DNA of 64,000 nucleotides, from contig JAGCLD010000004.1 of NCBI GenBank assembly GCA_017647145.1, positions 1 to 64,000 of the forward strand. Reading direction: 5' to 3'. Below the pieces are notes generated by a model, which saw nothing but the letters and a program-made list of their open reading frames with translations, was not told where the DNA came from and did no database searches. This document shows positions 1 to 64,000 of the stretch, piece after piece. Numbering within the stretch: position 1 is the stretch's first letter; each line of letters starts with the position of its first letter. The DNA is from Paludibacteraceae bacterium (GTDB lineage: Bacteria > Bacteroidota > Bacteroidia > Bacteroidales > Paludibacteraceae). The position numbers and the translations under genes are program-made.

Positions 1-135
1 CAAGAGCAACAACAGATGTCAAAAGAAAATGCTGAACGGTTGTTAGAAGCCTTAGAGGAAGACGAAAAAGAGGCTCAAGAGAAAGCACAGAAAGCACAAC
101 GTAAAAGAAGTAGATCAGCGGAAAAAGATTGGTAA
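1..135 (+). CDS. batC: BatC-like TPR protein, C-terminal end (partial)
   Basis: Open frame from the window edge to a TAA at 133-135, giving 44 residues. The tail is very polar, rich in Glu, Lys, Gln and Arg, and ends in KDW. This matches the low-complexity charged C-terminus usual for BatC, the periplasmic TPR protein of the Bacteroides aerotolerance (bat) operon. One base separates its stop from the batD start, so the two are almost certainly co-transcribed. The N-terminal TPR part lies outside the window, so the name rests mainly on position next to batD and batE. Confidence 0.7.
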   Translation, partial: QEQQQMSKENAERLLEALEEDEKEAQEKAQKAQRKRSRSAEKDW

Positions 136-136
136 T

Positions 137-1954
137 ATGAGAAAGATATTATTTACTTGGATTGTTTTAATATGGGCAGTTATGCCTATAATGGCAGAGG
201 AAGTTACTTTTACTGCTTCTGCGCCTTCGTCTGTTATACTGGACAAACCCTTCCAAGTGGTTTACACAGTGAATGCGTCGGCAAAAGACTTACGTGTACC
301 TGAGTGGGTAGATTTTGATGTATTGGCGGGACCGTTTGAGTCAAGAAGTTCAAGTACGCAGTGGATTAATGGAACGAGAACTTCTTCCATGTCACACACA
401 TTCACCTACACTTTGATGGCAAAGAAAGAGGGTACTTTCACCTTAGCACCTGCAAGTGTGATGGTGAAAGGGGACAAGTTGATGTCAAACGGACTAAAAA
501 TAACGGTACTACCTCCGGATAACAATCAAGCGTCTGGGAATAAGGCTGCTTCTGCACAAACAGAGAACTCCTCGCAAGAGATATCAAATGATAATTTATT
601 CATACGCACCATTGTGTCAAAAACAAAGGTGTACGAACAAGAATGTATATTGCTGACCTATAAATTGTACACCCTAGTGGATGTGCGACAATTTATAGGC
701 TCTAAACTACCTGATTACACGGGCTTTCTAAAGCAAGACATTGAAATTGGTGACAACAATCAATTAGTGTATGAACACTACAACGGGCGTAACTATGCCA
801 CTGCTGAATTAACTCAGATGCTTCTATATCCTCAGCATGATGGAGAAATTGTTATTGAACCTGCCACTTTTGATGCGGTAATCAGGGTAAAAAGCCGTTC
901 GCAAGTAAGGAGTATATTTGATGATTTCTTTGACTCATATACGAATGTAACCAAAACTCTAAAAGCACCGGGAGTTAAGATTAACGTTAAACCTTTACCG
1001 GCAGGACGACCGGCTTCTTTCGCTGGTGTAGTGGGAGACTTTAACTTACAATCGTCTCTCTCTGCCACAGAAGTTGATGTGAACGATGCCATTACATTGA
1101 AATTGTCTATTACCGGTACGGGGAATATGAAGTTAATTAAGAGTCCTACGATAGAATTTCCCGCCGGATTAGAGGTGTACGACCCCAAGGTCAACAATCA
1201 GTTTACTACCAACAAATCGGGAGTATCAGGAACCAAGACTGTGGAGTATCTCATCATACCTCGCGCATCTGGAACCTACCAAATTCCTTCTTTGGAGTGG
1301 TCATACTTTGATGCTAAAGAAGGTGAATATCGCCGTTTACAAACACAGCCCTACACCATCACCGTGAGAAAAGGTGCTCAGGATAGTGTTACTACCACGT
1401 TTCCGGCTTATGTAAACAAAGAGAACATTCAACAATTATCCACTGACATTCATTACATCTATACCGGTCCATTAAATCTTCGCCGAGAAATTCCTATGAT
1501 ATACGGAGGAGTGATGTTTGTATTGGCTTACCTGCTTCCTATCCTCCTGACTATAGTCTTGTTTGTGATATTCCGCAAACAGATACGTTTAAATGCTGAT
1601 GTGGCACGTGTAAAGAATAAAAGGGCTAATAAAATGGCGCAAAAGCGCTTGCGATTGGCACAACAATACATGAAAGAACAACGTCAGAACTTGTTCTATG
1701 ATGAAGTGTTGAAAGCACTATGGTCTTATTTGTCCGATAAATTAGGAATTCCAACATCTAATCTGACACGTGACAATGTTTCTGCCGAATTGGAACGTCA
1801 TGGTGTGACTGCTGAGCTGATTGCACATGTATTGCATGTGATAGAACAATGTGAGTATGCCCGATATGCTCCGGTTATGGGCGACAACCCAATGGGTGAT
1901 TTATACACTGAAACAGTGCAATTGATTAGTGATTTAGATGGTAAAATAAAATAG
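137..1954 (+). CDS. batD: BatD, oxygen-tolerance membrane protein
   Basis: 605 residues. There is a signal peptide over about residues 1-20, then a long extracytoplasmic region of repeated beta-sandwich character, a single membrane helix near residues 452-480 (starting IPMIYGG), and a basic cytoplasmic C-terminal domain of about 120 residues. This is the usual BatD (oxygen-tolerance family) layout and length. BatD works with the von Willebrand A proteins BatA/BatB and the TPR proteins BatC/BatE; the operon was linked to aerotolerance in Bacteroides fragilis, but its biochemical role is not settled. It sits between batC (1 bp gap) and batE (10 bp gap), which supports the call. Confidence 0.92.
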   Translation: MRKILFTWIVLIWAVMPIMAEEVTFTASAPSSVILDKPFQVVYTVNASAKDLRVPEWVDFDVLAGPFESRSSSTQWINGTRTSSMSHTFTYTLMAKKEGTFTLAPASVMVKGDKLMSNGLKITVLPPDNNQASGNKAASAQTENSSQEISNDNLFIRTIVSKTKVYEQECILLTYKLYTLVDVRQFIGSKLPDYTGFLKQDIEIGDNNQLVYEHYNGRNYATAELTQMLLYPQHDGEIVIEPATFDAVIRVKSRSQVRSIFDDFFDSYTNVTKTLKAPGVKINVKPLPAGRPASFAGVVGDFNLQSSLSATEVDVNDAITLKLSITGTGNMKLIKSPTIEFPAGLEVYDPKVNNQFTTNKSGVSGTKTVEYLIIPRASGTYQIPSLEWSYFDAKEGEYRRLQTQPYTITVRKGAQDSVTTTFPAYVNKENIQQLSTDIHYIYTGPLNLRREIPMIYGGVMFVLAYLLPILLTIVLFVIFRKQIRLNADVARVKNKRANKMAQKRLRLAQQYMKEQRQNLFYDEVLKALWSYLSDKLGIPTSNLTRDNVSAELERHGVTAELIAHVLHVIEQCEYARYAPVMGDNPMGDLYTETVQLISDLDGKIK

Positions 1955-1964
1955 AAAGAGAGAT

Positions 1965-2702
1965 ATGAAAAGAATTGTTTTATGTCTATTATGCTATTGC
2001 TGGCTAAGTGCAAATGCTGTAACAATAGAAGAAGCTAATTTGGCTTACCAGAACGGGGAGTATGTAAATGCTTCTGCGTTGTATGAACAACTGTTAGAGA
2101 TGGGGGAAGCTCCGGAATTGCATTATAATTTAGGAAATGCCTATTTCAAACAAAATGAGATAGGAAAGTCTATTCTAAACTACGAGCGCGCGCTTCGACT
2201 ACGTCCTTTTTATGAAGACGCTAAGTATAATCTTTCTATAGCACGTGAACGCATTGTAGATAATGTGGAAGACACACAAAACTCATTCTTAATTGTGTGG
2301 ACCAACTCGCTGATTAATCTGTTAAACTCTAATGCATGGGCATACATCAGTATTGCCTGCTTGGTAGTATCGGCAGTGTGTTTTCTGTTATTTGCCTTCT
2401 CACAAGGTCTGACTGGACGAAAGATTGCATTTCACTTCACATGGATAGCACTTTTTGTGTGTATAGCATCAGGTGTATTTTCCGGAATAACTTATCATCG
2501 CTACAATGAGCGTGCTGCAGCCATCGTGATGCAAGGCGTGGCAACAGTGAAGAGTGCGCCCGACAGGAGCGGGACAGACTTGTTCATCTTACACGAAGGC
2601 ACTAAAGTGATGATTAAAGACACATTGGGTGAATGGAATGAGATAGTTCTCCCCAATGGTAATCGTGGATGGATAGAAGTCAAAATGGTAGAACGCATAT
2701 AA
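1965..2702 (+). CDS. batE: BatE, TPR and SH3-domain membrane protein
   Basis: 245 residues. A short signal or anchor (about 1-18) is followed by two TPR units (about 22-95, with the typical LHYNLGNAYFKQ pattern). Two membrane helices lie near 120-145 and 152-175, and a bacterial SH3-like domain near 183-243 ends with GNRGWIEVKMVERI. This is the standard BatE architecture. It closes the bat operon, 10 bp after batD. BatE is thought to act in a periplasmic or membrane complex with the other Bat proteins; the exact function is unknown. Confidence 0.9.
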   Translation: MKRIVLCLLCYCWLSANAVTIEEANLAYQNGEYVNASALYEQLLEMGEAPELHYNLGNAYFKQNEIGKSILNYERALRLRPFYEDAKYNLSIARERIVDNVEDTQNSFLIVWTNSLINLLNSNAWAYISIACLVVSAVCFLLFAFSQGLTGRKIAFHFTWIALFVCIASGVFSGITYHRYNERAAAIVMQGVATVKSAPDRSGTDLFILHEGTKVMIKDTLGEWNEIVLPNGNRGWIEVKMVERI

Positions 2703-2708
2703 GGCCTC

Positions 2709-3374
2709 ATGTTGCAGTACATCCTGGATATAGATAGGTCATTACTCTTGTGGATAAACTCTCTTCACACGGCATTGGGTGATGTGTTTATGCCTATATA
2801 CACGGATAAATTGCTTTGGATGCCGTTATACCTCTTCTTGGTATATTATCTGTTTAAAAGTTATGGCAAGCGTGCATGGTGGATTTTATTGGTATTTCTG
2901 CTGTGTGTGGGGTGTGCTGACTTTGTCTCATCGTCCATTCTCAAGCCTTGGGTGGCTCGGCCACGTCCATCTCAAGTGAGCGAATTAGAAGGAGTAGTGC
3001 ACATTGTGAATGGCTATAAAAGTGGGCGCTTTGGATTTGTTTCTTCACATGCTGCTAACACGATGGTGGTTGCTACCCTATTTACCCTCTTAACGCGCGA
3101 CACGCTCAACAGTGTAGTGTTGTACATGTGGTGCATTCTAAATTGTTATTCTCGCATCTATTTGGGAGTACACTATCCGGGTGACATATTGGGAGGCATC
3201 ATTGTAGGAGGCATCATTGCTGTTGTGGGGTATTCTTTTCTTTTAAAGAAGTATCCCGGACACCATGAACTATCCCCTCAATTCAACGCCATCAATCGCT
3301 GGGGTATAGCAAGCATATGGTTGCTACTTGTTGGGGCAACACTCACTTATTCGCTCGTCCGGACAATTTTATAA
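2709..3374 (+). CDS. PAP2-superfamily membrane phosphatase
   Basis: 221 residues with about five to six membrane helices. All three PAP2 phosphatase motifs are visible: K-x6-RPRP (KPWVARPRP, about residues 79-87), SSHA (about 114-117) and SR-x5-H-x3-D (SRIYLGVHYPGD, about 146-157). This predicts an integral membrane phosphatase acting on a lipid phosphate; undecaprenyl pyrophosphate or a lipid A phosphate are the common substrates, but the sequence does not decide. It starts 6 bp after batE, so it probably reads through from the bat operon. Confidence 0.88.
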   Translation: MLQYILDIDRSLLLWINSLHTALGDVFMPIYTDKLLWMPLYLFLVYYLFKSYGKRAWWILLVFLLCVGCADFVSSSILKPWVARPRPSQVSELEGVVHIVNGYKSGRFGFVSSHAANTMVVATLFTLLTRDTLNSVVLYMWCILNCYSRIYLGVHYPGDILGGIIVGGIIAVVGYSFLLKKYPGHHELSPQFNAINRWGIASIWLLLVGATLTYSLVRTIL

Positions 3375-3512
3375 TCCCAACAAATAATTCTCATTCTATG
3401 GGTATTCTCCCCATAAAGAGTGTGCCCTCGATTCATCTATGGGCAAGAACTATTTTTGGGGGTGCTGTTAATAGAGGGAGTTTGAAAAATATCATTTAAG
3501 TAAGCTTCATCC
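3375..3512. other. Spacer after the PAP2 gene, no gene seen
   Basis: AT-rich stretch with no convincing ORF, RNA gene or strong hairpin. A frame of 60 codons overlaps it, but it begins inside the PAP2 gene and has no family resemblance. The 11-bp repeat begins directly after it. Confidence 0.5.
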
Positions 3513-3567
3513 TATCTAGTTCCTATCTAGTTCCTATCTGTTTGGTAGCTGTTTGGTAGCATATTGC
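3513..3567 (+). repeat. 11-bp periodic repeat, locus 1
   Basis: Five consecutive 11-mers: TATCTAGTTCC twice, TATCTGTTTGG, TAGCTGTTTGG and TAGCATATTGC. The first two are exact copies and the rest drift while keeping the 11-bp register. The tract lies about 30 bp before the leader RNA promoter at 3596. The same period and consensus recur at 19134, 32281 (inverted), 45812 (inverted) and 58602. Confidence 0.75.
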
Positions 3568-3595
3568 AGTGAATATGAGGGGTATAGAAGAAGAA

Positions 3596-3628
3596 TTTGC
3601 TTATATCGCAGAGATATAGTACATTTGC
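3596..3628 (+). promoter_or_regulatory. Promoter of leader RNA A
   Basis: TTTG (3596-3599), 20-bp spacer, TACATTTGC (3620-3628). This is a perfect match to the Bacteroidota primary sigma factor consensus TTTG-N19/20-TAnnTTTG. It places the transcript start near 3634, a few bases before the 5' strand of the closing helix of the RNA. Confidence 0.8.
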
Positions 3629-3633
3629 ATTTG

Positions 3634-3951
3634 AATCCTACGCCGGAGGGGATATGTCCTGCGAAAGGTGTTTCGCTCAAGGTGGCTTCCGAGGGTAGGT
3701 TTCTGACATATTGAATAGCGTTTATTGACGCTTTGTGTTTGACCAATAGAAAACTTCGCAACTTTTCATCTTGGATAAGCCAACATCAAAGTGAGCAGTA
3801 GATGCCTATGGGTATGAGTGTATCCATGCTACACCTGTGCAGGGTGTGGTGTGTTTTCATACCGGCGTAGGTTTCCTGTTGTTTATTTGACTTATCCGGC
3901 AATGCGAAGGCCTCTATTGGTAAATAATCAACGGAGGTCTGCGCTTTTTTT
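3634..3951 (+). ncRNA. Structured leader RNA A (unrecognised family)
   Basis: About 318 nt, from its own promoter to a T-run at 3945-3951. Visible helices are: P1 CCTACGCCGG (3637-3646) with CCGGCGTAGG (3862-3871), 10 perfect pairs; P2 ATATGTC (3652-3658) with GACATAT (3705-3711), enclosing hairpin GCGAAA-GGTG-TTTCGC (3661-3676); P4 GGGTAT-GAGT-GTATCC (3810-3825); P5 CTACACC (3829-3835) with GGTGTGG (3843-3849). The core GACATATTGAA-T-AGCGTTTATT (3705-3726) matches RNA B (45009-45304, minus strand) at 21 of 22 positions. The RNA ends in an intrinsic terminator 58 nt before the start codon at 4010, the layout of a cis-acting attenuator. It lacks the signature sequences of RNase P RNA, tmRNA or common riboswitches that I can recall. 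It could also be a free sRNA, or a known Bacteroidales family that I do not recognise. Confidence 0.75.
3903..3951 (+). terminator. Intrinsic terminator of leader RNA A
   Basis: Imperfect hairpin GCGAAGGCCTC (3904-3914) with GAGGTCTGCGC (3934-3944), followed by seven T (3945-3951). It lies inside the presumed transcription unit, 58 nt before the gene at 4010, so it may be a regulated terminator rather than an operon end. Confidence 0.7.
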
Positions 3952-4009
3952 ATGTCTGTATGTGAAGGAGCATAAACAATATAATTAATATGGTTTTAAA
4001 ATTAGAATT

Positions 4010-4498
4010 ATGAAAAAGTTTGTTATTTATTGGGTACTTTTCCTATTGCTACCTATAAGATTATGGGCGCAAGATTCCGAGTCTATGAAAGTGAAGACCT
4101 CAGATGGCAGGGAAAAATCAGTCTCATTGGTCCATGTTAAAAATATAGAATGTTTGGACAATGCTCTGAGAATTGTTACTTCAAGTGGGACGTTCCAGTT
4201 TTCTTTAGATGAAGTGCAGAGTATTACGTTTAACACGCAATCAACTGTTACTAATAGTTCCGAGCTTGTCTCTGAAGGTACGCAAGTGTTACTCGTTGAA
4301 GATGCATTGTTAATAGAAAGCGAATGTGCGATTAATGCGTTCCATCTGTTTGATATGAATGGTAAGATGTTGAAGCGTCAAAAGGTGAATACTCAATATC
4401 AAATGTCAATATCTTTATCAGGTGTGAATCCAGGTGTTTTTGTTTTGTTTTTAGAAACAACTCACGGCTATGTGACAAGAAAAATAATTTACAACTAA
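4010..4498 (+). CDS. Small exported protein with T9SS-type C-terminal sorting domain
   Basis: 162 residues. There is a signal peptide over about 1-20 ending in WAQ. The middle holds a motif common in Bacteroidales surface proteins (SLDEVQSITF, about 65-74). The last 75 or so residues resemble a T9SS type A sorting domain: INAFHLFDMNGKMLKR, then NPGVFVLFLE, ending VTRKIIYN. There is almost nothing between the motif and the sorting domain, so this is close to a minimal T9SS cargo. It begins 58 nt after the leader RNA A terminator and is 20 bp upstream of the larger exported gene, with which it probably forms an operon. The function is unknown. Confidence 0.75.
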   Translation: MKKFVIYWVLFLLLPIRLWAQDSESMKVKTSDGREKSVSLVHVKNIECLDNALRIVTSSGTFQFSLDEVQSITFNTQSTVTNSSELVSEGTQVLLVEDALLIESECAINAFHLFDMNGKMLKRQKVNTQYQMSISLSGVNPGVFVLFLETTHGYVTRKIIYN

Positions 4499-4518
4499 CA
4501 TTTAATAATACGATTATT

Positions 4519-6405
4519 ATGAAAAAGATGTTTCTTTTTATCTTGTCGTTGTTTGTGACAATGACAATGTATGCACAAAGTGAATCAGTGCGAAAGCTGC
4601 ATTTAATGTATAACGGAGATGTGGTTTATTCTCGTAATGTAAGTTTGATAGATAGTATCAAATTTGTACTGAGCGATGCGGAGAATGGCGATGATGTGAC
4701 CGGTGGTGATGTGAATCCAAGTAAGCAACTCTATGTGGGTGTGGTTGCTTTCAATCAAAATGTCCGTCAGATGGCAATTACCAGTGAAATAGACAAGGTG
4801 AAGAATTTTATTAATCAACAAACCAATGATAAAGATTTTACCGCTTTTGCTTATTCTGTTTCTAAGGGGAATATGCAATTTGATGCTACCAATCTACCAA
4901 CTTTTGATAAAATATTTATGCTGAATTTTTCAGATGGTACCGACAACTATTCTAATATGAAGTGGGGTGAAGAAGGACGTATGGTAGCTCCTAATTTGGT
5001 GTATGATGCAGCGATGGAAGACTTGCAGAAACGTACAGAGTTAAATTCATATGCAATTGGATTTGGTGATGATGTGGGTTTTGGTGAAAAAATGAAGAAA
5101 GTTGTGATGGGTTCCGGTAGTTATTTTAATGCAAAGTCATCAAGTGATTTACAACCAACATTTAATGAAATTGCTAAATCTATGTTAGCATCGGCGAAGA
5201 ATGTAATGCTTAAAACTAATCCCGGCTATTATTCAGGATATTATAAATATTTCCGTTTTACGTTTACTGCAGAGGGAGGTTTTACTGATACTATTTATGC
5301 TCAGATGGATGGAACTCCTACTACAGGTTACACCTTGGCGGTAAATAAAATTTCTAAAAATTATGCTTATTTTGATGCACCAGCCAAAGGAGAAGTAGAT
5401 GAAGAAACCGGTAAGGTGCATATTCCATTAAATAATTTGAAGTTCGTTAAAGGTGGAGAAGAATTGCAATATAAATTTGCTATAGAAGTTTCTTTTGATG
5501 GCAAGTTGTATTATACGGATGTGGAAGAAGCATCTACAGCGGAAAAGGTTAGTAAACGTATAGCAGTTGTGCTGGTGTTAGACTGCTCTACGTCTATGGG
5601 AGATGCCTTTTCTCCTATGAAAGCAGCAGCAGTGAATTTTATAGAAACTATGGAAAAGATGGAGGTGGATAGTTCAGAGCCAAGTATTCCTGATGTGCCT
5701 GGCACAACGGCAGGCGCGCAGACGTTTACGGTCAATGGTGTTTCGTTTAAGATGGTTGCTGTGGAAGGTGGTACATTCACTATGGGTGCTACTTCAGAAC
5801 AAGGAAGTGATGCTGATAGTGATGAAAGCCCCACACATAAGGTGACTCTTTCCAGTTATTCTATCGGAGAAACAGAGGTGACACAAGAATTGTGGAAAGC
5901 AGTGATGGGTAGCAATCCGAGTTATTTCTCAGGCAATCAGAATCCGGTAGAAAGTGTTAGTTGGAATGATTGTCAAACGTTTATTACCAAACTCAATCAA
6001 TTGACCGGAAAGAAGTTCCGTTTGCCCACCGAGGCAGAATGGGAGTATGCTGCTCGCGGAGGTAATAAGAGTAAGGGTTATAAGTATGCGGGTAGTAAGA
6101 CGATAGGTGATGTGGCGTGGTACACAAGTAATAGCAGTAGTGAGACGCATCCGGTGAAGCAAAAGGCTGCCAATGAATTGGGTCTGTATGACATGAGTGG
6201 TAATGTGTATGAATGGTGTCAAAACAGGTATAGCAGTTATAGCAGCAGTGCACTGACCAATCCTACAGGTCCTTCATCGGGTTCTTATCGCGTGAACCGT
6301 GGTGGATGTTGGGTCAGCAGTGCTAAGAATTGTCGTGTGTCTAATCGGGGCAGCGACACGCCTTCTAATAGCTACAGCTACATTGGTTTGCGTTTAGCCT
6401 TATAG
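4519..6405 (+). CDS. Exported vWA-like / SUMF1 (C-type-lectin fold) protein
   Basis: 628 residues. Signal peptide over about 1-20, then an IDSIKF motif (44-49). A von Willebrand A-like region at 71-235 includes the LNFSDGTDN strand, but its first strand reads VVAFNQNVRQ instead of the metal-binding DxSxS. A beta-rich stretch follows (240-335). An isolated MIDAS-like piece, VLVLDCSTSMG (352-361) with one helix, comes next, then a linker (382-400) and a formylglycine-generating-enzyme (SUMF1) fold at 402-628 with RLPTEAEWEYAARGG and the GNVYEWC motif. The C-terminal part, residues 589-628, has the scaffold RVxRGGxWxxxAxxCRVSxRxxxxP and ends IGLRLAL, as in the variable domains of retroelement-diversified proteins. 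No sorting tail is evident. A sulfatase-activating role is unlikely; ligand binding is more plausible. Confidence 0.75.
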   Translation: MKKMFLFILSLFVTMTMYAQSESVRKLHLMYNGDVVYSRNVSLIDSIKFVLSDAENGDDVTGGDVNPSKQLYVGVVAFNQNVRQMAITSEIDKVKNFINQQTNDKDFTAFAYSVSKGNMQFDATNLPTFDKIFMLNFSDGTDNYSNMKWGEEGRMVAPNLVYDAAMEDLQKRTELNSYAIGFGDDVGFGEKMKKVVMGSGSYFNAKSSSDLQPTFNEIAKSMLASAKNVMLKTNPGYYSGYYKYFRFTFTAEGGFTDTIYAQMDGTPTTGYTLAVNKISKNYAYFDAPAKGEVDEETGKVHIPLNNLKFVKGGEELQYKFAIEVSFDGKLYYTDVEEASTAEKVSKRIAVVLVLDCSTSMGDAFSPMKAAAVNFIETMEKMEVDSSEPSIPDVPGTTAGAQTFTVNGVSFKMVAVEGGTFTMGATSEQGSDADSDESPTHKVTLSSYSIGETEVTQELWKAVMGSNPSYFSGNQNPVESVSWNDCQTFITKLNQLTGKKFRLPTEAEWEYAARGGNKSKGYKYAGSKTIGDVAWYTSNSSSETHPVKQKAANELGLYDMSGNVYEWCQNRYSSYSSSALTNPTGPSSGSYRVNRGGCWVSSAKNCRVSNRGSDTPSNSYSYIGLRLAL

Positions 6406-6448
6406 TTCACCTCAGTTGTTCTGAGTTAAAATAATAGACGAGTCATAT

Positions 6449-6500
6449 CCGATGAGCGTGTTAAGTAGGTGCGGGACGCACCCAACGACACGCTCATTGG
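6449..6500 (+). other. Long two-tier hairpin after the SUMF1 gene
   Basis: Outer helix CCGATGAGCGTGT (6449-6461) with ACACGCTCATTGG (6488-6500), 13 pairs including one G-T. Inner helix GGTGCG-GGA-CGCACC (6468-6482). There is no T-run after it, so it is not a classical terminator. It starts 43 bp after the stop codon. It could stabilise the mRNA 3' end, or form a cruciform of the kind seen after variable repeats of diversity-generating retroelements; the latter is speculative. Confidence 0.6.
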
Positions 6501-6572
6501 AAATAGCGAGTTATAAAAAAAGTATTTTTGTACATAGTTATCCTCGTTTTGTGGTAAGGACATAAATAACCC

Positions 6573-6614
6573 AATAGGGCTGAATCCTGAGAAATGGAAT
6601 CAGCCCTATTTTTA
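6573..6614 (+). terminator. Intrinsic terminator of the 4010-6405 unit
   Basis: AATAGGGCTGAATCC (6573-6587) pairs with GGAATCAGCCCTATT (6596-6610) with one mismatch, followed by T residues. The rest of the 6406-6772 gap holds only the hairpin at 6449 and a -7-like TATCTTTGT at 6733-6741 for ung. Confidence 0.8.
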
Positions 6615-6772
6615 TGTTCTCAAAAAAAGGTGTGTCGGAGAGCAATAAAAAATGTCACCTGCATAGACGGCGTGAATTTGCATATTGTGCATAAAATGTA
6701 GTATAAACACAAGAAAAGTGCCAACAAAAGACTATCTTTGTAACACACTTCATCATGTAAAACAGAGACATT

Positions 6773-7432
6773 ATGGTTAGAATAGAAGACAGTTGGAAAG
6801 AAGCCCTATGTAAAGAATTTGAAAAACCATACTTCGTACAACTCACAGAGTTTGTCAGACAAGAATATGCCACCAAACAGGTGTTTCCTCCCGGCAAAGA
6901 AATATTCAAGGCTTTTGATAGTTGTTCACTACAGAATGTAAAAGTAGTGATTATCGGACAAGACCCCTATCATGGAGTAGGTCAAGCCAACGGGTTGTGC
7001 TTTTCTGTGAATGATGGGGTGCAGATACCTCCCTCACTATTGAATATATACAAAGAAATCAACCGAGAGTATGGTTCACCCATGCCTTCATCCGGCAATC
7101 TACAACGATGGGCAGAACAGGGAGTGTTACTACTCAATGCAACCCTCACTGTAGAAGCACACAAAGCCGGTTCACACCAGAACAAAGGATGGGAAAGCTT
7201 TACGGATGCTGCTATACAAGCTGTGGCGCAAAGAAGGGAACATATAGTGTTTATGCTATGGGGAAGCTATGCACAAAAAAAGGGAGCCTTTATAGACCCC
7301 CTTAAACATTGTATTCTGACTTCGCCCCATCCATCTCCTCTATCTGCTCACAGAGGATTTATTGGGAATGGTCACTTCATGAAAGCCAATCAATATCTAG
7401 AGCAACATGGGATAAGTCCCATCAATTGGTAG
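6773..7432 (+). CDS. ung: Uracil-DNA glycosylase, family 1
   Basis: 219 residues, the usual length. The catalytic motif GQDPYHG (about 62-68) carries the activating Asp. The uracil pocket has GLCFSV (about 74-79), and the DNA-intercalating loop [11 protein letters not shown] (about 186-196) is intact. The enzyme removes uracil from DNA to start base-excision repair. The start ATG follows a -7-like box TATCTTTGT at 6733-6741, and no better start exists. It is a single gene facing the convergent queA operon, with only 2 bp between the stop codons. Confidence 0.97.
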
Positions 7433-7434
7433 AA

Positions 7435-8511
7435 TTAGTCAACAATTAACATTGCATCTCCATAATCACCAAAGTGATAACCCTCTTTGACAGCTTCGTT
7501 GTAGGCAGCCATTACATACTCATAACCACCAAATGCAGCCGAAAGCATCAATAGCGTAGAATAAGGCATGTGAAGATTAGTCACCATGCTATTGGCCACT
7601 GTAAAATCATAGGGCGGGAAGATGAACTTATTAGTCCATCCATCATAGGCCTTAATGTGACCATTAGTGCCCACCACCGTTTCCAATGCACGCATTACAT
7701 CAGTACCAATGGCACATACACGACGTTCTGCTTCATGCACAGCATCAATACGATCAACCACGCGTTGAGTGATAGCCATCTGCTCAGAGTCCATCTTATG
7801 TTTAGTAAGATCTTCTACATCTATGTCTTTGAAGTTGCCCAGACTAATGTGAGAAGTGATAAAATCACGCTCAATACCCTTAATCTCCATACGCTTAAGC
7901 AACTCACGACTGAAGTGTAATCCGGCAGCAGGAACAGCCACAGCACCTTCATGTGCAGCAAAGATAGTTTGATAGCGTTCTGCATCATCGGGTTCTACAA
8001 CAGGCTTTCCACTCTTCTCACGTAAGGACATAATGCTGGAAGGAAGAGGTGTTTCACCTAAAGCGAATAGATTTGTACGGAATGTCTCATAGTCGGAATC
8101 ACACAAAAATCGTAAGGTACGACCACGTGAGGTAGTATTATCAATCACTTCGGCCACAATGGAATCATCATTACCGAAATAGAGTTTATTACCAATTCTA
8201 ATCTTACGAGCAGGTTCTACCAATACATCCCAATAACGCAAATCGCGATTCAACTCACGCAATAAAAATACTTCAATATTAGCACCTGTTTTCTCTTTAT
8301 TTCCGTAGAGACGTGCAGGGAAAACTTTTGTATCATTGAAGAGGAATAAGTCTCCCTCATCAAAGTATTCCAAGATATCTTTAAAGATGCGATGTTCGAT
8401 TGCACCCGTCTTTCGATGTAAGACCAACATACGCGACTCATCACGATGGTTTGCCGGGTATTGTGCAATTAATTCTTCGGGTAATTTAAACTTAAATTGT
8501 GATAGTTTCAT
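7435..8511 (-). CDS. queA: S-adenosylmethionine:tRNA ribosyltransferase-isomerase
   Basis: 358 residues, starting [19 protein letters not shown] as in QueA proteins. Family motifs include [13 protein letters not shown] (about 57-69), the central [12 protein letters not shown] and the end [16 protein letters not shown]. QueA transfers the ribosyl part of SAM to 7-aminomethyl-7-deazaguanine in tRNA, making epoxyqueuosine. It is the last gene of the minus-strand run ftsX, DUF3098, uppP, truB, queA, 15 bp after truB. No partner queuosine gene is nearby, so the link is operonic rather than pathway-based. Confidence 0.96.
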
Positions 8512-8526
8512 AACAACAATTTTAAA

Positions 8527-9225
8527 TTATATTTCGTTTTGTTTCATTCTATTGATCATGTCTTCTAATTCCTCCATACTCATACAGTCGGTATCTTTGA
8601 AGTCCCCTACCCTTGTTCTTCTTAAAGCAATTAAATGGGCTCCGGACTCTAAAGCTTCGCCTAAATCGCGTGCTAATGCACGAATATAGGTTCCCTTACT
8701 ACATACTATACGGAGTTGGAGTGTCATATTTTCAAATGATAGAAGTTCCAATTCATCGATTACCAAGAGTTTTGGCTTAATCTCTACATCCTGTCCCTTA
8801 CGAGCATAATCATAAGCTCTAACGCCATTAACCTTGACCGCTGAATAGGTGGGAGGAACTTGCCATATCTCACCAATAAAGCGAGGCAAAACCTGATGTA
8901 TCAAGTCAAGGGTAATATGCTCAGTAGGAAATTCGGCATCAATGGGGTGTTCTAAATCATAAGAAGGTGTAGTGGCACCCAAGCGCACTTCAGCAATATA
9001 TTCTTTTGTTTGATACTGGAAATGTTCAATGTCTTTTGTCCGTTTACCGGTACATACAACCATCACACCTGTTGCTAAAGGGTCTAAAGTACCGGCATGC
9101 CCTACTTTGAGTTTTTTTACACCCAAATAACGACATAACAAACGACGTACACGATTAACCACATCAAATGAGGTCCATCCTAAAGGTTTATCAAATAATA
9201 ATATCTCTCCCGCTTGAAAATCCAT
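8527..9225 (-). CDS. truB: tRNA pseudouridine(55) synthase
   Basis: 232 residues. The N-terminal FDKPLGWTSFDVVN and the catalytic block KVGHAGTLDPLATGVM (about 37-52, nucleophile Asp in TLDP) are typical of TruB, as is the later CSKGTYIRALARDLG. It makes pseudouridine 55 in the T loop of tRNAs. The protein lacks an extended C-terminal PUA domain, as is common for short bacterial forms. It starts 9 bp after uppP in the same operon. Confidence 0.96.
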   Translation of the reverse strand: MDFQAGEILLFDKPLGWTSFDVVNRVRRLLCRYLGVKKLKVGHAGTLDPLATGVMVVCTGKRTKDIEHFQYQTKEYIAEVRLGATTPSYDLEHPIDAEFPTEHITLDLIHQVLPRFIGEIWQVPPTYSAVKVNGVRAYDYARKGQDVEIKPKLLVIDELELLSFENMTLQLRIVCSKGTYIRALARDLGEALESGAHLIALRRTRVGDFKDTDCMSMEELEDMINRMKQNEI

Positions 9226-9234
9226 TATTAGGTA

Positions 9235-10035
9235 TTATAATAAACTATAAACAAGGGTGAATGCTCCCATGAGAGCACAATAAATAGCAAAGTATATCAA
9301 TTTACCTTGACGCACTAAGTTAATCATAAACTTACAAGCAAAGCAACCGGATATGAAAGCAGCAAAGAATCCAACCAGCATACTACTCAATGGCAGTTCT
9401 GCACCTAAAGTACCTGTCTGAATCAATTCAATCAATTCTAACAGACCTTCGCCTAAAATAGGTACTATTACCATTAAGAAAGAGAATTGTGCTATAGTTT
9501 CCTTTCTGTTACCCAACAACAGACCAGTAGCAATAGTGGAACCGGAACGTGAAAGTCCGGGTAATACCGCAACAGCCTGTGCAATGCCTATTATAAATGC
9601 ATCCAAATACGAGATGTCAGACTTTTTACCTGATTTCTTATAATAAGCGAAAGTGAGTAAACAAGCAGTAATCAACAAGCAAGAACCTACTATAAGTAAT
9701 CCATTGCCGAAAAAGGACTCAACATAGTCTTTGAAAAACATTCCCACAATGAAAACAGGAATCATGGATAGGACTATTTTTGCGACATATTGTTTCTCAG
9801 GGTTCCATGTTTTAGTGGTCAACACCCCTTTGAAAAGCATCTCAACCTCTCTCCATAAGACTACCAAAGTACTTAACACAGTAGCCACATGGACCACAAT
9901 AGCAAAAGTGAGATTATCTTTCCCAGAGACTCCCATCAAAGTTTGTCCTATCTCAAGATGTCCACTACTACTAATAGGCAAGAACTCAGCCAAGCCCTGT
10001 ATTAGTCCTAAAACAAGTGCCTCCAGCCAATTCAT
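9235..10035 (-). CDS. uppP: Undecaprenyl-diphosphatase
   Basis: 266 residues and about eight membrane helices. The two signature regions are present: [14 protein letters not shown] (about 15-28) and the second motif with [14 protein letters not shown] (about 159-172). UppP/BacA dephosphorylates undecaprenyl pyrophosphate at the membrane to recycle the lipid carrier for peptidoglycan. Its start overlaps the stop of the DUF3098 gene by one base, so the two are translationally coupled. Confidence 0.96.
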
Positions 10036-10256
10036 TATTTCTTGGGTTTATATAAAATTGCGACAATCATCAAAACAAAGCCCGCCAAAGAAATCATAGG
10101 GCCAACAGTGATATAGCGAGGTGCAAAGATATCTGGATTATAGACATCACCACTGGAGACACCCGACATTAACAAAAAGCCAAGCACTATGATAAAAACT
10201 GATACAGCAATCAATATCAGGTTTACTTTAGAAAGGGAGAATCGTTTATTACTCAT
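10035..10256 (-). CDS. DUF3098 small membrane protein
   Basis: 73 residues with two predicted membrane helices (about 10-31 and 48-68), ending KPKK. This small Bacteroidota family is regularly encoded between ftsX and uppP, as here, 16 bp after ftsX and overlapping uppP. The function is unknown; the position suggests a role tied to cell envelope synthesis or division. Confidence 0.85.
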
Positions 10257-10272
10257 ATTATCTATTCTTTAA

Positions 10273-11133
10273 TCAAAAATATAAATCATCCGTCTTCATT
10301 CTCACATAACGTCCAACCGCAATATAGGAAGCCCCAACAGAAATCAACAAGCCACTCAAAAGAATTAGCACTGCGCCGATGCTTAAAGTAATGGGATCTT
10401 TAGGTAAGAGCACTATTCCAAGCGAATATTGCGAATAATATGCCGTTGCGGCTAAAAAGGCCATAGCCAATAGTGCAGCTGCTACTGCAACAAAGGTATT
10501 TTTTCTTAAGAAAGGAGCCTTAATGACCCAAGCTGTAGCACCGACCAATTTCATTGTGTTAATAAGAAACCTTTTGGAATAAACCATCAACTGAATCGTG
10601 TTGTTTATAAGAATAATTGATATTAGAAGCAGTAATGCCGCTAACAACAATAATAGGCCTAAGATCATTTGAATATTTCTATCTACTAATTCAATCAAGT
10701 CCTCATGATACACTATTCTTTTAATAGATTGAAATGGTTTTAATTTAGTTTCAATCATCTTAACACTATCATTTTGGGCATATTGAGCATTTAACTTAAG
10801 CTCAATCGAAGCAGATAAAGGATTATAGCCTAAAAAGGCTACGGGGTCTTCACCTAATTCTTCAATATGTTCATTCAAGGCTTGTTCTTTAGAGACCATC
10901 TCAACATGCTTAGTAAATGGAGCTGCACGTAGCATATCTTGAATACGTTGTACCTCATTTACATCAACGGAATCGTTCAAAACGATAGACATCCCTACGT
11001 TTTCTTTTACATCATTTCCTATCTTATATGTCATAAAAAGCACGGTAAACAGTAATCCAAGCAAATAGAGGACCAGCGAGATACTAATCGTACTTGTTAT
11101 ATACATATTAAAAAACGTTCTCTTTGTTTTCAT
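10273..11133 (-). CDS. ftsX: Cell division protein FtsX
   Basis: 286 residues. There is a membrane helix at about 18-38, a large extracytoplasmic loop (about 40-160), then three further helices (about 165-190, 212-232, 250-275). The loop includes the FtsX-type MVSKEQALNEHIEELGEDP. FtsX is the membrane part of the ABC-like FtsEX complex that controls peptidoglycan hydrolases at the division site. ftsE is not adjacent, which is usual in Bacteroidota. It is the first gene of the run down to queA; I see no strong promoter box in the 115 bp before it. Confidence 0.93.
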   Translation of the reverse strand: MKTKRTFFNMYITSTISISLVLYLLGLLFTVLFMTYKIGNDVKENVGMSIVLNDSVDVNEVQRIQDMLRAAPFTKHVEMVSKEQALNEHIEELGEDPVAFLGYNPLSASIELKLNAQYAQNDSVKMIETKLKPFQSIKRIVYHEDLIELVDRNIQMILGLLLLLAALLLLISIILINNTIQLMVYSKRFLINTMKLVGATAWVIKAPFLRKNTFVAVAAALLAMAFLAATAYYSQYSLGIVLLPKDPITLSIGAVLILLSGLLISVGASYIAVGRYVRMKTDDLYF

Positions 11134-11190
11134 ATTGATTGGGTAGATAAAGATGGTTCTGAGAATGTTACAATGATTTCATATTGAAAC

Positions 11191-11228
11191 ACGAAAAAAG
11201 GACAACCTTTCGGCTCTCCTTTTTTCGT
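11191..11228 (-). terminator. Terminator of the T9SS operon
   Basis: ACGAAAAAAGGA (11191-11202) pairs perfectly with TCCTTTTTTCGT (11217-11228). It lies 20 bp after the stop of porN and 57 bp before ftsX, so it most likely ends the por operon. The A/T tracts on both arms could make it work in both directions. Confidence 0.75.
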
Positions 11229-11248
11229 TATTCTTAGTCAGGTAGTTA

Positions 11249-12181
11249 TTAGTACTCCCACAAATCTTGTTCGAAATCGAGCATTTCGCGCTCAATTCTT
11301 TCTTGTTCACGTTTAATATCTTCTTCAGAGACAGTTGCATTGTCATCTAACAACATTCTTCCGAAGACGTTGCTATCACCAAGCAAGTAAGAAGTATAGT
11401 TTTTCTTAATGAAGAATTCATCAAAAGTCAATCTATGAGTATCATTATTAAGAGGCATCATATACTGTCTTACCAAATATGGACGCAATTCATCAAAAGA
11501 TATCCAGCACAATACAGAGTTTCTGAAATACTCCATTGTATTGTTGGTTGCCATGTTATCCGGATGCAAAGCATACAACGGAGCTATAGCAATAATCTTG
11601 GTGAACAGACGAGACATATGCTTGTCAAAGAACACGATTTCCTGAATCAAGAACTTGATTTGATTTTTCACATAAGCATTGTAGCGGTAGTCATTCACGC
11701 TGTATTTTTCAGAGATTGTATCAAATACAATCAAGTGATCTTCCTCTGGATTAACATATCCGGTAGGATCCTTAGGGTCATACGCAAATACACGTGAAAG
11801 TTCGTGGCAACACAATGTTTCTGAGAAGGAAGGCTTAATTTCCCTTGGATTTTTCCTATACACAGGCATACCATCACATATAGCGTCCAAAACAACACGG
11901 AACAAACTTCTGTACTCTTCGTTAGGACGAATAGGGAAATACAATTGGAAATTTTGTTTATATCGCATATCTATCACGCGATATACAATGCGAGACCACA
12001 CTACATCATCAGCACGATGGAACAAACGTACAATCGTGTCAGACAATCCATCCAATTCTTCAGTTTCCAAGCGCACACCGCCTCTATCATTGAAGAAAGA
12101 GTTGGGGAATTGGTCTTGTGCTTTCACCGAGTTAATCGCGATGCAAACAAATGCGATAATTAAAATACTGAACTTTTTCAT
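11249..12181 (-). CDS. porN: T9SS ring/adaptor protein PorN (GldN)
   Basis: 310 residues with a signal peptide over about 1-21 ending VKAQ. The conserved GldN core is visible, including ADDVVWSRIVYRVIDMR (about 57-73) and LYALHPDN. PorN forms with the lipoprotein PorK the large periplasmic ring of the type IX secretion system and contacts PorM. It is the last gene of porP-K-L-M-N, 49 bp after porM. The C-terminal tail is acidic (Glu/Asp-rich) and ends DLWEY. Confidence 0.95.
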   Translation of the reverse strand: MKKFSILIIAFVCIAINSVKAQDQFPNSFFNDRGGVRLETEELDGLSDTIVRLFHRADDVVWSRIVYRVIDMRYKQNFQLYFPIRPNEEYRSLFRVVLDAICDGMPVYRKNPREIKPSFSETLCCHELSRVFAYDPKDPTGYVNPEEDHLIVFDTISEKYSVNDYRYNAYVKNQIKFLIQEIVFFDKHMSRLFTKIIAIAPLYALHPDNMATNNTMEYFRNSVLCWISFDELRPYLVRQYMMPLNNDTHRLTFDEFFIKKNYTSYLLGDSNVFGRMLLDDNATVSEEDIKREQERIEREMLDFEQDLWEY

Positions 12182-12230
12182 ATTGTAACTTTGATAATTT
12201 CCTTTTTACGTTATGCCTATGGGCATTTTA

Positions 12231-13775
12231 TTAGAGTTGTACTTGAATCAATCCCAAGTTTCTGGTTTTTCCATCAGGTCCAACTGCTCGTATATTCTTG
12301 AAGGTTATATAGTCATTACCTTCCAATCTATCCAAGAGTCTAATTTGTGCAGCAGATAGTTTGCCTCCTTGAGAGTCTGCACTACCAACAACTGTTACCA
12401 TTGAGAATGAAGTAATCTTAAAGTTAGCCTTCAAGAGTTCATCTTCACCATAACTTGCAATTAAGGTAGTCTTATCATCTTTCAAGAAGCGTCTTCCGAG
12501 TCTACCATCTTGAATAGTACGCGGCATACCGTTTTGGTCAACATATTGTAAGAATGCTTTTGGGTCTGGCAGATATTTCACACGATATTCTTGTGAACCC
12601 ATAGCCACTTTCTTACCATTCATGTCAGCCGAAACATTAATTTTAATAGTACCATCACGTTCTGGACGCACAACATATCCTTTACCAGATTTAGTAATTT
12701 TACCACCTTCACAGGTAACAGTTACTTTATCAGCAGATACACCAGGAACTGAAACACTGAAGTTGTTGTCAATACCACGATATACAACGTTCATATCAAC
12801 GTTAGAGATAGTAGCAGAAGGTTCTCCAACAGTATATTCACTAGTGAAAGGATATTCGCGAGGAATACCATCATTACCCATTAATCTCAAGCTACCGCTA
12901 TAAGAGAAAGTACCTGTACTACCGCAATTAACAGTATAAACTGTAGTATCTAATTTGTTTTCACCGATGAATATTTCTGGAATCTTAGTTGAGTCCACTG
13001 CAGACAGAACAATCTTTGCAGAATATTGATCACCACGAATCACATAATTAGAATTAGGCAAAACAAGTGCTTCAATTTTATTAACACGGAAGTCTTGCGC
13101 GTCAGTTTGAGCTTTGAGGTATTGTACAGTTTGGTTTTCTGCAGTTCTCACGTCACTTTGGAACTTACGCAAGATAGCAACAACAGCTGCCAACGGCATA
13201 GATTCAAAGAGCGATGTTTCCCAAGTAATTTCTTCTCCTGAAGTATTTTGGCCATTTTCTGTACTAAAGATGAGTTTAAAGTTTTCCACTCTCATTGAGT
13301 CAGAAGCAACCATAGCACACATAAAATCACGATATTCGGCAATTTTAGCCTTTAATTCAGAAGCATGTCCTTGTTGTATACCATACAATCCTGGTGCATT
13401 AGTATCACTTTTACCCTTAATATCCACGAGAGCAGGGTCTGTTTTATCTTTATCAGACAACTTCACCATTTCAAGTGCGAAATTTTGGATATATTCATAC
13501 ATTTCATTAGACTTTTCTCTAACCTCTTTTGCTTTATCCAACCACTCTTTTACCTTAGTAGGGTTTTGAGTGTAAAGATAATCAAAATCTTCGTAGAGGG
13601 CAGTACTTTGCTTATCAGTTACGGTGATTGATGTGCGTACACTTTTATCAACCATCGCAAATCCGTTCAAGATGTCAGCTGATACGTTTAACGCCAACAT
13701 GGCGGTAAGTACCAGATACATCATACCGATCATCTTTTGTCTCGGGGTTTCCGGACAGTTTTTTGCTCCACCCAT
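12231..13775 (-). CDS. porM: T9SS motor periplasmic subunit PorM (GldM)
   Basis: 514 residues, the usual length. One membrane helix lies near residues 16-35, after a short cytoplasmic start (MGGAKNCPETPRQKMIGMMY), a hallmark of GldM. The rest is the four-domain periplasmic arm, with a helical D1 and beta-sandwich D2-D4. PorM dimers and PorL form the rotary-type motor that uses proton motive force, and the arm touches the PorK/N ring. It lies 24 bp after porL in the operon. Confidence 0.96.
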   Translation of the reverse strand: MGGAKNCPETPRQKMIGMMYLVLTAMLALNVSADILNGFAMVDKSVRTSITVTDKQSTALYEDFDYLYTQNPTKVKEWLDKAKEVREKSNEMYEYIQNFALEMVKLSDKDKTDPALVDIKGKSDTNAPGLYGIQQGHASELKAKIAEYRDFMCAMVASDSMRVENFKLIFSTENGQNTSGEEITWETSLFESMPLAAVVAILRKFQSDVRTAENQTVQYLKAQTDAQDFRVNKIEALVLPNSNYVIRGDQYSAKIVLSAVDSTKIPEIFIGENKLDTTVYTVNCGSTGTFSYSGSLRLMGNDGIPREYPFTSEYTVGEPSATISNVDMNVVYRGIDNNFSVSVPGVSADKVTVTCEGGKITKSGKGYVVRPERDGTIKINVSADMNGKKVAMGSQEYRVKYLPDPKAFLQYVDQNGMPRTIQDGRLGRRFLKDDKTTLIASYGEDELLKANFKITSFSMVTVVGSADSQGGKLSAAQIRLLDRLEGNDYITFKNIRAVGPDGKTRNLGLIQVQL

Positions 13776-13799
13776 TTTTTAATCTCCTATAACCGTTAA

Positions 13800-14660
13800 T
13801 TAGCTAAGAGCATTTAACATATTTCCGTACACTTTGTTCAACTCAGCAACTTGTTGAGACAATTTAGTAGCAGCAGCTTTATATTTATCAGCTTCATCAG
13901 CAGCTACAGTAGCAGCATTTTGCATTTTGCCCATTTCGTTGCAGATATTGTTCATGTGGTTAGCCACCATGCCGAATTTTTCACTTTGTTCACCAATAGC
14001 TTCAGATTGAGCTTGTATATTGCGCAATTGAAGTTCGTACACAGAGTTAATAGAAGCCAAGTGAGCATTAACTGATTCCATCTTTTCTCCGTAGTTTTTG
14101 GTGCTCTTCACTACAGTTTCCATATCAGCTGAAATTGATTGGTATGAGTTTTCCAATCCTTTAGTAGCTACATTCAAGTTAGCTTGTGAAGCTACATATC
14201 CAGCTGCAGCATCAGAAGCTGCTTTTAAGTTAGCAGACAATTCATCAGTTGAAGCAACTACACCAGAAAGAGAAGCAAGTTGGTTAGCTGTTTCAGAAAG
14301 GTTTTTCAAACCGTCAGCCATTTTCTTAACATCTTCACTTCCGAATGTATCATTTGATGATTTTCCACCTGCTACTGCATTAAGTTGTAAAGGTTTTGCT
14401 TCTTTTTCAAGCAAAGCAGGGAAAATATTTTGCCATTGATATTCCACATGGGGTTTATCAAAAATACCGATTGCAAACAAAATAGCTTCAGTCACCATAC
14501 CCAAACCTAAGGTAATACCAGCTCCTGGTAAGTGCAAGATTTTAAACATTGCACCGATAATAACTACGGAAGCACCCAAGCTATATACTGCGCCAACCAC
14601 ACGTTTGGTTTTTGGGCTTTCCCACCATTCGTCGAACTTAAATTGTTTTTTTTCTGCCAT
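13800..14660 (-). CDS. porL: T9SS motor inner-membrane subunit PorL (GldL)
   Basis: 286 residues. Two membrane helices at about 21-43 and 48-68 carry the conserved acidic residue in GMVTEAILFAIG (Glu near 58), proposed to take part in proton flow. A long cytoplasmic helical, probably coiled-coil, domain of about 200 residues follows. PorL pentamers surround PorM helices in the T9SS motor. Gaps to porK and porM are 39 and 24 bp. Confidence 0.96.
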   Translation of the reverse strand: MAEKKQFKFDEWWESPKTKRVVGAVYSLGASVVIIGAMFKILHLPGAGITLGLGMVTEAILFAIGIFDKPHVEYQWQNIFPALLEKEAKPLQLNAVAGGKSSNDTFGSEDVKKMADGLKNLSETANQLASLSGVVASTDELSANLKAASDAAAGYVASQANLNVATKGLENSYQSISADMETVVKSTKNYGEKMESVNAHLASINSVYELQLRNIQAQSEAIGEQSEKFGMVANHMNNICNEMGKMQNAATVAADEADKYKAAATKLSQQVAELNKVYGNMLNALS

Positions 14661-14699
14661 AATTTCTTTACTTATTTAAACCATTAATTTTATGAATTA

Positions 14700-16073
14700 T
14701 TATTTCGTTTTATCACCGATGTATGATCTCACACAACGGAATCCGATATACGGACGGCTTTCATATTGGTATTCGTATGTACGCATACCGCATTGCAAGT
14801 AAGCAGCTACATCTTTCCAAGATCCACCCTTGATAACTTTTCTTTTCAACACAACCGGGTCATTTTTCTTAGCATCGAATTGTGATTTTGGGTTCATATC
14901 GTTAATCCAAGAGTTAGAAGCTCCGCTATATGCATCTGATGTCCATTCCGCTACGTTACCAGCCATATCGAACAAACCGAAGTCATTAGGTGCGAAAGAA
15001 GCAACTTTCATAGTAGTAGAACCGGTATCATCTGTATATCTACCACGTAATGGTTTGAAGTTAGCCAAGAAGCATCCTTTATTGTCACGCACGTAGTTAC
15101 CACCCCAAGGATATAGAGCCATTTTTCTTCCACCTCTCGCTGCATATTCCCATTCAGCTTCAGTTGGCAATCTATAATCTTGTCCTTTTACTTTGTGAGC
15201 TCCGTTAAAGAATGAAGTTCTCCAGTGGCAGAAAGCATAAGCTTGTTCCCAAGTTACACCTACTACCGGATATTGTGCATATCCCGGGTGTGAGAAGTAC
15301 ATCTTCAACATTGGTTCATTGTAAGCATATTGGAAGTCGCGTACCCACATCATAGTATCCGGATAGATACCTACGATACGGTTTGAGATAAAGTCACGAC
15401 GTTTAGTAACTTTACGTACAATTGTAGTGTCATGGATAGTACCATCTTCATCAATCCAGCAGCTATCCACTCTTGCTTTTGCATTTTTAGGATATTTACC
15501 AGTGGTTACGTCCAATTTGTTAGCCAACTTAGCAGCTTCATCATAGTTAATCCATTCATAGCGATAACGCAATAAGGAAACATTGATAATGCTTTCTTCT
15601 TCATAGTTAAGTTGGTTGAACACTTCCAAAATATCATAATCTTTTGTATTCCAAGGCACCGGACGTTTCCAATTGAGTGGAACTTGTGTTTCTGATGTTG
15701 CACCTTCTTCTTCATAGTACATATCATCAGAATAGATACCATATTCATCGTATCCAGCTTCGATAAGCAAAGTACGAGCTATTGAGTCGCGCACCCAATA
15801 TACAAATTGTTTATACTCATCGTTCGTAATTTCAGTTTCATCCATCCAGAATGCATCCACACTCACAGCTACAGAGCGGTCACTACTAGATGTTGAGAAT
15901 GGATTTTGAGCGTCATCACCTTTCATGTATGCGCCTTGCTTAACATAGACCATTCCATAGGGATTCGCCTCACTAAAATTACCTTTTGTTCCGATTCCTA
16001 CTAATTCGCCAGCTGGCTTGTTGCATGCTGCAAGCAACAAAGACACCAATACTAAGGGCAGAAACTTCTTCAT
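14700..16073 (-). CDS. porK: T9SS ring lipoprotein PorK (GldK)
   Basis: 457 residues. Lipoprotein signal with lipobox LLAAC (Cys 17). The mature part is a degenerate SUMF1/formylglycine-generating-enzyme fold: YRLPTEAEWEYAARGG, DMAGNVAEWTSDAY, then VIKGGSWKD and YIGFRCVR near the end. PorK anchors the PorK/N ring to the outer membrane. It has its own strong promoter at 16161-16193 in addition to readthrough from porP. Its SUMF1 end is conventional and differs from the exported protein at 4519. Confidence 0.96.
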   Translation of the reverse strand: MKKFLPLVLVSLLLAACNKPAGELVGIGTKGNFSEANPYGMVYVKQGAYMKGDDAQNPFSTSSSDRSVAVSVDAFWMDETEITNDEYKQFVYWVRDSIARTLLIEAGYDEYGIYSDDMYYEEEGATSETQVPLNWKRPVPWNTKDYDILEVFNQLNYEEESIINVSLLRYRYEWINYDEAAKLANKLDVTTGKYPKNAKARVDSCWIDEDGTIHDTTIVRKVTKRRDFISNRIVGIYPDTMMWVRDFQYAYNEPMLKMYFSHPGYAQYPVVGVTWEQAYAFCHWRTSFFNGAHKVKGQDYRLPTEAEWEYAARGGRKMALYPWGGNYVRDNKGCFLANFKPLRGRYTDDTGSTTMKVASFAPNDFGLFDMAGNVAEWTSDAYSGASNSWINDMNPKSQFDAKKNDPVVLKRKVIKGGSWKDVAAYLQCGMRTYEYQYESRPYIGFRCVRSYIGDKTK

Positions 16074-16160
16074 GTTATTAATACTATTATTAAGTTATTA
16101 TTTTTTTTCAATTTTTCTCATATTACATGACGTATTCAATCAACGTCTAAAAAGGATAAC

Positions 16161-16193
16161 GCAAAAATACTGTTTTTATTGCATTCTCCCAAA
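16161..16193 (-). promoter_or_regulatory. Promoter in front of porK
   Basis: On the minus strand: TTTG (16193-16190), 20-bp spacer, TATTTTTGC (16169-16161). This is a perfect Bacteroidota promoter match, about 90 bp before the porK start and inside the porP-porK gap of 132 bp. It suggests porK-L-M-N can be made independently of porP. Confidence 0.75.
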
Positions 16194-16205
16194 TTACTTT
16201 TTTCT

Positions 16206-17156
16206 CTACAATATCCGAATACTTTTATATTTACTTGTATTCTTTTGTCTTAGGACATCAAAACTATATGCCAAAAATATTTCGTGCGACCCCCACACTC
16301 CGTGGTTAAGCAGTCTTGTTGTAGGCAATTCGTAGGTATATCCAACAGATAATCCCGCAATAACATCCATACCAAGTAGTATTCCCACCGCATCTTGCAT
16401 CCTCCACATGATACCTCCCCTGTATTTTTGGTTATACTCCATCATTGCCGTAACCGCCAAACTCCACGTTGCAAAATCTGTTTGTAAGAGTGCTGTTGGC
16501 TGGAATTCCAATTTGGTATCCTTTATTTTACACTCATATCCTCCCATCACTGTCATTATTCCCCTAACAGTTAGATAAGAATAATCTGTCCAGTTTATTC
16601 TCGGATAGTTGAGATGCCTAAAAGATGCTCCTACAAACCAATTTTCAGCCGTATAAGCGAGTCCTACGGACATATCAAAATTCATTGCTTCTTCCTCTGC
16701 ATTAGGTATTGAGGTGTCACCCGTGATATCATGATAATCAGATTCAATATCTGTAATTACGCTATCACCTTGGAATCCCACACTAACAAACCCAAATCCC
16801 ACTCCTGCACTCAGATATCCTTTACCGATCTTATGTCTATAGGCATATTGGAAATCCACCATTTTATTTGACAAAAGACCAATTGTCTCATTGGTAAAGT
16901 GCACCGCCGCTCCATGTTTTGTTTTTTTTATCGGGAAAGGTGATTCCAGATGAAACATGGTAGTTTGCGGCATTTTTGGCAGTCCGGCATATTGCATTCT
17001 GTGAAGCCCTGCTACTGTCAGCATATCGCTGTTTCCCGCCGCTGCAGGATTGTAGCTTGATTGAAAAAACATGTAATGTGCAGTTTGCGCATCAAATTGT
17101 GCATAGGCCACTATTGTGACACACCAAAGCAACAAAGTTCCTACACATTTTTTCAT
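16206..17156 (-). CDS. porP: T9SS outer-membrane protein PorP (PorP/SprF family)
   Basis: 316 residues. Signal peptide over about 1-19 (ending AYAQ), then the family opening QTAHYMFFQSSYNPAAAGN, followed by alternating beta-strand character and an aromatic-rich barrel. PorP/SprF proteins are outer-membrane beta-barrels; in T9SS, PorP joins the PorK/N assembly to a peptidoglycan-binding partner. Gene order porP-K-L-M-N is the standard cluster. It starts 50 bp after the DUF2795 gene. Confidence 0.94.
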   Translation of the reverse strand: MKKCVGTLLLWCVTIVAYAQFDAQTAHYMFFQSSYNPAAAGNSDMLTVAGLHRMQYAGLPKMPQTTMFHLESPFPIKKTKHGAAVHFTNETIGLLSNKMVDFQYAYRHKIGKGYLSAGVGFGFVSVGFQGDSVITDIESDYHDITGDTSIPNAEEEAMNFDMSVGLAYTAENWFVGASFRHLNYPRINWTDYSYLTVRGIMTVMGGYECKIKDTKLEFQPTALLQTDFATWSLAVTAMMEYNQKYRGGIMWRMQDAVGILLGMDVIAGLSVGYTYELPTTRLLNHGVWGSHEIFLAYSFDVLRQKNTSKYKSIRIL

Positions 17157-17206
17157 TCTCTATTTTGAGTCAATTCATGCTTTATCACCACAAAGCATGT
17201 CATTCA

Positions 17207-17428
17207 TCAATATTCTTCTTCATCAAAGAAGAAGTCTTCTTTACTGGGATAGTCAGGCCAAATATCTTCAATTGACTCATACACTTCTCCCTCATCTTCA
17301 ATCTCTTGCAAGTTTTCAATTACCTCCATCGGTGCACCTGATCTCATCGCATAATCAATCAACTCATCTTTGGTTGCCGGCCATGGAGCATCCTCTATTT
17401 TTGAAGCTAATTCTAACGTCCAATACAT
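17207..17428 (-). CDS. DUF2795-family small acidic protein
   Basis: 73 residues, very acidic C-terminus (ending FFFDEEEY). The DUF2795-like core is AWPAT-type: DAPWPATKDELIDYAMR (about 13-29) followed by MEVIENLQEIEDEGEVY. Cytosolic, no signal peptide. Such proteins are conserved in Bacteroidota but unexplained. It is the first gene of the transcription unit that runs into porP, which makes it a candidate T9SS-linked regulator or chaperone, by position only. Confidence 0.8.
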   Translation of the reverse strand: MYWTLELASKIEDAPWPATKDELIDYAMRSGAPMEVIENLQEIEDEGEVYESIEDIWPDYPSKEDFFFDEEEY

Positions 17429-17482
17429 AAATTACTTATTATTAACTCTTTAAGCAAATACGTGCTATAAACAAACATTTTC

Positions 17483-17513
17483 GCAAAAGTACGCAAATAT
17501 TTTATTCGGGCAA
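17483..17513 (-). promoter_or_regulatory. Promoter of the DUF2795-por operon
   Basis: Minus strand TTG (17513-17511), 19-bp spacer, TACTTTTGC (17491-17483). The -7 box matches TAnnTTTGC exactly and lies 55 bp before the start codon of the DUF2795 gene. Confidence 0.65.
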
Positions 17514-17531
17514 TACTTTTCCCCTATTTTC

Positions 17532-18056
17532 TCATAAAAAAATTTCATTAGAGTTGATTATTGCCATTTTTCTTGCCATCAAAAAGAAGAAATCAGACAA
17601 TCTATTAACATATATTAATATATTTTGTGGTTGTGGATATTGTGTATGTAGTTGGTAGATATTTCTTTCCATTCTTCTCGTCACACATCTGCAGACATGT
17701 GCTTGTGCTGCTGCTTTTCCTCCTGCCGGCAGGACAAATCCCTTCATTGGGGGTAGTTGTTTTTCGTATTGTTCTATTTGTTTTTCTATATCATCCACAT
17801 CTTGTGCAGTGATGTGTATTATTTTTCTTTTTTCTTCCGGTGTCGCCAAGTCTGTACCCAGGTCAAAAAGTTTTCTTTGTAGGGCACTCAGGCATTCTTT
17901 TTCCTCTTGCGGCACCCACTCTATCAACAATCCTACGTGTGCATTCAGTTCGTCTGCTGTTCCGTAAGCCTCGAGTCGTGAGTCATTTTTAGGGACTCTC
18001 ACATTACCGATAAGTGCTGTTGTTCCTTGATCTCCTGTTTTGGTTGATATTTTCAT
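17532..18056 (-). CDS. Cob(I)alamin adenosyltransferase, PduO type
   Basis: 174 residues from the ATG at 18056. A longer frame from 18104 overlaps the upstream gene and adds a non-conserved leader. The N-terminal TKTGDQGTTALIG is the ATP-binding signature of PduO/MMAB enzymes, and FDLGTDLATP, RCVTRRMER and VNRLSDFFFLMAR follow. It adenosylates cob(I)alamin to adenosylcobalamin, the cofactor of methylmalonyl-CoA mutase. The methylmalonyl-CoA epimerase and decarboxylase lie 5 kb away at 23350-27909, which fits a shared propionate pathway. Neighbour: methyltransferase gene 10 bp upstream. Confidence 0.93.
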   Translation of the reverse strand: MKISTKTGDQGTTALIGNVRVPKNDSRLEAYGTADELNAHVGLLIEWVPQEEKECLSALQRKLFDLGTDLATPEEKRKIIHITAQDVDDIEKQIEQYEKQLPPMKGFVLPAGGKAAAQAHVCRCVTRRMERNIYQLHTQYPQPQNILIYVNRLSDFFFLMARKMAIINSNEIFL

Positions 18057-18066
18057 AGCGATTACT

Positions 18067-18843
18067 TTATAAATAGTATGTTTTCTTTTGTAGTTGTGGG
18101 TCAAAGAATATTATTCCAAATCTTTTTAATTGGAGTGCAGCTGTTACTTTATTGTGTTGTATTATTTGCTTCCACGCTTTGTTCATTTCAAAAGATGTAT
18201 TGATGTCGTCGAAGATAAACACTGATGATTCAGATGCGGTTGTGACACATTCATTGAAATAGAGCAATGTGTATTGTTGTGTATGATTGGCATCAAAATA
18301 GACCATATCAAAGGGTCCGTGTTGTTCAAGTGTATTTTTCAGATTCTCTGTAATATTTCCTTGTATGAAGATTATATTGTTCAGGTTCGCTTTATGCGCT
18401 GTATTCTGCGCAATTTGGTTTAGTTCTTCGCTTCCTTCCATCGTTACACACTTAACGTTGCTACCAGTTGATGCAAGATAAGCTGTTGTTATGCCAAGCG
18501 AGGTGCCAAGTTCCAAAATACTCTTTGCTTGTACATACCTTGCAATTCTAAATAAGGTTTGTGCGTCTTTAGGGGAGGCAAGTGATGTTTTTGCAATTTT
18601 CGCAATGCTTCTTTGTTCCGATTTACCCGTTCCGAAATCTTGTACAAAGATTTTTTGATTAGAGTGTCTGAGTGAGTTTCTAATTGCTTCAATTTTTGCA
18701 AAACAATAGTATGGATGTTTATTTCTCAATACTTGTTGTACCAATCCGAATAAAAATGGTGAATGAATACCAAATCCTCTTCTATTTTTGGCATTGAACA
18801 GGTGTATTAGTTTAAGAGCAAGATGCTGTAGTATTTTTCTCAT
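18067..18843 (-). CDS. Class I SAM-dependent methyltransferase
   Basis: 258 residues. SAM-binding motif I reads ILELGTSLGITTAYLA (about 103-118) and the acidic motif II is VTMEGSEEL (about 126-134). MVYFDANHT (about 169-177) resembles the metal-binding strand of O-methyltransferases. The N-terminal 70 residues (RRGFGIHSPFLFGLVQ) are typical of a Bacteroidota-specific subgroup. The substrate is unknown. Its ATGA start overlaps the stop of a 44-codon upstream frame, which suggests translational coupling. Confidence 0.85.
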   Translation of the reverse strand: MRKILQHLALKLIHLFNAKNRRGFGIHSPFLFGLVQQVLRNKHPYYCFAKIEAIRNSLRHSNQKIFVQDFGTGKSEQRSIAKIAKTSLASPKDAQTLFRIARYVQAKSILELGTSLGITTAYLASTGSNVKCVTMEGSEELNQIAQNTAHKANLNNIIFIQGNITENLKNTLEQHGPFDMVYFDANHTQQYTLLYFNECVTTASESSVFIFDDINTSFEMNKAWKQIIQHNKVTAALQLKRFGIIFFDPQLQKKTYYL

Positions 18844-18974
18844 TTATTAGTTATTCTAATATATGGGTAATAGGATTCAGAAAACATTGAGCACTTATAT
18901 TCATCTTTCTTTATTGCATTGCATTTCATTTGATCGTCAAAGAATGATAGGTGTAGGCTGTTTATTTCATCCAT
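18840..18974 (-). CDS. Possible small protein or uORF (44 aa) upstream of the methyltransferase
   Basis: Frame from ATG (18974-18972) to TGA (18842-18840), starting MDEINSLHLSFFDDQ and ending YYPYIRITNK. Its stop overlaps the methyltransferase start (ATGA). The frame stays open upstream of this ATG for nine more codons to an in-frame TAG, before which a second ATG gives MNLE-stop, so it could be a damaged longer gene. A -7-like TACCTTTGC lies at 19050-19042 on the same strand. I recognise no family; it may be a leader peptide, a decayed gene, or chance. Confidence 0.35.
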   Translation of the reverse strand: MDEINSLHLSFFDDQMKCNAIKKDEYKCSMFSESYYPYIRITNK

Positions 18975-19133
18975 GCATAAAGATTCCGGAATATGTGAGT
19001 CAATCTATTCTAAATTCATTGAGTTTATGTTAAGTTTAATGCAAAGGTAGTGAAAGTTTTGTTTAGGAGTGATAGGGTTTGTTGTATTTTTTTATTGGTG
19101 TGTGGTAAAAGAAAGATTATAGTATCTTGATTT

Positions 19134-19210
19134 TGTAACGTTCCTATCTGTTTTGTATCTAGTGGTCCCGAGGTGGTCGCGAGATGGTCGCGGAGCGAGT
19201 ATGTATTGCG
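19134..19210 (+). repeat. 11-bp periodic repeat, locus 2
   Basis: Seven 11-mers in register: TGTAACGTTCC, TATCTGTTTTG, TATCTAGTGGT, CCCGAGGTGGT, CGCGAGATGGT, CGCGGAGCGAG, TATGTATTGCG. The inverse complement of the centre shares a 25-nt identical block with locus 3 (ending at 32340). The rest of the 18975-19323 gap is AT-rich, with only the TACCTTTGC box at 19042-19050 (minus). Confidence 0.7.
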
Positions 19211-19323
19211 AAACGAGGTGGAAGGGTTAAAAAATTTTATCGGACAGCAAGAAATAACTTTAGGTTTCTATCTGTTGAGTACAGAGAAAATATCATCCAC
19301 AATGGCTCTTTTTGAATAGATGC

Positions 19324-20016
19324 CTACCAAATACCCGGTAGTAGTCGATAGGGTACTCGGCGTTGATAGTCAGAATAGCCTGGGAGAGAAGAGGCGAGCA
19401 CTTGTTCTTCGCCCGCGATGCGTCTAACTATAATGATGAGATAGCAGATAAAAATCAGCAATGCCCATGCCGATCCCAATACAAGTGGTATAGTCAAGAA
19501 GAGGAGGATGGTGGCTGTGTACATCGGGTGACGAACAAGACCGTATAGTCTGGTATCTATTAATTGTTGTCCTTCTTGAATTTCAATTGTACGCGACAGG
19601 TAAGCATTTTCGCGCATTACTTCTGCATAAAGTCCATAAGCAATTAAGAATAGTATTGCTGCAAGAATAAGCATCCAGAGAGGAAGATTAGACCATCCGA
19701 ATCGGTAGTCTAATCCACAGACAACAAATCCGCTGATAAACATTAGAGCAGAAAGAGCGACAACTTGTTTCTGTTCGGGTTGTTGTTCTCTGTTATTAAG
19801 TCGTTTTGCCAAGAGTTGCGGTTGCCTGAGGAGCAAGTAAACACCCAATCCTGTCATTGGCACCAGCAACAAGAGAAGGAAAAACCATGCATGGGGGTAG
19901 TGCCAGGTGCCTGCAGGCAAGAAGAGCAACAATGCCATGATGCTAAATCCCACCATTAGTTTGATAGCAGCGTTAGCAAGAAGCAGCAAGCGATTGGTTT
20001 TAGGTATTTGTGACAT
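19324..20016 (-). CDS. Isoprenylcysteine methyltransferase (ICMT/PEMT)-family membrane protein
   Basis: 230 residues from the ATG at 20016. A TTG at 20025 lies inside the promoter box and is unlikely. About five membrane helices, with the family signature YGLVRHPMYTATILLF near the C-terminus (about 158-173) and a late IAGEEQVLAS. Such proteins are SAM-dependent methyltransferases of the ICMT/phospholipid methyltransferase group; the bacterial substrate is usually unknown. The -7 box TACCTTTGC (20030-20022, minus) ends five bases before the ATG, so the mRNA may be leaderless. Confidence 0.82.
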   Translation of the reverse strand: MSQIPKTNRLLLLANAAIKLMVGFSIMALLLFLPAGTWHYPHAWFFLLLLLVPMTGLGVYLLLRQPQLLAKRLNNREQQPEQKQVVALSALMFISGFVVCGLDYRFGWSNLPLWMLILAAILFLIAYGLYAEVMRENAYLSRTIEIQEGQQLIDTRLYGLVRHPMYTATILLFLTIPLVLGSAWALLIFICYLIIIVRRIAGEEQVLASSLPGYSDYQRRVPYRLLPGIW

Positions 20017-20072
20017 GATGTGCAAAGGTAGTGTATAATAAAGTTACCCGCACAAGTGGTGCGAGCTTTTTT

Positions 20073-20612
20073 TCAGTCGGTTTCAAAGAAGCATCGTTCC
20101 GGCGGAAGTAGGAGAGCTTTATCTTTATCACGATGTATATTAAAGGAGAGATAAAAGCCTTTATCTATCAATTGTAAGGCTTGAGTTTGTTTACCTCTGA
20201 ACCCATGAATAATCCAGAGCGTTTCTGTATGTGTATTTCCGTAGTATTTTTTGAGTTGAAGAAGAGTGTCCCATTGTTTTACACAATGGATGATTAGGTT
20301 TTTCTTTGCTTCTATTGCCAGTTGTATGTGTAGTCTGAAGATGTCGGTTTGTTGTTGAATGGATGCTTGTGCAAATTTATCCAGTCCACATTCTCCCACC
20401 GCCCACAGACGAGGGTCGGCAGTCGCTCTTTGTATAAGAGGGAAATCAAACGGCAGGTGTGCATCCCAAGGATGGACACCCACCGAAAATCTTCCCGGAT
20501 GATTATCCAGAAGCCATTCCGACAGTTCGTCCATTCTGAGGTTGCGCACCGCAGTAAGAGGATCCGCCATGCTGTTGTGCGTGTGCACATCAGTAATGGG
20601 GAGGAGTTTCAT
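20073..20612 (-). CDS. TatD-like metal-dependent hydrolase, C-terminally shortened
   Basis: 179 residues from the ATG at 20612, which avoids overlap with the OPT gene. TatD features: DVHTHN (metal-binding HxH, about 8-13), GVHPWDAH, VGECGLD and IIHCVK (about 113-118). The protein stops at CFFETD, exactly at the last metal-binding aspartate, whereas Bacteroidales relatives normally run another 30 or so residues. The stop is followed by seven A residues. It may be a natural short form or a recent truncation. Expected role: DNase or phosphohydrolase, unproven. It begins 4 bp after the OPT gene. Confidence 0.75.
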   Translation of the reverse strand: MKLLPITDVHTHNSMADPLTAVRNLRMDELSEWLLDNHPGRFSVGVHPWDAHLPFDFPLIQRATADPRLWAVGECGLDKFAQASIQQQTDIFRLHIQLAIEAKKNLIIHCVKQWDTLLQLKKYYGNTHTETLWIIHGFRGKQTQALQLIDKGFYLSFNIHRDKDKALLLPPERCFFETD

Positions 20613-20616
20613 GTCA

Positions 20617-22578
20617 TTAATTATTAGCTTTCGCACGCATGCTATCTACAATCAGATAGACACAGATTGCGATATACATAACCAATCCGAGTAGTTGAGC
20701 ACCGCCACCATTTACCCATTCTGTTTGGTAGCAATCTACACCTGCAAATTTGAGTCCGGCACTTACGACTCCCATCAATGCACCACCGGCAATGAATCCG
20801 GAAGCCAAGAGTGTACCGCGTTCCATGCGAGCATTGTTAAGTTCTTGATTTTTGGAGCGTGTAGAAACGAACCAGCTAATCAATCCACCCACCACAAGTG
20901 GTGTGTTTAAGTATAACGGAATGAACATTCCCAAAGCAAATGGCAAGACTGGAACACCCAATAAATTGAGCAACAAAGCAAGGACTGCTCCTGCTCCGTA
21001 TAGCATCCATGGAGCACCTTGTCCCATCATGAGAGGTTCGATAACAGCAGCCATTGCATTAGCCTGTGGAGCAGCCAAAGCATTATCACCCGTAAAGCCA
21101 TACACTTCATTAAGAACGATCATTACGCCCCCCACTGTAGCTGCAGAGACCAAAGCTCCAAGGAATTTCCATGTTTCTTGCTTTGCCGGCGTAACCCCTA
21201 TCCAATAGCCAATTTTTAAGTCTGTGATGAATCCGCCCGCCATAGACAAGGCAGTGCACACCACACCACCAATAATCATAGAAGCAACCATGCCGCTTGT
21301 ACCTTCCAGTCCCACACTAACCAACACCATAGAAGCCACGATGAGGGTCATCAGCGTCATACCAGAAACGGGGTTAGAACCCACGATAGCGATAGCATTG
21401 GCCGCCACTGTGGTAAACAAGAAGGCAATGACCAATACCACCAAGAATGCTACCACTGTTTGTGCAAAATTATGAATTACTCCAAAGTAGAAGAATACAA
21501 ACACGATAATGAGTGTAGCCACAATAGAAATCAAGATGAGTTTCATTGAGAGGTCGCGCGCTGTACGAGGCAGCGATGTAGCCACAGCCTTTCCTTTTCC
21601 GCCCAATTCTTTAGCTGCCAATCCAGCAGCACCTTTAATGACACCCCATGACTTAATGATACCAATGATACCTGCCATAGCGATGGCGCCTACACCAATA
21701 AAACGACCATAGTTAAGGAATATCTCCGTAGTAGTCATAGCCGCCACATCTGGTGCACCATAAGCACCCAACAAAGGCACTACAAAAAACCACACAAAGA
21801 ATGAACCAGCACAGATAATCAAACTGTATTTTAATCCGATGATATAACCCAAACCCAACACAGCAGCAGAAGTGTTGATGGAGAATTCCAATTTGAGTTT
21901 TGCTGAAAGGTCAGCACCCCACTTCATCATTGTAGTGGAAAGCGTATCGCTCCATGCTCCGAAAGTAGAAACAGCGAAGTCATACAATCCCCCAAGAAGA
22001 CCGGCGAGCAAAAGCGGTTTTGCCTGACTTCCTCCTTTTTCTCCAGAAACAAGCACCTGCGTCGTAGCAGTAGCTTCCGGGAAAGGATATTTTCCGTGCA
22101 TATCACTCACAAAATATTTACGGAATGGGATTAGGAACAAAATGCCCAAGACTCCACCCAATAGTGAACTAAGGAAGACCTGCATAAAATTAACAGTAAG
22201 TTCAGGATACTTAGCTTGCAAGATGTAGAGAGCAGGTAAGGTGAAAATAGCACCCGCCACAATAACTCCCGAACTAGATCCGATACTTTGAATAATCACA
22301 TTTTCCCCCAAAGCATTTTTACGTTTTGCTGCCGTAGAGAGTCCCACTGCAATAATAGCAATAGGGATTGCAGCCTCAAACACTTGTCCTACTTTTAACC
22401 CCAGATAAGCCGCTGCTGCTGAAAAAATAACAGCCATAAGCAAGCCCAGAGAGACTGAGCGAAAATTAACTTCAGGAAAAGTCTTATCAGAAGCCAAAAT
22501 AGGCTCATAAGTCTCTCCCGGTTTGAGTTCCCGAGACGCATTCTCAGGAAGTCCTTTTACCTTTTCTTCATTTTCCAT
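20617..22578 (-). CDS. OPT-family oligopeptide transporter
   Basis: 653 residues with about 14-16 membrane helices. The opening after a short cytoplasmic tail (SLGLLMAVIFSAAAAYLGLKVGQ) and the motifs NVIIQSIGSSSGVIVAGAIF and KYPFPEATATTQVL are characteristic of the prokaryotic OPT subfamily. It probably imports oligopeptides or peptide-like metal chelates by proton symport. The shortened TatD gene follows 4 bp later. No clear promoter box in the 120 bp before it on this strand. Confidence 0.93.
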   Translation of the reverse strand: MENEEKVKGLPENASRELKPGETYEPILASDKTFPEVNFRSVSLGLLMAVIFSAAAAYLGLKVGQVFEAAIPIAIIAVGLSTAAKRKNALGENVIIQSIGSSSGVIVAGAIFTLPALYILQAKYPELTVNFMQVFLSSLLGGVLGILFLIPFRKYFVSDMHGKYPFPEATATTQVLVSGEKGGSQAKPLLLAGLLGGLYDFAVSTFGAWSDTLSTTMMKWGADLSAKLKLEFSINTSAAVLGLGYIIGLKYSLIICAGSFFVWFFVVPLLGAYGAPDVAAMTTTEIFLNYGRFIGVGAIAMAGIIGIIKSWGVIKGAAGLAAKELGGKGKAVATSLPRTARDLSMKLILISIVATLIIVFVFFYFGVIHNFAQTVVAFLVVLVIAFLFTTVAANAIAIVGSNPVSGMTLMTLIVASMVLVSVGLEGTSGMVASMIIGGVVCTALSMAGGFITDLKIGYWIGVTPAKQETWKFLGALVSAATVGGVMIVLNEVYGFTGDNALAAPQANAMAAVIEPLMMGQGAPWMLYGAGAVLALLLNLLGVPVLPFALGMFIPLYLNTPLVVGGLISWFVSTRSKNQELNNARMERGTLLASGFIAGGALMGVVSAGLKFAGVDCYQTEWVNGGGAQLLGLVMYIAICVYLIVDSMRAKANN

Positions 22579-22624
22579 AAAGTGATATTTTATTAGTTGA
22601 TATAAAAAGTTTTCATGTTATGCA

Positions 22625-22657
22625 TTTGCAAAATTGCACATTTCTTTCTACCTTTGC
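22625..22657 (+). promoter_or_regulatory. Promoter of the CAU tRNA
   Basis: TTTG (22625-22628), 20-bp spacer, TACCTTTGC (22649-22657). Exact Bacteroidota consensus, about 43 bp before the tRNA. Confidence 0.8.
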
Positions 22658-22699
22658 AACCGCTTTGCAAAAATAATAGATTTTTTCTATTCGCCAAGC

Positions 22700-22773
22700 G
22701 GTCCTATAGCTCAGTTGGTTAGAGCACCTGACTCATAATCAGGGGGTCCTTGGTTCAAGCCCAAGTGGGACCA
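22700..22773 (+). tRNA. tRNA with CAU anticodon (Met elongator or Ile2)
   Basis: 74-nt cloverleaf. Acceptor GGTCCTA pairs with TGGGACC. The D arm contains AGCTCAGTTGGTTAGAGC, the anticodon stem-loop is CCTGACTCATAATCAGG with CAT, and the T arm is CTTGGTTCAAGCCCAAG. CCA is not encoded. The sequence alone does not tell elongator Met from the lysidine-modified Ile2. Confidence 0.95.
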
Positions 22774-22778
22774 CAAGT

Positions 22779-22818
22779 AAAGAGAAGTGTGTTGACAGGC
22801 ATACTTCTCTTTTGTTTT
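22779..22818 (+). terminator. Terminator of the CAU tRNA
   Basis: AAGAGAAGTGT pairs with ATACTTCTCTT (one mismatch), followed by TTGTTTTT. It sits 6 bp after the tRNA. Confidence 0.8.
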
Positions 22819-23274
22819 TATTGACAAAAACATCATGTAATCCTCAAAGATACATCTCAAGAGGGCAGATAATAAGATGTATAATATTAATATACAGTCT
22901 ATTAGAGTAATCTTTTCAAATACTCATACATACCAAACAAGTGATATGAATGAGTTTCTACTGAGATATTTTAGAGCTAAAACAAGCAGCAAAACACTTC
23001 TTTTTTCAGAGCAGAAAACATGGGCACTATATGTTGTATAACATTTTTAAGAACCAATTTATATTCACTGTCTTCACACCATCTCAAATGGATAAGCAAA
23101 TGGTCAAATACAGCAAAATAAGCATGCCTATTTGACATTTTTACAAAATTTAACCAGCAAAACGTGGTATTTTATGACAAAATGTAGAAGACAGAGATAC
23201 AAATAGGGAAAAGATTAGTATTTTTTTATAGAAAAATATCTCAAAATTCATGCTGAATATCAGATATATTTCGT
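22819..23274. other. AT-rich spacer, no gene seen
   Basis: About 455 bp with frequent stops in all frames, no tRNA-like fold and no strong inverted repeat. It ends in the epimerase operon promoter. Confidence 0.5.
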
Positions 23275-23283
23275 TACCTTTGC
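23275..23283 (+). promoter_or_regulatory. -7 box of the methylmalonyl-CoA operon promoter
   Basis: TACCTTTGC matches TAnnTTTGC. No TTTG is seen at the expected -33 position. The transcript would start near 23290, leaving a 60-nt leader before the epimerase gene. Confidence 0.6.
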
Positions 23284-23349
23284 ACGGAGATTTTGCTTCT
23301 TAGCAAATAAGACAAAACAAATTAACAAACCATAAATAAATACATCATT

Positions 23350-23766
23350 ATGAATCCAACACACATTGAACATCTCGGCATTGCCGTGAACAAATTGGAA
23401 GAAGTAATTCCATTTTATGAAAAATTGTTAGGAACCAAGTGTTATTCCATCGAAGAAGTTGCAGAACAAAAAGTAAAGACTGCATTCTTCAAGATTGGTC
23501 AAACTAAGATTGAATTGCTTGAGCCTACCAGTGAAGATAGCCCAATTGCTAAATTCATTGAGAAAAACGGAGGCAAGGGTGGTGTTCACCATGTTGCATT
23601 TGCCGTAGAAGGCTTACAAGGACAATTGGACGAAGCAGCTGAAATGGGTATTCAATTGATCGACAAACAACCTCGCAAGGGAGCTGAAGGCTTGAATATT
23701 GCATTCCTTCATCCTAAATCAACACATGGAGTATTGACAGAATTGTGTGAAGATCCTAATAAATAA
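23350..23766 (+). CDS. mce: Methylmalonyl-CoA epimerase
   Basis: 138 residues, the family length, with two halves of the glyoxalase (VOC) fold. Metal-site residues are in HIEHLGIAV (His near 6-9), TKIELLEP and GGVHHVAFAV, with the final Glu in GVLTELCED. It interconverts (R)- and (S)-methylmalonyl-CoA. It leads an operon with the methylmalonyl-CoA decarboxylase subunits, a classic arrangement for succinate-to-propionate fermentation. Confidence 0.96.
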   Translation: MNPTHIEHLGIAVNKLEEVIPFYEKLLGTKCYSIEEVAEQKVKTAFFKIGQTKIELLEPTSEDSPIAKFIEKNGGKGGVHHVAFAVEGLQGQLDEAAEMGIQLIDKQPRKGAEGLNIAFLHPKSTHGVLTELCEDPNK

Positions 23767-23803
23767 TCAAAATAACGTCAAACATTAGCTATATTATTAA
23801 ATT

Positions 23804-25363
23804 ATGAACAATGTCAGCAAGGTCGCAGACCTTATAGAAAAACGCCAGATAGCCAAATTAGGTGGAGGCGAAAAGCGCATTGAGTCTCAACACAGCAAGG
23901 GTAAATACACCGCTCGTGAACGTATTGAGATGCTTTTAGACGAAGGTAGTTTTGAAGAGTTGGACATGTTTGTCACTCACCGTTGCACTAACTTCGGTTT
24001 GGAAAAAGAAAAATATCTCGGTGACGGTGTTGTTACCGGTCATGGTACCATTCATGGTCGCGTAGTTTATGTATTTGCTCAAGACTTCACTGTATTTGGA
24101 GGTTCACTTTCAGAAACAATGGCTCTTAAGATTTGCAAAGCTATGGATATGGCCATGAAAGTGGGTGCACCTATCATCGGTATTAACGACTCAGGTGGAG
24201 CACGTATCCAAGAAGGTGTGACTTCATTGGCAGGTTATGCTGAAATTTTCGAACGCAATATTTTGGCATCAGGTGTAGTACCTCAAATTTCTGCAATTTT
24301 TGGTCCATGTGCCGGTGGTGCAGTATATTCTCCTGCTTTAACCGACTTTATCTTGATGACCGAACAAAATAGCTACATGTTCGTAACCGGTCCGAAAGTA
24401 GTAAAATCAGTAACCGGTGAAGACATTACTACAGAAGATCTTGGTGGTGCAAATATGCACAATTCAAAATCCGGTGTTTCTCACTTCAAGGTAGAAGACG
24501 AACAAAAGGGTATTGAATTGATTCGCGAATTGATTTCTTACTTACCACAAAACAATTTGGAAGACGCTCCAATTGAAGAAACCAACGACCCAATCAATCG
24601 TTTGGAAGACAGTTTGAATGAAATCGTTCCTGACAATCCTAACATGCCTTATGACATGAAAAACATCATTCATGGTATTGTGGACGATGGTAAATTCTTG
24701 GAAGTACACGCAGGTTATGCACGCAACATCATCGTTGGTTTTGCACGTTTCAATGGTGTATCTACCGGTATTATTGCCAACCAACCAAACTTCTTGGCAG
24801 GTGTGCTTGACTGTGATGCATCTCGCAAGGCAGCTCGTTTTGTACGTTTCTGCGACGCATTCAACATTCCTATCCTCACTTTGGTTGACGTACCAGGCTT
24901 CTTGCCAGGTTCAGGTCAAGAATATGCAGGTATCATCACTCACGGAGCGAAATTGATGTTTGCTTATGGTGAAGCTACTGTACCTAAAGTTACCGTAACC
25001 ATCCGTAAGTCATATGGTGGTGCACACGACGTGATGAGTTGTAAGCAACTTCGTGGAGACTTCAACTACGCATGGCCAACAGCAGAAATCGCTGTTATGG
25101 GTGCTGCCGGTGCTATTGAAGTATTGGAAGGTCGCGCAATCAAGGGCTTAACTGACCCAACAGAACGCGCTAAATTCATTGAAGAAAAGACAGCCGAATA
25201 CAAAGATAAGTTCGCTAATCCTTATCAAGCTGCATCTTATGGTTACATTGATGATGTGATTGAACCACGTAACACACGTTTCCGTGTGATTCGTGCATTC
25301 CAAGCACTTCAAACCAAGAAATTAGTTAACCCATTGAAGAAACACTCAAACATACCTTTATAA
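23804..25363 (+). CDS. mmdA: Methylmalonyl-CoA decarboxylase / propionyl-CoA carboxylase carboxyltransferase subunit
   Basis: 519 residues. Two crotonase-fold carboxyltransferase halves; motifs include [42 protein letters not shown] and, in the second half, [13 protein letters not shown] and [10 protein letters not shown]. It transfers the carboxyl group of (S)-methylmalonyl-CoA to the biotin carrier. The flanking gamma, carrier and beta genes show it works in the Na+-pumping decarboxylase. It is 37 bp after mce and ends 1 bp before the gamma-like gene. Confidence 0.95.
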
Positions 25364-25364
25364 T

Positions 25365-25730
25365 ATGGAAATGTTAGCAATCAATTGGGGCAATGTTGGG
25401 ATAGTAACCCTCGTAGGCTTCGGTTTGGTATTTGTTGTGTTGGTGTTGTTGATTTTTATCCTCCAAGTATTTGGAAAGATCATGGCACCAAAGGCAAAGG
25501 TAAGGAAGGGCGCAGAAGTTGCAACCACTTCAGCACAGCCGGTCACACCCGAATCAGAGTCAGACTACATTCCAGCCCTTGACAGTGCTGCAATTGCAAC
25601 TGCACTGCATTTGTACTTCAACGAAGTGCACGACGAAGAGTCATTGGTGGTAACTATCAAGACCGTAGAACGTCGTTATTCTCCATGGAACTCAAAGATT
25701 TATGGTTTAAACAACAATTTCACCCGTTAA
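25365..25730 (+). CDS. Sodium pump decarboxylase gamma-like subunit (OadG family)
   Basis: 121 residues with one N-terminal membrane helix (about 10-35, GIVTLVGFGLVFVVLVLLIF), a charged and Ala/Pro-rich middle, and a C-terminal stretch ending WNSKIYGLNNNFTR as in Bacteroidota OadG-like proteins. It should anchor the carboxyltransferase and carrier to the membrane beta subunit. It starts 1 bp after mmdA and ends 6 bp before the carrier gene. Confidence 0.85.
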   Translation: MEMLAINWGNVGIVTLVGFGLVFVVLVLLIFILQVFGKIMAPKAKVRKGAEVATTSAQPVTPESESDYIPALDSAAIATALHLYFNEVHDEESLVVTIKTVERRYSPWNSKIYGLNNNFTR

Positions 25731-25736
25731 CACATT

Positions 25737-26504
25737 ATGAAGAAATTTAAATTTGCTATAGACAACAACCCATTTGAAGTATCGGTTACCGAACTTGAAA
25801 ATGGTCAAATCGATGTAGAAGTAAACGGCAGTCACTATGCAGTTACCATCGATCGTGAAGGCACAAAAGCTGCCAATCAAACTGTATCAGCACCAGTTAA
25901 ACCCGTAGCATCAAAAGCTCCAGGCAAGGTTGCTCCTATCCAACAAAGTACTACTCCAGCAGCTGCAAGCGCAGAAGTTAAGACTGTTAAGTCACAGCTT
26001 CCAGGTAGCATCATTAAGGTTGTAGCCGAAGTTGGCCAAGTTGTGAAACGTGGTGAGACTGTAATGACCATTGAATCTATGAAGATGGAAAACAGTATTG
26101 CTGCTGAATGCGATGGTACTATCAGCAAGATATATGTAGAAGCTGGCAAGAGTGTTCTTCAAGATGACAAATTATTTGACATCACTCTTTCTGCAGAAGC
26201 ACCCAAGGCAGAAGCACCCAAAGCTGCGCCAGTTGCTGTTCCTGCACCTACTCCTGCACCTGCACCAGTAGCAAAGCCAGCGGCTGGCAGTGGATCACCA
26301 ATGAAGTCTCCACTTCCAGGAAGCATCATTAAGGTTCTCGTAACAGAAGGTCAAGCTGTAAAACGCGGTGAAACCCTTTTGACTATGGAATCTATGAAGA
26401 TGGAAAATGAGATTAAGGCTGAAAAAGACGGTGTAATTGTATCTATCGCAGTTGCTCCCGGTCAAAATGTAATGCAAGACGACACCTTGCTTATGATGGC
26501 TTAA
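25737..26504 (+). CDS. mmdC: Biotin carrier protein with two biotinyl domains
   Basis: 255 residues. N-terminal domain (about 1-45) as in decarboxylase carrier subunits, a short Ala/Pro linker, biotinyl domain 1 (about 85-150) with ESMKMEN and target Lys 116, a second Ala/Pro linker (about 152-188), then biotinyl domain 2 (about 189-255) with ESMKMEN and Lys 221. Carriers in this position usually have one such domain and about 140 residues. The two domains remain very similar at DNA level, so the duplication looks recent or homogenised. The carrier moves CO2 from mmdA to the membrane beta subunit. Confidence 0.93.
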   Translation: MKKFKFAIDNNPFEVSVTELENGQIDVEVNGSHYAVTIDREGTKAANQTVSAPVKPVASKAPGKVAPIQQSTTPAAASAEVKTVKSQLPGSIIKVVAEVGQVVKRGETVMTIESMKMENSIAAECDGTISKIYVEAGKSVLQDDKLFDITLSAEAPKAEAPKAAPVAVPAPTPAPAPVAKPAAGSGSPMKSPLPGSIIKVLVTEGQAVKRGETLLTMESMKMENEIKAEKDGVIVSIAVAPGQNVMQDDTLLMMA

Positions 26505-26547
26505 TCTGTAAAAAAAGTAATTATTCATTATTAAGTAAAGTATAATT

Positions 26548-27909
26548 ATGAAGAATACAATAAAAGCCTTCCTGCTTTCATTGGTTGCCCTCTTTAGCAT
26601 CAACTTCACCACATTGGCTCAAGATGCCGTAGCAGTGGAGGAAGTAGAAGTTACAGAGGCAGTAGCTGAAGTTGCGGCAGTAGCTGAAGCCCCTGCTGCT
26701 GATGCAGAAGCTATGGAAGAAGACATCCACCTTGGTCAGACTTTCGTTGATTTCTACCAAGGCATGGGATTGTATAAATTCTTTGATTTTGACAACGGAG
26801 GTTGGAAGTATCTCGTGATGCTCTGCATTGCATTTCTTCTCCTATATTTGGCAATTGTAAAAGAATTCGAACCCCTCTTGTTATTGCCAATCGCTTTCGG
26901 TATGTTGCTCACTAACTTACCTGGAGCCGGCATGTTCCATGAAGAATTGTTCAGTGGGGGTCATGTTCACTGGCAAGAATTTGCTAACGGTGCCGGATTG
27001 CTTGACTACCTCTACTTAGGAGTTAAGTTGGGTATTTATCCATGCTTGATATTCATTGGTGTTGGCGCAATGACTGACTTTGGTCCGCTCTTGGCTAATC
27101 CAAAGAGTCTCCTTTTGGGAGCAGCTGCTCAGCTCGGTATCTTTTTAGCATTCTTTGGTGCACGCCTTCTTGGCTTTGATGCAGCAGAAGCAGGTTCAAT
27201 CGGTATCATCGGTGGAGCTGATGGTCCAACCGCCATCTTCTTGACCAGTAAGTTGGCGCCTCACTTGTTAGGTCCTATTGCTGTAGCAGCTTATTCATAC
27301 ATGGCATTGGTACCGGTGATTCAACCACCTATCATGCGCTTGCTCACTACTAAAGAAGAACGCAACATTGTGATGAAACAAGTACGCTCTGTATCTAAGA
27401 AAGAGAAAATCATCTTCCCTATCTTAGTAGCTACAATCGTATCATTATTATTACCAGACGCAGCTGCTTTGATTGGTTGTTTGATGTTAGGTAATCTATT
27501 GAAAGAATGTGGTGTGACAGAACGTTTGTCAAAGACTGTTCAAAACGAATTGATGAACATCTGTACCATCTTCTTGGGTATCACTGTAGGAGCAACTGCT
27601 ACTGCCGACACATTCTTATCATGGGCAACCATCGGTATCTTGATTATGGGTATCTGTGCCTTCGCATTTGGTAGTGCAGGTGGCGTGTTGTTAGCTAAGT
27701 TTATGAACCTCTTCTTGAAAAACAAAATTAACCCGCTTATTGGTAGTGCAGGCGTATCTGCTGTTCCTATGGCAGCACGCGTTTCACAAACTATTGGTCA
27801 AGAAGAAAACCCAAGCAACTACTTATTAATGCACGCTATGGGTCCAAACGTGGCCGGTGTGATTGGTTCAGCAGTTGCAGCAGGTATTATGTTGAGCATG
27901 TTAGGATAA
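26548..27909 (+). CDS. mmdB: Na+-transporting methylmalonyl-CoA decarboxylase beta subunit (OadB family)
   Basis: 453 residues. An N-terminal hydrophobic segment resembling a signal peptide (1-24, ending TLAQ) and a Glu/Ala/Val-rich stretch (25-60) precede the usual OadB core of about ten membrane helices. Core motifs: [30 protein letters not shown] (Na+ site) and [11 protein letters not shown]. It decarboxylates carboxybiotin and exports Na+. Last gene of the operon, 43 bp after the carrier and followed by a terminator. Confidence 0.95.
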
Positions 27910-27934
27910 TCATTCCTTATCCATCAATTAATAA

Positions 27935-27970
27935 AGCGAGTGTGTCACTTGATTGTGGCACACTCGTTTT
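27935..27970 (+). terminator. Terminator of the methylmalonyl-CoA decarboxylase operon
   Basis: CGAGTGTG (27937-27944) pairs with CACACTCG, followed by TTTTG. It is 26 bp after the mmdB stop. Confidence 0.8.
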
Positions 27971-28033
27971 GTATTGTAAGACGGAAATTATCTACTTGTT
28001 GTACATGCGGTATACTACTAACGACTCAGGTAT

Positions 28034-28064
28034 AAAAAAAGTGCATCAAGAAGTTGATGCACTT
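28034..28064 (-). terminator. Terminator of tRNA-Pro
   Basis: AAGTGCATCAA-GAAG-TTGATGCACTT hairpin; on the minus strand it is followed by a T-run (plus-strand A residues 28034-28040). It lies 12 bp after the tRNA 3' end. Confidence 0.8.
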
Positions 28065-28075
28065 ACCATTGATTG

Positions 28076-28150
28076 TCGGGATGACTGGATTCGAACCAGC
28101 GACCACTCGCCCCCCAGACGAGTACTCTAACCGGGCTGAGCTACATCCCG
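28076..28150 (-). tRNA. tRNA-Pro (GGG)
   Basis: 75-nt cloverleaf on the minus strand. Acceptor CGGGATG pairs with CATCCCG, discriminator A. The anticodon stem CTCGT/GCGAG holds loop CTGGGGG, giving anticodon GGG. The T loop reads TTCGAAT. CCA is not encoded. A minus-strand box TATCTTTGC (28171-28163) with an upstream TTG serves as promoter. Confidence 0.94.
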
Positions 28151-28324
28151 TTTTTAGCGGGTGCAAAGATAGGTAAAGTTTTTCAAAAACACAATAGCCC
28201 CACAAAAAGTCTTTAAGGCTGTAGCATTTTACAAAAAAGGAGTTATAAGGGTATTGCATGAATCGTTTATTTGCCGTACTTTTACCATGGAAAATTATTC
28301 GCTAATTTATTTTTTATCTTACGT

Positions 28325-29590
28325 ATGTTGTACTATTTATTCAACTATCTTGATCAGGTTTTTGACTTTCCGGGCGCAGGTATGTTTCAATACATATCTT
28401 TCAGAGCAACAGTGGCTTTTCTACTGGCGCTGCTCAGTTCCACATTGATTGGCAAACGCATTATTCTACTATTACAAAAACTACAAATAGGTGAAATAGT
28501 GCGTGATCTGAACCTTGAAGGTCAGATGCAAAAGAAAGGAACTCCGACAATGGGTGGCGTGATTATACTTTCATCCATTCTGATACCATGCCTGTTGGTG
28601 GGTCGTTTAGGAAATATATACATGATACTTCTTTTGGTAACCACCTTGTGGCTTGGTTTATTGGGCTTTGCGGATGATTACATAAAGGTGTTTAAAAAAG
28701 ACAAAAACGGACTGCATGGTAAGTTTAAAATCATTGGCCAAGTGGGTATAGGACTCATCGTCGGAATCACTCTGTTTTGTTCTCCGGCTGCCGTCATCAG
28801 AGAAAACATCGACAAACAAATCGACCAAGAACACCAAGTGGAGATAGTAAAATATGCCAAAGAGGACATAAAATCAACACAAACTACCATCCCATTTTTC
28901 AAGAACAACAACCTTGACTATGCCGACCTATTTACATGGGCCGGAGAAAATGCACAAACGCTTGGATGGATATTTTTTATTTTCGTAACCATCTTTGTTG
29001 TGACTGCTGTGTCCAACGGAGCAAATCTAACTGACGGATTGGACGGATTGGCCGCGGGCAGTTCTGCCATACAGGGTGTTGCACTTGGCATATTAGCTTA
29101 TATCTCCGGCAATGTGAAATATGCCGGCTATTTGAATGTGATGTACATTCCGGGCGCAGGCGAATTGGTGGTCTTCGCTGCTGCATTTATTGGTGCAACC
29201 ATTGGATTCTTGTGGTTCAATGCATATCCTGCACAAGTGTTTATGGGCGACACTGGTAGCCTTGCACTGGGTGGCATTATAGCAGTATTTGCAATTGCCA
29301 TTCACAAAGAATTGTTGATCCCTATCTTAAGTGGAGTATTTTTAGTAGAAAGCCTTTCTGTGATTATGCAGACAACATATTTCCGCTATACCAAGAAAAA
29401 GACCGGAGAGGGGCGGCGTATATTTAAGATGTCACCTCTGCATCATCACTACCAAAAACCAGGCGGACAAATCAGTGCATTGATCCAAAGACCACTTCAG
29501 GCGATTCCCGAAAATAAGATTACTGTACGTTTTTGGCTCATTGGATTACTACTGGCTGCCATTGCCATTTTAACCCTTAAAATCAGATAA
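28325..29590 (+). CDS. mraY: Phospho-N-acetylmuramoyl-pentapeptide transferase
   Basis: 421 residues from the ATG at 28325 ([11 protein letters not shown]); an earlier in-frame ATG at 28271 adds a non-conserved leader. About ten membrane helices. Motifs: [17 protein letters not shown] (catalytic Asp pair), [10 protein letters not shown] and the C-terminal [10 protein letters not shown]. MraY links UDP-MurNAc-pentapeptide to undecaprenyl phosphate, forming lipid I. It is 6 bp before murD. In many bacteria the two belong to the dcw cluster, but here ftsW, murG and others do not follow. Confidence 0.96.
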
Positions 29591-29596
29591 TAAGAC

Positions 29597-30937
29597 ATGA
29601 AACGTTTAGTTGTATTAGGAGCAGGCGAGAGTGGTAGCGGTGCAGCTGTGCTTGCCAAGATGAAAGGTTATGATGTCTTTGTTTCTGACAAGGGCAGCAT
29701 TAAAGACGAATATAAGGCCTTGCTTAATCAGCACAACATTGAGTGGGAAGAATTACAACACAGCGAAGATAAAATCATGAATGCTGATGAAGTAGTAAAG
29801 AGTCCGGGCATTCCCGACACTGCGCCACTCATCCAACACTTAAAAACAAAAGGAACTCCAATCATTTCGGAAATTGAATTTGCCGCACGCTACACGAATG
29901 CCAAGATGATTTGCATCACAGGAAGTAATGGCAAAACCACCACCACCACCTTAGTGTTTGAAATACTCAAAAACGCAGGTCTGAACGTATCATTAGCCGG
30001 CAATATTGGAAGAAGCCTCGCATTGCAAGTGGCGTGTGAAGAACATGACTATTATGTGATAGAGTTGAGTAGTTTTCAGTTAGACAACATGTATGAGTTT
30101 AAAGCAGATATTGCCATCTTACTCAACATTACACCCGACCACCTGGATAGATACAACTATGAGTTCCAAAATTATGTGAATGCAAAGTTTCGCATCACGC
30201 AAAACCAAACCCCCAATGATGCCTTTATTTACTGGGCTGGCGACCCTGTAATCAGCGACCAACTAAAGAAACTGCGTCTCAAGGCAACATTATATCCATT
30301 TGGCGACAAAAACGACGGACATAACATCGCCTACTTAGATAATGAATACCTGATTTTTAGCCAACCCAACGAATATCAACCATTGGCCATCCCAACAGAG
30401 GAATTAGCACTCAAAGGAAAGCATAATTCCTACAACAGCATGGCTGCCGGAATTGCCGCACGCATTCTTCACATCAAGAAAGAAGATATTAGAGACTCGC
30501 TGAATAGTTTTGCTGGCGTAGAACACCGTCTCGAATATGTCGCAACCGTTCGGAATGTACGCTTCGTGAATGACTCAAAAGCCACTAACGTTAATTCATG
30601 CTGGTATGCATTAGAAAGCATGCGAACCCCCACTGTGCTCATAGTCGGTGGTACTGACAAAGGAAATGACTACAGCGAGATTGACGAATTAGTGAAAGAA
30701 AAAGTACACACCATCGTATATTTAGGACTCGACAACGACAAATTACACCAACATTTCGACAGCTTAGTCCCCCACGTGATAGACACACACGACATAGAAA
30801 CCGCCGTTAAAGAAGCATATAACGCAGCCAAGGAAGGAGACACCGTATTATTGTCACCATGCTGCGCAAGCTTCGACCTGTTTAAGAACTACGAAGACAG
30901 AGGTCGTCAATTCAAACAATGCGTGAAGGCTCTATGA
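29597..30937 (+). CDS. murD: UDP-N-acetylmuramoylalanine-D-glutamate ligase
   Basis: 446 residues. N-terminal Rossmann-like domain (VLGAGESGSGAA), ATP-binding CITGSNGKTTTTTLVF (about 110-125), and Mur-ligase motifs such as LNITPDHLDRY and VNDSKATN. It adds D-Glu to UDP-MurNAc-L-Ala. It overlaps by 4 bp (ATGA) with the following thioesterase gene, which is not a cell wall gene. Confidence 0.96.
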   Translation: MKRLVVLGAGESGSGAAVLAKMKGYDVFVSDKGSIKDEYKALLNQHNIEWEELQHSEDKIMNADEVVKSPGIPDTAPLIQHLKTKGTPIISEIEFAARYTNAKMICITGSNGKTTTTTLVFEILKNAGLNVSLAGNIGRSLALQVACEEHDYYVIELSSFQLDNMYEFKADIAILLNITPDHLDRYNYEFQNYVNAKFRITQNQTPNDAFIYWAGDPVISDQLKKLRLKATLYPFGDKNDGHNIAYLDNEYLIFSQPNEYQPLAIPTEELALKGKHNSYNSMAAGIAARILHIKKEDIRDSLNSFAGVEHRLEYVATVRNVRFVNDSKATNVNSCWYALESMRTPTVLIVGGTDKGNDYSEIDELVKEKVHTIVYLGLDNDKLHQHFDSLVPHVIDTHDIETAVKEAYNAAKEGDTVLLSPCCASFDLFKNYEDRGRQFKQCVKAL

Positions 30938-31440
30938 GAAGACTGACAAACCCATGGGCAGACGTGGAAGGCTACTATTGTTTTGGGTGCGCTCCCAACA
31001 ATAGCCAAGGAGTAAAGATGGAATTTTATGAAGACGGAGATGAAATTATTTCCGTGTGGCAACCACAATCCGCATTTCAAGGCTGGCTAAACACACTTCA
31101 TGGAGGAATACATTCCGTCTTATTAGACGAAATTTGCGCATGGGTAGTATTACGTAAATTACAAACCACCGGAGTCACCAGCCGGATGGAAACACGATTC
31201 AAAAAACCTGTCTCCACACAAGATAAATACGTGATACTGCGCGCACAGATAGTGTCACAAAGAAGAAACCTTGTAGAAATCAAGGCCACCCTTCAAAACT
31301 CACAAGGCGACCTGTGCTCGGAAGCCACATGTCAATACTTCACTTTCCCAAAAGAAAAAGCTGCAGAAATGTTTTTTAGAGAGTGCTTGCCCGTAGGTCA
31401 AGATGTCAGCATAGAAGAAGTTATCGAAAAGCTATCTTAG
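30934..31440 (+). CDS. PaaI-type hotdog-fold thioesterase
   Basis: 168 residues from the ATG that overlaps the murD stop; an ATG 15 bp earlier is also possible. It starts MRRLTNPWADVEGYYCFGC. The hotdog core includes FQGWLNTLHGGIHSVLLDE (about 48-66), matching the HGG..a.lDe signature of PaaI/YdiI thioesterases. It should hydrolyse acyl-CoA thioesters; the substrate is unknown. ATGA overlap suggests coupling to murD translation. It converges with a second thioesterase at 31455. Confidence 0.85.
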   Translation: MRRLTNPWADVEGYYCFGCAPNNSQGVKMEFYEDGDEIISVWQPQSAFQGWLNTLHGGIHSVLLDEICAWVVLRKLQTTGVTSRMETRFKKPVSTQDKYVILRAQIVSQRRNLVEIKATLQNSQGDLCSEATCQYFTFPKEKAAEMFFRECLPVGQDVSIEEVIEKLS

Positions 31441-31454
31441 AAAGCAGACTCCCC

Positions 31455-31877
31455 CTAGAAAGCATGTTCTTCATACTCCTCAATAGACTGACGCCATTTT
31501 TCAGAAATTGGCTTAGTGCAATTATTTTTAAAGTCAAAGCCAACCATCACCGTACGGCAAACACATTTTTCTTGCCCCGTATTCATGTCAACAATGCGCT
31601 GTTTGAGGGAGAAACTTTTGTTCCCGATTGAATCAACACGCGTTTGTACAGCTATTTCATCGGTCAGAAAAACAGGAGCTATAAAATCCACATCAATGTG
31701 TGCTACCACAATATCCACATCTTTTTGTTCTACCTTTTCCCCCTTATTAATCGTTTGAAAATAAGCTGTTTTCCCCAAGTCATAAAAAGACAAATAAACA
31801 GAATTATTAACATGCCCTAAGGCATCGGTGTCATTAAAACGAAGTTGTACCGGAATACTATGTTTGTATTTTTCCAT
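31455..31877 (-). CDS. 4HBT-type acyl-CoA thioesterase
   Basis: 140 residues from the ATG at 31877; a frame from 31934 would include the promoter. The N-terminal RFNDTDALGHVNNSVYLSFY (about 12-31) is the 4-hydroxybenzoyl-CoA thioesterase/YbgC active-site signature with catalytic Asp. The substrate is uncertain. Its promoter region is the first copy of the 83-bp repeat array (TATCTTTG at 31911-31904 on the minus strand). Confidence 0.88.
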   Translation of the reverse strand: MEKYKHSIPVQLRFNDTDALGHVNNSVYLSFYDLGKTAYFQTINKGEKVEQKDVDIVVAHIDVDFIAPVFLTDEIAVQTRVDSIGNKSFSLKQRIVDMNTGQEKCVCRTVMVGFDFKNNCTKPISEKWRQSIEEYEEHAF

Positions 31878-31904
31878 AAAAGTTGGCTTATATTTCAATA
31901 GGAC

Positions 31905-32270
31905 AAAGATAGTGCAAGGTGAGCGAAGAAGCAAAAAAAATAAACTTGTTTAATTTTTTGATAATTCCGAACCGCAGCCTATCTTATCCAAAGATAGTGC
32001 AAGGTGAGCGAAGAAGCAAAAAATAAACTTGTTTAATTTTTTGATAATTACGAACCGCAGCCTATCTTATCCAAAGATAGTGCAAGGTGAGCGAAGAAGC
32101 AAAAAATAAACTTGTTTAATTTTTTGATAATTACGAACCGCAGCCTATCTTATCCAAAGATACAAACAAATGAGCGAGAAATATCAAGCTTGCTTGAATA
32201 TTTTTCACAGCGAATGCAGCCTATCTTATCTAAAGATACCACAAGGTGAGCGAAGAAGCAAAAATAACCC
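31905..32270 (-). repeat. Tandem 83-bp promoter-bearing repeat array
   Basis: Copies start at AAAGAT 31905 (85 bp), 31990 (83 bp), 32073 (83 bp), 32156 (76 bp, divergent) and 32232 (partial). The second and third are almost identical. Read on the minus strand, copies 1-3 carry TTTTTTGC, then about 19 bp, then TATCTTTG, i.e. a -33/-7 Bacteroidota promoter; copy 5 has TATCTTTA and copy 4 keeps only the -7 box. The array points at the thioesterase gene at 31455-31877. Copy 4 contains TCAAGCTTGCTTGA, which recurs at 45542. Confidence 0.85.
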
Positions 32271-32280
32271 ACCAAACAGC

Positions 32281-32368
32281 AAGCATCCTCGCGACCACTC
32301 CGCGACCATCTCGGGACCACTAGATACAAAACAGATAGGAAGAAGAACCCAAACAGATAAGCAGACGA
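32281..32368 (-). repeat. 11-bp periodic repeat, locus 3 (inverted)
   Basis: Eight 11-mers in register on the plus strand: AAGCATCCTCG, CGACCACTCCG, CGACCATCTCG, GGACCACTAGA, TACAAAACAGA, TAGGAAGAAGA, ACCCAAACAGA, TAAGCAGACGA. It is the reverse complement of the same family at 19134. The remaining gap to rex (32369-32563) holds CAGACACCAATAAA (32387-32400), also found at 52028, and the rex -7 box. Confidence 0.7.
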
Positions 32369-32492
32369 CAACTATATGGTTTCAGTCAGACACCAATAAA
32401 TATTTTTCACCAAACTAATTTCACACCGCTATTCTATAACGAAAAATGCATTGAACCAACAAAATAATAGTATTTTATTGCAAGAAAATATG

Positions 32493-32501
32493 TAATTTTG
32501 C
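32493..32501 (+). promoter_or_regulatory. -7 box of the rex operon
   Basis: TAATTTTGC matches TAnnTTTGC. A TTG that could open a longer rex frame (32498) lies within this box, so the ATG at 32564 is the likely start. Confidence 0.6.
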
Positions 32502-32563
32502 AGTTTAATAAAACAACTAATGCAGTCAAACCATCTGCAGATAGACACGAGAAACAGCATCTT

Positions 32564-33229
32564 ATGGTCACACCGGACAAACATCACAACATACCAGAGC
32601 CAACACTACGCAGACTACCGTGGTACTTAGCCTATGCCAAACTCATCGATGGCCAAGGAGAACAACACCTGTCTTCTACACAAATCGCTCGAAACATTGC
32701 GGTTGACTCTTCAGTGGTGGCAAAAGACCTATCCTACGTCGCTATCAAAGGACGTACAAAGGTGGGCTATGTAGTTAAGGACTTGATTGCTGTCTTAGAT
32801 GACTTTCTTGGATTCACCAATACTCATCGCGCATTTTTATTTGGAGTAGGAAGTTTAGGAGGCTCACTTCTACATGATTCCGGTCTCACACAATTTGGAC
32901 TAAACATAGTAGCCGGTTTTGACGCAAAATATGAATTATCAGGAACAAGCATCAACCACACGCCCATCCATCATATTGACCGGTTCATGGAACTGCAGTC
33001 CAAGATGAACGTAGAGATTGGCGTACTGGCAGTTCCGGTTGAACACGCACAAAACGTAGCCGACCTAATGGTAAAGGGAGGAATTAAGGCCATATGGAAC
33101 TTCACGCCATTCCGCATACGCGTGCCGGAGAATATCGTTGTGCAAAACACATCTATTTATGCACATTTAGCAGTAATGTTTAACCGCCTGGCAGAACTAA
33201 GCCATAAAGATGCCACCACTAAACCATAG
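32564..33229 (+). CDS. rex: Redox-sensing transcriptional repressor Rex
   Basis: 221 residues. The N-terminal winged helix has PEPTLRRLPWYLAYAK and STQIARNIAVDSSVVAKDLSY. The NAD(H)-binding Rossmann domain begins FLFGVGSLGGSLL (about 92-104), and the C-terminal domain-swapped helix is YAHLAVMFNRLAE. Rex senses the NADH/NAD+ ratio and represses fermentative and respiratory genes. It is 12 bp before the FAH gene and in line with porU and porV, so redox state might affect expression of this unit if Rex controls itself. No obvious Rex operator was seen. Confidence 0.94.
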   Translation: MVTPDKHHNIPEPTLRRLPWYLAYAKLIDGQGEQHLSSTQIARNIAVDSSVVAKDLSYVAIKGRTKVGYVVKDLIAVLDDFLGFTNTHRAFLFGVGSLGGSLLHDSGLTQFGLNIVAGFDAKYELSGTSINHTPIHHIDRFMELQSKMNVEIGVLAVPVEHAQNVADLMVKGGIKAIWNFTPFRIRVPENIVVQNTSIYAHLAVMFNRLAELSHKDATTKP

Positions 33230-33241
33230 GAGCAATTAATT

Positions 33242-33853
33242 ATGAAAATTATCTGCGTAGGCTTAAATTATGCCAATCATATAGAAGAGTTTAACTCTAA
33301 ACGTCCGAATGAACCGGTAATCTTTTTCAAACCGGATTCTGCCATTTTACGAGAAAACAAACCCTTCTACATCCCTGACTTCACACAACAATTAGACTAC
33401 GAACTTGAACTTGTAGTGCGCATTAACCGCTTGGGAAAAAACATCAGCGAACGATTTGCTCATCGCTATTATGACAGCGTAGCATTAGGAATTGACCTCA
33501 CTGCGCGCGATTTACAACGCACCGCACGCGCAGCAGGCCATCCATGGGCACTAAGCAAAGGGTTTGATGGTTCAGCCGTGTTGAGCGAATTTATCCCTTT
33601 AAGCAACACACAAGGCATAAACAACATACATTTTCACCTAGAGAAGAATGGCGTCACCGTACAACAAGGATACTCAGGAGACATGTTATTCAAAGTAGAT
33701 CAACTCATTGAATACATCAGCAAATACATATCACTGAAAATTGGCGACCTTATTTACACAGGCACTCCTGCCGGAGTTGGAAGCCTTGCGGTTGGCGATC
33801 AACTGAAAGGCTACATAGAAGATGAAAAACTAATCGATTTTCAAATCAGGTAA
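33242..33853 (+). CDS. Fumarylacetoacetate hydrolase (FAH)-family protein
   Basis: 203 residues, the short one-domain form. Motifs: KIICVGLNYANHIEEF, PVIFFKPDSA, the metal-binding YELELVV (ExE) near 60, GIDLTARDLQ, and the closing LIYTGTPAGVG. Such proteins cleave or hydrate acylpyruvates and other 2-oxo acids with Mg2+. The exact substrate is unknown. It lies 12 bp after rex and 7 bp before porU. Confidence 0.9.
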   Translation: MKIICVGLNYANHIEEFNSKRPNEPVIFFKPDSAILRENKPFYIPDFTQQLDYELELVVRINRLGKNISERFAHRYYDSVALGIDLTARDLQRTARAAGHPWALSKGFDGSAVLSEFIPLSNTQGINNIHFHLEKNGVTVQQGYSGDMLFKVDQLIEYISKYISLKIGDLIYTGTPAGVGSLAVGDQLKGYIEDEKLIDFQIR

Positions 33854-33860
33854 AACAAGC

Positions 33861-36800
33861 ATGCCCATCTTAACATCAAAGAAATATCAACTTTTATGGC
33901 TCTTCTGCTTGGTATTTTTGCCATTACAAGCTAAGACATTCACCAAACAGATTGAATGGACCACATGCGAGCGACTGACTGATAGCATTCGCACGCATGT
34001 GATGAGTTTTGCCGACGCACTCTATAATGAACACTCGCTCCCCATCTGTCAACACGAGTGGACAAATAGTCCAAACCGCAATGAATACACCATCCAAACT
34101 CTTTCGTCTGAAATAGTTCCACAAGAATTTATCAACAGCATTGATACGGCAACCTTAGGGACATCACCCGAATTACAACTTGAAAACAACGATGGAACAA
34201 CCATTATAAATGTAGTACCCTTCTTCAAGGAGAATGGCAAAATAAAACGACTAACTCACTATCAAATAGATGCCACTGAAGCTCGCAACACAAATAACTC
34301 TAATCTGCCACGTCATCAGTATAAAGAAAAATCCATTCTTGCATCAGGAAGTTTTGTCAAAATACGTGTTCCGAATAGCGGTATCTACAAGTTAACTTAT
34401 GAAGAACTATCTTCGTGGGGACTAAATCCTGCGCAGATTCGCATCTTTGGCTATGGGGGTGCCGTGCTAAATGAAAACTTTAACTCAGATCGTATAGATG
34501 ATTTGCCGGAAGTACCTTTCTACATCCACAAAGGCAGTGACAACACATTTGGAAAAGGCGACTACATATTGTTTCATGCACAAGGACCGGTTAGTTGGAG
34601 CTACTTGCCCAACAAATTCACCTACACCCACAGCATGAATACCTACTCCACACACGGATATTACTTCATCACATCTGATGCAAGCACAGGCAAACATCTC
34701 AATGAGGTTGCTTCCGCTGTCATCAACCCGGAGACCACACATTTAGTCAACACTTTTGACGACTATCAACTCCACGAACAAGAAGTGTTCAATGCATTAG
34801 ACCCAACAGGGTCAAATGGAGGCGGACAAGCATTCTTTGGCGAACAATTAAATAGTGGCAACACCTCCTTTAGCACAAGCTTCACATTTCCTAATATCGT
34901 GGAAGGCGCTGTGGGTAAAATAAAAACCCAATTAGCGGCTGCTTCCACCATTGCAGCGTCTCATTTCTCACTCACATTCAATGGTCAACAAGAAAAAACC
35001 ATTACGGTAAGCGCAATGCAACCCAGCATTTATGTAAAAGGAATCTTAAGCACCAACACCCACAATTTTAATCTTACACACAATAAAATCGACATAACAC
35101 TTCAAGCTGACCTACCGTCTGACGGAAAGGCTTATCTCAATTACATCGAAATGCACATACCCCGCCAACTGATTATGTCGGGAGATGCAATGTATTTTAG
35201 AACCAAAGCCAACATCGGTTCGGGTAAAGACAACTGCTATACACTTCAAAACGCCTCCCCTGATGTACACATATGGAATATCACACATCTGGATTCCATC
35301 TATCGAGTACCGGTTATATACAGCAATAACACTGTAAAATTCATAGGCTCAACAGATGAATTGCAACAATATGTTGCCGTTCGCACTTCATCAAGTCAAT
35401 TTAACACACCGGAATTTGTTGGTCATATTAATCCGCAAAACCTACACGCTCTTAAAAATATAGAATATGTCATTATATGCCCGGAGGCATTTCGCAGTGA
35501 AGCTGAACGCTTAGCCATGACACATGAAGAGCAAGATGGCCTGTCATGGATGGTAGTAAGCGACGAAGAAGTGTACAATGAATTTTCCTCCGGAACTCCT
35601 GATGCAAGTGCCTATCGTTGGTTTATGAAAATGCTTTATGACCGACATTTAGCAGGTATCTCTTCGGTTGCACCCCGATATTTATTACTCATGGGAGACG
35701 GCACTTTTGACAACCGAAAACTATTGCACAATTCAGGACCTAACACTTTATTATCCTATCAGTCGGCACTCAACATCATGGATGAAACATTTGCTTATCC
35801 AACAGATGACTATTTTGGATTTCTGGATGATACTGAGGACACAGAATTTAAAGAAACACACATGTTTGTCCGCTTGGGCATAGGCCGACTACCTGTTTCC
35901 ACTGTAGAGCAAGCACGTGATGTAGTCAACAAGTTGATTACATACATGCAAGACAATCAACAAGGAAATTGGCGCAGTCAACTTTGCTTCTTGGCAGATG
36001 ATGGCGACAGAGCTGACCACATGATTAGTGCTAACAGAATTGCTGACACAATCAGTGTGCGTCAACCCAACTATCTCATAAACAAAATTATATTAGACTC
36101 ATACTTGCAAGAAGTAACTGCTGCTGGAGAAACCTACCCCATAGCAAAAAACAAGTTTGACAATCAACTTAGAAACGGATTGTTATACCTCTGTTACATG
36201 GGACATGGAAGTCCTAACGCCATCACCAATGAAAACATGATGACCCTCGAAAGCATCAACAATATGCGCAACGAATACTATGGTGTATGGGGATTTGGAA
36301 CATGTAGTTTCTCTCATTGGGATGCCCAAACAATTTCTGCAGGCGAAGCGGCAGTCCTTAATCCACTAGGGGGCGCCATAGGAGTCTTCTCTGCTGCTCG
36401 AACCGTATACGCTGATGCCAACGAACGCCTATTGATGGAATTCAGCAAAAACTTATTCAAAAAAGAAAATGGCAAATATATTCGTATCGGAGATGTGGTG
36501 CGCCTTGCCAAAAACGCACCGAATAGAGAAGCCAACCGCATGGCATATCTCTATCTGGGTGACCCGGCATTACGCATAGCTCACCCCACCCCCTACACAG
36601 TACAAACCGACACAATCAATGCTCATCCTGCACATACCATCGACACATTAAGAGCTTTGTCTGTCAATACTATTAAAGGCAGTATTATTAATGATGAGGG
36701 CCACATAGTAAAAGATTTCAACGGCAAAACATTCGTTACCATCTTTGACAAAGAACAAAAACTCACTACCCTCAACAACCACAACGAAGAATCTGCAGCC

Positions 36801-37667
36801 TATCCATTCCATTTCAAAGATCGTATCAGTGTATTATTCAAGGGTAACGTAGATGTGACAAATGGAAAATTTGAAGTCACCTTTATGCTTCCCAAGGACA
36901 TTCAGTACAATTACGGAACTGGAAAGATTTACTATTACGCGCTCGACACTATACATCACACAGAAGGTCTCGGACATTTCGAAGATTTCTTGATAGGAGG
37001 CAGCAATCCTAATGCTCAATTTGAAGATAATGGTCCGGATGTAAACATCTACCTCAACACGCTACACTTCGTCTCGGGGGGGCAGGTAGATGAGCGCCCA
37101 CTCTTCATAGCCTACATCGATGACCCCAATGGAATCAACACTTCAGGTAGTGGTATAGGACACGACTTACAACTCACTGTTGACAACAACAATGAACAAA
37201 CATGGAACCTGAATGAGTCATTTGTTTCCACCAACGGTAGTTTCCGTTCCGGAAGCATACACTACAGAATGTCAACATTAGAGGAAGGAAAGCACAGCCT
37301 TCGCTTCCGTGCATGGGACCTACTCAACAACTCCACTTCTAAAGAACTTGAGTTTGAAGTTGTCAAAGGCTTGGCTCCGCACGTTTACCAACTCATCACT
37401 TACCCAAATCCTGCTAAGTCTGGCGATGTAATTCACTTTATCTTTGACCACGACCGTCCTTCGTCTGTATTGGAAACCACCCTCCACATATTTGATGTGA
37501 GCGGAAGAAAAATTTACACCACAACTCAGCAAGGAGGAGAACATTTTACGTTTACCCCCAACAAAGCAACAATCGGTGCAGGAATATACCTCTACCAATT
37601 CCAAATAAAGACTAACGAAAGCGAAATAACTACTCAAAAATCTAAAATAATCATAACTCAACAATAG
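33861..37667 (+). CDS. porU: T9SS signal peptidase/sortase PorU
   Basis: 1268 residues with a signal peptide over about 1-24. The large middle is a gingipain-like C25 cysteine peptidase: YLLLMGDGTFDNRK, LCYMGHGSPNA with His 782, and GFGTCSFSHW with Cys 815. The His and Cys are 33 residues apart, as in Porphyromonas gingivalis PorU. The end (about 1180-1268) is a T9SS-type C-terminal domain with YPNPAKSGD. PorU cleaves the sorting domain from cargo at the cell surface and attaches A-LPS. It is followed 61 bp later by porV. Confidence 0.96.
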   Translation: MPILTSKKYQLLWLFCLVFLPLQAKTFTKQIEWTTCERLTDSIRTHVMSFADALYNEHSLPICQHEWTNSPNRNEYTIQTLSSEIVPQEFINSIDTATLGTSPELQLENNDGTTIINVVPFFKENGKIKRLTHYQIDATEARNTNNSNLPRHQYKEKSILASGSFVKIRVPNSGIYKLTYEELSSWGLNPAQIRIFGYGGAVLNENFNSDRIDDLPEVPFYIHKGSDNTFGKGDYILFHAQGPVSWSYLPNKFTYTHSMNTYSTHGYYFITSDASTGKHLNEVASAVINPETTHLVNTFDDYQLHEQEVFNALDPTGSNGGGQAFFGEQLNSGNTSFSTSFTFPNIVEGAVGKIKTQLAAASTIAASHFSLTFNGQQEKTITVSAMQPSIYVKGILSTNTHNFNLTHNKIDITLQADLPSDGKAYLNYIEMHIPRQLIMSGDAMYFRTKANIGSGKDNCYTLQNASPDVHIWNITHLDSIYRVPVIYSNNTVKFIGSTDELQQYVAVRTSSSQFNTPEFVGHINPQNLHALKNIEYVIICPEAFRSEAERLAMTHEEQDGLSWMVVSDEEVYNEFSSGTPDASAYRWFMKMLYDRHLAGISSVAPRYLLLMGDGTFDNRKLLHNSGPNTLLSYQSALNIMDETFAYPTDDYFGFLDDTEDTEFKETHMFVRLGIGRLPVSTVEQARDVVNKLITYMQDNQQGNWRSQLCFLADDGDRADHMISANRIADTISVRQPNYLINKIILDSYLQEVTAAGETYPIAKNKFDNQLRNGLLYLCYMGHGSPNAITNENMMTLESINNMRNEYYGVWGFGTCSFSHWDAQTISAGEAAVLNPLGGAIGVFSAARTVYADANERLLMEFSKNLFKKENGKYIRIGDVVRLAKNAPNREANRMAYLYLGDPALRIAHPTPYTVQTDTINAHPAHTIDTLRALSVNTIKGSIINDEGHIVKDFNGKTFVTIFDKEQKLTTLNNHNEESAAYPFHFKDRISVLFKGNVDVTNGKFEVTFMLPKDIQYNYGTGKIYYYALDTIHHTEGLGHFEDFLIGGSNPNAQFEDNGPDVNIYLNTLHFVSGGQVDERPLFIAYIDDPNGINTSGSGIGHDLQLTVDNNNEQTWNLNESFVSTNGSFRSGSIHYRMSTLEEGKHSLRFRAWDLLNNSTSKELEFEVVKGLAPHVYQLITYPNPAKSGDVIHFIFDHDRPSSVLETTLHIFDVSGRKIYTTTQQGGEHFTFTPNKATIGAGIYLYQFQIKTNESEITTQKSKIIITQQ

Positions 37668-37728
37668 AATACAATCTTTTACGTTATATATTATTATAGA
37701 GAACAAACACTAACTTAAATAAATAAAT

Positions 37729-38922
37729 ATGAAAAAAAACCTTTTAACCTTGGCGCTTACTTTCTTGTTGATAACGCCATTTTCTTACGCAGAAGAAGCG
37801 ATTGATATCACTAACCCTATCATCACTGCCGTACCTTCTCTATCCATAGCTCCTGACGCTAGAGGTGGTAGTTTGGGGGATATTGGTACTTCTACATCAG
37901 CTGACCTTTATTCACAATATTGGAATGCAGCAAAATATCCTTTTACAACTAGCAACGCAGGTGTCGGCATTTCCTATACACCATGGTTGCGCAAATTAAT
38001 TGGAGAAATTGACTTGGTAAACGTAAATGGCTACTACCGTTTTGACGAACTACAAGCAATCAGTGCTTCATTCCGTTATTTCTCTATGGGTGACATTAGC
38101 CTGACTGACTTCAACGGTACTGAATTCGGTACTGCAAAGCCAAATGAATTTGCCATTGATGCGGCATATTCTCGCAAGCTATCTGAAACTTTCTCTATGG
38201 CAGTAACTTTCCGTTTCATCTATTCCGACCTTAATAACGGAGCAAACACTAACCTTGCTAGTGGATCTGACCTGCGTCCGGGATGGGCTATCGCTGCCGA
38301 CGTAGCTGGATACCTCAACCAACCTATCGCACTCTCAACTGGAGATGCCTACTTAAACTTTGGTTTCAACCTTGCTAACTTAGGTTCTAAAGTTACATAT
38401 GACGGAATCACCAGCAACTTTATCCCTACCAACCTGCGTTTAGGATTAGGATTTGAATTCCCATTTGACGACTACAACCGTCTTTCTATCAATGCTGGAG
38501 CTAGCAAACTTTTAGTGCCTTCTCAACGTTCACGTTTTGCTGAAGGCTTTGACAAAGACAACTCCAACACATGGATGATGTCACAAGCTGAATATTCTGA
38601 AATCAACGCTGCCAAAGGATGGTTTATGTCATTTGCTGATGCACCGGGTGGTTTCAAAGAAGAAATGCAAGAAATCTTGTGGGGAATTGGTCTTGAATAC
38701 TCTTACAACCAACAATTCTTCGTACGCGCTGGTTATTCTCACGAAAGCAAATTCAAAGGAAACCGTAAATATGTTACTGTTGGTGCCGGATTCAAACTCA
38801 GCATGTTTGAATTGAGCGCTGGTTATGTAATTGGTGTTGTTGGAAACAACCCATTAGATGGCACCCTACGCTTTAGCTTAGGATTCGACTTGGAAGGTTT
38901 GAAAAATTTGATTGACAAATAA
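37729..38922 (+). CDS. porV: T9SS outer-membrane barrel PorV (LptO)
   Basis: 397 residues with a signal peptide over about 1-21. The mature start, PSLSIAPDARGGSLGDIG, is the PorV signature, followed by a 14-strand FadL-like barrel pattern ending in FSLGFDLEGLKNLIDK. PorV shuttles cargo from the SprA translocon to PorU as part of the attachment complex. It directly follows porU. Confidence 0.96.
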   Translation: MKKNLLTLALTFLLITPFSYAEEAIDITNPIITAVPSLSIAPDARGGSLGDIGTSTSADLYSQYWNAAKYPFTTSNAGVGISYTPWLRKLIGEIDLVNVNGYYRFDELQAISASFRYFSMGDISLTDFNGTEFGTAKPNEFAIDAAYSRKLSETFSMAVTFRFIYSDLNNGANTNLASGSDLRPGWAIAADVAGYLNQPIALSTGDAYLNFGFNLANLGSKVTYDGITSNFIPTNLRLGLGFEFPFDDYNRLSINAGASKLLVPSQRSRFAEGFDKDNSNTWMMSQAEYSEINAAKGWFMSFADAPGGFKEEMQEILWGIGLEYSYNQQFFVRAGYSHESKFKGNRKYVTVGAGFKLSMFELSAGYVIGVVGNNPLDGTLRFSLGFDLEGLKNLIDK

Positions 38923-38951
38923 TTCTGTCCTTTCAAAAAAAGATTGTATAT

Positions 38952-38988
38952 TTACGGCTGCTTTGGCAATTATCCAAAGTAGCCGTAA
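38952..38988 (+). terminator. Hairpin after porV, probable terminator
   Basis: TTACGGCT-G-CTTTGG (38952-38966) pairs with CCAAAG-T-AGCCGTAA, with a small mismatch. The following bases are AT-rich (TTAATTTAT) without a clean T-run. It lies 11 bp before the ispF start. Confidence 0.6.
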
Positions 38989-38998
38989 TTAATTTATA

Positions 38999-39484
38999 AT
39001 GACTATGAACATACGAGTAGGACAAGGATATGACGTACATGCCTTTGCCGACAATCGAGCTCTTTGGTTGGGAGGCATTCTGATTGAATATGAAAAAGGT
39101 TTAGCCGGACACTCTGACGCTGATGTATTGCTACATGCACTATGTGATGCCCTATTGGGAGCTGCCAACATGCGTGACATTGGCTATCACTTCCCCGACA
39201 CAGGACAAGAATATGCTGGAATCGACAGCAAGATTCTCTTACAGCGCACCTATGCATTACTACAACAAAAAGGCTACCGTCTGGGCAATGCCGACTGCAT
39301 CATTTGTGCCCAAGCACCCAAACTCAGTCCCTACATCGATAAGATGCGTGAATGCATAGCTGATGTGCTAAATGTTGATATCGATTGCATAAGCCTCAAA
39401 GCCACCACAACCGAACGACTTGGATTCGTAGGCAGAAAAGAAGGCATTGCAGCCTACGCCACGGTATTAATCACAAAAGACTAA
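38999..39484 (+). CDS. ispF: 2-C-methyl-D-erythritol 2,4-cyclodiphosphate synthase
   Basis: 161 residues (159 from a second ATG at 39005). Signature RVGQGYDVHAF with the metal-binding DxH, GLAGHSDADVLLHALCDALLGA with the metal-binding His, and ATTTERLGFVGRKEGIAA. It forms MEcPP in the non-mevalonate isoprenoid pathway. The prenyl synthase at 47513 uses products of this pathway. Confidence 0.97.
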   Translation: MTMNIRVGQGYDVHAFADNRALWLGGILIEYEKGLAGHSDADVLLHALCDALLGAANMRDIGYHFPDTGQEYAGIDSKILLQRTYALLQQKGYRLGNADCIICAQAPKLSPYIDKMRECIADVLNVDIDCISLKATTTERLGFVGRKEGIAAYATVLITKD

Positions 39485-39561
39485 CATCACACATAATTAT
39501 AGTAATATATTAATCTATAACCCACTCATTAAAGAGTCAACTAACCCACACCCACTCGCCT

Positions 39562-41103
39562 ATGTTGGTAAAAACCTACGGAGCCGCTGTACAAGGTATC
39601 AATGCCACTCTCATCACCATTGAAGTTAATGTAGAGACCAGAGGACTCAAATTCTTCTTGGTCGGATTGCCCGACAATGCCGTCAAAGAAAGCCACGAAC
39701 GCATCGCATCTGCACTCTCCGTCAATGGATACAAAATGCCACACAAACAAATCACCATCAACATGGCTCCCGCAGATATACGCAAAGAAGGAGCTGCCTA
39801 CGACCTCCCACTGGCTATTGGCATCTTAGCCGGTAGCGGACAAGTGGAATGCCCCGACTTAGACAAATACATCATCATGGGCGAATTATCCCTCGACGGA
39901 AGCCTACACCCAATAAAAGGCGTTTTGCCCATTGCCATCAAGGCACGCGAAGATGGATTCAAGGGATTTATTCTGCCACAAGCCAATGCCAAAGAAGCTG
40001 CGGTAGTAAACAATCTGGAAGTGTACGGAGCTAACAACATCAGCGAAGTGGTGCAATTTCTCAACGGAGAAGCCGAGTTGGCACAAACTATAGTTGACAC
40101 CAGAGCCGACTTTTTCAAAAACTCCTCACTCCCCGACATCGACTTTGCCGACGTCAAAGGACAAGAAAACGTCAAACGTGCATTAGAAGTAGCTGCTGCG
40201 GGTGGGCACAACATCATCATGGTAGGACCTCCTGGAGCCGGAAAATCCATGATGGCAAAGCGAATACCATCAATCCTACCACCACTCACACTACACGAAG
40301 CACTTGAAACCACAAAAATACACTCAGTCGCAGGAATAATGGACGGAAACACATCACTCATTGCACACCGACCATTTCGCAGTCCACACCACACCATATC
40401 CGACGTAGCACTCGTGGGTGGTGGAAGTTTTCCTCAACCCGGAGAAATTAGCCTTGCACACAATGGAGTGCTATTCCTTGACGAACTTCCCGAATTCAAG
40501 CGCTCCGTACTCGAAGTGATGAGACAACCATTAGAAGACCGTAAGATCACCATCTCACGCGCAAAATCTGTCACTGAATACCCCGCAAGCTTCATGTTAG
40601 TGGCATCTATGAACCCCTGCCCTTGCGGCTATTACAACCACCCCGACAGAGAATGTGTCTGCGCACCGGGAGTAGTACAACGATACCTCAGTCGTATATC
40701 TGGACCACTACTCGACCGCATTGACATCCAGATAGAAATAGTACCTGTGCCGTTCGACAAATTGGCTGAACAACGCCCCGCCGAACCAAGTCAGGTGATA
40801 AGAGAACGAGTTATCGCTGCCAGAAAAATACAAGAAGAACGCTTTAAAGACGAAAAAGGTATCTACTGCAATGCACAGATGAGTAGCAAACTCCTGCGCA
40901 CGCATGCGGTGCTGGATGAAGACGGAAAAGCACTCCTCAAAGAAGCCATGAACCGCCTCAACCTCTCCGCACGAGCCTATGACCGCATTCTAAAAGTAGC
41001 ACGTACTATAGCCGACTTGGAAGGGTCACAAAACATCAACATAGCACACCTCGCCGAAGCTATCAACTACCGCAATCTTGACAGAGCCGGTTGGGCAGGA
41101 TAA
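39562..41103 (+). CDS. comM: YifB/ComM-family Mg-chelatase-like AAA+ ATPase
   Basis: 513 residues. N-terminal ribosomal S5/Lon-like domain (about 20-120), Walker [17 protein letters not shown] (about 221-236), Walker [11 protein letters not shown], the zinc-finger-like NPCPCGYY...ECVC, and the C-terminal Mg-chelatase domain ending [12 protein letters not shown]. ComM is a hexameric helicase that aids branch migration during natural transformation. The gene lies between ispF and aroK with short gaps. Confidence 0.94.
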
Positions 41104-41124
41104 AAGCCACAAGCACACAGACAC

Positions 41125-41661
41125 ATGACACACTTTCAGCAAAACATCATACTCATTGGCTACATGGCAAGTGGAAAAACCACAGTGGGAAAAGCATTGT
41201 CCACACTCACCGGATGGAAATTCATTGACTGCGATGATCTGATAGCTGAACGTGAAGGGTGCTCCTGCGCCGACATCATACGCACAAAAGGAGAAACCTA
41301 CTTCCGCAACCTGGAACGCCAAATCCTATCCTCACTTTCAGCCACACCCCCCATGATTATTGCCACTGGAGGAGGCATGCCATGCTATCAAGACAACATG
41401 CAGCTCATCAACCAACTGGGCACATCCATCTACCTACACCGAACACCCGAAGACCTGGCCATACGACTCGAACTCACAGGCATACATACGCGCCCACTGC
41501 TACAAGGAAAAACAGGACAAGAACTCATTGAGCACGTACACATGCAACTACAATCACGTCTGCCCTACTACCACATGGCACAACACACAATCACCGGACA
41601 AGGAGACGACGACCAAGAAATAGCCAACCAAATCTACCACCGGCTCATCTGCCAACAATAG
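41125..41661 (+). CDS. aroK: Shikimate kinase
   Basis: 178 residues. Walker A GYMASGKTTVGK (about 12-23), substrate-binding DCDDLIAE (about 32-39), TYFRNLE (about 56-62), IIATGGGMP (about 77-85) and the lid RPLLQGK (about 119-125). It phosphorylates shikimate in aromatic amino acid synthesis. It starts 21 bp after comM. A bidirectional-looking hairpin at 41711-41739 follows. Confidence 0.95.
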   Translation: MTHFQQNIILIGYMASGKTTVGKALSTLTGWKFIDCDDLIAEREGCSCADIIRTKGETYFRNLERQILSSLSATPPMIIATGGGMPCYQDNMQLINQLGTSIYLHRTPEDLAIRLELTGIHTRPLLQGKTGQELIEHVHMQLQSRLPYYHMAQHTITGQGDDDQEIANQIYHRLICQQ

Positions 41662-41710
41662 CCTACATACACAACAAACGAGTCGATAATCATTTCAAAC
41701 ACCAAACAAA

Positions 41711-41739
41711 AAGCGACCGCACTAATAGTGCAGCCGCTT
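41711..41739. terminator. Shared hairpin between convergent aroK and the Sel1 gene
   Basis: AAGCG and CGCTT arms with inner GCACT/AGTGC (loop AAT), flanked by A residues on the left, i.e. T residues on the minus strand. It likely ends the minus-strand Sel1/WG unit and may also serve aroK. Confidence 0.6.
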
Positions 41740-41759
41740 ATAAGAGACATTTACTGTCT

Positions 41760-43232
41760 TTATTGTTCCACCTTACGAACTGACAAATACTCTACAGGAA
41801 GCCCTTGAGGAATATTATTAAGCCCTGATTTGAATGTAAATCTGGAGCCATCTTTATCACAATAGAGCGTCATCTTAGTCAATTTTTGTGCACCTTCTCT
41901 GACTAATCCTTTATTAATCACATCAATGTAAATCCACACTTGATAATATTGCGGAAGGGTTGCTAATTGACATTTGCTAGCCGTGTTGATCTGTGCTCCT
42001 GTATGAGTGAGTGGCAACAACAACGTAGGTTTCCCATCAAGCCCACAATCTGCTACAATGTATTTTTCTCCGTTATCAACATAGGTATCCCCGATTTGGT
42101 AGAAATTATGTTGATTTCTGTAGAGGGTATCAGTCATGGTTTTTTTCCATTCTTCATTGCTTGTTTCAAGAATGTTGTTCGCTTGTTGTTTATATTGCAT
42201 TGCAATGCTTGGGTTTTTACTCACCAGAACACCTTGTGTGTACATATTTGCCAACATCTGTGCTGCGTAATAAACATTACGCTCAGCAGCAACCTCTAAA
42301 GCCTGTGTTGGTGTGTAACGATAATTTTGTGCATAATAAGCAAAAGAATTAGCGATGAGGTCTGAATAGCCTGCTGCTCTTAACACACTTTTCGCATACA
42401 TAAAATAGGCCATGCTATAGTTTTCGTCCCAATAGGTAAGGTCAATTAAGAGTTTTAATAAACCTGCCGCATAACTGCTATTTGCATCTGGGTCAGAATA
42501 GCTCTTTCCATAGCTGAAGTGCTCACACTCTGTGTTATACATAAGATTAGCAGCTGCTTTCATGTAGTAAACCCTATTAGAGCGATAATAGAGCATAGCT
42601 ATATTTTTTGTGGAATTCTTAAGGGGTTTAACTGCATTATAATGATCTGTCACATAAACTTTTTTACCACTCTGCAACATATCTCCCAAGACAGAAAAGG
42701 CATGATGTCCATCTCGTCCACCTTCGGCCTCTATTAAATATCTTTCCAGTAAGGAACATGCTTTCGTAGTATCTGGAGTCACACCCCATCCGCGATAATA
42801 GCACACACCCAACATGTGTTTACCTGAAAGATTACCATTCTCCATGCTTTGCGTATAATATTTCACAGCCTCCGGTTCATTTTCTTCCACTCCTTGACCA
42901 TAGAGATACATATCACCGATTTCGGTTTCACCCACATCATGACCAAACTCAAGAGCTTTCTTATACATATTCATCGCAATGGCATAATCCTGCTCCACAA
43001 TCGTACCTTCACGATAAATATTGCCCAGATAGTAACAAGCTTCACCATATCCTTCTTTTGCCGCCTCTTGCAGATAAGTAAGTGCATTCTTTGCATAAGA
43101 AGACCGCTCATACGAAGTCAGATATTTCGACTGTAGGCGTTCATAATTCTGACGTCCCAAGTCCATATTGTTTTGTGCCACCATTAAAACAGGCGCCATC
43201 ATTAAGAATATAATAAAACCAAACTTCTTCAT
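41760..43232 (-). CDS. Exported Sel1-like repeat protein
   Basis: 490 residues with a signal peptide over about 1-19 (ending MVAQ). Several Sel1-type TPR repeats lie at about 55-170 (AKEGYGEACYYLGNIYREG, ALEFGHDVGETEIGDMYLYG, ENGNLSGKHMLGVCYYRGWG) and again near 300-350. The C-terminal 100 or so residues are beta-rich. Sel1 repeats are protein-protein scaffolds. It lies 16 bp after the WG-repeat gene, so the two probably act together at the envelope downstream of leader RNA B. The function is unknown. Confidence 0.8.
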   Translation of the reverse strand: MKKFGFIIFLMMAPVLMVAQNNMDLGRQNYERLQSKYLTSYERSSYAKNALTYLQEAAKEGYGEACYYLGNIYREGTIVEQDYAIAMNMYKKALEFGHDVGETEIGDMYLYGQGVEENEPEAVKYYTQSMENGNLSGKHMLGVCYYRGWGVTPDTTKACSLLERYLIEAEGGRDGHHAFSVLGDMLQSGKKVYVTDHYNAVKPLKNSTKNIAMLYYRSNRVYYMKAAANLMYNTECEHFSYGKSYSDPDANSSYAAGLLKLLIDLTYWDENYSMAYFMYAKSVLRAAGYSDLIANSFAYYAQNYRYTPTQALEVAAERNVYYAAQMLANMYTQGVLVSKNPSIAMQYKQQANNILETSNEEWKKTMTDTLYRNQHNFYQIGDTYVDNGEKYIVADCGLDGKPTLLLPLTHTGAQINTASKCQLATLPQYYQVWIYIDVINKGLVREGAQKLTKMTLYCDKDGSRFTFKSGLNNIPQGLPVEYLSVRKVEQ

Positions 43233-43248
43233 ATCTATCTCTATTTGA

Positions 43249-44952
43249 TTACATTAAAGTGAAAGTGATACGATTAGATGAATTGCGATAGAGCATAAAG
43301 TTTTTACCCGCAATAGTCAGTGAAGAACTCTCTTCATCATAAGAATATTTTTCCGTCAGATAAACTATCAAAGCATCATATTTATCTGCCGCATTGCCTT
43401 CTAACGACAACACCATCTTAAAGCGTGTAATAGGCATATCAGCTTGGAATACATTGTTATAACCAAACCATCCATCAGAAACTCTTTTCCATGGATTACA
43501 ATCTCCTTTTAAAGTCAAAGTAAATTGAGAGGTGCCAATTTCATCCATTGCCACTTCTCCCTTTTTAAACATTTTTTCTCCCACTTTCTCTTTTACAACA
43601 CCTGCTGTTGTTTCCTTCATTTCATTGGCAATCTCTTCTAAGGCAACACCTATCTTTGAAAAGTCAACATAGTCGGTTTCCACCGCACCAAAGTTGTCTA
43701 ACATATCCACTCCCCACTCATCTTCCATGAGATCAAGGTCACATTCAAAGTCCATTGAAGTCAACACTTTTCCTTTTGCATCAATCAGTTGATAGATGTA
43801 GCGTTGTGTAGAAACGATATACGTATTCTGTCCCGGAACTTCCACCATTCTACGATACTGAGGATTAATCACCCATGCTCCTTTCTCATTAATCACACCC
43901 CAGTCACTGCCCAATTTAGCCATAGCCAATCCATTCTCATTAAAGGATTTCAGCGCTTCATACTGAGGATTAATCACCCAAACTCCCTGTTCGTTCACAC
44001 ATCCCCAATCATAAGAATCCACATCTTTTGCCGGAGCCAATTTAGACGCACCAAAAGGCAACACATCTCTAAACTGAGGATTAATAAGGTATTGTCCATC
44101 AACTGTACACCAGCCCCAGCGTGACTCTTTTTTAATCATATATTTATTACCATCAAGTGCCATGTCTGAAAATTGAGGATTGATGACAATCTTACCTGAA
44201 TTATCCACAACACCCCACTTACCTGATTTTTCCACTAACACACGACCCTCTTCCAAAGCAGTCACAATGTCAGAAATTGCTTGATAATTCATAATATCAT
44301 CATAGATTATTTCTCCGGGAGTTTTTCCATTGATGTTATAAACACCATAACGTTTATCCCCATCAATATTCTCCATCACAAAAATATGATTATTCACAAC
44401 AAAAGGAATACATGGCATATAACTTTCAGGCAACATCGCCACTTCTTTTCCGGAAGTATTAACCACAATCCAGCCCTTATCCATGTGATAAACAAGACTC
44501 TTTCCATCATAGAAAGGATGTGCTACATCCCATGATTTATCCACCATCACCTGCTTACCCTTTTCGTCAATCAACTCCACATGTCCGCCCGGAGCCACCA
44601 CATAAGCTCGGCCACACTTCATGTCAGAAGCCCATTTGTACAGTTCCTCATTTAAGAATTCACCTTGAGCATTGATATAATTATAGCGAGTTTGACCATC
44701 TACATCAAAAGACACCACCGCCCAGTCACCATGAAATTGAGCTGCATCCTCCACATAATGCATTGTGTCCACTTCTACAAATTTTCCATCTGCCAAATTA
44801 AGCACATGTTCATTTTCATAAATCTCACCTCCTTCATCTATCAAAGGAATAACCACAAGATGACCGGCTGAATCTTCAGTAGCTGATTGCGAACAATCTG
44901 CAAAAGTTAGTGCAGAAAGAGCACACAAACCATAACAAAAAAGTTTTTTCAT
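43249..44952 (-). CDS. Exported WG-repeat protein (probable lipoprotein)
   Basis: 567 residues from the ATG at 44952 (MKKLFCYGLCALSALTFADC); a frame from 44991 adds 13 residues inside the leader. The N-terminus resembles a lipoprotein signal, although Asp before the Cys is unusual for a lipobox. About eight WG repeats follow (WGVVDNSGKIVINPQF, WGCVNEQGVWVINPQY, WGVINEKGAWVINPQY and others). The final 130 residues are non-repetitive and beta-rich. WG repeats form a beta-propeller-like or solenoid surface. It is the first gene after leader RNA B, 56 nt beyond its T-run. Confidence 0.82.
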   Translation of the reverse strand: MKKLFCYGLCALSALTFADCSQSATEDSAGHLVVIPLIDEGGEIYENEHVLNLADGKFVEVDTMHYVEDAAQFHGDWAVVSFDVDGQTRYNYINAQGEFLNEELYKWASDMKCGRAYVVAPGGHVELIDEKGKQVMVDKSWDVAHPFYDGKSLVYHMDKGWIVVNTSGKEVAMLPESYMPCIPFVVNNHIFVMENIDGDKRYGVYNINGKTPGEIIYDDIMNYQAISDIVTALEEGRVLVEKSGKWGVVDNSGKIVINPQFSDMALDGNKYMIKKESRWGWCTVDGQYLINPQFRDVLPFGASKLAPAKDVDSYDWGCVNEQGVWVINPQYEALKSFNENGLAMAKLGSDWGVINEKGAWVINPQYRRMVEVPGQNTYIVSTQRYIYQLIDAKGKVLTSMDFECDLDLMEDEWGVDMLDNFGAVETDYVDFSKIGVALEEIANEMKETTAGVVKEKVGEKMFKKGEVAMDEIGTSQFTLTLKGDCNPWKRVSDGWFGYNNVFQADMPITRFKMVLSLEGNAADKYDALIVYLTEKYSYDEESSSLTIAGKNFMLYRNSSNRITFTLM

Positions 44953-45008
44953 GATATAATGATATAATTTTTTTACAAGGGTGGGTTCCAACTACCCATT
45001 ATCAGTAT

Positions 45009-45056
45009 AAAAAAAGCGTGGAACCTTATCTTTGCCTATCCTTCTTTCTGAGGTTC
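45009..45056 (-). terminator. Intrinsic terminator of leader RNA B
   Basis: Minus strand: GAACCT (45056-45051) pairs with AGGTTC (45027-45022), followed by CACGC and seven T. GGTTCCA of the 3' arm (plus 45019-45025) can instead pair with TGGAACC (plus 44984-44990) beyond the T-run, a possible competing structure. Confidence 0.6.
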
Positions 45057-45304
45057 TGGTACACCCTATCCGCAAGAACAAGCAAGAAACGCCCACGCCG
45101 AATATGAAATGCCACCAAACAGAGTCGTCCACGGATGGACGCTCTGCGGCAGGATATACATATCCCAAAGGGCGATTACCGCATTCTTGTTTTGGGCGAA
45201 TGAATTTACCAGATTCCAGAAAGCCAAAACAAACGCTAATAAACGCTTTTCAATATGTCTGCTCACACACCCCGTTGATAACAAACATATCACCGGCGTG
45301 AATT
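45009..45304 (-). ncRNA. Structured leader RNA B (homologue of RNA A)
   Basis: Minus-strand RNA of about 296 nt, from its promoter (45311-45343) to a seven-T run (plus 45015-45009). It shares the 22-nt core with RNA A (plus 45238-45259, 21 of 22 identical). Equivalent helices: closing CACGCCG (plus 45300-45294) with CGGCGTG (45100-45094); ATATGTTTG with CAGACATAT; GGATA-TGTA-TATCC; and an 11-pair hairpin, CAGAG-CGTCCA with TGGACG-A-CTCTG (45120-45146). The terminal hairpin sequence is wholly different from RNA A but the fold is kept. It ends 56 nt before the WG-repeat start codon. Confidence 0.75.
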
Positions 45305-45310
45305 CACTAT

Positions 45311-45343
45311 GCAAATATAAATCATCTCACACACAAAAACAAG
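45311..45343 (-). promoter_or_regulatory. Promoter of leader RNA B
   Basis: Minus strand CTTG (45343-45340), 20-bp spacer, TATATTTGC (45319-45311). The -7 box is exact and the -33 differs by one base. The distance from box to closing helix (11 nt) is close to that in RNA A (8 nt). Confidence 0.7.
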
Positions 45344-45519
45344 ACATTTTCTTAAAATGCATGAAATGCCAACCATTCACCACATTCCACTAAAACAAAC
45401 ACCCATCCCTGCTCCAACCGACACCATGACAATCTCCAACACAACCAGCCCCCCCGAGTTCTCCTAGCCCCCTAAAGTCCTATAACACAGCCATTATAAA
45501 TATAAAGGCAGTAGGAAAA

Positions 45520-45577
45520 ATTGCGAGTAAGTGAGGGCAGAATCAAGCTTGCTTGAATTATGCCGAGCGAGAGCAAT
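45520..45577. repeat. Imperfect inverted repeat with TCAAGCTTGCTTGA core
   Basis: ATTGC at the left end pairs with GCAAT at the right; GGCA-GAATCAAGC mirrors GCTTGAATTA-TGCC in the centre. The core TCAAGC-TT-GCTTGA is shared with copy 4 of the array at 32156, also near a GAGCGAG motif. The stretch 45344-45519 before it has nothing recognisable. Confidence 0.55.
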
Positions 45578-45642
45578 TTATATAAACGGCGTGCCGTGTC
45601 CGCCTATTTTATTTACTTGTTCTCGGCATCAGCGTGCAGTCT

Positions 45643-45732
45643 CCTTACTACACACTACAGGCGAAGCCGTCCTACAGTGAGTGTAACGAACGTACTACAG
45701 CATAGCGTACTACAGCGAAGCGTCCACTAAAC
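45643..45732 (+). repeat. Degenerate TACAG/AGCGT tandem repeats
   Basis: Contains CGTACTACAGCATAG and CGTACTACAGCGAAG as adjacent 15-mers, with looser relatives before them (CTACAGGCGAAGCCGTC, CTACAGTGAGTGTAACG). No coding frame of interest. Confidence 0.5.
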
Positions 45733-45811
45733 TACCCCCTCCCTACCACCGGCAAGCAAAAAAAACCTTCCTCAAAAAAAAGCCCTAACTTTGTAAATTT
45801 TTTCCTACCGG

Positions 45812-45866
45812 ACACGTAGGATACACGTAGGATAAAGATAGGAACTAGGTACACAATCAGTAGGAA
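45812..45866 (-). repeat. 11-bp periodic repeat, locus 4 (inverted)
   Basis: Five 11-mers on the plus strand: ACACGTAGGAT twice, AAAGATAGGAA, CTAGGTACACA, ATCAGTAGGAA. The reverse complement fits the consensus of loci 1 and 5. A box TAACTTTGT lies just before it at 45786-45794. Beyond it (45867-45989) I see no feature. Confidence 0.65.
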
Positions 45867-45989
45867 CACCCTCCCACTTTCACAAGAAGCAACATCACCA
45901 CATCATCCCACCGGCACAAGTACATAAAAAACAACTGACTGCAAGACAACAAGTATCCGCAGCCAGTTCCATAAAAACAACATTGCAAA

Positions 45990-46256
45990 TTATTTGCCAC
46001 ATTCACCATTTAGAGCAGGAACAGAACTCACCTCAATCACATCCTCACTCACACCAATAGCCACCAAAGCTGATTTAATATCCGCCTCAGCATCTCTCAA
46101 CTGATTCTTAGTAATCCATAAATAATCAACCGTTGACATCTCCTGACCCAAAAGCTTGTAAGTAGTAGTCACTTTATAACACATTTCCGTATTGCCACAA
46201 GACGCAAATACAAAAGCAACAAGCAGCAAAGACACACCATAAAATAATTTTTTCAT
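45990..46256 (-). CDS. Small lipoprotein, unknown function
   Basis: 88 residues. A clear lipoprotein signal, MKKLFYGVSLLLVAFVFASC, with the acylated Cys at 20. The mature 68 residues start GNTEMCYKVTT and end NGECGK, with two further Cys that could form a disulfide. I do not recognise a family. It has its own promoter and stands alone. Confidence 0.75.
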   Translation of the reverse strand: MKKLFYGVSLLLVAFVFASCGNTEMCYKVTTTYKLLGQEMSTVDYLWITKNQLRDAEADIKSALVAIGVSEDVIEVSSVPALNGECGK

Positions 46257-46337
46257 ACCTGATACATATAGTTAAATCAATGATCCCCTACTCTATTATG
46301 GATTTTCGGGCTTACTCCGTCCATTTTATCTGGTAAT

Positions 46338-46370
46338 GCAAATATAAACCTTTTAAATAACTAAAACAAA
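46338..46370 (-). promoter_or_regulatory. Promoter of the small lipoprotein gene
   Basis: Minus strand TTTG (46370-46367), 20-bp spacer, TATATTTGC (46346-46338). Exact consensus, about 80 bp before the start codon. Confidence 0.75.
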
Positions 46371-46468
46371 TATTAACACTTCAAAAAGTATAAGAAGACA
46401 TACGTAATATCCGGACACTGCCCAACAATCTATCAAAGATAATGTTTCACTTATCCACAAAAATAACT

Positions 46469-46477
46469 TACCTTTGC
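46469..46477 (+). promoter_or_regulatory. -7 box of the ddl operon promoter
   Basis: TACCTTTGC, exact match to TAnnTTTGC, 32 bp before the ddl start codon. Confidence 0.6.
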
Positions 46478-46509
46478 AGTAATAATCGAACAATAGGATT
46501 TAGTATAAG

Positions 46510-47508
46510 ATGAAACGAAAAATAGCAATAGTAGCGGGAGGTTATTCCTCTGAATGGCAAGTATCTATGCGAAGCGCTCAAGGAATATATTCTTTCCTAC
46601 CTAAAGATAGATATGACCTATGCATTGTCACAATCATTGGACAACAATGGACAGCACGTCCCTCTGAAGACGAAGAATATTCCATTGACAAAAACGATTT
46701 TAGTTACATCAATCAAGAAGGCAAACGCATACACTTTGACTTTGCCTATATCACCATACATGGTACACCGGGCGAAAACGGACTGTTGCAAGGCTATTTC
46801 GAAATGATTAACATGCCCTACTCCTGCTGTGGAGTCCTGCCGGCCGCTATTACCTTCAACAAATTCACTTGCAATCACTACCTACAAGGCTTCGGAATTA
46901 ACATTGCTCGTTCCATTTTGCTACGCAAACAAGAAACAATAGAAAACGAACGCATAATCAACGAGATTGGCCTACCATGCTTCATCAAGACCAATGTAGG
47001 AGGAAGTAGCTTCGGTGTGACAAAAGTTAAACACGCCGATGATATACAACACGCAATACAACACGCATTCAACGAAGGCGGAGAAGTAATCATTGAATCA
47101 ATGCTAGTAGGTACAGAACTCACATGCGGAGCCTATAAAACCACCGACAAATCAGTAGCATTCCCCATCACTGAAGTAGTGACCGGCAACGAGTTCTTTG
47201 ACTACGATGCCAAATACAACGGACAAGTGGACGAAATCACTCCCGCACGTATTCCAAATGAAATAGCCGAACAAATACAACAACTCACACTGAAAATATA
47301 CGACATTCTCGCATGCAAGGGAATAATTCGTGTGGACTATATCCTATCAGCCGACAACATCATTCACCTATTAGAAGTAAACACAACACCCGGAATGACA
47401 GCCACTAGCTTTATACCACAACAAGTAAAAGCAGCCGGATTGGAAATAGGAGAAGTGTTGCATGAAATCATTGAAAACGAATTAAGTAAACACAACACCA
47501 CACTGTAA
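46510..47508 (+). CDS. ddl: D-alanine-D-alanine ligase
   Basis: 332 residues. ATP-grasp enzyme: N-terminal IAIVAGGYSSEWQVSMRSA (Ddl has GGxSxExxVS), IHGTPGENGLLQGYFEM, CFIKTNVGGSSFGVTKV, and the C-terminal metal-binding LLEVNTTPGMT. It makes D-Ala-D-Ala for peptidoglycan. It is 4 bp before the prenyl synthase gene, and both feed cell wall synthesis. Confidence 0.95.
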   Translation: MKRKIAIVAGGYSSEWQVSMRSAQGIYSFLPKDRYDLCIVTIIGQQWTARPSEDEEYSIDKNDFSYINQEGKRIHFDFAYITIHGTPGENGLLQGYFEMINMPYSCCGVLPAAITFNKFTCNHYLQGFGINIARSILLRKQETIENERIINEIGLPCFIKTNVGGSSFGVTKVKHADDIQHAIQHAFNEGGEVIIESMLVGTELTCGAYKTTDKSVAFPITEVVTGNEFFDYDAKYNGQVDEITPARIPNEIAEQIQQLTLKIYDILACKGIIRVDYILSADNIIHLLEVNTTPGMTATSFIPQQVKAAGLEIGEVLHEIIENELSKHNTTL

Positions 47509-47512
47509 AACC

Positions 47513-48487
47513 ATGAAAACACTCAAAGAAATACAAGAATATATCACACACACCATTCAACAGCTCAACTGGAATAAAGCCCCAAGAGGACTTTACGAAC
47601 CCATTGAATACACCTTAGAAGGTGGTGGAAAACGTGTGCGACCTGCCCTCCTACTCCTCACAGCAAACATCTATGATGCCAATCTTGAAGAAGCTACAGC
47701 AGCTGCTATGGCCGTGGAAATCTTCCACAACTTCACACTCCTACACGACGACGTCATGGACAAGTCTGACACACGAAGAGGAAGAAAAACAGTACACATC
47801 AAATGGAACGAAAACACCGCCATTCTCTCAGGCGACCAAATGATGATAGAAGCATACAGCCAAATAGCAAAACTATCAGCCGATAAACTTAAAAAAGTGC
47901 TTCCACTCTTCAACAAAATGGCAACAGAAATATGCGAAGGGCAACAATACGACGTGGACTTTGAGACACAAGATGACGTCACCATACCGGAATACACAGA
48001 GATGATACGCCTGAAGACCGCAGTCCTGCTGGCCACAGCATTAAAGATTGGAGCACTATTAGGGAATGCCGATGAAACGGAAGCACAAGCACTATACGAC
48101 TTTGGTATCAACATCGGACTGGCATTCCAGATAAAAGATGACTACCTGGACGTTTATGGAGATGAAAAAACATTCGGCAAGCCCATCGGAGGCGACATTT
48201 TATGTGGCAAGAAAACCTACATGTGGTTATCTGCATGGAAGAACGCCACAGAAGAAGAACGTAGAGAACTCATGAGCTGGCTACACAACCAAGAAGCTAT
48301 CCCAAACGAGAAAATACAAGCCGTAAGAAATATCTACACCAAGGTGGGCGCAAGCAGAGAATGCGAAGTAGCAATGGAAGAATATCACCAAAAAGCAGTC
48401 GCAGAACTCGACAAAATAGACACAAATGGAGATAAAACGCAAGAATTAAGAAATTTAGCCGAAAAATTAATGGGCAGAAACAAATAA
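47513..48487 (+). CDS. Polyprenyl diphosphate synthase
   Basis: 324 residues. First Asp-rich motif LLHDDVMD (about 77-84, DDxxD) with following RRGRKTVH, and second motif FQIKDDYLDVYGD (about 204-216). All-helical isoprenyl synthase fold. Chain length (e.g. octaprenyl or farnesyl) cannot be told from sequence alone; the position next to ddl suggests a quinone or carrier precursor. Confidence 0.92.
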   Translation: MKTLKEIQEYITHTIQQLNWNKAPRGLYEPIEYTLEGGGKRVRPALLLLTANIYDANLEEATAAAMAVEIFHNFTLLHDDVMDKSDTRRGRKTVHIKWNENTAILSGDQMMIEAYSQIAKLSADKLKKVLPLFNKMATEICEGQQYDVDFETQDDVTIPEYTEMIRLKTAVLLATALKIGALLGNADETEAQALYDFGINIGLAFQIKDDYLDVYGDEKTFGKPIGGDILCGKKTYMWLSAWKNATEEERRELMSWLHNQEAIPNEKIQAVRNIYTKVGASRECEVAMEEYHQKAVAELDKIDTNGDKTQELRNLAEKLMGRNK

Positions 48488-48566
48488 ATTACTTATCTTT
48501 GCCGATAGGAAATAGTGTGACCGAAAAAAACACACGAATATCCCCTTAATTTTAGCAGAGAAACCT

Positions 48567-49337
48567 ATGCCCTATAGACGTTTACCCAACACTGACCAAG
48601 CAAGACTGAAAGCCCTAAAAATAGCGGTACAGCAAGCTAACAGAGCTACATTTAATGAACAAGCACTTAGTTTCAAAACACTCAATGAAGCTAAGAACTT
48701 CTTAATCCAGTTTGAAACACGTCTCACACAGTATCACCAAACAGTAGAAAATAGGGTAAATTCTGCAAAACAATATAGGACAATTGTAGCCAATGCGCGA
48801 ATGTACGTATCACACTTCATACAAGTGCTCAACCTGGCTGTCATTAGAGGAGACATAAAAAAAGAACAAAAAGAACTCTACAAACTTGACACAAATGTCC
48901 ACACTGTACCCGACTTGGCTACTGATGTAGCACTACTGGAATGGGGACACAATATCATACAAGGAGAAAACGAAAGAATACGTAAAGGTGGATTCCCAAT
49001 CTACAATCCGACAATAGCAAAAGTACAAGTACACTACGATCAATTCAAGGAGTATCATGCAACACAGAAACTCCATCAATCCACAGCAATGAGAAATTGG
49101 GAAGAACTCAACGCACTACGTGAAACTGCCGACACCATCATCCTCGACATATGGAACCAAGTAGAAGAACACTATGCCATGTGTAAACCCTACGAGAGAT
49201 TATGCAACTGTGAAGCATACGGCATAGTGTACTACTATCGCAAAGGAGAACAAGAACTAACCGAAGAAACTGACAAGGCCATACAACGACTCATTGACCA
49301 ATCACCCAGTATATTCGGCAATGAAGACTTTGAATAA
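48567..49337 (+). CDS. Uncharacterised helical protein, Bacteroidales type
   Basis: 256 residues, no signal peptide, predicted almost wholly helical with long charged helices (about 10-75 and 80-115). It starts MPYRRLPNTDQARLKAL. The C-terminal half has CKPYERLCNCEAYGIVYYYRKGE. I recognise no catalytic motif. It follows the prenyl synthase by 79 bp and is closed by a strong terminator. Confidence 0.7.
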   Translation: MPYRRLPNTDQARLKALKIAVQQANRATFNEQALSFKTLNEAKNFLIQFETRLTQYHQTVENRVNSAKQYRTIVANARMYVSHFIQVLNLAVIRGDIKKEQKELYKLDTNVHTVPDLATDVALLEWGHNIIQGENERIRKGGFPIYNPTIAKVQVHYDQFKEYHATQKLHQSTAMRNWEELNALRETADTIILDIWNQVEEHYAMCKPYERLCNCEAYGIVYYYRKGEQELTEETDKAIQRLIDQSPSIFGNEDFE

Positions 49338-49360
49338 CCAAAAACACTTCACATAACATA

Positions 49361-49395
49361 ACAAAAAAAGACATGGCTTCCATGTCTTTTTTTGT
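49361..49395 (+). terminator. Terminator after 48567-49337
   Basis: ACAAAAAAAGACATGG (49361-49376) pairs perfectly with CCATGTCTTTTTTTGT around a 3-nt loop. Symmetric A/T tracts allow activity on both strands. From 49396 to 49662 I see only a TATCAGACACC direct-repeat arm (49517) and an AT-rich spacer. Confidence 0.85.
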
Positions 49396-49516
49396 TACTG
49401 CCTGATAAAATGAGTACATCCACCCATGGTTAGTGTGTTTGACTTAAACAACATAACCACAAAGTACTGACTCCTGCTAATATAAAACAGCCCTAATCTT
49501 TATTCACTTCAAAAAG

Positions 49517-49537
49517 TCTTATCAGACACCCATAGAA
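49517..49537 (+). repeat. Direct repeat left of the AraC-HXXEE island
   Basis: TCTTATCAGACACCCATAGAA. The first 14 bases are identical to 52022-52035 on the same strand, with the pair flanking the island of distinct base composition. Part of the motif (CAGACACC-ATA) is also at 32387. Confidence 0.5.
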
Positions 49538-49662
49538 TATTACTACTAAATGCTTGACTCCGGCTACGGAAAACTATTGCTTACAAGCAGTTTAAGTACC
49601 TTTGGGTTAGTAGAGAAACTCGCAATAAGTATTGAGGTAGGCAACAGTTGAGAGACTCTAGC

Positions 49663-50496
49663 CTATTTTTGCATCGTTCTATATTGTGAAGGTGTCATTC
49701 CTACTTCTCGCTTAAACAGACGACAAAAATAAGGCGTTGTCGAGAAATTCAACTCTTCGGCTATCTGTTCGATTGTAAGAGCTGAACTGCGCAAAAGCAG
49801 TTTTGCTTGCAGAGTAACAGCTCGATTTATCCAGTCACTCGCCACTGTACCACTCACCTCAAAGGCCAAACGGCTGAGGTATTGGGGCGATATATACATC
49901 CGCTTAGCGTAAAAAGAAAGATCGTGCTTGCCACGATGCGTGTTTAGTTGCTCGATAAACAGGCGGAATAGTTCTTCTCTGCGCCCATTTGTGTAGTGGC
50001 TACTTGCCGTGTTATCCACAATGCGATAGTGCAGTGACAGCAACAGATGTTCAACACTTCGCCTATCGAATGGTTGCACAGCCGAAATTGTATATATCAG
50101 CCGAAAATACTCCTCTATCCACGGCTCATTTTCACGACCAACTAGGTACTCTTCTTTGATATTTTCATTCTCTGTAGAGAGCGTAAATCCCAACAAATCG
50201 ACAACCGAGTTGGTATCATAATCGAGAATCTCCACCACGGAGTTTTGCCCAATATAAAGTGCCTCGCCCTCCGCAATTCGATATTCACGAAGATTGATAG
50301 AGAAACGGATAAAACCACGCAAAACCCTGACGATGCGGTTCTCCATAAAGCGGTACGGCTCGCCCGTCTTCATCACACGCCCAATAGCCACAGCAACCTC
50401 AACACCTCGATTGATAGCAAAATCGGGGTGCGAAATAAGTGTTTTATCCTTGAACTCCGCAAGAGTGTCTATGGCAATTTGATTTACCTGTGTCAT
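49663..50496 (-). CDS. AraC-family transcriptional regulator
   Basis: 277 residues. An N-terminal cupin-like sensor region (about 1-150) without a recognisable ligand motif is followed by a C-terminal AraC domain (about 180-275). This has the second helix-turn-helix IAEELNFSTTPYFCRLFKREVGMTPSQYR. It lies divergently from two HXXEE membrane protein genes 142 bp away and is the natural regulator of them. Base composition is richer in G+C than its neighbours. The -7 box sits three bases before the ATG, so the mRNA may be leaderless. Confidence 0.92.
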   Translation of the reverse strand: MTQVNQIAIDTLAEFKDKTLISHPDFAINRGVEVAVAIGRVMKTGEPYRFMENRIVRVLRGFIRFSINLREYRIAEGEALYIGQNSVVEILDYDTNSVVDLLGFTLSTENENIKEEYLVGRENEPWIEEYFRLIYTISAVQPFDRRSVEHLLLSLHYRIVDNTASSHYTNGRREELFRLFIEQLNTHRGKHDLSFYAKRMYISPQYLSRLAFEVSGTVASDWINRAVTLQAKLLLRSSALTIEQIAEELNFSTTPYFCRLFKREVGMTPSQYRTMQK

Positions 50497-50499
50497 ATT

Positions 50500-50508
50500 G
50501 CAAAGATA
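50500..50508 (-). promoter_or_regulatory. -7 box abutting the AraC-family start codon
   Basis: Minus strand TATCTTTGC (50508-50500), then AAT and the ATG at 50496. A start 4-8 bases after the box would give a transcript beginning at, or just inside, the start codon. Confidence 0.55.
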
Positions 50509-50605
50509 ATATAAAACACATTAATTCGCCACAAAAATCTTAATTAAGTATTGAAAAGATAATAAACGGCTTATATAGGATAACAGCCAAGCATACAAAA
50601 TAGGC

Positions 50606-50614
50606 TAATTTTGC
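50606..50614 (+). promoter_or_regulatory. -7 box of the HXXEE gene pair
   Basis: TAATTTTGC, exact match to TAnnTTTGC, 23 bp before the ATG at 50638. It covers the alternative TTG start of the longer frame, which supports the ATG. Confidence 0.6.
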
Positions 50615-50637
50615 ATAAACTTAAAACCTATCTAATT

Positions 50638-51294
50638 ATGTTACGAAGTTATATGCGTTATTGGCCAGCAGTCGGGGGTGTTATCTTCGCTGTTGTGGCA
50701 ATACTTGTGGGCACTTTTGCCAACCTACTTGTTCCTACACAGCGATTTATGGCTGTATTCTTTATGTTGCTCCTGCTCCATGAGTTCGAGGAGTATGTCC
50801 TACCAGGAGGCTTTCCTGCTGCGATGAACATCGGACTTATGGGCGAAAAAAAGGATTTTGGAAAATATCCCCTCAACGAGCTAAGTGCCTTTATCGTAAA
50901 TGTCGTCTTGGCATATCCGCTCTACATCTGTGGTTTTATCTTCCATGAGGTGCTGTGGCTCGGTATCTTTATTGCCTATTTCACAATGGTACAGGTATTT
51001 ATGCACTGCATCGTAATAAATAGAAAACTACACACTTACTATAGTCCTGGTTGTGCTTCGGCACTCTTTGCAATGGTGCCATTTGGTATTTACTACCTCT
51101 GCTACATCGCCAAGCATTTCGACTTCCCGACATGCTATTGGTGGGCTCCATTGGCTGTATTCCCATTGGTGGCTGTTATGATGATTCTTTTGCCTGTGCT
51201 TATTTTCAGAGATAGAGATACGCGCTACGGCTTTGCCGAGTATGAAGCAACAGCATTCTCAATTAAAAATGGCATTGCCAAACTTCGTCGATAA
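50638..51294 (+). CDS. HXXEE-domain membrane protein 1
   Basis: 218 residues and about six membrane helices. The HxxEE motif that names the family is LLHEFEEYVLPGG (about 44-56), on the edge of a helix. A further HEVLWLGIF and conserved HCIVI follow. The function of HXXEE proteins is unknown; acidic and histidine residues within the membrane suggest metal binding or membrane enzymology. Next gene: a second HXXEE protein 10 bp downstream. Confidence 0.85.
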   Translation: MLRSYMRYWPAVGGVIFAVVAILVGTFANLLVPTQRFMAVFFMLLLLHEFEEYVLPGGFPAAMNIGLMGEKKDFGKYPLNELSAFIVNVVLAYPLYICGFIFHEVLWLGIFIAYFTMVQVFMHCIVINRKLHTYYSPGCASALFAMVPFGIYYLCYIAKHFDFPTCYWWAPLAVFPLVAVMMILLPVLIFRDRDTRYGFAEYEATAFSIKNGIAKLRR

Positions 51295-51304
51295 CACTAA
51301 AAAA

Positions 51305-51922
51305 ATGTTAGATATGAAAAAGTTTATCAAACACTATGCGCTCGAAATCTACACTGTGATTTCACTTGCTCTGCTACTCGCAGGTGCGTTGTTGGACAAC
51401 CTCTCGGTTATTCAGAAATTTGTTATGGTTTTCAATCTTCTCTTTATCCTCCACGAGTGGGAGGAAGGACACTATCCTGGTGGTTTCATCGACCTCATTT
51501 CGAGTATGATTGGTCAGGATGTGCCCGCCGAAACTAAACGAGCAAGCCGTATCCCTACAGGCATTCTGCTCATTGCCTTTACTTTTGTGCCATTCTTCTG
51601 CGACGACTGCGTGATTCCTATCTTGGTTACGGCTACGCTAGGCATTTTCGAAGGTGTTGTGCATATGATGGCAATTAGGGTCTTCCGCTTGCCAAAGTTT
51701 TACTCGCCAGGAATGGTAACTGCCGAGTTAGAGTTGTTGATAAGTGTTGCACTGATTGTATGGTTGGAACAGAACAACCTCGCTTCAGCAACTGATTATG
51801 TCTGGGGTGTTGTGATTATGATCGCTTGCTTTATTGCAATGCAACGTAGCCTTGTATGGATGGTTGGAATGAAGTATAGCGACCTTCCTAAGCGCATCCG
51901 TGCGCAGTGGGCAAAAAAATAG
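51305..51922 (+). CDS. HXXEE-domain membrane protein 2
   Basis: 205 residues from the ATG at 51305 (or 202 from 51314); a longer frame begins inside the previous gene. About six membrane helices with the family motif ILHEWEEGHYPGG (about 48-60). It is related to the upstream gene, so the pair probably arose by duplication and may form a heterodimer. Codon use is unlike the flanking housekeeping genes, as for the AraC gene. Confidence 0.85.
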   Translation: MLDMKKFIKHYALEIYTVISLALLLAGALLDNLSVIQKFVMVFNLLFILHEWEEGHYPGGFIDLISSMIGQDVPAETKRASRIPTGILLIAFTFVPFFCDDCVIPILVTATLGIFEGVVHMMAIRVFRLPKFYSPGMVTAELELLISVALIVWLEQNNLASATDYVWGVVIMIACFIAMQRSLVWMVGMKYSDLPKRIRAQWAKK

Positions 51923-51968
51923 TTTTTTATTTGCTATCCGATAAAAATCGATAAAGCAGAGAAATGGA

Positions 51969-51999
51969 GTCTCAATCGCTGATTTAATGCGGTTGAGAC
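51969..51999 (+). terminator. Terminator-like hairpin after the HXXEE pair
   Basis: GTCTCAA-T-CGC (51969-51979) pairs with GCG-G-TTGAGAC (51989-51999) including one G-T, followed by ACACTTTTA. Confidence 0.65.
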
Positions 52000-52021
52000 A
52001 CACTTTTATAGTCTTTGTTAT

Positions 52022-52042
52022 TCTTATCAGACACCAATAAAA
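52022..52042 (+). repeat. Direct repeat right of the AraC-HXXEE island
   Basis: TCTTATCAGACACCAATAAAA. Partner of 49517-49537, identical over the first 14 bases; its last part equals a motif at 32387-32400. Confidence 0.5.
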
Positions 52043-52147
52043 ATTAAACAAAAATCATCCATTTCGCTACAATGCCCTTCGAGCGCTCGTTGTGTCGTTA
52101 CGTGCGCAATACTTGTTGGATTATGTTGTTGATCTTGTTGTTAAAAT

Positions 52148-52294
52148 AAACATCTCCACATACTTGCCATAGTGGGCATAAGCATCGTGTTGGCGCTAAT
52201 ATTCTACACCGTTTGGCACACATTGGGCGGAAAGTGGTGGCGAGAAGGTAATAGTTGTCGTTATAAACAAGAAACGGAAAGCAACATAATGTAA
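52148..52294 (+). pseudogene. Possible remnant of a small membrane protein
   Basis: A frame with no good start codon, following a TAA, encodes a convincing membrane helix (HILAIVGISIVLALIFYTVW) and a basic tail ending ESNIM. It looks like the C-terminal end of a gene whose start is lost. It lies in a gene-free 583-bp stretch. Downstream is an orphan promoter box TATATTTGC (52365-52373) pointing at no gene, followed by an inverted CCTACG/CGTAGG. I recognise no family. Confidence 0.35.
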
Positions 52295-52505
52295 TGTATC
52301 GTTATTTATTGTAACGGAACGCCCTAAACGTAACGAAACGTAACAGTGCGATTTTCGGATGTTGTATATTTGCAGTGTTATCCTACGATACATGCGTAGG
52401 CTAACAAAGCGTTCTTTGACTTGTTGAAAAATATCAGTATCCAATATATCTTTGGGGATAGCATAAAAATATGATCGGATACCAAAAAGGTGTAGCGGTA
52501 GAGTA

Positions 52506-53024
52506 TCAATAAAGTACCAAGCCTAAACATCCGGCAAGGATAATCAACAGAATAGGATGTACTTTAAAGAACATGCCTATCAAAGCCAGAGCAAAAAGTA
52601 TGTAACTCTTATAGTCTATGAAGTTGTCTGTATTCATCAACAACAATGCTGCTGAAGCAATCAACCCAACCACTACAGGACGTAAGCCAACAAATGCACC
52701 TTCTATATAGGCATTACCCTTCAAGCGAAGATAAAGCCGGCACAACACCAGCATAATCATAAAGGAAGGTAGCACAATAGCAAACGTTGCCACCACAGCA
52801 CCTAGCACACTACCCGAAGCGGTATAGCCCACATAAGTAGCACTATTAATACCTATAGGACCTGGAGTCATCTGAGATATAGCAATGATATCAGTAAACT
52901 CCTGCTGAGTCATCCAGCCATAGTGTTCTATTTCATGCTGAATCAACGACAAGATAGCATATCCTCCACCAAAGCCAAATAATCCTATCTTAAAAAAGGC
53001 GAAAAACAATTGCCAATATACCAT
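52506..53024 (-). CDS. chrA: Chromate transporter, single-domain half
   Basis: 172 residues, about six membrane helices, with the CHR signature KIGLFGFGGGYAILSLIQHE (about 12-31) and the family motif SQMTPGPIGINSATYVGY. CHR transporters act as two homologous half-domains, in one protein or as two adjacent genes. The second half is missing on both sides here: mscL is upstream and a gene-free stretch downstream. It may homodimerise or use a partner elsewhere. Substrate need not be chromate. Confidence 0.85.
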   Translation of the reverse strand: MVYWQLFFAFFKIGLFGFGGGYAILSLIQHEIEHYGWMTQQEFTDIIAISQMTPGPIGINSATYVGYTASGSVLGAVVATFAIVLPSFMIMLVLCRLYLRLKGNAYIEGAFVGLRPVVVGLIASAALLLMNTDNFIDYKSYILFALALIGMFFKVHPILLIILAGCLGLVLY

Positions 53025-53056
53025 AGTGCAATGATTAGGCGCATTTAATCAAACAA

Positions 53057-53089
53057 AAAAGGTTGATGTTGTCGGAGCACCAACCTTTT
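53057..53089 (-). terminator. Terminator of mscL
   Basis: AAAAGGTTG and CAACCTTTT arms; on the minus strand the hairpin is followed by TTTTTTGTTT. It lies 21 bp beyond the mscL stop. Confidence 0.75.
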
Positions 53090-53110
53090 CTTGTCTGTTC
53101 GGTCAAAAGA

Positions 53111-53578
53111 CTACTTCTTTTCTTTTAATAAGTCACGAATCTCTGTAAGCAACACTTCTTCTTTGCTTGGTGCTGGAGGAGCTGGTGCTGGAGCAGGAAC
53201 TGCTTCTTTCTTACGGCTGAGGTTACCCAACACGCGAATCACTGCAAAGATAGAGAATGCAATAATCAAGAAGTCGAATGTTACTTGTAGGAAGTTGCCA
53301 TAGTTAAGCGTAGCTGCTGCTTTAAGCACCTCACCGGTTTCGCTTAACTCTTCTGGACGTATTACCCATTTAAGGTCAGTGAAGTTCACACCACCAACGA
53401 TAAGTCCAATCAATGGCATAACAACATCTGCCACCAAAGAAGAAACTATCTTACCAAAAGCACCACCGATAATTACACCGACTGCCATATCCATTACATT
53501 GCCTTTCATTGCGAAAGCCTTGAAGTCTTGCAGGAATGATACTGACTTTTTACCTGCTTCTTTTACGTTTAATGCCAT
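53111..53578 (-). CDS. mscL: Large-conductance mechanosensitive channel
   Basis: 155 residues. First membrane helix with [27 protein letters not shown] (the pore-lining TM1 pattern) and second helix [17 protein letters not shown]. The C-terminal part has an Ala/Pro-rich linker and the amphipathic helix [15 protein letters not shown]. It forms a pentameric pressure-release valve in the inner membrane. It is about 15 residues longer than typical, mainly in the linker and periplasmic loop. Confidence 0.95.
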
Positions 53579-53699
53579 AATTCAATGTTTTTTGTTCGTT
53601 GCAAAGGTATATATTTTTCTATTGAAAAGCAATGTTAGTTCCCGTTTTATCTACAGAATCTTATTATTTTCCTACAACACAGGACAGCAACTCTACTAT

Positions 53700-55550
53700 T
53701 TAGTAATATAACACCTTTTCTACTGTGGTTTTACCTGAGCGATATATGCTATGCTTGAGGAGTAGTCCTGAGCATGGTTTCGTAAGTACTCGCCCGAATA
53801 AATCATAATAATTGACCTTCAAAAGTTCATCCTCTGTCGATTCCACAGAAGTCTGTGAAGGATTATATAGTTGAGCGGATATAAGCAAATTCTTCACATA
53901 AGCATCGTTATTGGTTTTATTGTTAAGACGTACATAAATAGAGGGTCCCCATGGAGCCGTATCACTATTAAGATTCACCAGATGCGGTTTGTAACTTCCA
54001 CTTGAACCATTCTTTACTTGTGTCCCAACTTGTGTCCATGTAATTCCATCGGCGGAGAACTCCACAACCACAGCTGCAGAAGAACTACCCACTGCCTTCA
54101 TATCCATTGAGGCTGTACATCCTTTTGCCAAAGGGAAAGGTCCCCACATAAGTGTAGTAGTCTTCTTCTTTATACTCAATTCTTCTGTATGCATGATAAT
54201 ATCCGTACATTCACCATCAGGACGATTTTCACCGGAACCTGGTACATCAGGTTTTCCCTCTTCTGGTTCGGGTTGAGTGAGCGAACCTTCTACATATTCT
54301 TTAGCCCCTAAGTCGGGTGCAGCACCATAATACGACAATGCAAAATTAGGTTTAAGACGTATAGATGTCTGTACAGTCCCCTTGTTGATAGCCGGATTAT
54401 TACTTTTGAGTTGGAATAGCTTTTCTATACGTGGATCACTGAGACGGTAATTCTCATCGCGAGGCAATTTAGCATCTTCGCAATTAAGACTCTCAAACAT
54501 ATCAGCCGTAAAGGCAAGTCCCATGTTCCAACTATTTGTTGTTTCAATACTTCCGACAGCAATGCTTTGTCCTGTACCGGCATAAGAGAGATTATTAATC
54601 ATTACATGTTGTCCCATGGTGGGTACTTCTGCAAAAGCAAAGTTACCTATTCCATTGTTATTGTAGCCTGTACAGTTGATGCATGTAACTCCCCATGCAT
54701 TATGATTCTGGTCAAAGCCTTTGCTCACATTGTTGAAAGCAAAGCTATTGAGCACTACATTGGGAGCATTGCCATCTACACCTCCTCCACCACCTAATTT
54801 AAAGCCATTACCATCTCCTTGAAAAGTAGATATATAGTCCTGCCAAAAGTTTTGTCCATTGCCAAATGACCAGCAACTATCAATCAACACGGGCTCACTC
54901 CCGCCATAGACATCCCAACCATCATCTACATTCTCCCATGCTCTACATCCTCTAAAGACTGTACCTATACCTTCTTTGGCTGCAAATCCATCACCGTTTT
55001 CTCCTTTGTTACCCGTATCAGCATTGCGATAACTATCACAGTTGAGCACTAAAGCATTGACAGAACCACTTCCGATAGAAATACCGTCGTGACCACATTG
55101 CTCTATGATACAACCTTCCACTATGATGTTTTCTCCAGCAATGATAATACCATTGTGTCCAGCCTTGTAGATTTTCATTCCTCTAACATGCCAATAGTTT
55201 CGTCTTAGGTCAAGCCCTCTATATGTAGAGTTTTCTGAACCATAATTCCTAAAAGACGAACAATCAAAAACGGGTAATTCTCCTTTCACTGCAAACCAAC
55301 ATACGGGTTGTTGTTGCGTACCATCGTTTTTGGCTTTGATAGTAGCATGCACGGTGTAAGTTCCTCCTTTCGTCCAACATGTATCGCCTGCTTGTAGTGT
55401 AGTGGCTACCTTTGCGGGAGTGGCCCAGGCTGTTTCCCATGTGAGTCCGTCACTTATATCATTTCCATTTGGAGCAAGATAATAGACTTTTGCATTCAGT
55501 TGTGCAAAGACTAATAGACATAATGACAAACAAAATGTAATTTTTTTCAT
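53700..55550 (-). CDS. Secreted right-handed beta-helix (pectate-lyase-like) protein
   Basis: 616 residues from the ATG at 55550; an upstream frame start adds a non-signal leader. Signal peptide over about 1-20 (ending LNAK). The mature start YYLAPNGNDISDGLTWETAW and the beta-helix with YWHVRGMKIYKAGHNGIIIAG resemble family 9 polysaccharide lyases. A jelly-roll-like module at about 460-560 and a short T9SS-tail-like end follow (VNYYDLFGRVL...VEKVLYY). It is 65 bp after its larger paralogue. Likely a surface or secreted pectin-degrading enzyme. Confidence 0.78.
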   Translation of the reverse strand: MKKITFCLSLCLLVFAQLNAKVYYLAPNGNDISDGLTWETAWATPAKVATTLQAGDTCWTKGGTYTVHATIKAKNDGTQQQPVCWFAVKGELPVFDCSSFRNYGSENSTYRGLDLRRNYWHVRGMKIYKAGHNGIIIAGENIIVEGCIIEQCGHDGISIGSGSVNALVLNCDSYRNADTGNKGENGDGFAAKEGIGTVFRGCRAWENVDDGWDVYGGSEPVLIDSCWSFGNGQNFWQDYISTFQGDGNGFKLGGGGGVDGNAPNVVLNSFAFNNVSKGFDQNHNAWGVTCINCTGYNNNGIGNFAFAEVPTMGQHVMINNLSYAGTGQSIAVGSIETTNSWNMGLAFTADMFESLNCEDAKLPRDENYRLSDPRIEKLFQLKSNNPAINKGTVQTSIRLKPNFALSYYGAAPDLGAKEYVEGSLTQPEPEEGKPDVPGSGENRPDGECTDIIMHTEELSIKKKTTTLMWGPFPLAKGCTASMDMKAVGSSSAAVVVEFSADGITWTQVGTQVKNGSSGSYKPHLVNLNSDTAPWGPSIYVRLNNKTNNDAYVKNLLISAQLYNPSQTSVESTEDELLKVNYYDLFGRVLTKPCSGLLLKHSIYRSGKTTVEKVLYY

Positions 55551-55615
55551 TCTTGATTTATATTTATAGGTCAGGGAGAGGGTCACTCTCCCTGACAATG
55601 TGACTATGCTTACTT

Positions 55616-58387
55616 TTACAGATTTACTACCATTTTACGCGCTATGCGTTCTTGGCCATTGTTCATCATCACAACATACACTCCTTGAGGTAGAGATGTT
55701 GTATTGATTGGTAAATAGTAATCAGCTCCTTGTTCGATTGTACCACTATATGCCATCATAATGATCTTACCATTCAAGTCACATACACTCACACGTACAG
55801 TAGCCGCAATAGCAGAACTCATCTTCAAGATAGCCTCTCCAGAGTATTGTCCTTGCATTACCTCTAGTGATGTAGTAGCCTCATGATTCATGATGGTCTG
55901 TATGTCTGTACTCACTCCTCCTTCAACCAATTCATAAGGACCAAGGTCTCGTGCTGCGCCATAAATAGGTTGGTATAGGAATGGAAATTCATCCGTATAA
56001 GGGACCGGCTTGTTGAGTCCTGCATCCACTAGTTTACTTCCACTCTTCAAACGTCCGAACCTTGGAGGCATACTTCCATCTGTACCACGGGGAGCTATAG
56101 CATCTGTCTCACTAAGACTCTCATAGTCGCTACGACTGAAGTTGCTCACTAAGTTTTTGTAGAAAGTTTTTCCTTGTTCTGCATTACCCAAATAAGCATT
56201 GTTACTTTCGCTTCCTACAAGAATCTCTTGTCTTCCGAAACATACATTATTATAAAACTCTGAATTAGAACCTCCACCTGATTCAAACATAAAGTCGTAT
56301 CCATTGTCGAATGCCAATCCACCGATGATGACATGTCCACCTTTGTGACTATTGCAGTCAAATCCTTTTGTACTTCCGCTCTTATCACATCCAAAGGCAA
56401 TACAGTTGTAGGCATAATGCACGCCCTCAGAACTACCACCCGTTCCATTACCTCCTAATTTTATACCATTACCATTACCGGAAAATCCATGTCCTGAATC
56501 AAAGTATTCTTTTACCCACAAGTGGTCTTCTGCATTACCAGATTCCCATGCCCAGCACTCTATGAGTGTCACGTCAAAGTCGGTTTCATATAAATCCCAA
56601 GCATCATCACTATTGCGCCAAGCACGGCAACGGATAAATCTATTACCTTTTCCATTATGCATTTTACAAGCAAATCCATCGGCATCACTACCATAATTAC
56701 TATCATAGTCGCAGTTGTGGTGACTATCACAGTCAATAATATCATTATAAGCGCAGAAGCTACCATCATTTTTACTACCCAATCCACTATCAGCAAAGTT
56801 GTGTCCGAATCCTAATTGGATTCCTGTATCAAGATTGTAGCTGAACTCACATCGTTCGATGCGATTGTGACTACCTTCGAGTTTGATAGCATTGTCTGCT
56901 GCATGCATAATGTGTAGGCCATACAGATGCCAATAGTTACCTGTTAGCAAAATGCCTCTATCACCCACATTGGCTGTGCTACGATTACAATCCAACAACT
57001 GTTGTTCAAAGTCAAAGATAGGGGTTTCGCCTTCATAGTTACGGATTGTGATTGGAGCATCGGCTGTTCCTGAAGTCTTAATGCGCACAGTGAGTTTTCC
57101 ACTACTATCTCGTGTTGTGAATTTATATCGTCCACCTCTACAAATGATGACGTCACCTGGTTTTGCTTGATTAACGGCATGTTGAAGATTCATCCAAGGT
57201 TGCGTAAAACTACCATCTCCTGCATCATTTCCGTCAGGAGCAAGATAATACTCGGTAACTGATGTTTCTGCACCTCTACCTGTGAGTGTGACAGTTGATT
57301 GAGCGTTTCCACCAGATATATTGATAGTGGCGTTATAGTCGCTTAAATATGTAGGAGCAAATTTCACATGTATAGTGCTTGTCAAGGCAGCATCTGCATA
57401 AGGCAGTTCTATGGTTTGCGCATAAGTAGTTCCGTCATTGCTCAGACTGAAGGTGTTGGAAGTGCTTGTTAGAGATATTTTTCCCGTAGCCGGAGTTAAG
57501 AATTTAGTAGTAATACTCAAGGTGAGAACTTTTGATTCACCTGTCTTTACATTCTTGAAGGCTATGGAATTGACTTCCGGTGTGATGGAAGGCACCGTCA
57601 GTGTAGTAGCCTTGAGAGTAGCCGGCGATGTAGTAAGATAGTTTCTATTATCGTTTACACCATTATACTCATATGCCACAAAAGAATATGTTTCTCCGGG
57701 TAGTAATCCGGATACCGAAAGTGTTGCTGCATTATCGGAAGCTACCAAGACAGTGCCATCTTCCAATGTTTTCGGGAAATTGCCCACATAAGCCACTCCA
57801 TCTTCTGGAACAAAGGAACATTCATCACCTTTTTGATAAACTACCAAGCGTCCTTCTCCATCGCCTTTTTCCACATTGAGCGTAAGGGTATTTCCTTTTA
57901 TGTCAGAGATGGAGAGAGAGGCTTGCTTTGTAGGTTCTTGTGCAAGATTTACATAAGCAATCTCAATATCATCCACAAAGATCGTTGCACTGCTACATGT
58001 GAATCGGATGAGCACTCCCGAAGTAGTAGATTCATTGATGACATGGGTAGCTGACCCATAAGTAGATGAAGAGGATACCTTCACACTACCTATCTCAGTC
58101 CATGTTTGTCCATTGTCTATGGATTTTTCAACAGTGAGGGTTTTGTTACTACCACTTCCCCTATGTTTATATGCAATCTGCGTCGGGTTGTTGATAGGTG
58201 CTGTCGTCATAGTAGCTTTTGCACCCATTGCTGCGCGTGTACTACCGTTATCTTTTTTAAAAGTTACTCCTGTTGATGTCCATCCTTCAGGAAGAGATGA
58301 AGAGTCAAAGTCAACAAAGATTGGGCTTGCTGCATAGAGCATAACACTCATCGTGAGCAAAGAGAGGGTTAAGAATATTTTCTTCAT
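55616..58387 (-). CDS. Secreted multidomain pectate-lyase-like protein with T9SS sorting tail
   Basis: 923 residues with a signal peptide over about 1-19. A jelly-roll/choice-of-anchor module lies at about 20-150, Ig-like/fibronectin-like modules at about 150-375, then a right-handed beta-helix at about 378-830. The helix starts EYYLAPDGNDAGDGSF and includes NYWHLYGLHIMHAADNAIKLEG, as in PL9 lyases. The last 75 or so residues are a T9SS type A sorting domain (VSVCDLNGKIIM...LPQGVYVVMMNNGQERIARKMVVNL). Substrate is probably pectin or polygalacturonate. It is the first gene of a two-gene unit with palindromes upstream. Confidence 0.82.
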   Translation of the reverse strand: MKKIFLTLSLLTMSVMLYAASPIFVDFDSSSLPEGWTSTGVTFKKDNGSTRAAMGAKATMTTAPINNPTQIAYKHRGSGSNKTLTVEKSIDNGQTWTEIGSVKVSSSSTYGSATHVINESTTSGVLIRFTCSSATIFVDDIEIAYVNLAQEPTKQASLSISDIKGNTLTLNVEKGDGEGRLVVYQKGDECSFVPEDGVAYVGNFPKTLEDGTVLVASDNAATLSVSGLLPGETYSFVAYEYNGVNDNRNYLTTSPATLKATTLTVPSITPEVNSIAFKNVKTGESKVLTLSITTKFLTPATGKISLTSTSNTFSLSNDGTTYAQTIELPYADAALTSTIHVKFAPTYLSDYNATINISGGNAQSTVTLTGRGAETSVTEYYLAPDGNDAGDGSFTQPWMNLQHAVNQAKPGDVIICRGGRYKFTTRDSSGKLTVRIKTSGTADAPITIRNYEGETPIFDFEQQLLDCNRSTANVGDRGILLTGNYWHLYGLHIMHAADNAIKLEGSHNRIERCEFSYNLDTGIQLGFGHNFADSGLGSKNDGSFCAYNDIIDCDSHHNCDYDSNYGSDADGFACKMHNGKGNRFIRCRAWRNSDDAWDLYETDFDVTLIECWAWESGNAEDHLWVKEYFDSGHGFSGNGNGIKLGGNGTGGSSEGVHYAYNCIAFGCDKSGSTKGFDCNSHKGGHVIIGGLAFDNGYDFMFESGGGSNSEFYNNVCFGRQEILVGSESNNAYLGNAEQGKTFYKNLVSNFSRSDYESLSETDAIAPRGTDGSMPPRFGRLKSGSKLVDAGLNKPVPYTDEFPFLYQPIYGAARDLGPYELVEGGVSTDIQTIMNHEATTSLEVMQGQYSGEAILKMSSAIAATVRVSVCDLNGKIIMMAYSGTIEQGADYYLPINTTSLPQGVYVVMMNNGQERIARKMVVNL

Positions 58388-58426
58388 ATGTAATAATTAT
58401 TTAGGGTTTCACACAATAATCATTCA

Positions 58427-58435
58427 GCAAAATTA
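58427..58435 (-). promoter_or_regulatory. -7 box of the beta-helix operon
   Basis: Minus strand TAATTTTGC (58435-58427), exact consensus, 39 bp before the start codon at 58387. No clear -33 TTTG. Confidence 0.6.
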
Positions 58436-58506
58436 AAAGTTACTCCGGACAGGATTGATGTCATAAAAGTGTTTTATGTATTACGAATTGACATGTTGAC
58501 ATTTTT

Positions 58507-58567
58507 ACGTATAAAAAAATGACGTTATACGTGTAGAAATAAATTTACTTACAAGTATTTATACTTG
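58507..58567. promoter_or_regulatory. Two palindromes upstream of the beta-helix operon
   Basis: ACGTATAA (58507-58514) with TTATACGT (58525-58532), and CAAGTAT-TT-ATACTTG (58552-58567). Both arms are perfect. They lie about 72 and 117 bp upstream of the -7 box, positions suited to an activator or to a looping repressor. No regulator gene is adjacent. Confidence 0.45.
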
Positions 58568-58601
58568 CGATTATGGATGTATGGCAAAAGAGCTGTTAAA
58601 G

Positions 58602-58689
58602 TATCTTGATGGTATCTAGTTCCTATCTAGTTCCTATCTGTTTTGTATCTAATTCCCATCTAGTGATTCCAGAGTTGTCCCTAGATGGA
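58602..58689 (+). repeat. 11-bp periodic repeat, locus 5
   Basis: Eight 11-mers: TATCTTGATGG, TATCTAGTTCC twice, TATCTGTTTTG, TATCTAATTCC, CATCTAGTGAT, TCCAGAGTTGT, CCCTAGATGGA. The first three of the core are the same as at locus 1 (3513), 55 kb away. Confidence 0.75.
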
Positions 58690-58733
58690 CCTGCGATGCT
58701 AGGTCAGGGGTGGGTAGGAAGGAGGGAAAGGGT

Positions 58734-61700
58734 TTAGATGGTAATAATTTTACCGATTTCGACATAACAAAGATAGCCTTGACACTGATAACCCATTTGA
58801 GTGATATAGTTCATATAGTCTTTGACTTGTGAGGTGTATTTGTCGTCGATGAGTTCGCCGAATTTATAGTCAATGACAATTGCTTTTCTTTCATTTGGAT
58901 CAATCATTAGCCTGTCAGGACGACGCGTGAGCCCATTTGGCAAAAGAATGGAAGCTTCATTGTGAACGATGTACTTCTTGTCAAACCAGTCTTCCGATTG
59001 CACCATTTTTCTGAATCGATCAAGTTCTTGTCGGATGACCTCTGTTTCATCTGCACTAATTCTTCCTTCACACAGAGCAACCTGAACAGCAGAGTTGAAG
59101 TCCTCTTCATAGTGAATATTCTTGAGGATGTCGTGCATAATGATTCCCAGTCTTCTTCTGTCTTCGTGTAGGGGTTTGTTGAGTTGGTGAGGTACGAAGG
59201 TGTTTTTTATCTTCAGTCGGTCTGAGATAGCATGATACTGAAATCCAAGGACCTCGGATGGATTCTTAAGGGATTGGGCAGGAAGGCATTGAGAGAGGTC
59301 TTCTATACCCTCTTGATAGATGGTTGAGTCATCTGCTTCTGTGAGTTGTTCTTGATGGTTATTGAGGTAAGCACAGAGTAATTGTGCAGTGCTATTAATT
59401 TTTCCCTGTTCCTTGTAAGGCGTCATACAATAGAGACCTTGGACTGCACGTGTGAATGCCACATAGAGAAGATTGAGATTATCTATCAATATATTGAGTT
59501 TTTCCGCCAGATAAATATCCGCGAAGTCCGTGTTAACCAGATTTTCTTTTGATGAGATGGGCAGTAGTTGTGGTTGTGATTCATCGGTTTTATTTGGATT
59601 TTGACACCACAGGATGTCACCCTGCATAACCTTGATGCTCCACACAAATGGAATGATGACATGCTCAAACTCAAGACCTTTAGACTGATGTATTGTCATC
59701 ACATTTATTGCGTCGTCCACATTGGGACAAGGTACTGTTTTGTTTTTCCCCACTTTCTCCCACCATTCAATGAATCCCCTTATATCAGCATTATTATCGT
59801 TGACATATTGGAATACGCAGTCTAAGAAACATTGCAAAAAGATTTCTTCTCCCTGAATGTCGCCTAATTGGAAGAATGAGATGAGTTGTTGTATGCGGTC
59901 ACAAAGCGATAGTTTGCTTATTTCCGCATATTTTGTCCGCTCATCATCTGTAAAGAGAAGTGATTTTTGCGCCTTGCTGGCACGAGTGATTGCTTCGTCA
60001 GTGGGTGTGCCTTGACACTTCAGATAGTAATAGTTGAGGGCAACATAGCGAATCGTAGATTCTTGGTCTAAGTGCAGGAGTAAACTATTGACCAACAATC
60101 GTACTCCAAGTGCATTATTAACACAGAGACCTTCATTTGAGACTACACGATGACCTTGTTGTAAAAGAGCCGATGTGATGTGTTGTGCATCTATGTTGTT
60201 TCTAACCAATAGAGTTATATCTCGTGGTTGTACACCTTGATTTAGGAGTGTGTTTACCCGCTGAAGTGCCTTTTCCGTAGCCCAAGCGTGATAATTGAGT
60301 GTGTCATCTTTGGCTTGTTGTATGATTTGCACATAGCCCTTATTGACATTCGCTTCAACCGGTGTTTGACGAATAGTTTCATAGGCCTTTTGGAGGGTAT
60401 CTTCCAATCCTTTCTGCGGGTATTCATGCTGCAAGTAGTCAGTAATAAGGTTCACGGCTTCCTTGAAAAAACGATTGTTGAATTCAACGATGTTTTCTCC
60501 ACTTCTATAATTGTTAGGCAATTTCGCCTCTACAGAAGCCGGAATATCTTGCTGAATACGCGTGTTGAGTAAAGTCCAATCAGAGTTTCTCCACCTATAA
60601 ATACTCTGCTTCACATCACCCACCACCAAATTACTATGTCCATTTCCGAGGCTTTCTTCGATAAGCGGTCGGAAATTGTCCCACTGCATAGCAGATGTAT
60701 CTTGAAATTCATCAAGCATAAAATGTTTGTAGCGCACCCCTATTTTCTCATAGACGAAAGGAGTGTCACTCTCTCCAATAATACGACGGAGGAGGACATT
60801 TGTATCACTGATTGGCAAAATATTTTGTTCGCTTGCAAGCGTGCGAAGGTGGTGTTCTATATCGCTTAAGATGCCCATTGTATTGAGGTGCTGGAGCATT
60901 GTAAGCGCAGTTTCATAAGAACGATAGGATTCATCCCACCAAGCAATTAGTTTCTCTAATATTGGCAAAAGAGACTCGTAAATACCTTGAATAGCCGTCC
61001 TCACATTCTCAGGAGTAGTCTTTGCATAACACTGGTCAACTCCATCGGTGAAAGCAGAGAAGGATTTAGAAGGTTGCTTGATGATGCCATTTGCCCAATT
61101 GTTCAACAGCGACATTGCAGAACGACTTCCACCCTTGAAATGAGTGGTTTGCAATCCAGCATTGTCTAAAATCCTTAGGGCTTGATAAGCCAAGTCATGA
61201 AGGGAAGATTCAAGCGAGTTTTTTTTTGCAAGAAGCGCTTTCTTAAATGCTGACAAATGGGACTTCTCTATTGATTTATTTTGTGAGTTGTTACGTAAGT
61301 ACTGTTCAGCAAAAAGTTGTTTTCCCAAGTTCTCAATATCGTTTCGGATGTTCCATGATTTGCCTTCCTGAATATTTTCCTTGGTGTATTGTATCAGCCA
61401 TTTAAAGAGTGGAGTGTTTTCTTTCAAGTCAGAAAACATCACATCAATGGCCTGTTGCAACAACGCCTCCGTGTCAAGATAAACACTGTAGGAACCCGAC
61501 AGACCTATCTCTCGAGCAAAAGCACGAACGATACGCTGGAAAAAACTATCAATGGTGCTGATAGAGAAAGATGAATAGTCTTGAAGAATGCCAATCAACA
61601 GACGCCCTGCCCGCTCATTAACCGTCCATTCATCCATATTGAAGGTTGCACATAACTCAGCTCGATAAGGCGAAGCTTCACCCTTGGACAACTTATAAAG

Positions 61701-61874
61701 TTGCTGAATCAAGCGTTGCTTCATCTCATTGGTAGCCTTGTGTGTGAAAGTAACAGCAAGAATACGCCTATAGGACCTATCATCTGTATCTTCAAAAAGC
61801 ATCCGGATATACTCTCTAACAAGGGTATATGTCTTACCAGATCCAGCCGATGCTTTATAGACTGACAGGGGCAT
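58734..61874 (-). CDS. UvrD/RecB-type helicase-nuclease (AddA-like)
   Basis: 1046 residues. Walker A KASAGSGKTYTLVREY (about 7-22) and AVTFTHKATNEMK (motif Ia), HFMLDEFQDTSAMQW (motif II), GDVKQSIYRWR (motif III), VMTIHQSKGLEFEHVI (motif V) and LYVAFTRA (motif VI) show an SF1A helicase. The C-terminal nuclease has RRPDRLMID and IDYKFGE, the PD-(D/E)XK pattern. It should process double-strand breaks with an AddB partner, but none is next to it. It is 17 bp after the SUI1 gene. Confidence 0.9.
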   Translation of the reverse strand: MPLSVYKASAGSGKTYTLVREYIRMLFEDTDDRSYRRILAVTFTHKATNEMKQRLIQQLYKLSKGEASPYRAELCATFNMDEWTVNERAGRLLIGILQDYSSFSISTIDSFFQRIVRAFAREIGLSGSYSVYLDTEALLQQAIDVMFSDLKENTPLFKWLIQYTKENIQEGKSWNIRNDIENLGKQLFAEQYLRNNSQNKSIEKSHLSAFKKALLAKKNSLESSLHDLAYQALRILDNAGLQTTHFKGGSRSAMSLLNNWANGIIKQPSKSFSAFTDGVDQCYAKTTPENVRTAIQGIYESLLPILEKLIAWWDESYRSYETALTMLQHLNTMGILSDIEHHLRTLASEQNILPISDTNVLLRRIIGESDTPFVYEKIGVRYKHFMLDEFQDTSAMQWDNFRPLIEESLGNGHSNLVVGDVKQSIYRWRNSDWTLLNTRIQQDIPASVEAKLPNNYRSGENIVEFNNRFFKEAVNLITDYLQHEYPQKGLEDTLQKAYETIRQTPVEANVNKGYVQIIQQAKDDTLNYHAWATEKALQRVNTLLNQGVQPRDITLLVRNNIDAQHITSALLQQGHRVVSNEGLCVNNALGVRLLVNSLLLHLDQESTIRYVALNYYYLKCQGTPTDEAITRASKAQKSLLFTDDERTKYAEISKLSLCDRIQQLISFFQLGDIQGEEIFLQCFLDCVFQYVNDNNADIRGFIEWWEKVGKNKTVPCPNVDDAINVMTIHQSKGLEFEHVIIPFVWSIKVMQGDILWCQNPNKTDESQPQLLPISSKENLVNTDFADIYLAEKLNILIDNLNLLYVAFTRAVQGLYCMTPYKEQGKINSTAQLLCAYLNNHQEQLTEADDSTIYQEGIEDLSQCLPAQSLKNPSEVLGFQYHAISDRLKIKNTFVPHQLNKPLHEDRRRLGIIMHDILKNIHYEEDFNSAVQVALCEGRISADETEVIRQELDRFRKMVQSEDWFDKKYIVHNEASILLPNGLTRRPDRLMIDPNERKAIVIDYKFGELIDDKYTSQVKDYMNYITQMGYQCQGYLCYVEIGKIITI

Positions 61875-61891
61875 AATCTCCGAACTATTGA

Positions 61892-62221
61892 TTAGAAATT
61901 AATACGTTTCACCTTGTGTCCTTTTTGTTCCAAGAACACAGCTACCTTTTGACGCATGTCACCTTGAATCAAGATTTCTCCACCTCGCACAGAACCTCCT
62001 GTGCTACATGTGACTTTTAGTTCCTTGGCTAATTCCTTAATCTGAACGTCATCCCACGTGAACCCACTTACAATTGTTGCGGGTTTCCCATTACGTTTTT
62101 CCATCTCTACACGCAATAATTGACGTTCCATTTCAGCCTTTACGGGCTCTTGAATGGGTGCTTCTTCCTGTATCGGTGTGTCAAGGAGAGCCCCTAATTT
62201 AGATTTCCAATCTTCCTGCAT
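61892..62221 (-). CDS. SUI1/YciH-family translation factor
   Basis: 109 residues. The SUI1 core occupies about 36-105: KPATIVSGFTWDD, IKELAKELKVTCSTGGSVRGGEILIQGD, ending in GHKVKRINF. It resembles eukaryotic eIF1 and bacterial YciH, which affects start-codon selection or stress translation. The start overlaps the clpX stop by one base, so the two are translationally coupled. Confidence 0.9.
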   Translation of the reverse strand: MQEDWKSKLGALLDTPIQEEAPIQEPVKAEMERQLLRVEMEKRNGKPATIVSGFTWDDVQIKELAKELKVTCSTGGSVRGGEILIQGDMRQKVAVFLEQKGHKVKRINF

Positions 62222-63450
62222 TACAAAGCAAAGTTTAGTTTTTCTATTTTCGCTTTAGCATACTCTAATGTAAGTACATATTGTTGAAGGTCGGATGAAG
62301 GAATTTCATACATTAGATCAGTCATAATAGCTTCGGCAATAGAGCGCAATCCACGTGCACCTAATTTAAACTCGATAGCCTTATCAACGATATAGTCTAA
62401 GACTTCCTCTGAAAAGGATAACTTAACACCATCCATCTCAAACAATCGTTCATACTGCTTGACAATAGCATTTTTAGGTTCAGTAAGGATACGCTTCAAA
62501 GCAGTCCTATCCAAGGGTTCTAAATAGCTGAGAACCGGGAGACGACCAATGATTTCAGGGATCAAGCCAAAACTCTTTAAATCTTGTGGCGTGATGTATT
62601 GTAATAGATTGTCTGCATCAATTTTATGTACATTTTGTACAGAGGTATAACCGACCGTGTGTGTATTCAATCGAGAAGCAATACGACGTTCTATACCATC
62701 AAATGCTCCCCCACAAATAAACAAGATATTCTGAGTGTTAACCGCAATCATCTTTTGGTCAGGATGTTTACGACCACCTTGTGGTGGAACATTCACTATG
62801 CTTCCCTCTAACAACTTTAAGAGACCTTGCTGAACTCCTTCTCCACTTACGTCACGCGTGATGCTCGGATTATCTCCTTTACGAGCTATCTTGTCAATTT
62901 CATCAATAAAGACTATCCCCCGTTCTGCCTCTTCCACCTTATAGTCGGCAACCTGCAGCAAGCGTGTCAAAACACTCTCAATATCCTCGCCCACATAACC
63001 AGCCTCCGTCAAGACAGTAGCATCAACGATTGTGAAAGGCACAGAGAGTTTCTTTGCAATGGTCTTAGCCAAGAGCGTTTTACCCGTACCTGTATGTCCA
63101 ACCATGATGATATTTGACTTGTCAATCTCCACGGCATTATCATCACCTACACATGCCAACCGTTTATAATGATTGTACACAGCCACAGATAAATATCGTT
63201 TAGCAGCATCTTGACCTATGACATATTGATCAAGATACTCTTTGATTTCATTGGGTTTAGGCAGCGAAGTAATGTCTATTTTTTCAGCCTGTTTTTTCGG
63301 AGCATCCTTATGAATCAACGAGTTTGCATACTCAATGCAATCACTGCATATACATGCATCAATATATCCCCTAAAGAGTAGAGGCACTTCACTTTCCTTA
63401 CGTCCACAAAAGCCGCACACCGCTTCCTTTTCGGTAGTTTTTTTAGCCAT
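62221..63450 (-). CDS. clpX: ATP-dependent Clp protease ATP-binding subunit ClpX
   Basis: 409 residues. N-terminal zinc-binding domain (CGFCGRK...CICSDC, about 12-39), Walker [13 protein letters not shown] (about 118-129), Walker [11 protein letters not shown] (about 179-188), and the pore and sensor regions ([26 protein letters not shown]). ClpX unfolds substrates for ClpP. clpP is not next to it. It overlaps glyS by one base and SUI1 by one base, forming a coupled unit. Confidence 0.96.
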
Positions 63451-64000
63451 TATTCTTCTACAATTTTTCTAAACAAATTACGCATATCAACCTCAGCAGC
63501 AATCATAGCATGCAGATCGCTAATCTTAACACGGTCTTGTTGCATACTATCACGATGACGTACAGTTACACAACCATCAGTGAGAGTGTCATGGTCAACA
63601 GTCACACAGAATGGTGTACCCACAGCATCTTGACGACGATAACGTTTACCGATGGAATCTTTCTCATCATAAGCACAACGGAAGCTGAACTTAAGATCAT
63701 CCATAATCTCACGTGCCTTTTCTGGAAGACCATCTTTTTTCACCAAAGGCATCACGCACACCTTAACAGGAGCCAATACAGCAGGCAGGCGTAAAACGAC
63801 ACGATTTTCTCCATTCTCCAAAGTCTCTTCACAATAAGCAGAAGCCATTACAGACAAGAACATACGATCAACCCCAATAGAAGTTTCAATCACATACGGA
63901 GTGTAAGATTCATTCAATTCTGGATCAAAATATTCAATCTTCTTACCAGAGTATTTAGCATGTTGGCTTAAGTCAAAATTAGTACGACTATGAATACCTT
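63450..64000 (-). CDS. glyS: Glycyl-tRNA synthetase, C-terminal part (partial)
   Basis: The frame is open to the window edge, so the gene continues beyond it. The visible 183 residues include GIHSRTNFDLSQHAKYSGKK, YVIETSIGVDRMFLSVM, and the class II anticodon-binding domain with RLPAVLAPVKVCVMPLV and VRHRDSMQQDRV. This is the alpha-2 type glycyl-tRNA synthetase used by Bacteroidota. It lies just before clpX, overlapping its start. Confidence 0.93.
   Translation of the reverse strand, partial: GIHSRTNFDLSQHAKYSGKKIEYFDPELNESYTPYVIETSIGVDRMFLSVMASAYCEETLENGENRVVLRLPAVLAPVKVCVMPLVKKDGLPEKAREIMDDLKFSFRCAYDEKDSIGKRYRRQDAVGTPFCVTVDHDTLTDGCVTVRHRDSMQQDRVKISDLHAMIAAEVDMRNLFRKIVEE

What the first reader, a model, noticed from the sequence alone, without database searches (positions are those of the whole stretch)
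3634..3951. Two-copy structured leader RNA family with riboswitch-like layout
Seen: RNA A here and RNA B at 45009-45304 (minus) share a 22-nt core (21 identical), a closing helix and the same order of internal hairpins, yet differ almost everywhere else. Helices are kept by paired changes: the T-A pair next to ACGCC in the closing helix of A is C-G in B, and the terminal hairpin (A: CTACACC/GGTGTGG; B: CAGAGCGTCCA/TGGACGACTCTG) has unrelated sequence but still folds. Both have a consensus promoter, both end in GCG/CGC plus seven T, and both T-runs lie 56-58 nt before the ATG of an exported-protein gene. Inference: a cis-acting attenuator or riboswitch of a family I do not recognise, controlling cell-surface genes.
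Basis: partly seen in the sequence, partly recalled or inferred. Interest (0 to 1): 0.88.

Follow-up and report, generated by a model that had tools for sequence, protein, structure and literature searches.

The report
Multi-copy leader RNA of gut Bacteroidales
A large folded RNA, copied at least 15 times in this one small genome and found across many Bacteroidales but in no RNA catalogue, lies just upstream of surface, phage-defence and peptide-production genes and most likely decides whether their transcription goes on.

Summary
A and B belong to a family of about 300-nt RNAs with at least 15 two-part copies in this 2.0 Mb genome. It occurs in 50 of 393 sampled Bacteroidales genomes; a phylum-wide sample of 296 gave only the window's own genome. 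No Rfam family matches. It is compensatory in 18 of 25 pairs, and each copy's strand pairs best with its own partner in 121 of 153 copies. Most copies have a recognisable promoter and nearly all a terminator. In 113 of 128 copies the next gene is on the same strand, usually 50-80 nt after the U-run, almost never with a promoter in between. The terminator's 5' arm overlaps the long-range duplex. A cis-acting leader with conditional termination is the best reading; the signal is unknown. Targets are not only surface genes but also methyltransferases, Snf2/PLD defence helicases and Cys-rich peptide operons. Unexpectedly, the RNA is nearly mutually exclusive with RRM_1 proteins within its family (16/2/1/18; phylogeny-corrected median p 0.07). 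No transcript data were available.

The parts
3596..3627 (+). Promoter of RNA A: TTTG ... TACATTTG (Bacteroidetes sigma-ABfr type)
   Evidence: sequence. Promoter score >=8.4 in 56% of copies' promoter regions against 2% of terminator-to-gene gaps
3634..3951 (+). RNA A, leader of about 320 nt (5' end inferred from promoter spacing)
3637..3703 (+).
   Evidence: P1 mean percentile 0.23; closing helix only 0.39
3705..3731 (+). A: conserved core GACATATTGAATAGCGTTTATTGACGC with hairpin GCGU/ACGC
3731..3791 (+). A: hairpin P2 (3731-3743 with 3779-3791); its loop carries strands a (3743-3760) and b (3773-3779)
3804..3872 (+). A: P3 (3804-3817 with 3857-3872) with variable terminal hairpin P3a (3829-3849)
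3878..3932 (+). A: hairpin P4 (3878-3888 with 3922-3932); its loop carries b' (3891-3897) and a' (3903-3920)
3904..3951 (+). A: intrinsic terminator GCGAAGGCCTC...GGAGGTCTGCGC TTTTTTT; its 5' arm overlaps a'
4010..4498 (+). A: first downstream gene, 162 aa exported protein (signal peptide by a crude test, Por_Secre_tail at the Pfam cut-off)
45312..45343 (-). Promoter of RNA B: CTTG ... TATATTTG
45009..45305 (-). RNA B, leader of about 300 nt
45238..45259 (-). B: conserved core GACATATTGAAAAGCGTTTATT
45187..45232 (-). B: hairpin P2 (45232-45224 with 45196-45187); loop strands a (45223-45207) and b (45200-45196)
45090..45174 (-). B: P3 (45174-45159 with 45106-45090) with terminal hairpin P3a (45146-45120)
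45032..45085 (-). B: hairpin P4 (45085-45074 with 45043-45032); loop strands b' (45073-45069) and a' (45061-45044)
45009..45056 (-). B: intrinsic terminator GAACCT...AAGGTTCCACGC TTTTTTT; its 5' arm lies in a'
43249..44952 (-). B: downstream gene, lipoprotein-like start by inspection, WG repeats, ATG 56 nt after the U-run

Best explanation
A and B are members of a new family of cis-acting leader RNAs of Bacteroidales. RNA polymerase starts at the promoter and transcribes a roughly 300-nt structured domain that ends in an intrinsic terminator; the gene begins 50-80 nt beyond it, with no recognisable promoter of its own in between, so it should be made by read-through. The leader can fold so that the loop of hairpin P2 (strands a, b) pairs with the loop of hairpin P4 (strands b', a'), giving a compact kissing (four-way-junction-like) fold that occupies part or all of the 5' arm of the terminator. 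When that fold is kept, termination should be weakened and the gene read; when it is not, the terminator folds and a short RNA is released. Shown by sequence: family, architecture, covariation, terminator, overlap, spacing, lack of an internal promoter. Inferred: that the two states are switched by a common signal or factor, and the direction of control. Unknown: the signal.
For: Same-strand downstream gene in 113 of 128 copies, spacing peak at 50-80 nt. Promoter-like sequence in 2% of terminator-to-gene gaps against 56% of RNA promoter regions. Terminators in 149/153 copies, 5' arm overlapping the long-range duplex by 4 nt or more in 120. Forming the terminator costs more with the native upstream than with shuffled upstream sequence (median 5.0 against 1.6 kcal/mol, Wilcoxon p 6e-25). 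Long-range duplex: 18 of 25 pairs compensatory, covariation score 0.72 against 0.24 shuffled and 0.16 or less slid; cognate -32.4 against non-cognate -16.3 kcal/mol, best partner in 121/153. RNAs ahead of Cys-rich Tat-signal peptide genes are one group on the RNA tree although their loci come from different genomes. MTase genes from other families carry RNAs upstream, including divergent ones. Rfam cis-regulatory motif DUF805b lies between terminator and ATG in some copies.
Against: No transcript or ligand data. In the commonest terminator form the overlap with a' is only about 4 of 10 arm nucleotides, so the duplex and the terminator might largely coexist. For copy A the two states are nearly isoenergetic (0.6 kcal/mol, no more than with shuffled upstream sequence), which fits a switch but does not show one. 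Downstream genes share no pathway. A stable self-contained fold ending in a terminator is also what a trans-acting RNA would look like.
Confidence: 0.66

Rival explanations
1. A stand-alone, trans-acting structured RNA with its own promoter and terminator; the nearby gene benefits only from leaky read-through.
For: Own promoter and terminator, compact fold, many paralogues per genome as in the FopS sRNA family of Bacteroides thetaiotaomicron, 14 members (PMC11697453). P2 and P4 are kept together with the kissing duplex, so the fold looks finished rather than merely alternative.
Against: 88% same-strand placement with a tight gap and almost no internal promoter. RNA and Cys-rich peptide operon stay linked. 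The long-range strands differ from copy to copy.
Confidence: 0.2
2. A passive element: a constitutive terminator that merely dampens transcription of costly accessory genes, the structure serving RNA stability.
For: Targets are heterogeneous accessory genes; in the common form the terminator can form with little cost to the upstream fold.
Against: Strong selection on a long-range duplex that touches the terminator and a near-invariant core is more than a passive terminator needs. In 88 of 149 copies the terminator is disfavoured more than in all eight upstream shuffles.
Confidence: 0.1
3. A remnant or part of a mobile element that carries a promoter to new genes.
For: Many copies per genome, patchy distribution over genomes.
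Against: No match in phage or plasmid collections by blastn, one supported IMG/VR contig, the better-matching copies 69-85% alike rather than recent duplicates, and strict positioning before genes. Flanking target-site duplications were not searched for.
Confidence: 0.04

Closest known systems
Riboswitches and attenuators with transcription terminators, such as T-box leaders and c-di-GMP riboswitches (from general knowledge)
   Same: 5' leader, conserved core, intrinsic terminator that competes with an upstream strand, several copies per genome ahead of different operons
   Different: No ligand known; the competing strand is a long-range loop-loop duplex of about 20 bp specific to each copy; targets are defence, surface and peptide genes without a common pathway; no match in Rfam
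CopA-CopT kissing complex of plasmid R1 (from general knowledge)
   Same: Two hairpins whose loops pair beyond a simple kiss while the stems stay, as in a four-way junction
   Different: Here both hairpins are in one molecule and the duplex lies next to a terminator
FopS sRNAs of Bacteroides thetaiotaomicron (PMC11697453)
   Same: Multi-copy paralogous RNA family of Bacteroidales with canonical promoters and intrinsic terminators
   Different: FopS are a single-stranded 5' seed plus a terminator hairpin, acting in trans and bound by RbpB; here a roughly 300-nt multi-helix fold next to genes, mostly in genomes without an RRM_1 protein
DUF805b RNA, Rfam RF02914
   Same: Cis-regulatory candidate; lies between terminator and ATG in some copies
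   Different: A separate 35-nt element; also occurs without the large RNA, as at window 46285-46320

Membership tests
Known Rfam family (including 6S RNA, Bacteroidales motifs) | Score at or above the family's gathering threshold | tested here: not met
   only chance matches (Atu_C9 8.9 bits, mir-50 20.3 bits) over A and B
Cis-acting leader / attenuator | Same strand, fixed short distance ahead of a gene | tested here: met
   113/128 same strand, peak 50-80 nt
Cis-acting leader / attenuator | Intrinsic terminator mutually exclusive with an upstream pairing | tested here: inconclusive
   overlap of 4 nt or more in 120/149 and a higher cost than shuffles, but partial overlap in the commonest form
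Cis-acting leader / attenuator | Gene depends on the leader's promoter | tested here: inconclusive
   promoter-like sequence in only 2% of gaps; sequence evidence only, no expression data
Riboswitch | Binds a small ligand | not testable with these tools
   needs in-line probing with candidate ligands or extracts
Riboswitch | Conserved structured core with covariation | tested here: met
Riboswitch | Downstream genes of one pathway (typical of metabolite sensors, not strictly required) | tested here: not met
   LRR/BspA, CsgG, MTases, Snf2/PLD, EcoRI methylase, acyltransferases
FopS trans-acting sRNA family | Short single-stranded 5' seed plus one terminator hairpin | tested here: not met
   structure against the description
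DUF805b RNA | Match to RF02914 | tested here: not met
   the large RNA itself gives no hit; the gap element gives one in some copies
Type III toxin-antitoxin RNA | One toxin family downstream of repeated RNA units | tested here: not met
   downstream proteins are of many families

The most novel reading that the evidence does not exclude
A previously unknown class of RNA switch, specific to Bacteroidales, that puts phage-defence, cell-surface and antimicrobial-like peptide operons under one signal through a copy-specific intramolecular kissing duplex, and that is used in lineages that have lost the RRM-type RNA-binding protein with which other Bacteroidales sRNAs work.
Probability: 0.3. Interest if true: 0.92.

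Novelty: new variant of a known kind. Interest (0 to 1): 0.8.

Why it matters
Regulation of accessory genes (phage defence, surface proteins, peptides) in gut Bacteroidales is known mainly through invertible promoters and NusG-type antiterminators (general knowledge). A large leader RNA present at up to 15 copies per genome would be a further layer of control. Because each copy comes with its own compensatory partner strand, the mechanism can be tested by simple strand swaps. The near-exclusion with RRM_1 proteins also makes it testable whether two RNA-based regulatory systems replace each other.

Tried and rejected
Rfam, at gathering and relaxed thresholds: nothing over A or B. A coding role for the conserved core (short ORFs MKGVY, MKSVY by eye): the run of A varies by one or two bases between copies, so no reading frame is kept. 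Phage or plasmid origin: no blastn match. Pairing of the gap element with the large RNA: no cognate preference. Extension of the rod through P2-5'/P4-3', as in the RNAalifold fold: 0.43, so P2 and P4 as local hairpins are preferred. A dedicated NusG paralogue: NusG copy number did not separate genomes with and without the RNA on inspection. Clustering of RNAs by downstream gene: true for the Cys-rich peptides, not for MTases or PLD helicases. Literature searches found no description of this family, but the library lacks most subscription papers and all preprints.

Full report
Observation. Both RNAs fold better than dinucleotide shuffles (z -4.4 and -3.9). Rfam has no family that fits either.

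Family in this genome. BLAST of A and of B over the genome gives many further copies, the better-matching ones 69-85% alike. From 12-13 copies I made two separate models, one of the 5' core (R1) and one of the 3' domain (R2). Searched separately, they meet in register: 13 copies in this genome match both, two on contig C41 match R2 clearly and R1 only weakly, and two (C6, C3) have only the 5' half. So this is a family of at least 15, not two.

Distribution. R1 finds the family in 21 of 61 close relatives, up to nine copies each outside this genome, in 50 of 393 genomes drawn from the order (29 of 207 genera, over many families), and in no genome other than the window's own among 296 drawn from the phylum (a few of those 296 are of the same order). 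An exact-pattern scan names carriers among Bacteroidaceae, Prevotellaceae, Paludibacteraceae and Muribaculaceae MAGs and isolates such as Bacteroides caecigallinarum, Bacteroides mediterraneensis, Parabacteroides sp. An277 and a strain called P. distasonis An897. One IMG/VR contig carries a copy that both models support (L255); the phage and plasmid collections give no blastn match.

Structure. RNAalifold on 12 copies gave a long-range duplex with compensatory changes in nearly every pair. Counting it formally: 94% of cells paired against 70% in shuffles, 18 of 25 pairs with changes on both sides, covariation score 0.72 against 0.24 shuffled and at most 0.16 when slid. Over 153 copies the duplex between the two loops has mean energy -32.4 kcal/mol with its own partner and -16.3 with others'; the own partner is the best of all in 121. 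The best model is therefore two hairpins, P2 and P4, whose loops pair with each other over strands a/a' and b/b', plus a 5' hairpin P1, a conserved core with a small hairpin, and a central arm P3 with a freely varying tip. In A: P2 3731-3743/3779-3791, a 3743-3760 with a' 3903-3920, b 3773-3779 with b' 3891-3897, P3 3804-3817/3857-3872, P4 3878-3888/3922-3932. Cognate tests can be inflated by relatedness among copies of one clade; the contrast between helices in the same test is the more robust part.

Position relative to genes. Of 154 unique copies, 128 have a gene called within reach; it is on the same strand in 113 (88%), and the distance from U-run to ATG peaks at 50-80 nt. A Bacteroidetes-type promoter is recognisable in 56% of RNA promoter regions and in 2% of the gaps. 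The genes are mixed: BspA-like LRR proteins, lipoproteins, CsgG, sulfatases and acyltransferases on one side; type II and EcoRI-type methyltransferases and Snf2/PLD helicases that match DISARM- and BREX-like PADLOC models on the other; and small Cys-rich proteins with a Tat-like signal, several followed by a radical-SAM-like maturase gene (by inspection). Exported proteins are enriched (39/90 against 90/361 control ORFs, p = 0.001; a crude test, which misses the lipoprotein after B). RNAs ahead of the Cys-rich peptides form one group on the RNA tree (0 of 500 shuffles as low; weak branch support), those ahead of MTases and PLD helicases do not. MTase homologues at about 50% identity in other families carry R1 or R2 matches upstream, some divergent, so the pairing of RNA and gene can be old.

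Terminator and switch. A terminator hairpin is found in 149 of 153 copies; its 5' arm shares 4 nt or more with the long-range duplex in 120. Forcing the terminator costs a median of 5.0 kcal/mol with the native upstream sequence and 1.6 with shuffled upstream sequence (p 6e-25), more than all eight shuffles in 88 of 149 copies. The effect differs between forms: large (15 kcal/mol) where the overlap is 8 nt or more, about 3 kcal/mol where it is 4-7. For A the cost is 0.6, for B 15.6. This fits an attenuator in which the kissing fold opposes termination, but the direction, and whether anything switches it, are inferred.

Elements after the terminator. By eye many copies have a small hairpin between U-run and ATG. 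In two relatives it is the Rfam motif DUF805b above the gathering score (L181, L119), in two copies of this genome (C36, C31) and one more relative below it. A full DUF805b match also lies at 46285-46320 (-), directly behind a promoter and ahead of another exported-protein gene.

Unexpected correlation. In testing for a partner protein, NusG copy number showed no pattern by inspection, but RRM_1 proteins did: among 37 genomes of the window's family, 16 have the RNA and no RRM_1, 2 have both, 1 neither, 18 RRM_1 only (Fisher p 2e-7). On a six-protein tree (NusG, RpoB and neighbours; 39 genomes) there are 8 independent pairs; RRM absence goes with the RNA in 6.4 and against it in 0.7 on average (median p 0.07, range 0.016-0.22). 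This is a lead, not a proof: it was found in a search for something else, some genomes are incomplete, and genome size or lifestyle as a confounder was not modelled.

Comparison with the known. It works like an attenuator or riboswitch leader; membership in 'riboswitch' cannot be claimed without a ligand, and the lack of a common pathway speaks against a metabolite sensor. It is unlike the FopS sRNAs, the known 14-copy family of B. thetaiotaomicron, in size, fold and position (PMC11697453). The loop-loop duplex recalls CopA-CopT of plasmid R1 (from memory), here within one molecule.

Verdict. A real, new, widespread, multi-copy RNA family; most likely cis-acting leaders with conditional termination (0.66). 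The signal is unknown. Limits: no expression data, gene calls by simple ORF rules, MAG-based distribution, shortened model calibration.

Noticed in passing
61 relatives of G000: The RNA family and RRM_1 RNA-binding proteins are nearly mutually exclusive within the family (16/2/1/18), repeated on separate branches of a six-protein tree; phylogeny-corrected median p 0.07.
   Followed up: partly
window 46285-46320 (-): Rfam DUF805b motif (38.8 bits, above cut-off) right after a promoter and before a small exported-protein gene; the same motif (some hits below cut-off) lies between the terminator of the large RNA and the ATG in L181, L119, L090, L025 and the C36 copy.
   Followed up: partly
many copies, between U-run and ATG: Small hairpins with recurring loop motifs (GUAGCCCU, CCGGAGUCCUG, UUUGGAGCC) between terminator and start codon; possibly several 5'-UTR elements of unknown function.
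   Followed up: no
L086, L095, L117, L138, L151, L244: Small Cys-rich proteins with a Tat-like ELQSRREFFKKAAKAALP signal, several followed by a radical-SAM-like maturase gene. In 393 Bacteroidales genomes, all 8 genomes with a homologue also have the RNA family.
   Followed up: partly
G000:C6:18421-18687 (L004): A copy that has lost its 3' half and terminator but keeps promoter, core and downstream exported-protein gene: a natural deletion useful as a control.
   Followed up: no
G000:C41:27118-27312 and 34589-34787: Two divergent copies about 7.5 kb apart on one contig, weak with model R1 and clear with R2; suggests that further divergent members are missed.
   Followed up: no
L025:4766-4825 (+): SAM-II riboswitch match (56.8 bits, above cut-off) near one of the copies of this genome.
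   Followed up: no

Follow-up and report, generated by a model that had tools for sequence, protein, structure and literature searches.

The promoter-like copies that stand in tandem before a thioesterase gene in the window (the whole stretch of 64,000 nucleotides analysed here) belong to a dispersed family of palindromic repeats of the Bacteroidales, in which the 3' arm of the gene-proximal unit probably serves as the promoter of the adjoining gene; among the explanations considered, we regard this as the best. A unit consists of one imperfect inverted repeat of ~65-85 bp (AAGATAG...CTATCTT) that folds over its whole length. Read toward the gene, it starts with AAGATAGG and ends with CTATCTT, and units are joined into arrays by palindromic boxes (TATCTTTnnATAAGATA). 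With its terminal inverted repeats (AAGATAG/CTATCTT), short length, non-coding sequence and multiple copies, the unit has the features by which miniature inverted-repeat transposable elements (MITEs) are recognised.

The repeat array in the window

The thioesterase-superfamily gene (4HBT/4HBT_2; positions 31455-31877, minus strand; PF13279, E 4e-20; PF03061, E 9e-13) is preceded by three near-identical units of 83-85 bp, all on the minus strand. Tandem Repeats Finder reported the segment 31904-32162 with a period of 83, 3.1 copies and 98% matches, and the CAAAGATA...GCAAAAAA register is spaced by 85 and 83, confirming the three copies of 83-85 bp that a preliminary description of this DNA had listed. 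Its proposal that each of these copies carries a promoter directed to the gene at 31455-31877 agrees with the pattern TTTTTTGC-N19-TATCTTTG, which occurs exactly three times in the 64 kb (31904-31938, 31989-32023 and 32072-32106), always on the minus strand and aimed at the thioesterase gene; none of 100 shuffled controls reached three matches. The looser pattern TTTG-N18-21-TATCTTTG returned the same three sites and no others in the window (shuffle mean 0.14). With a TTG start, the open reading frame of the thioesterase gene would extend to 31934 and thus into the array, which makes the ATG at 31877 the more probable start codon.

All units of the array lie on the minus strand, and the first three are of subtype A. 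Unit 1 (31905-31986; model R1, 84.4 bits, and promoter match) has its predicted -33 TTTG at 31932-31935, and the gene-proximal -7 box TATCTTTG (31904-31911, minus strand) is, by its sequence, a half box that is continued on its 3' side by the leader of the gene itself. Unit 2 (31990-32069; R1, 81.8 bits), with TATCTTTG at 31989-31996, is identical to unit 3 (32073-32152; R1, 81.8 bits, and promoter match), which has TATCTTTG at 32072-32079. Unit 4 (32156-32228; R1, 34.2 bits) has no TTTG at the -33 spacing and is absent from the TTTG-N18-21-TATCTTTG matches. Although this copy had been called decayed, it is better read as a member of another subtype, B, given that it is 0.90 identical to a unit at locus L019 but no more than 0.72 to its neighbours in the array. 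The fifth, most distal copy, described in the same way, is a truncated unit composed of a box with TATCTTTA and the promoter half (~32231-32266; repeat-search copy at 32231-32265, box at 32216-32238). A pattern search of the genome placed four full boxes, GCAGCCTATCTTATnnAAAGATA, at 31974, 32057, 32140 and 32216, spanning 31974-32238. On the far side of the array lies a divergent gene (32498-33229, plus strand) from which the array promoters point away; we take it to encode a Rex-like repressor from its domain pair, PF06971 and PF02629.

Several other features of the window were recorded. Two thioesterase-superfamily genes stand tail to tail (30919-31440 and 31455-31877), adjoining mraY and murD. 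A large protein of the peptidase C25 (gingipain-like) type, which carries a weak type IX secretion tail and might, we presume, be PorU, is encoded at 33861-37667, and a DUF805b RNA motif (Rfam RF02914; 46285-46320, minus strand, 38.8 bits) is a cis-regulatory candidate. A second dispersed repeat, the 11-bp minisatellite (ACTAGATAGGA)n, occurs at 3510-3542 and 58610-58664 and has 109 matches genome-wide in dozens of places (reversed control, 0); it often starts with AACAGATAGGA and ends with ACTAGATACCA. By eye, related AGATAGGA-type sequence was seen next to the array of the window (at 32322-32365) and to arrays L038, L040 and L045, and short repeats like CGGGACCAC / GCGACCATCTC adjoin the distal end of the window array (32285-32322), with similar ones in L045.

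Conservation of the hairpin

The hairpin is kept by paired changes. Folded singly, 31 of 37 units gave z < -2, with a mean of -3.6. A triplet in the outer stem switches between GGT:ACC (9 units), ACC:GGT (8) and GGC:GCC (8), so that over the 37 units 25 triplets are complementary and 1 is mismatched; 9 subtype B units are without the triplet and 2 units could not be scored. In a structure set by hand on 19 chosen non-B units, 93.5% of the cells are paired, a percentage that leans toward the structure because the latter was derived from the same 19 units. The stronger part of the evidence is therefore the triplet switches together with the covariation, which scored 0.337 versus 0.144 after shuffling (0/500 as high) and at most 0.097 when the structure was slid. 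Pairs changed on both sides numbered 12 in these units (shuffled mean 9.3); further pair types showed no excess (19 versus 18.3 shuffled; 205/500). When all 37 units were aligned with MAFFT and folded together, no consensus emerged (energy 0.0), which we attribute to the differing lengths of the subtypes.

Dispersal in the genome and across the order

A blastn comparison of the window stretch with its own 2.0-Mb draft genome gave 51 matches, and the box GCAGCCTATCTTATCCAAAGATA, searched with up to three mismatches, gave 39 (reversed-pattern control, 0). A covariance model built from 19 units matched at least 77 times, one match being the opposite strand of another; this count is a lower bound, with 150 of 1698 candidates scored. 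Given the 51 blastn and at least 77 model matches, a private tandem duplication of one promoter can be rejected. As a separate observation, the units at L036 and L028 (C16:15585 and C38:96763) are 0.99 identical despite their different loci, which points to recent dispersal between loci. Contigs C2, C9, C13, C19, C26, C34, C37, C44 and C47 begin or end within ~1 kb of an array, so that longer arrays may be absent from the draft assembly.

Within the same family, a short box (at most one mismatch) was found in 11 of 358 genomes, including all three of the genus. An exact scan of named genomes recovered at least 112 stretches; among the 80 titles listed, all are Bacteroidales groups or 'uncultured bacterium', and they include Prevotella, Bacteroides, Phocaeicola, Muribaculaceae, Barnesiella, Parabacteroides, Leyella and Segatella. 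Units were present in records of Prevotella bivia and Prevotella pallens, both of them cultured. The distribution across the order is wide but patchy, since the model matched 14 of 119 genomes of a spread sample (own genome included) and none of the other 105, with at most 39 candidates scored per genome. Five of the matching genomes, each from another family, contain at least 32-39 matches each, many of them in tandem at 75-85 bp. Carriage of the repeat by phages was rejected, as viral contigs gave no exact box match.

Position and orientation relative to genes

Scoring the orientation of each array from the unit sequence alone, and using simple ORF calls, we found that for 30 of 31 arrays in the own genome the next ORF downstream points away from the array, with its start within 100 nt in 26 of the 30. 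The upstream flank, which served as a control, gave 13:11. This set comprised 32 arrays, one of them without a downstream ORF, and drew, like the comparison of array mates below, on the 66 of 77 model matches that lay inside the fetched stretches; the sole exception, L046, is situated at a contig start. In the five genomes from other families, 66 of 77 arrays face a gene (upstream flank 34:45); these genomes and their stretches had been chosen for scoring in the order-wide sample, and 159 of 166 matches were used after exclusion of partial, cut-off and opposite-strand duplicate matches. Among the named genomes, 53 of 59 clusters face a gene (upstream flank 30:24), 16 clusters with an overlying ORF and 5 without a downstream ORF having been excluded from the original 80. 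Among the five genomes from other families, the bias is weaker in G458 (12/18).

The 100-aa N-termini of ten chosen downstream gene products were scanned for known families, and nine gave matches: pheT, cysS, lptB, ychF, rimO, gyrase/topoisomerase IV subunit A, ferritin, aspartate aminotransferase and peptidase T. Their scores are below the full-length cut-offs because the queries were short pieces, and the tenth gene, thrS by eye, gave no match from its 100-aa N-terminus. Units thus mostly appear to sit just upstream of a gene, with an end that resembles the promoter of that gene. The alternative of a dispersed promoter-bearing element, raised in the preliminary description, is strongly supported by the dispersal in the own genome, the matches in 14/119 genomes and the orientation toward genes.

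Gene-proximal and internal promoter boxes

The primary (sigma-ABfr) promoter of the Bacteroidetes comprises a -7 element, TAnnTTTG, and a TTTG near -33 (consensus as quoted in PMC7366714). The 3' arm of the unit carries TATCTTTG, and in subtype A a TTTG lies ~20 nt before it; we predict that this arm is a primary, sigma-ABfr-type promoter. At a spacing of N18-21, TTTG precedes 23/32 proximal boxes of the own genome and 30/34 of the sister genomes, only 33/68 of those in the named collection, and 27/42 internal boxes of the own genome. Subtype B units are without TTTG at the usual -33 spacing.

The final G of the -7 box is present in 29/32 proximal half boxes versus 17/42 internal boxes of the own genome (Fisher p ~9e-6), even though the three own half boxes without G, which resemble degenerate internal boxes or a chance match, were still counted. 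The corresponding numbers are 30/34 versus 4/15 in the two sister genomes, 61/68 versus 56/115 in the named collection and 86/87 versus 48/72 in the five other families; 5 long-loop boxes of the own genome and 1 of the named collection were set aside. From these counts, the predicted gene-proximal promoter is conserved in every set examined, and conservation of the internal ones is confined to some lineages. The view that decay of internal promoters is universal was rejected, because the internal G is kept in genome G384 (23/24) and in Prevotellaceae-titled records (33/49, versus 10/51 elsewhere).

Growth and turnover of arrays

Within the own genome, the nearest relative of a unit lay in the same array for only 6 of the 55 units that have array mates, and 3 of these 6 belong to the window. 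With the window array excluded, 3 of 51 units had an array mate as their closest relative, versus a mean of 1.4 after permutation, and mate identity was 0.718 versus 0.717 after permutation, which indicates that arrays in this genome were mostly built from unrelated units. The window triplet is an exception, produced by recent local duplication. Array mates in the five other genomes are more alike than permuted ones, so that tandem duplication is common there and serial acquisition is not general; the notion that arrays are always mosaic was accordingly rejected for these genomes. The signal of a two-base target duplication was weak: neighbouring boxes agreed at their nn positions in 7/16 cases versus 3.0 after shuffling (35/2000 as high), with 2 of the 7 stemming from the window duplicates.

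Units also turn over between species. Among the best 30 sister-species loci orthologous to 22 own array genes, 24 are without a unit, 4 (pheT and the topoisomerase gene, the pheT matches being weak) have one that faces the gene, and 2 (lptB) have one that faces away. At the lptB loci of the sister genomes G001 and G002 (L164 and L163), the unit faces the divergent neighbour, and the own-genome array at this place faces lptB. Both sister-species orthologs of the thioesterase gene (L179, L180) have TATCTTTG just upstream of the gene and no model match. Conversely, own orthologs of sister array genes have a unit in 0 of 7 cases.

Between the two sister species G001 and G002, 19 orthologous pairs were chosen that have an array on at least one side; two of them (proS; L192/L194 with L209), in which the array runs into a contig end, were left out. 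By model, unit number differs in 9 of the 17 informative pairs and is equal in 8; examples of difference are 3 versus 1 units (L208/L220, L191/L222) and, at pgk, a difference of exactly one unit of 84 bp. In one of the 17, L206/L251, the model matched neither side: leader and -7 box are nearly identical, the sequence upstream is unrelated, and L206 holds a repeat-like stretch that has decayed beyond recognition by the model. In addition, a gene shared by two named Prevotella, with flanks that can be aligned on both sides, is preceded in Prevotella falsenii by one unit fewer than in Prevotella pallens. Together with the 9/17 pairs, this supports, at the level of species, the earlier suggestion that neighbouring copies are gained or lost as whole units. 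The thrS leader (L047) suggests that the upstream region at this gene was exchanged rather than simply extended.

Relation to known repeats

Correia elements carry promoters in their terminal repeats and insert at TA. In the account consulted, these Correia repeat enclosed elements of Neisseria are described as MITE-like, located mostly just upstream of genes and equipped with internal, sigma-70-like promoters (PMC10969869). As far as that account goes, the likeness lies in a MITE-like repeat upstream of genes that carries a promoter, but the present repeat is set apart by description, its outer end being a Bacteroidetes -7 box, its orientation near-uniform and its units stacked in tandem. In its mode of action the Bacteroidales repeat may resemble promoter-bearing MITEs, the Correia element among them, the putative promoter function of its units resting on sequence, orientation and conservation.

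BrickBuilt, a MITE or minisatellite of Porphyromonas gingivalis, is reported from 19 loci in one strain, with promoter activity in an E. coli reporter; it consists of 23-nt units, AGAYCATARTATCCTCTCRTRTG, with a separate leader and tail, and the report cites no BLASTn matches outside P. gingivalis (PMC4596501). It is likewise an intergenic, tandemly arranged Bacteroidales repeat; judged by that report, it differs from the 65-85 bp hairpin unit described here, whose family occurs across the order. Identity of the two was rejected, as AGAYCATARTATCCTCTCRTRTG has no match in the window with up to three mismatches. PINSR of Prevotella intermedia and Prevotella nigrescens is 188 bp long, with 177 and 184 copies in two strains, is stated in its description to be without terminal inverted repeats and was detected by PCR in four close Prevotella species (PMC4755523). 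Although it, too, is a dispersed intergenic repeat of the Bacteroidales, its stated length of 188 bp and lack of terminal inverted repeats set it apart by description.

REP, BIME and REPIN sequences are short palindromic intergenic repeats that are both dispersed and clustered and are moved by RAYT transposases. They resemble the present family in the former respects, but REPs are given as 20-40 bp (PMC3733652), shorter than the units found here, and these differ further, going by that source, in having a predicted promoter in fixed orientation to genes. A Y1 transposase of the RAYT type (PF01797) was found in none of the three genomes of the genus, so that mobilisation by RAYT was rejected; elsewhere, PF01797 had one match in G319 and five in G317, which gave no box match. 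A literature search, which missed most subscription journals, returned no description of the repeat, a text search with stretches of it gave only papers unrelated by title, and PMC2267715 contains no occurrence of Bacteroides or Porphyromonas.

Discussion

In the model that we favour, a unit, presumably moved by a mobilising enzyme, comes to lie with its promoter end on a gene's -7 box, in many cases that of a housekeeping gene, and supplies the -33 region, with the gene keeping or sharing its own -7 box and leader. Further units would then accumulate upstream, joined by palindromic boxes, partly through the acquisition of unrelated units from elsewhere, which is the rule in the own genome, and partly through local tandem duplication, as in the window triplet and commonly in the five other genomes. 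The gene-proximal unit would most likely be the working promoter, from which transcription would start, and the distal units may represent spare or weaker promoters, or passengers.

To two other readings we assign a low probability each. Several copies could be active at once, with recombination tuning the number of units to set expression, as might be expected from subtype A units of the window that keep TTTG-N20-TATCTTTG exactly (3/3), from unit numbers that vary between sister species and between the two named Prevotella, and from the internal G that is retained in G384 and mostly in Prevotellaceae-titled records. However, 25/42 internal boxes of the own genome and 11/15 of the sister genomes are without the final G of TAnnTTTG, so that the copies are not kept equivalent; moreover, recent duplication accounts for the identity of the window copies, and subtype B units do not have the usual -33 element. 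It is similarly doubtful that the repeat is a selfish, MITE-like element without host function, which inserts at -7 boxes owing to their resemblance to its own ends, with strict orientation reflecting target choice or the survival of harmless insertions rather than promoter use. The full-length palindrome with matching ends, the patchy distribution (14/119 genomes), the turnover at orthologous genes and the units unrelated to their neighbours in the own genome all suit such an element. Nevertheless, the almost invariable retention of the proximal -7 box (86/87) and the fact that a unit abutting the -7 box replaces the -33 region argue for use by the host, and neither a target duplication, in the comparison of neighbouring boxes at nn, nor a transposase, sought as Y1, was identified.

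The strong hairpin with its paired changes, and the T run that follows the AT-rich stem in subtype A, could also indicate a role in RNA or as an insulator, with the repeat shielding the gene from transcription that arrives from upstream, be it as a terminator, an attenuator or a small RNA. This we consider highly improbable: the T run is not conserved in five listed units of the sister genomes, a terminator scan of 31300-32700 gave a single site, distal to the repeats, versus 1.1 expected, and an Rfam search of the array locus yielded no family at gathering score. The proximal unit, furthermore, lies upstream of the presumed start and would be outside the gene's own transcript.

Going beyond the favoured model of a dispersed repeat with a promoter in its proximal unit, one may tentatively envisage a miniature mobile hairpin that targets promoters, although we think this rather less likely than not. 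Copies would insert precisely at a -7 box, each rebuilding the box as the next landing site, and the host would keep the newest, proximal unit as its promoter. In view of the paired changes that maintain the fold, the element might move via folded single strands. If this were true, one element family would continually rewrite promoter architecture in many Bacteroidales.

The carriers in the own genome include pheT, cysS, lptB, rimO and the gene for topoisomerase subunit A, and the repeat coincides with breaks in the draft assembly. Orthologous genes that naturally differ in carrying 0, 1, 2 or 3 units would allow promoter number to be compared with expression. Given that Bacteroidales dominate among the bacteria of gut and mouth, a promoter-like repeat that occurs across the order and varies in number between close species would constitute a general route for changing gene expression.
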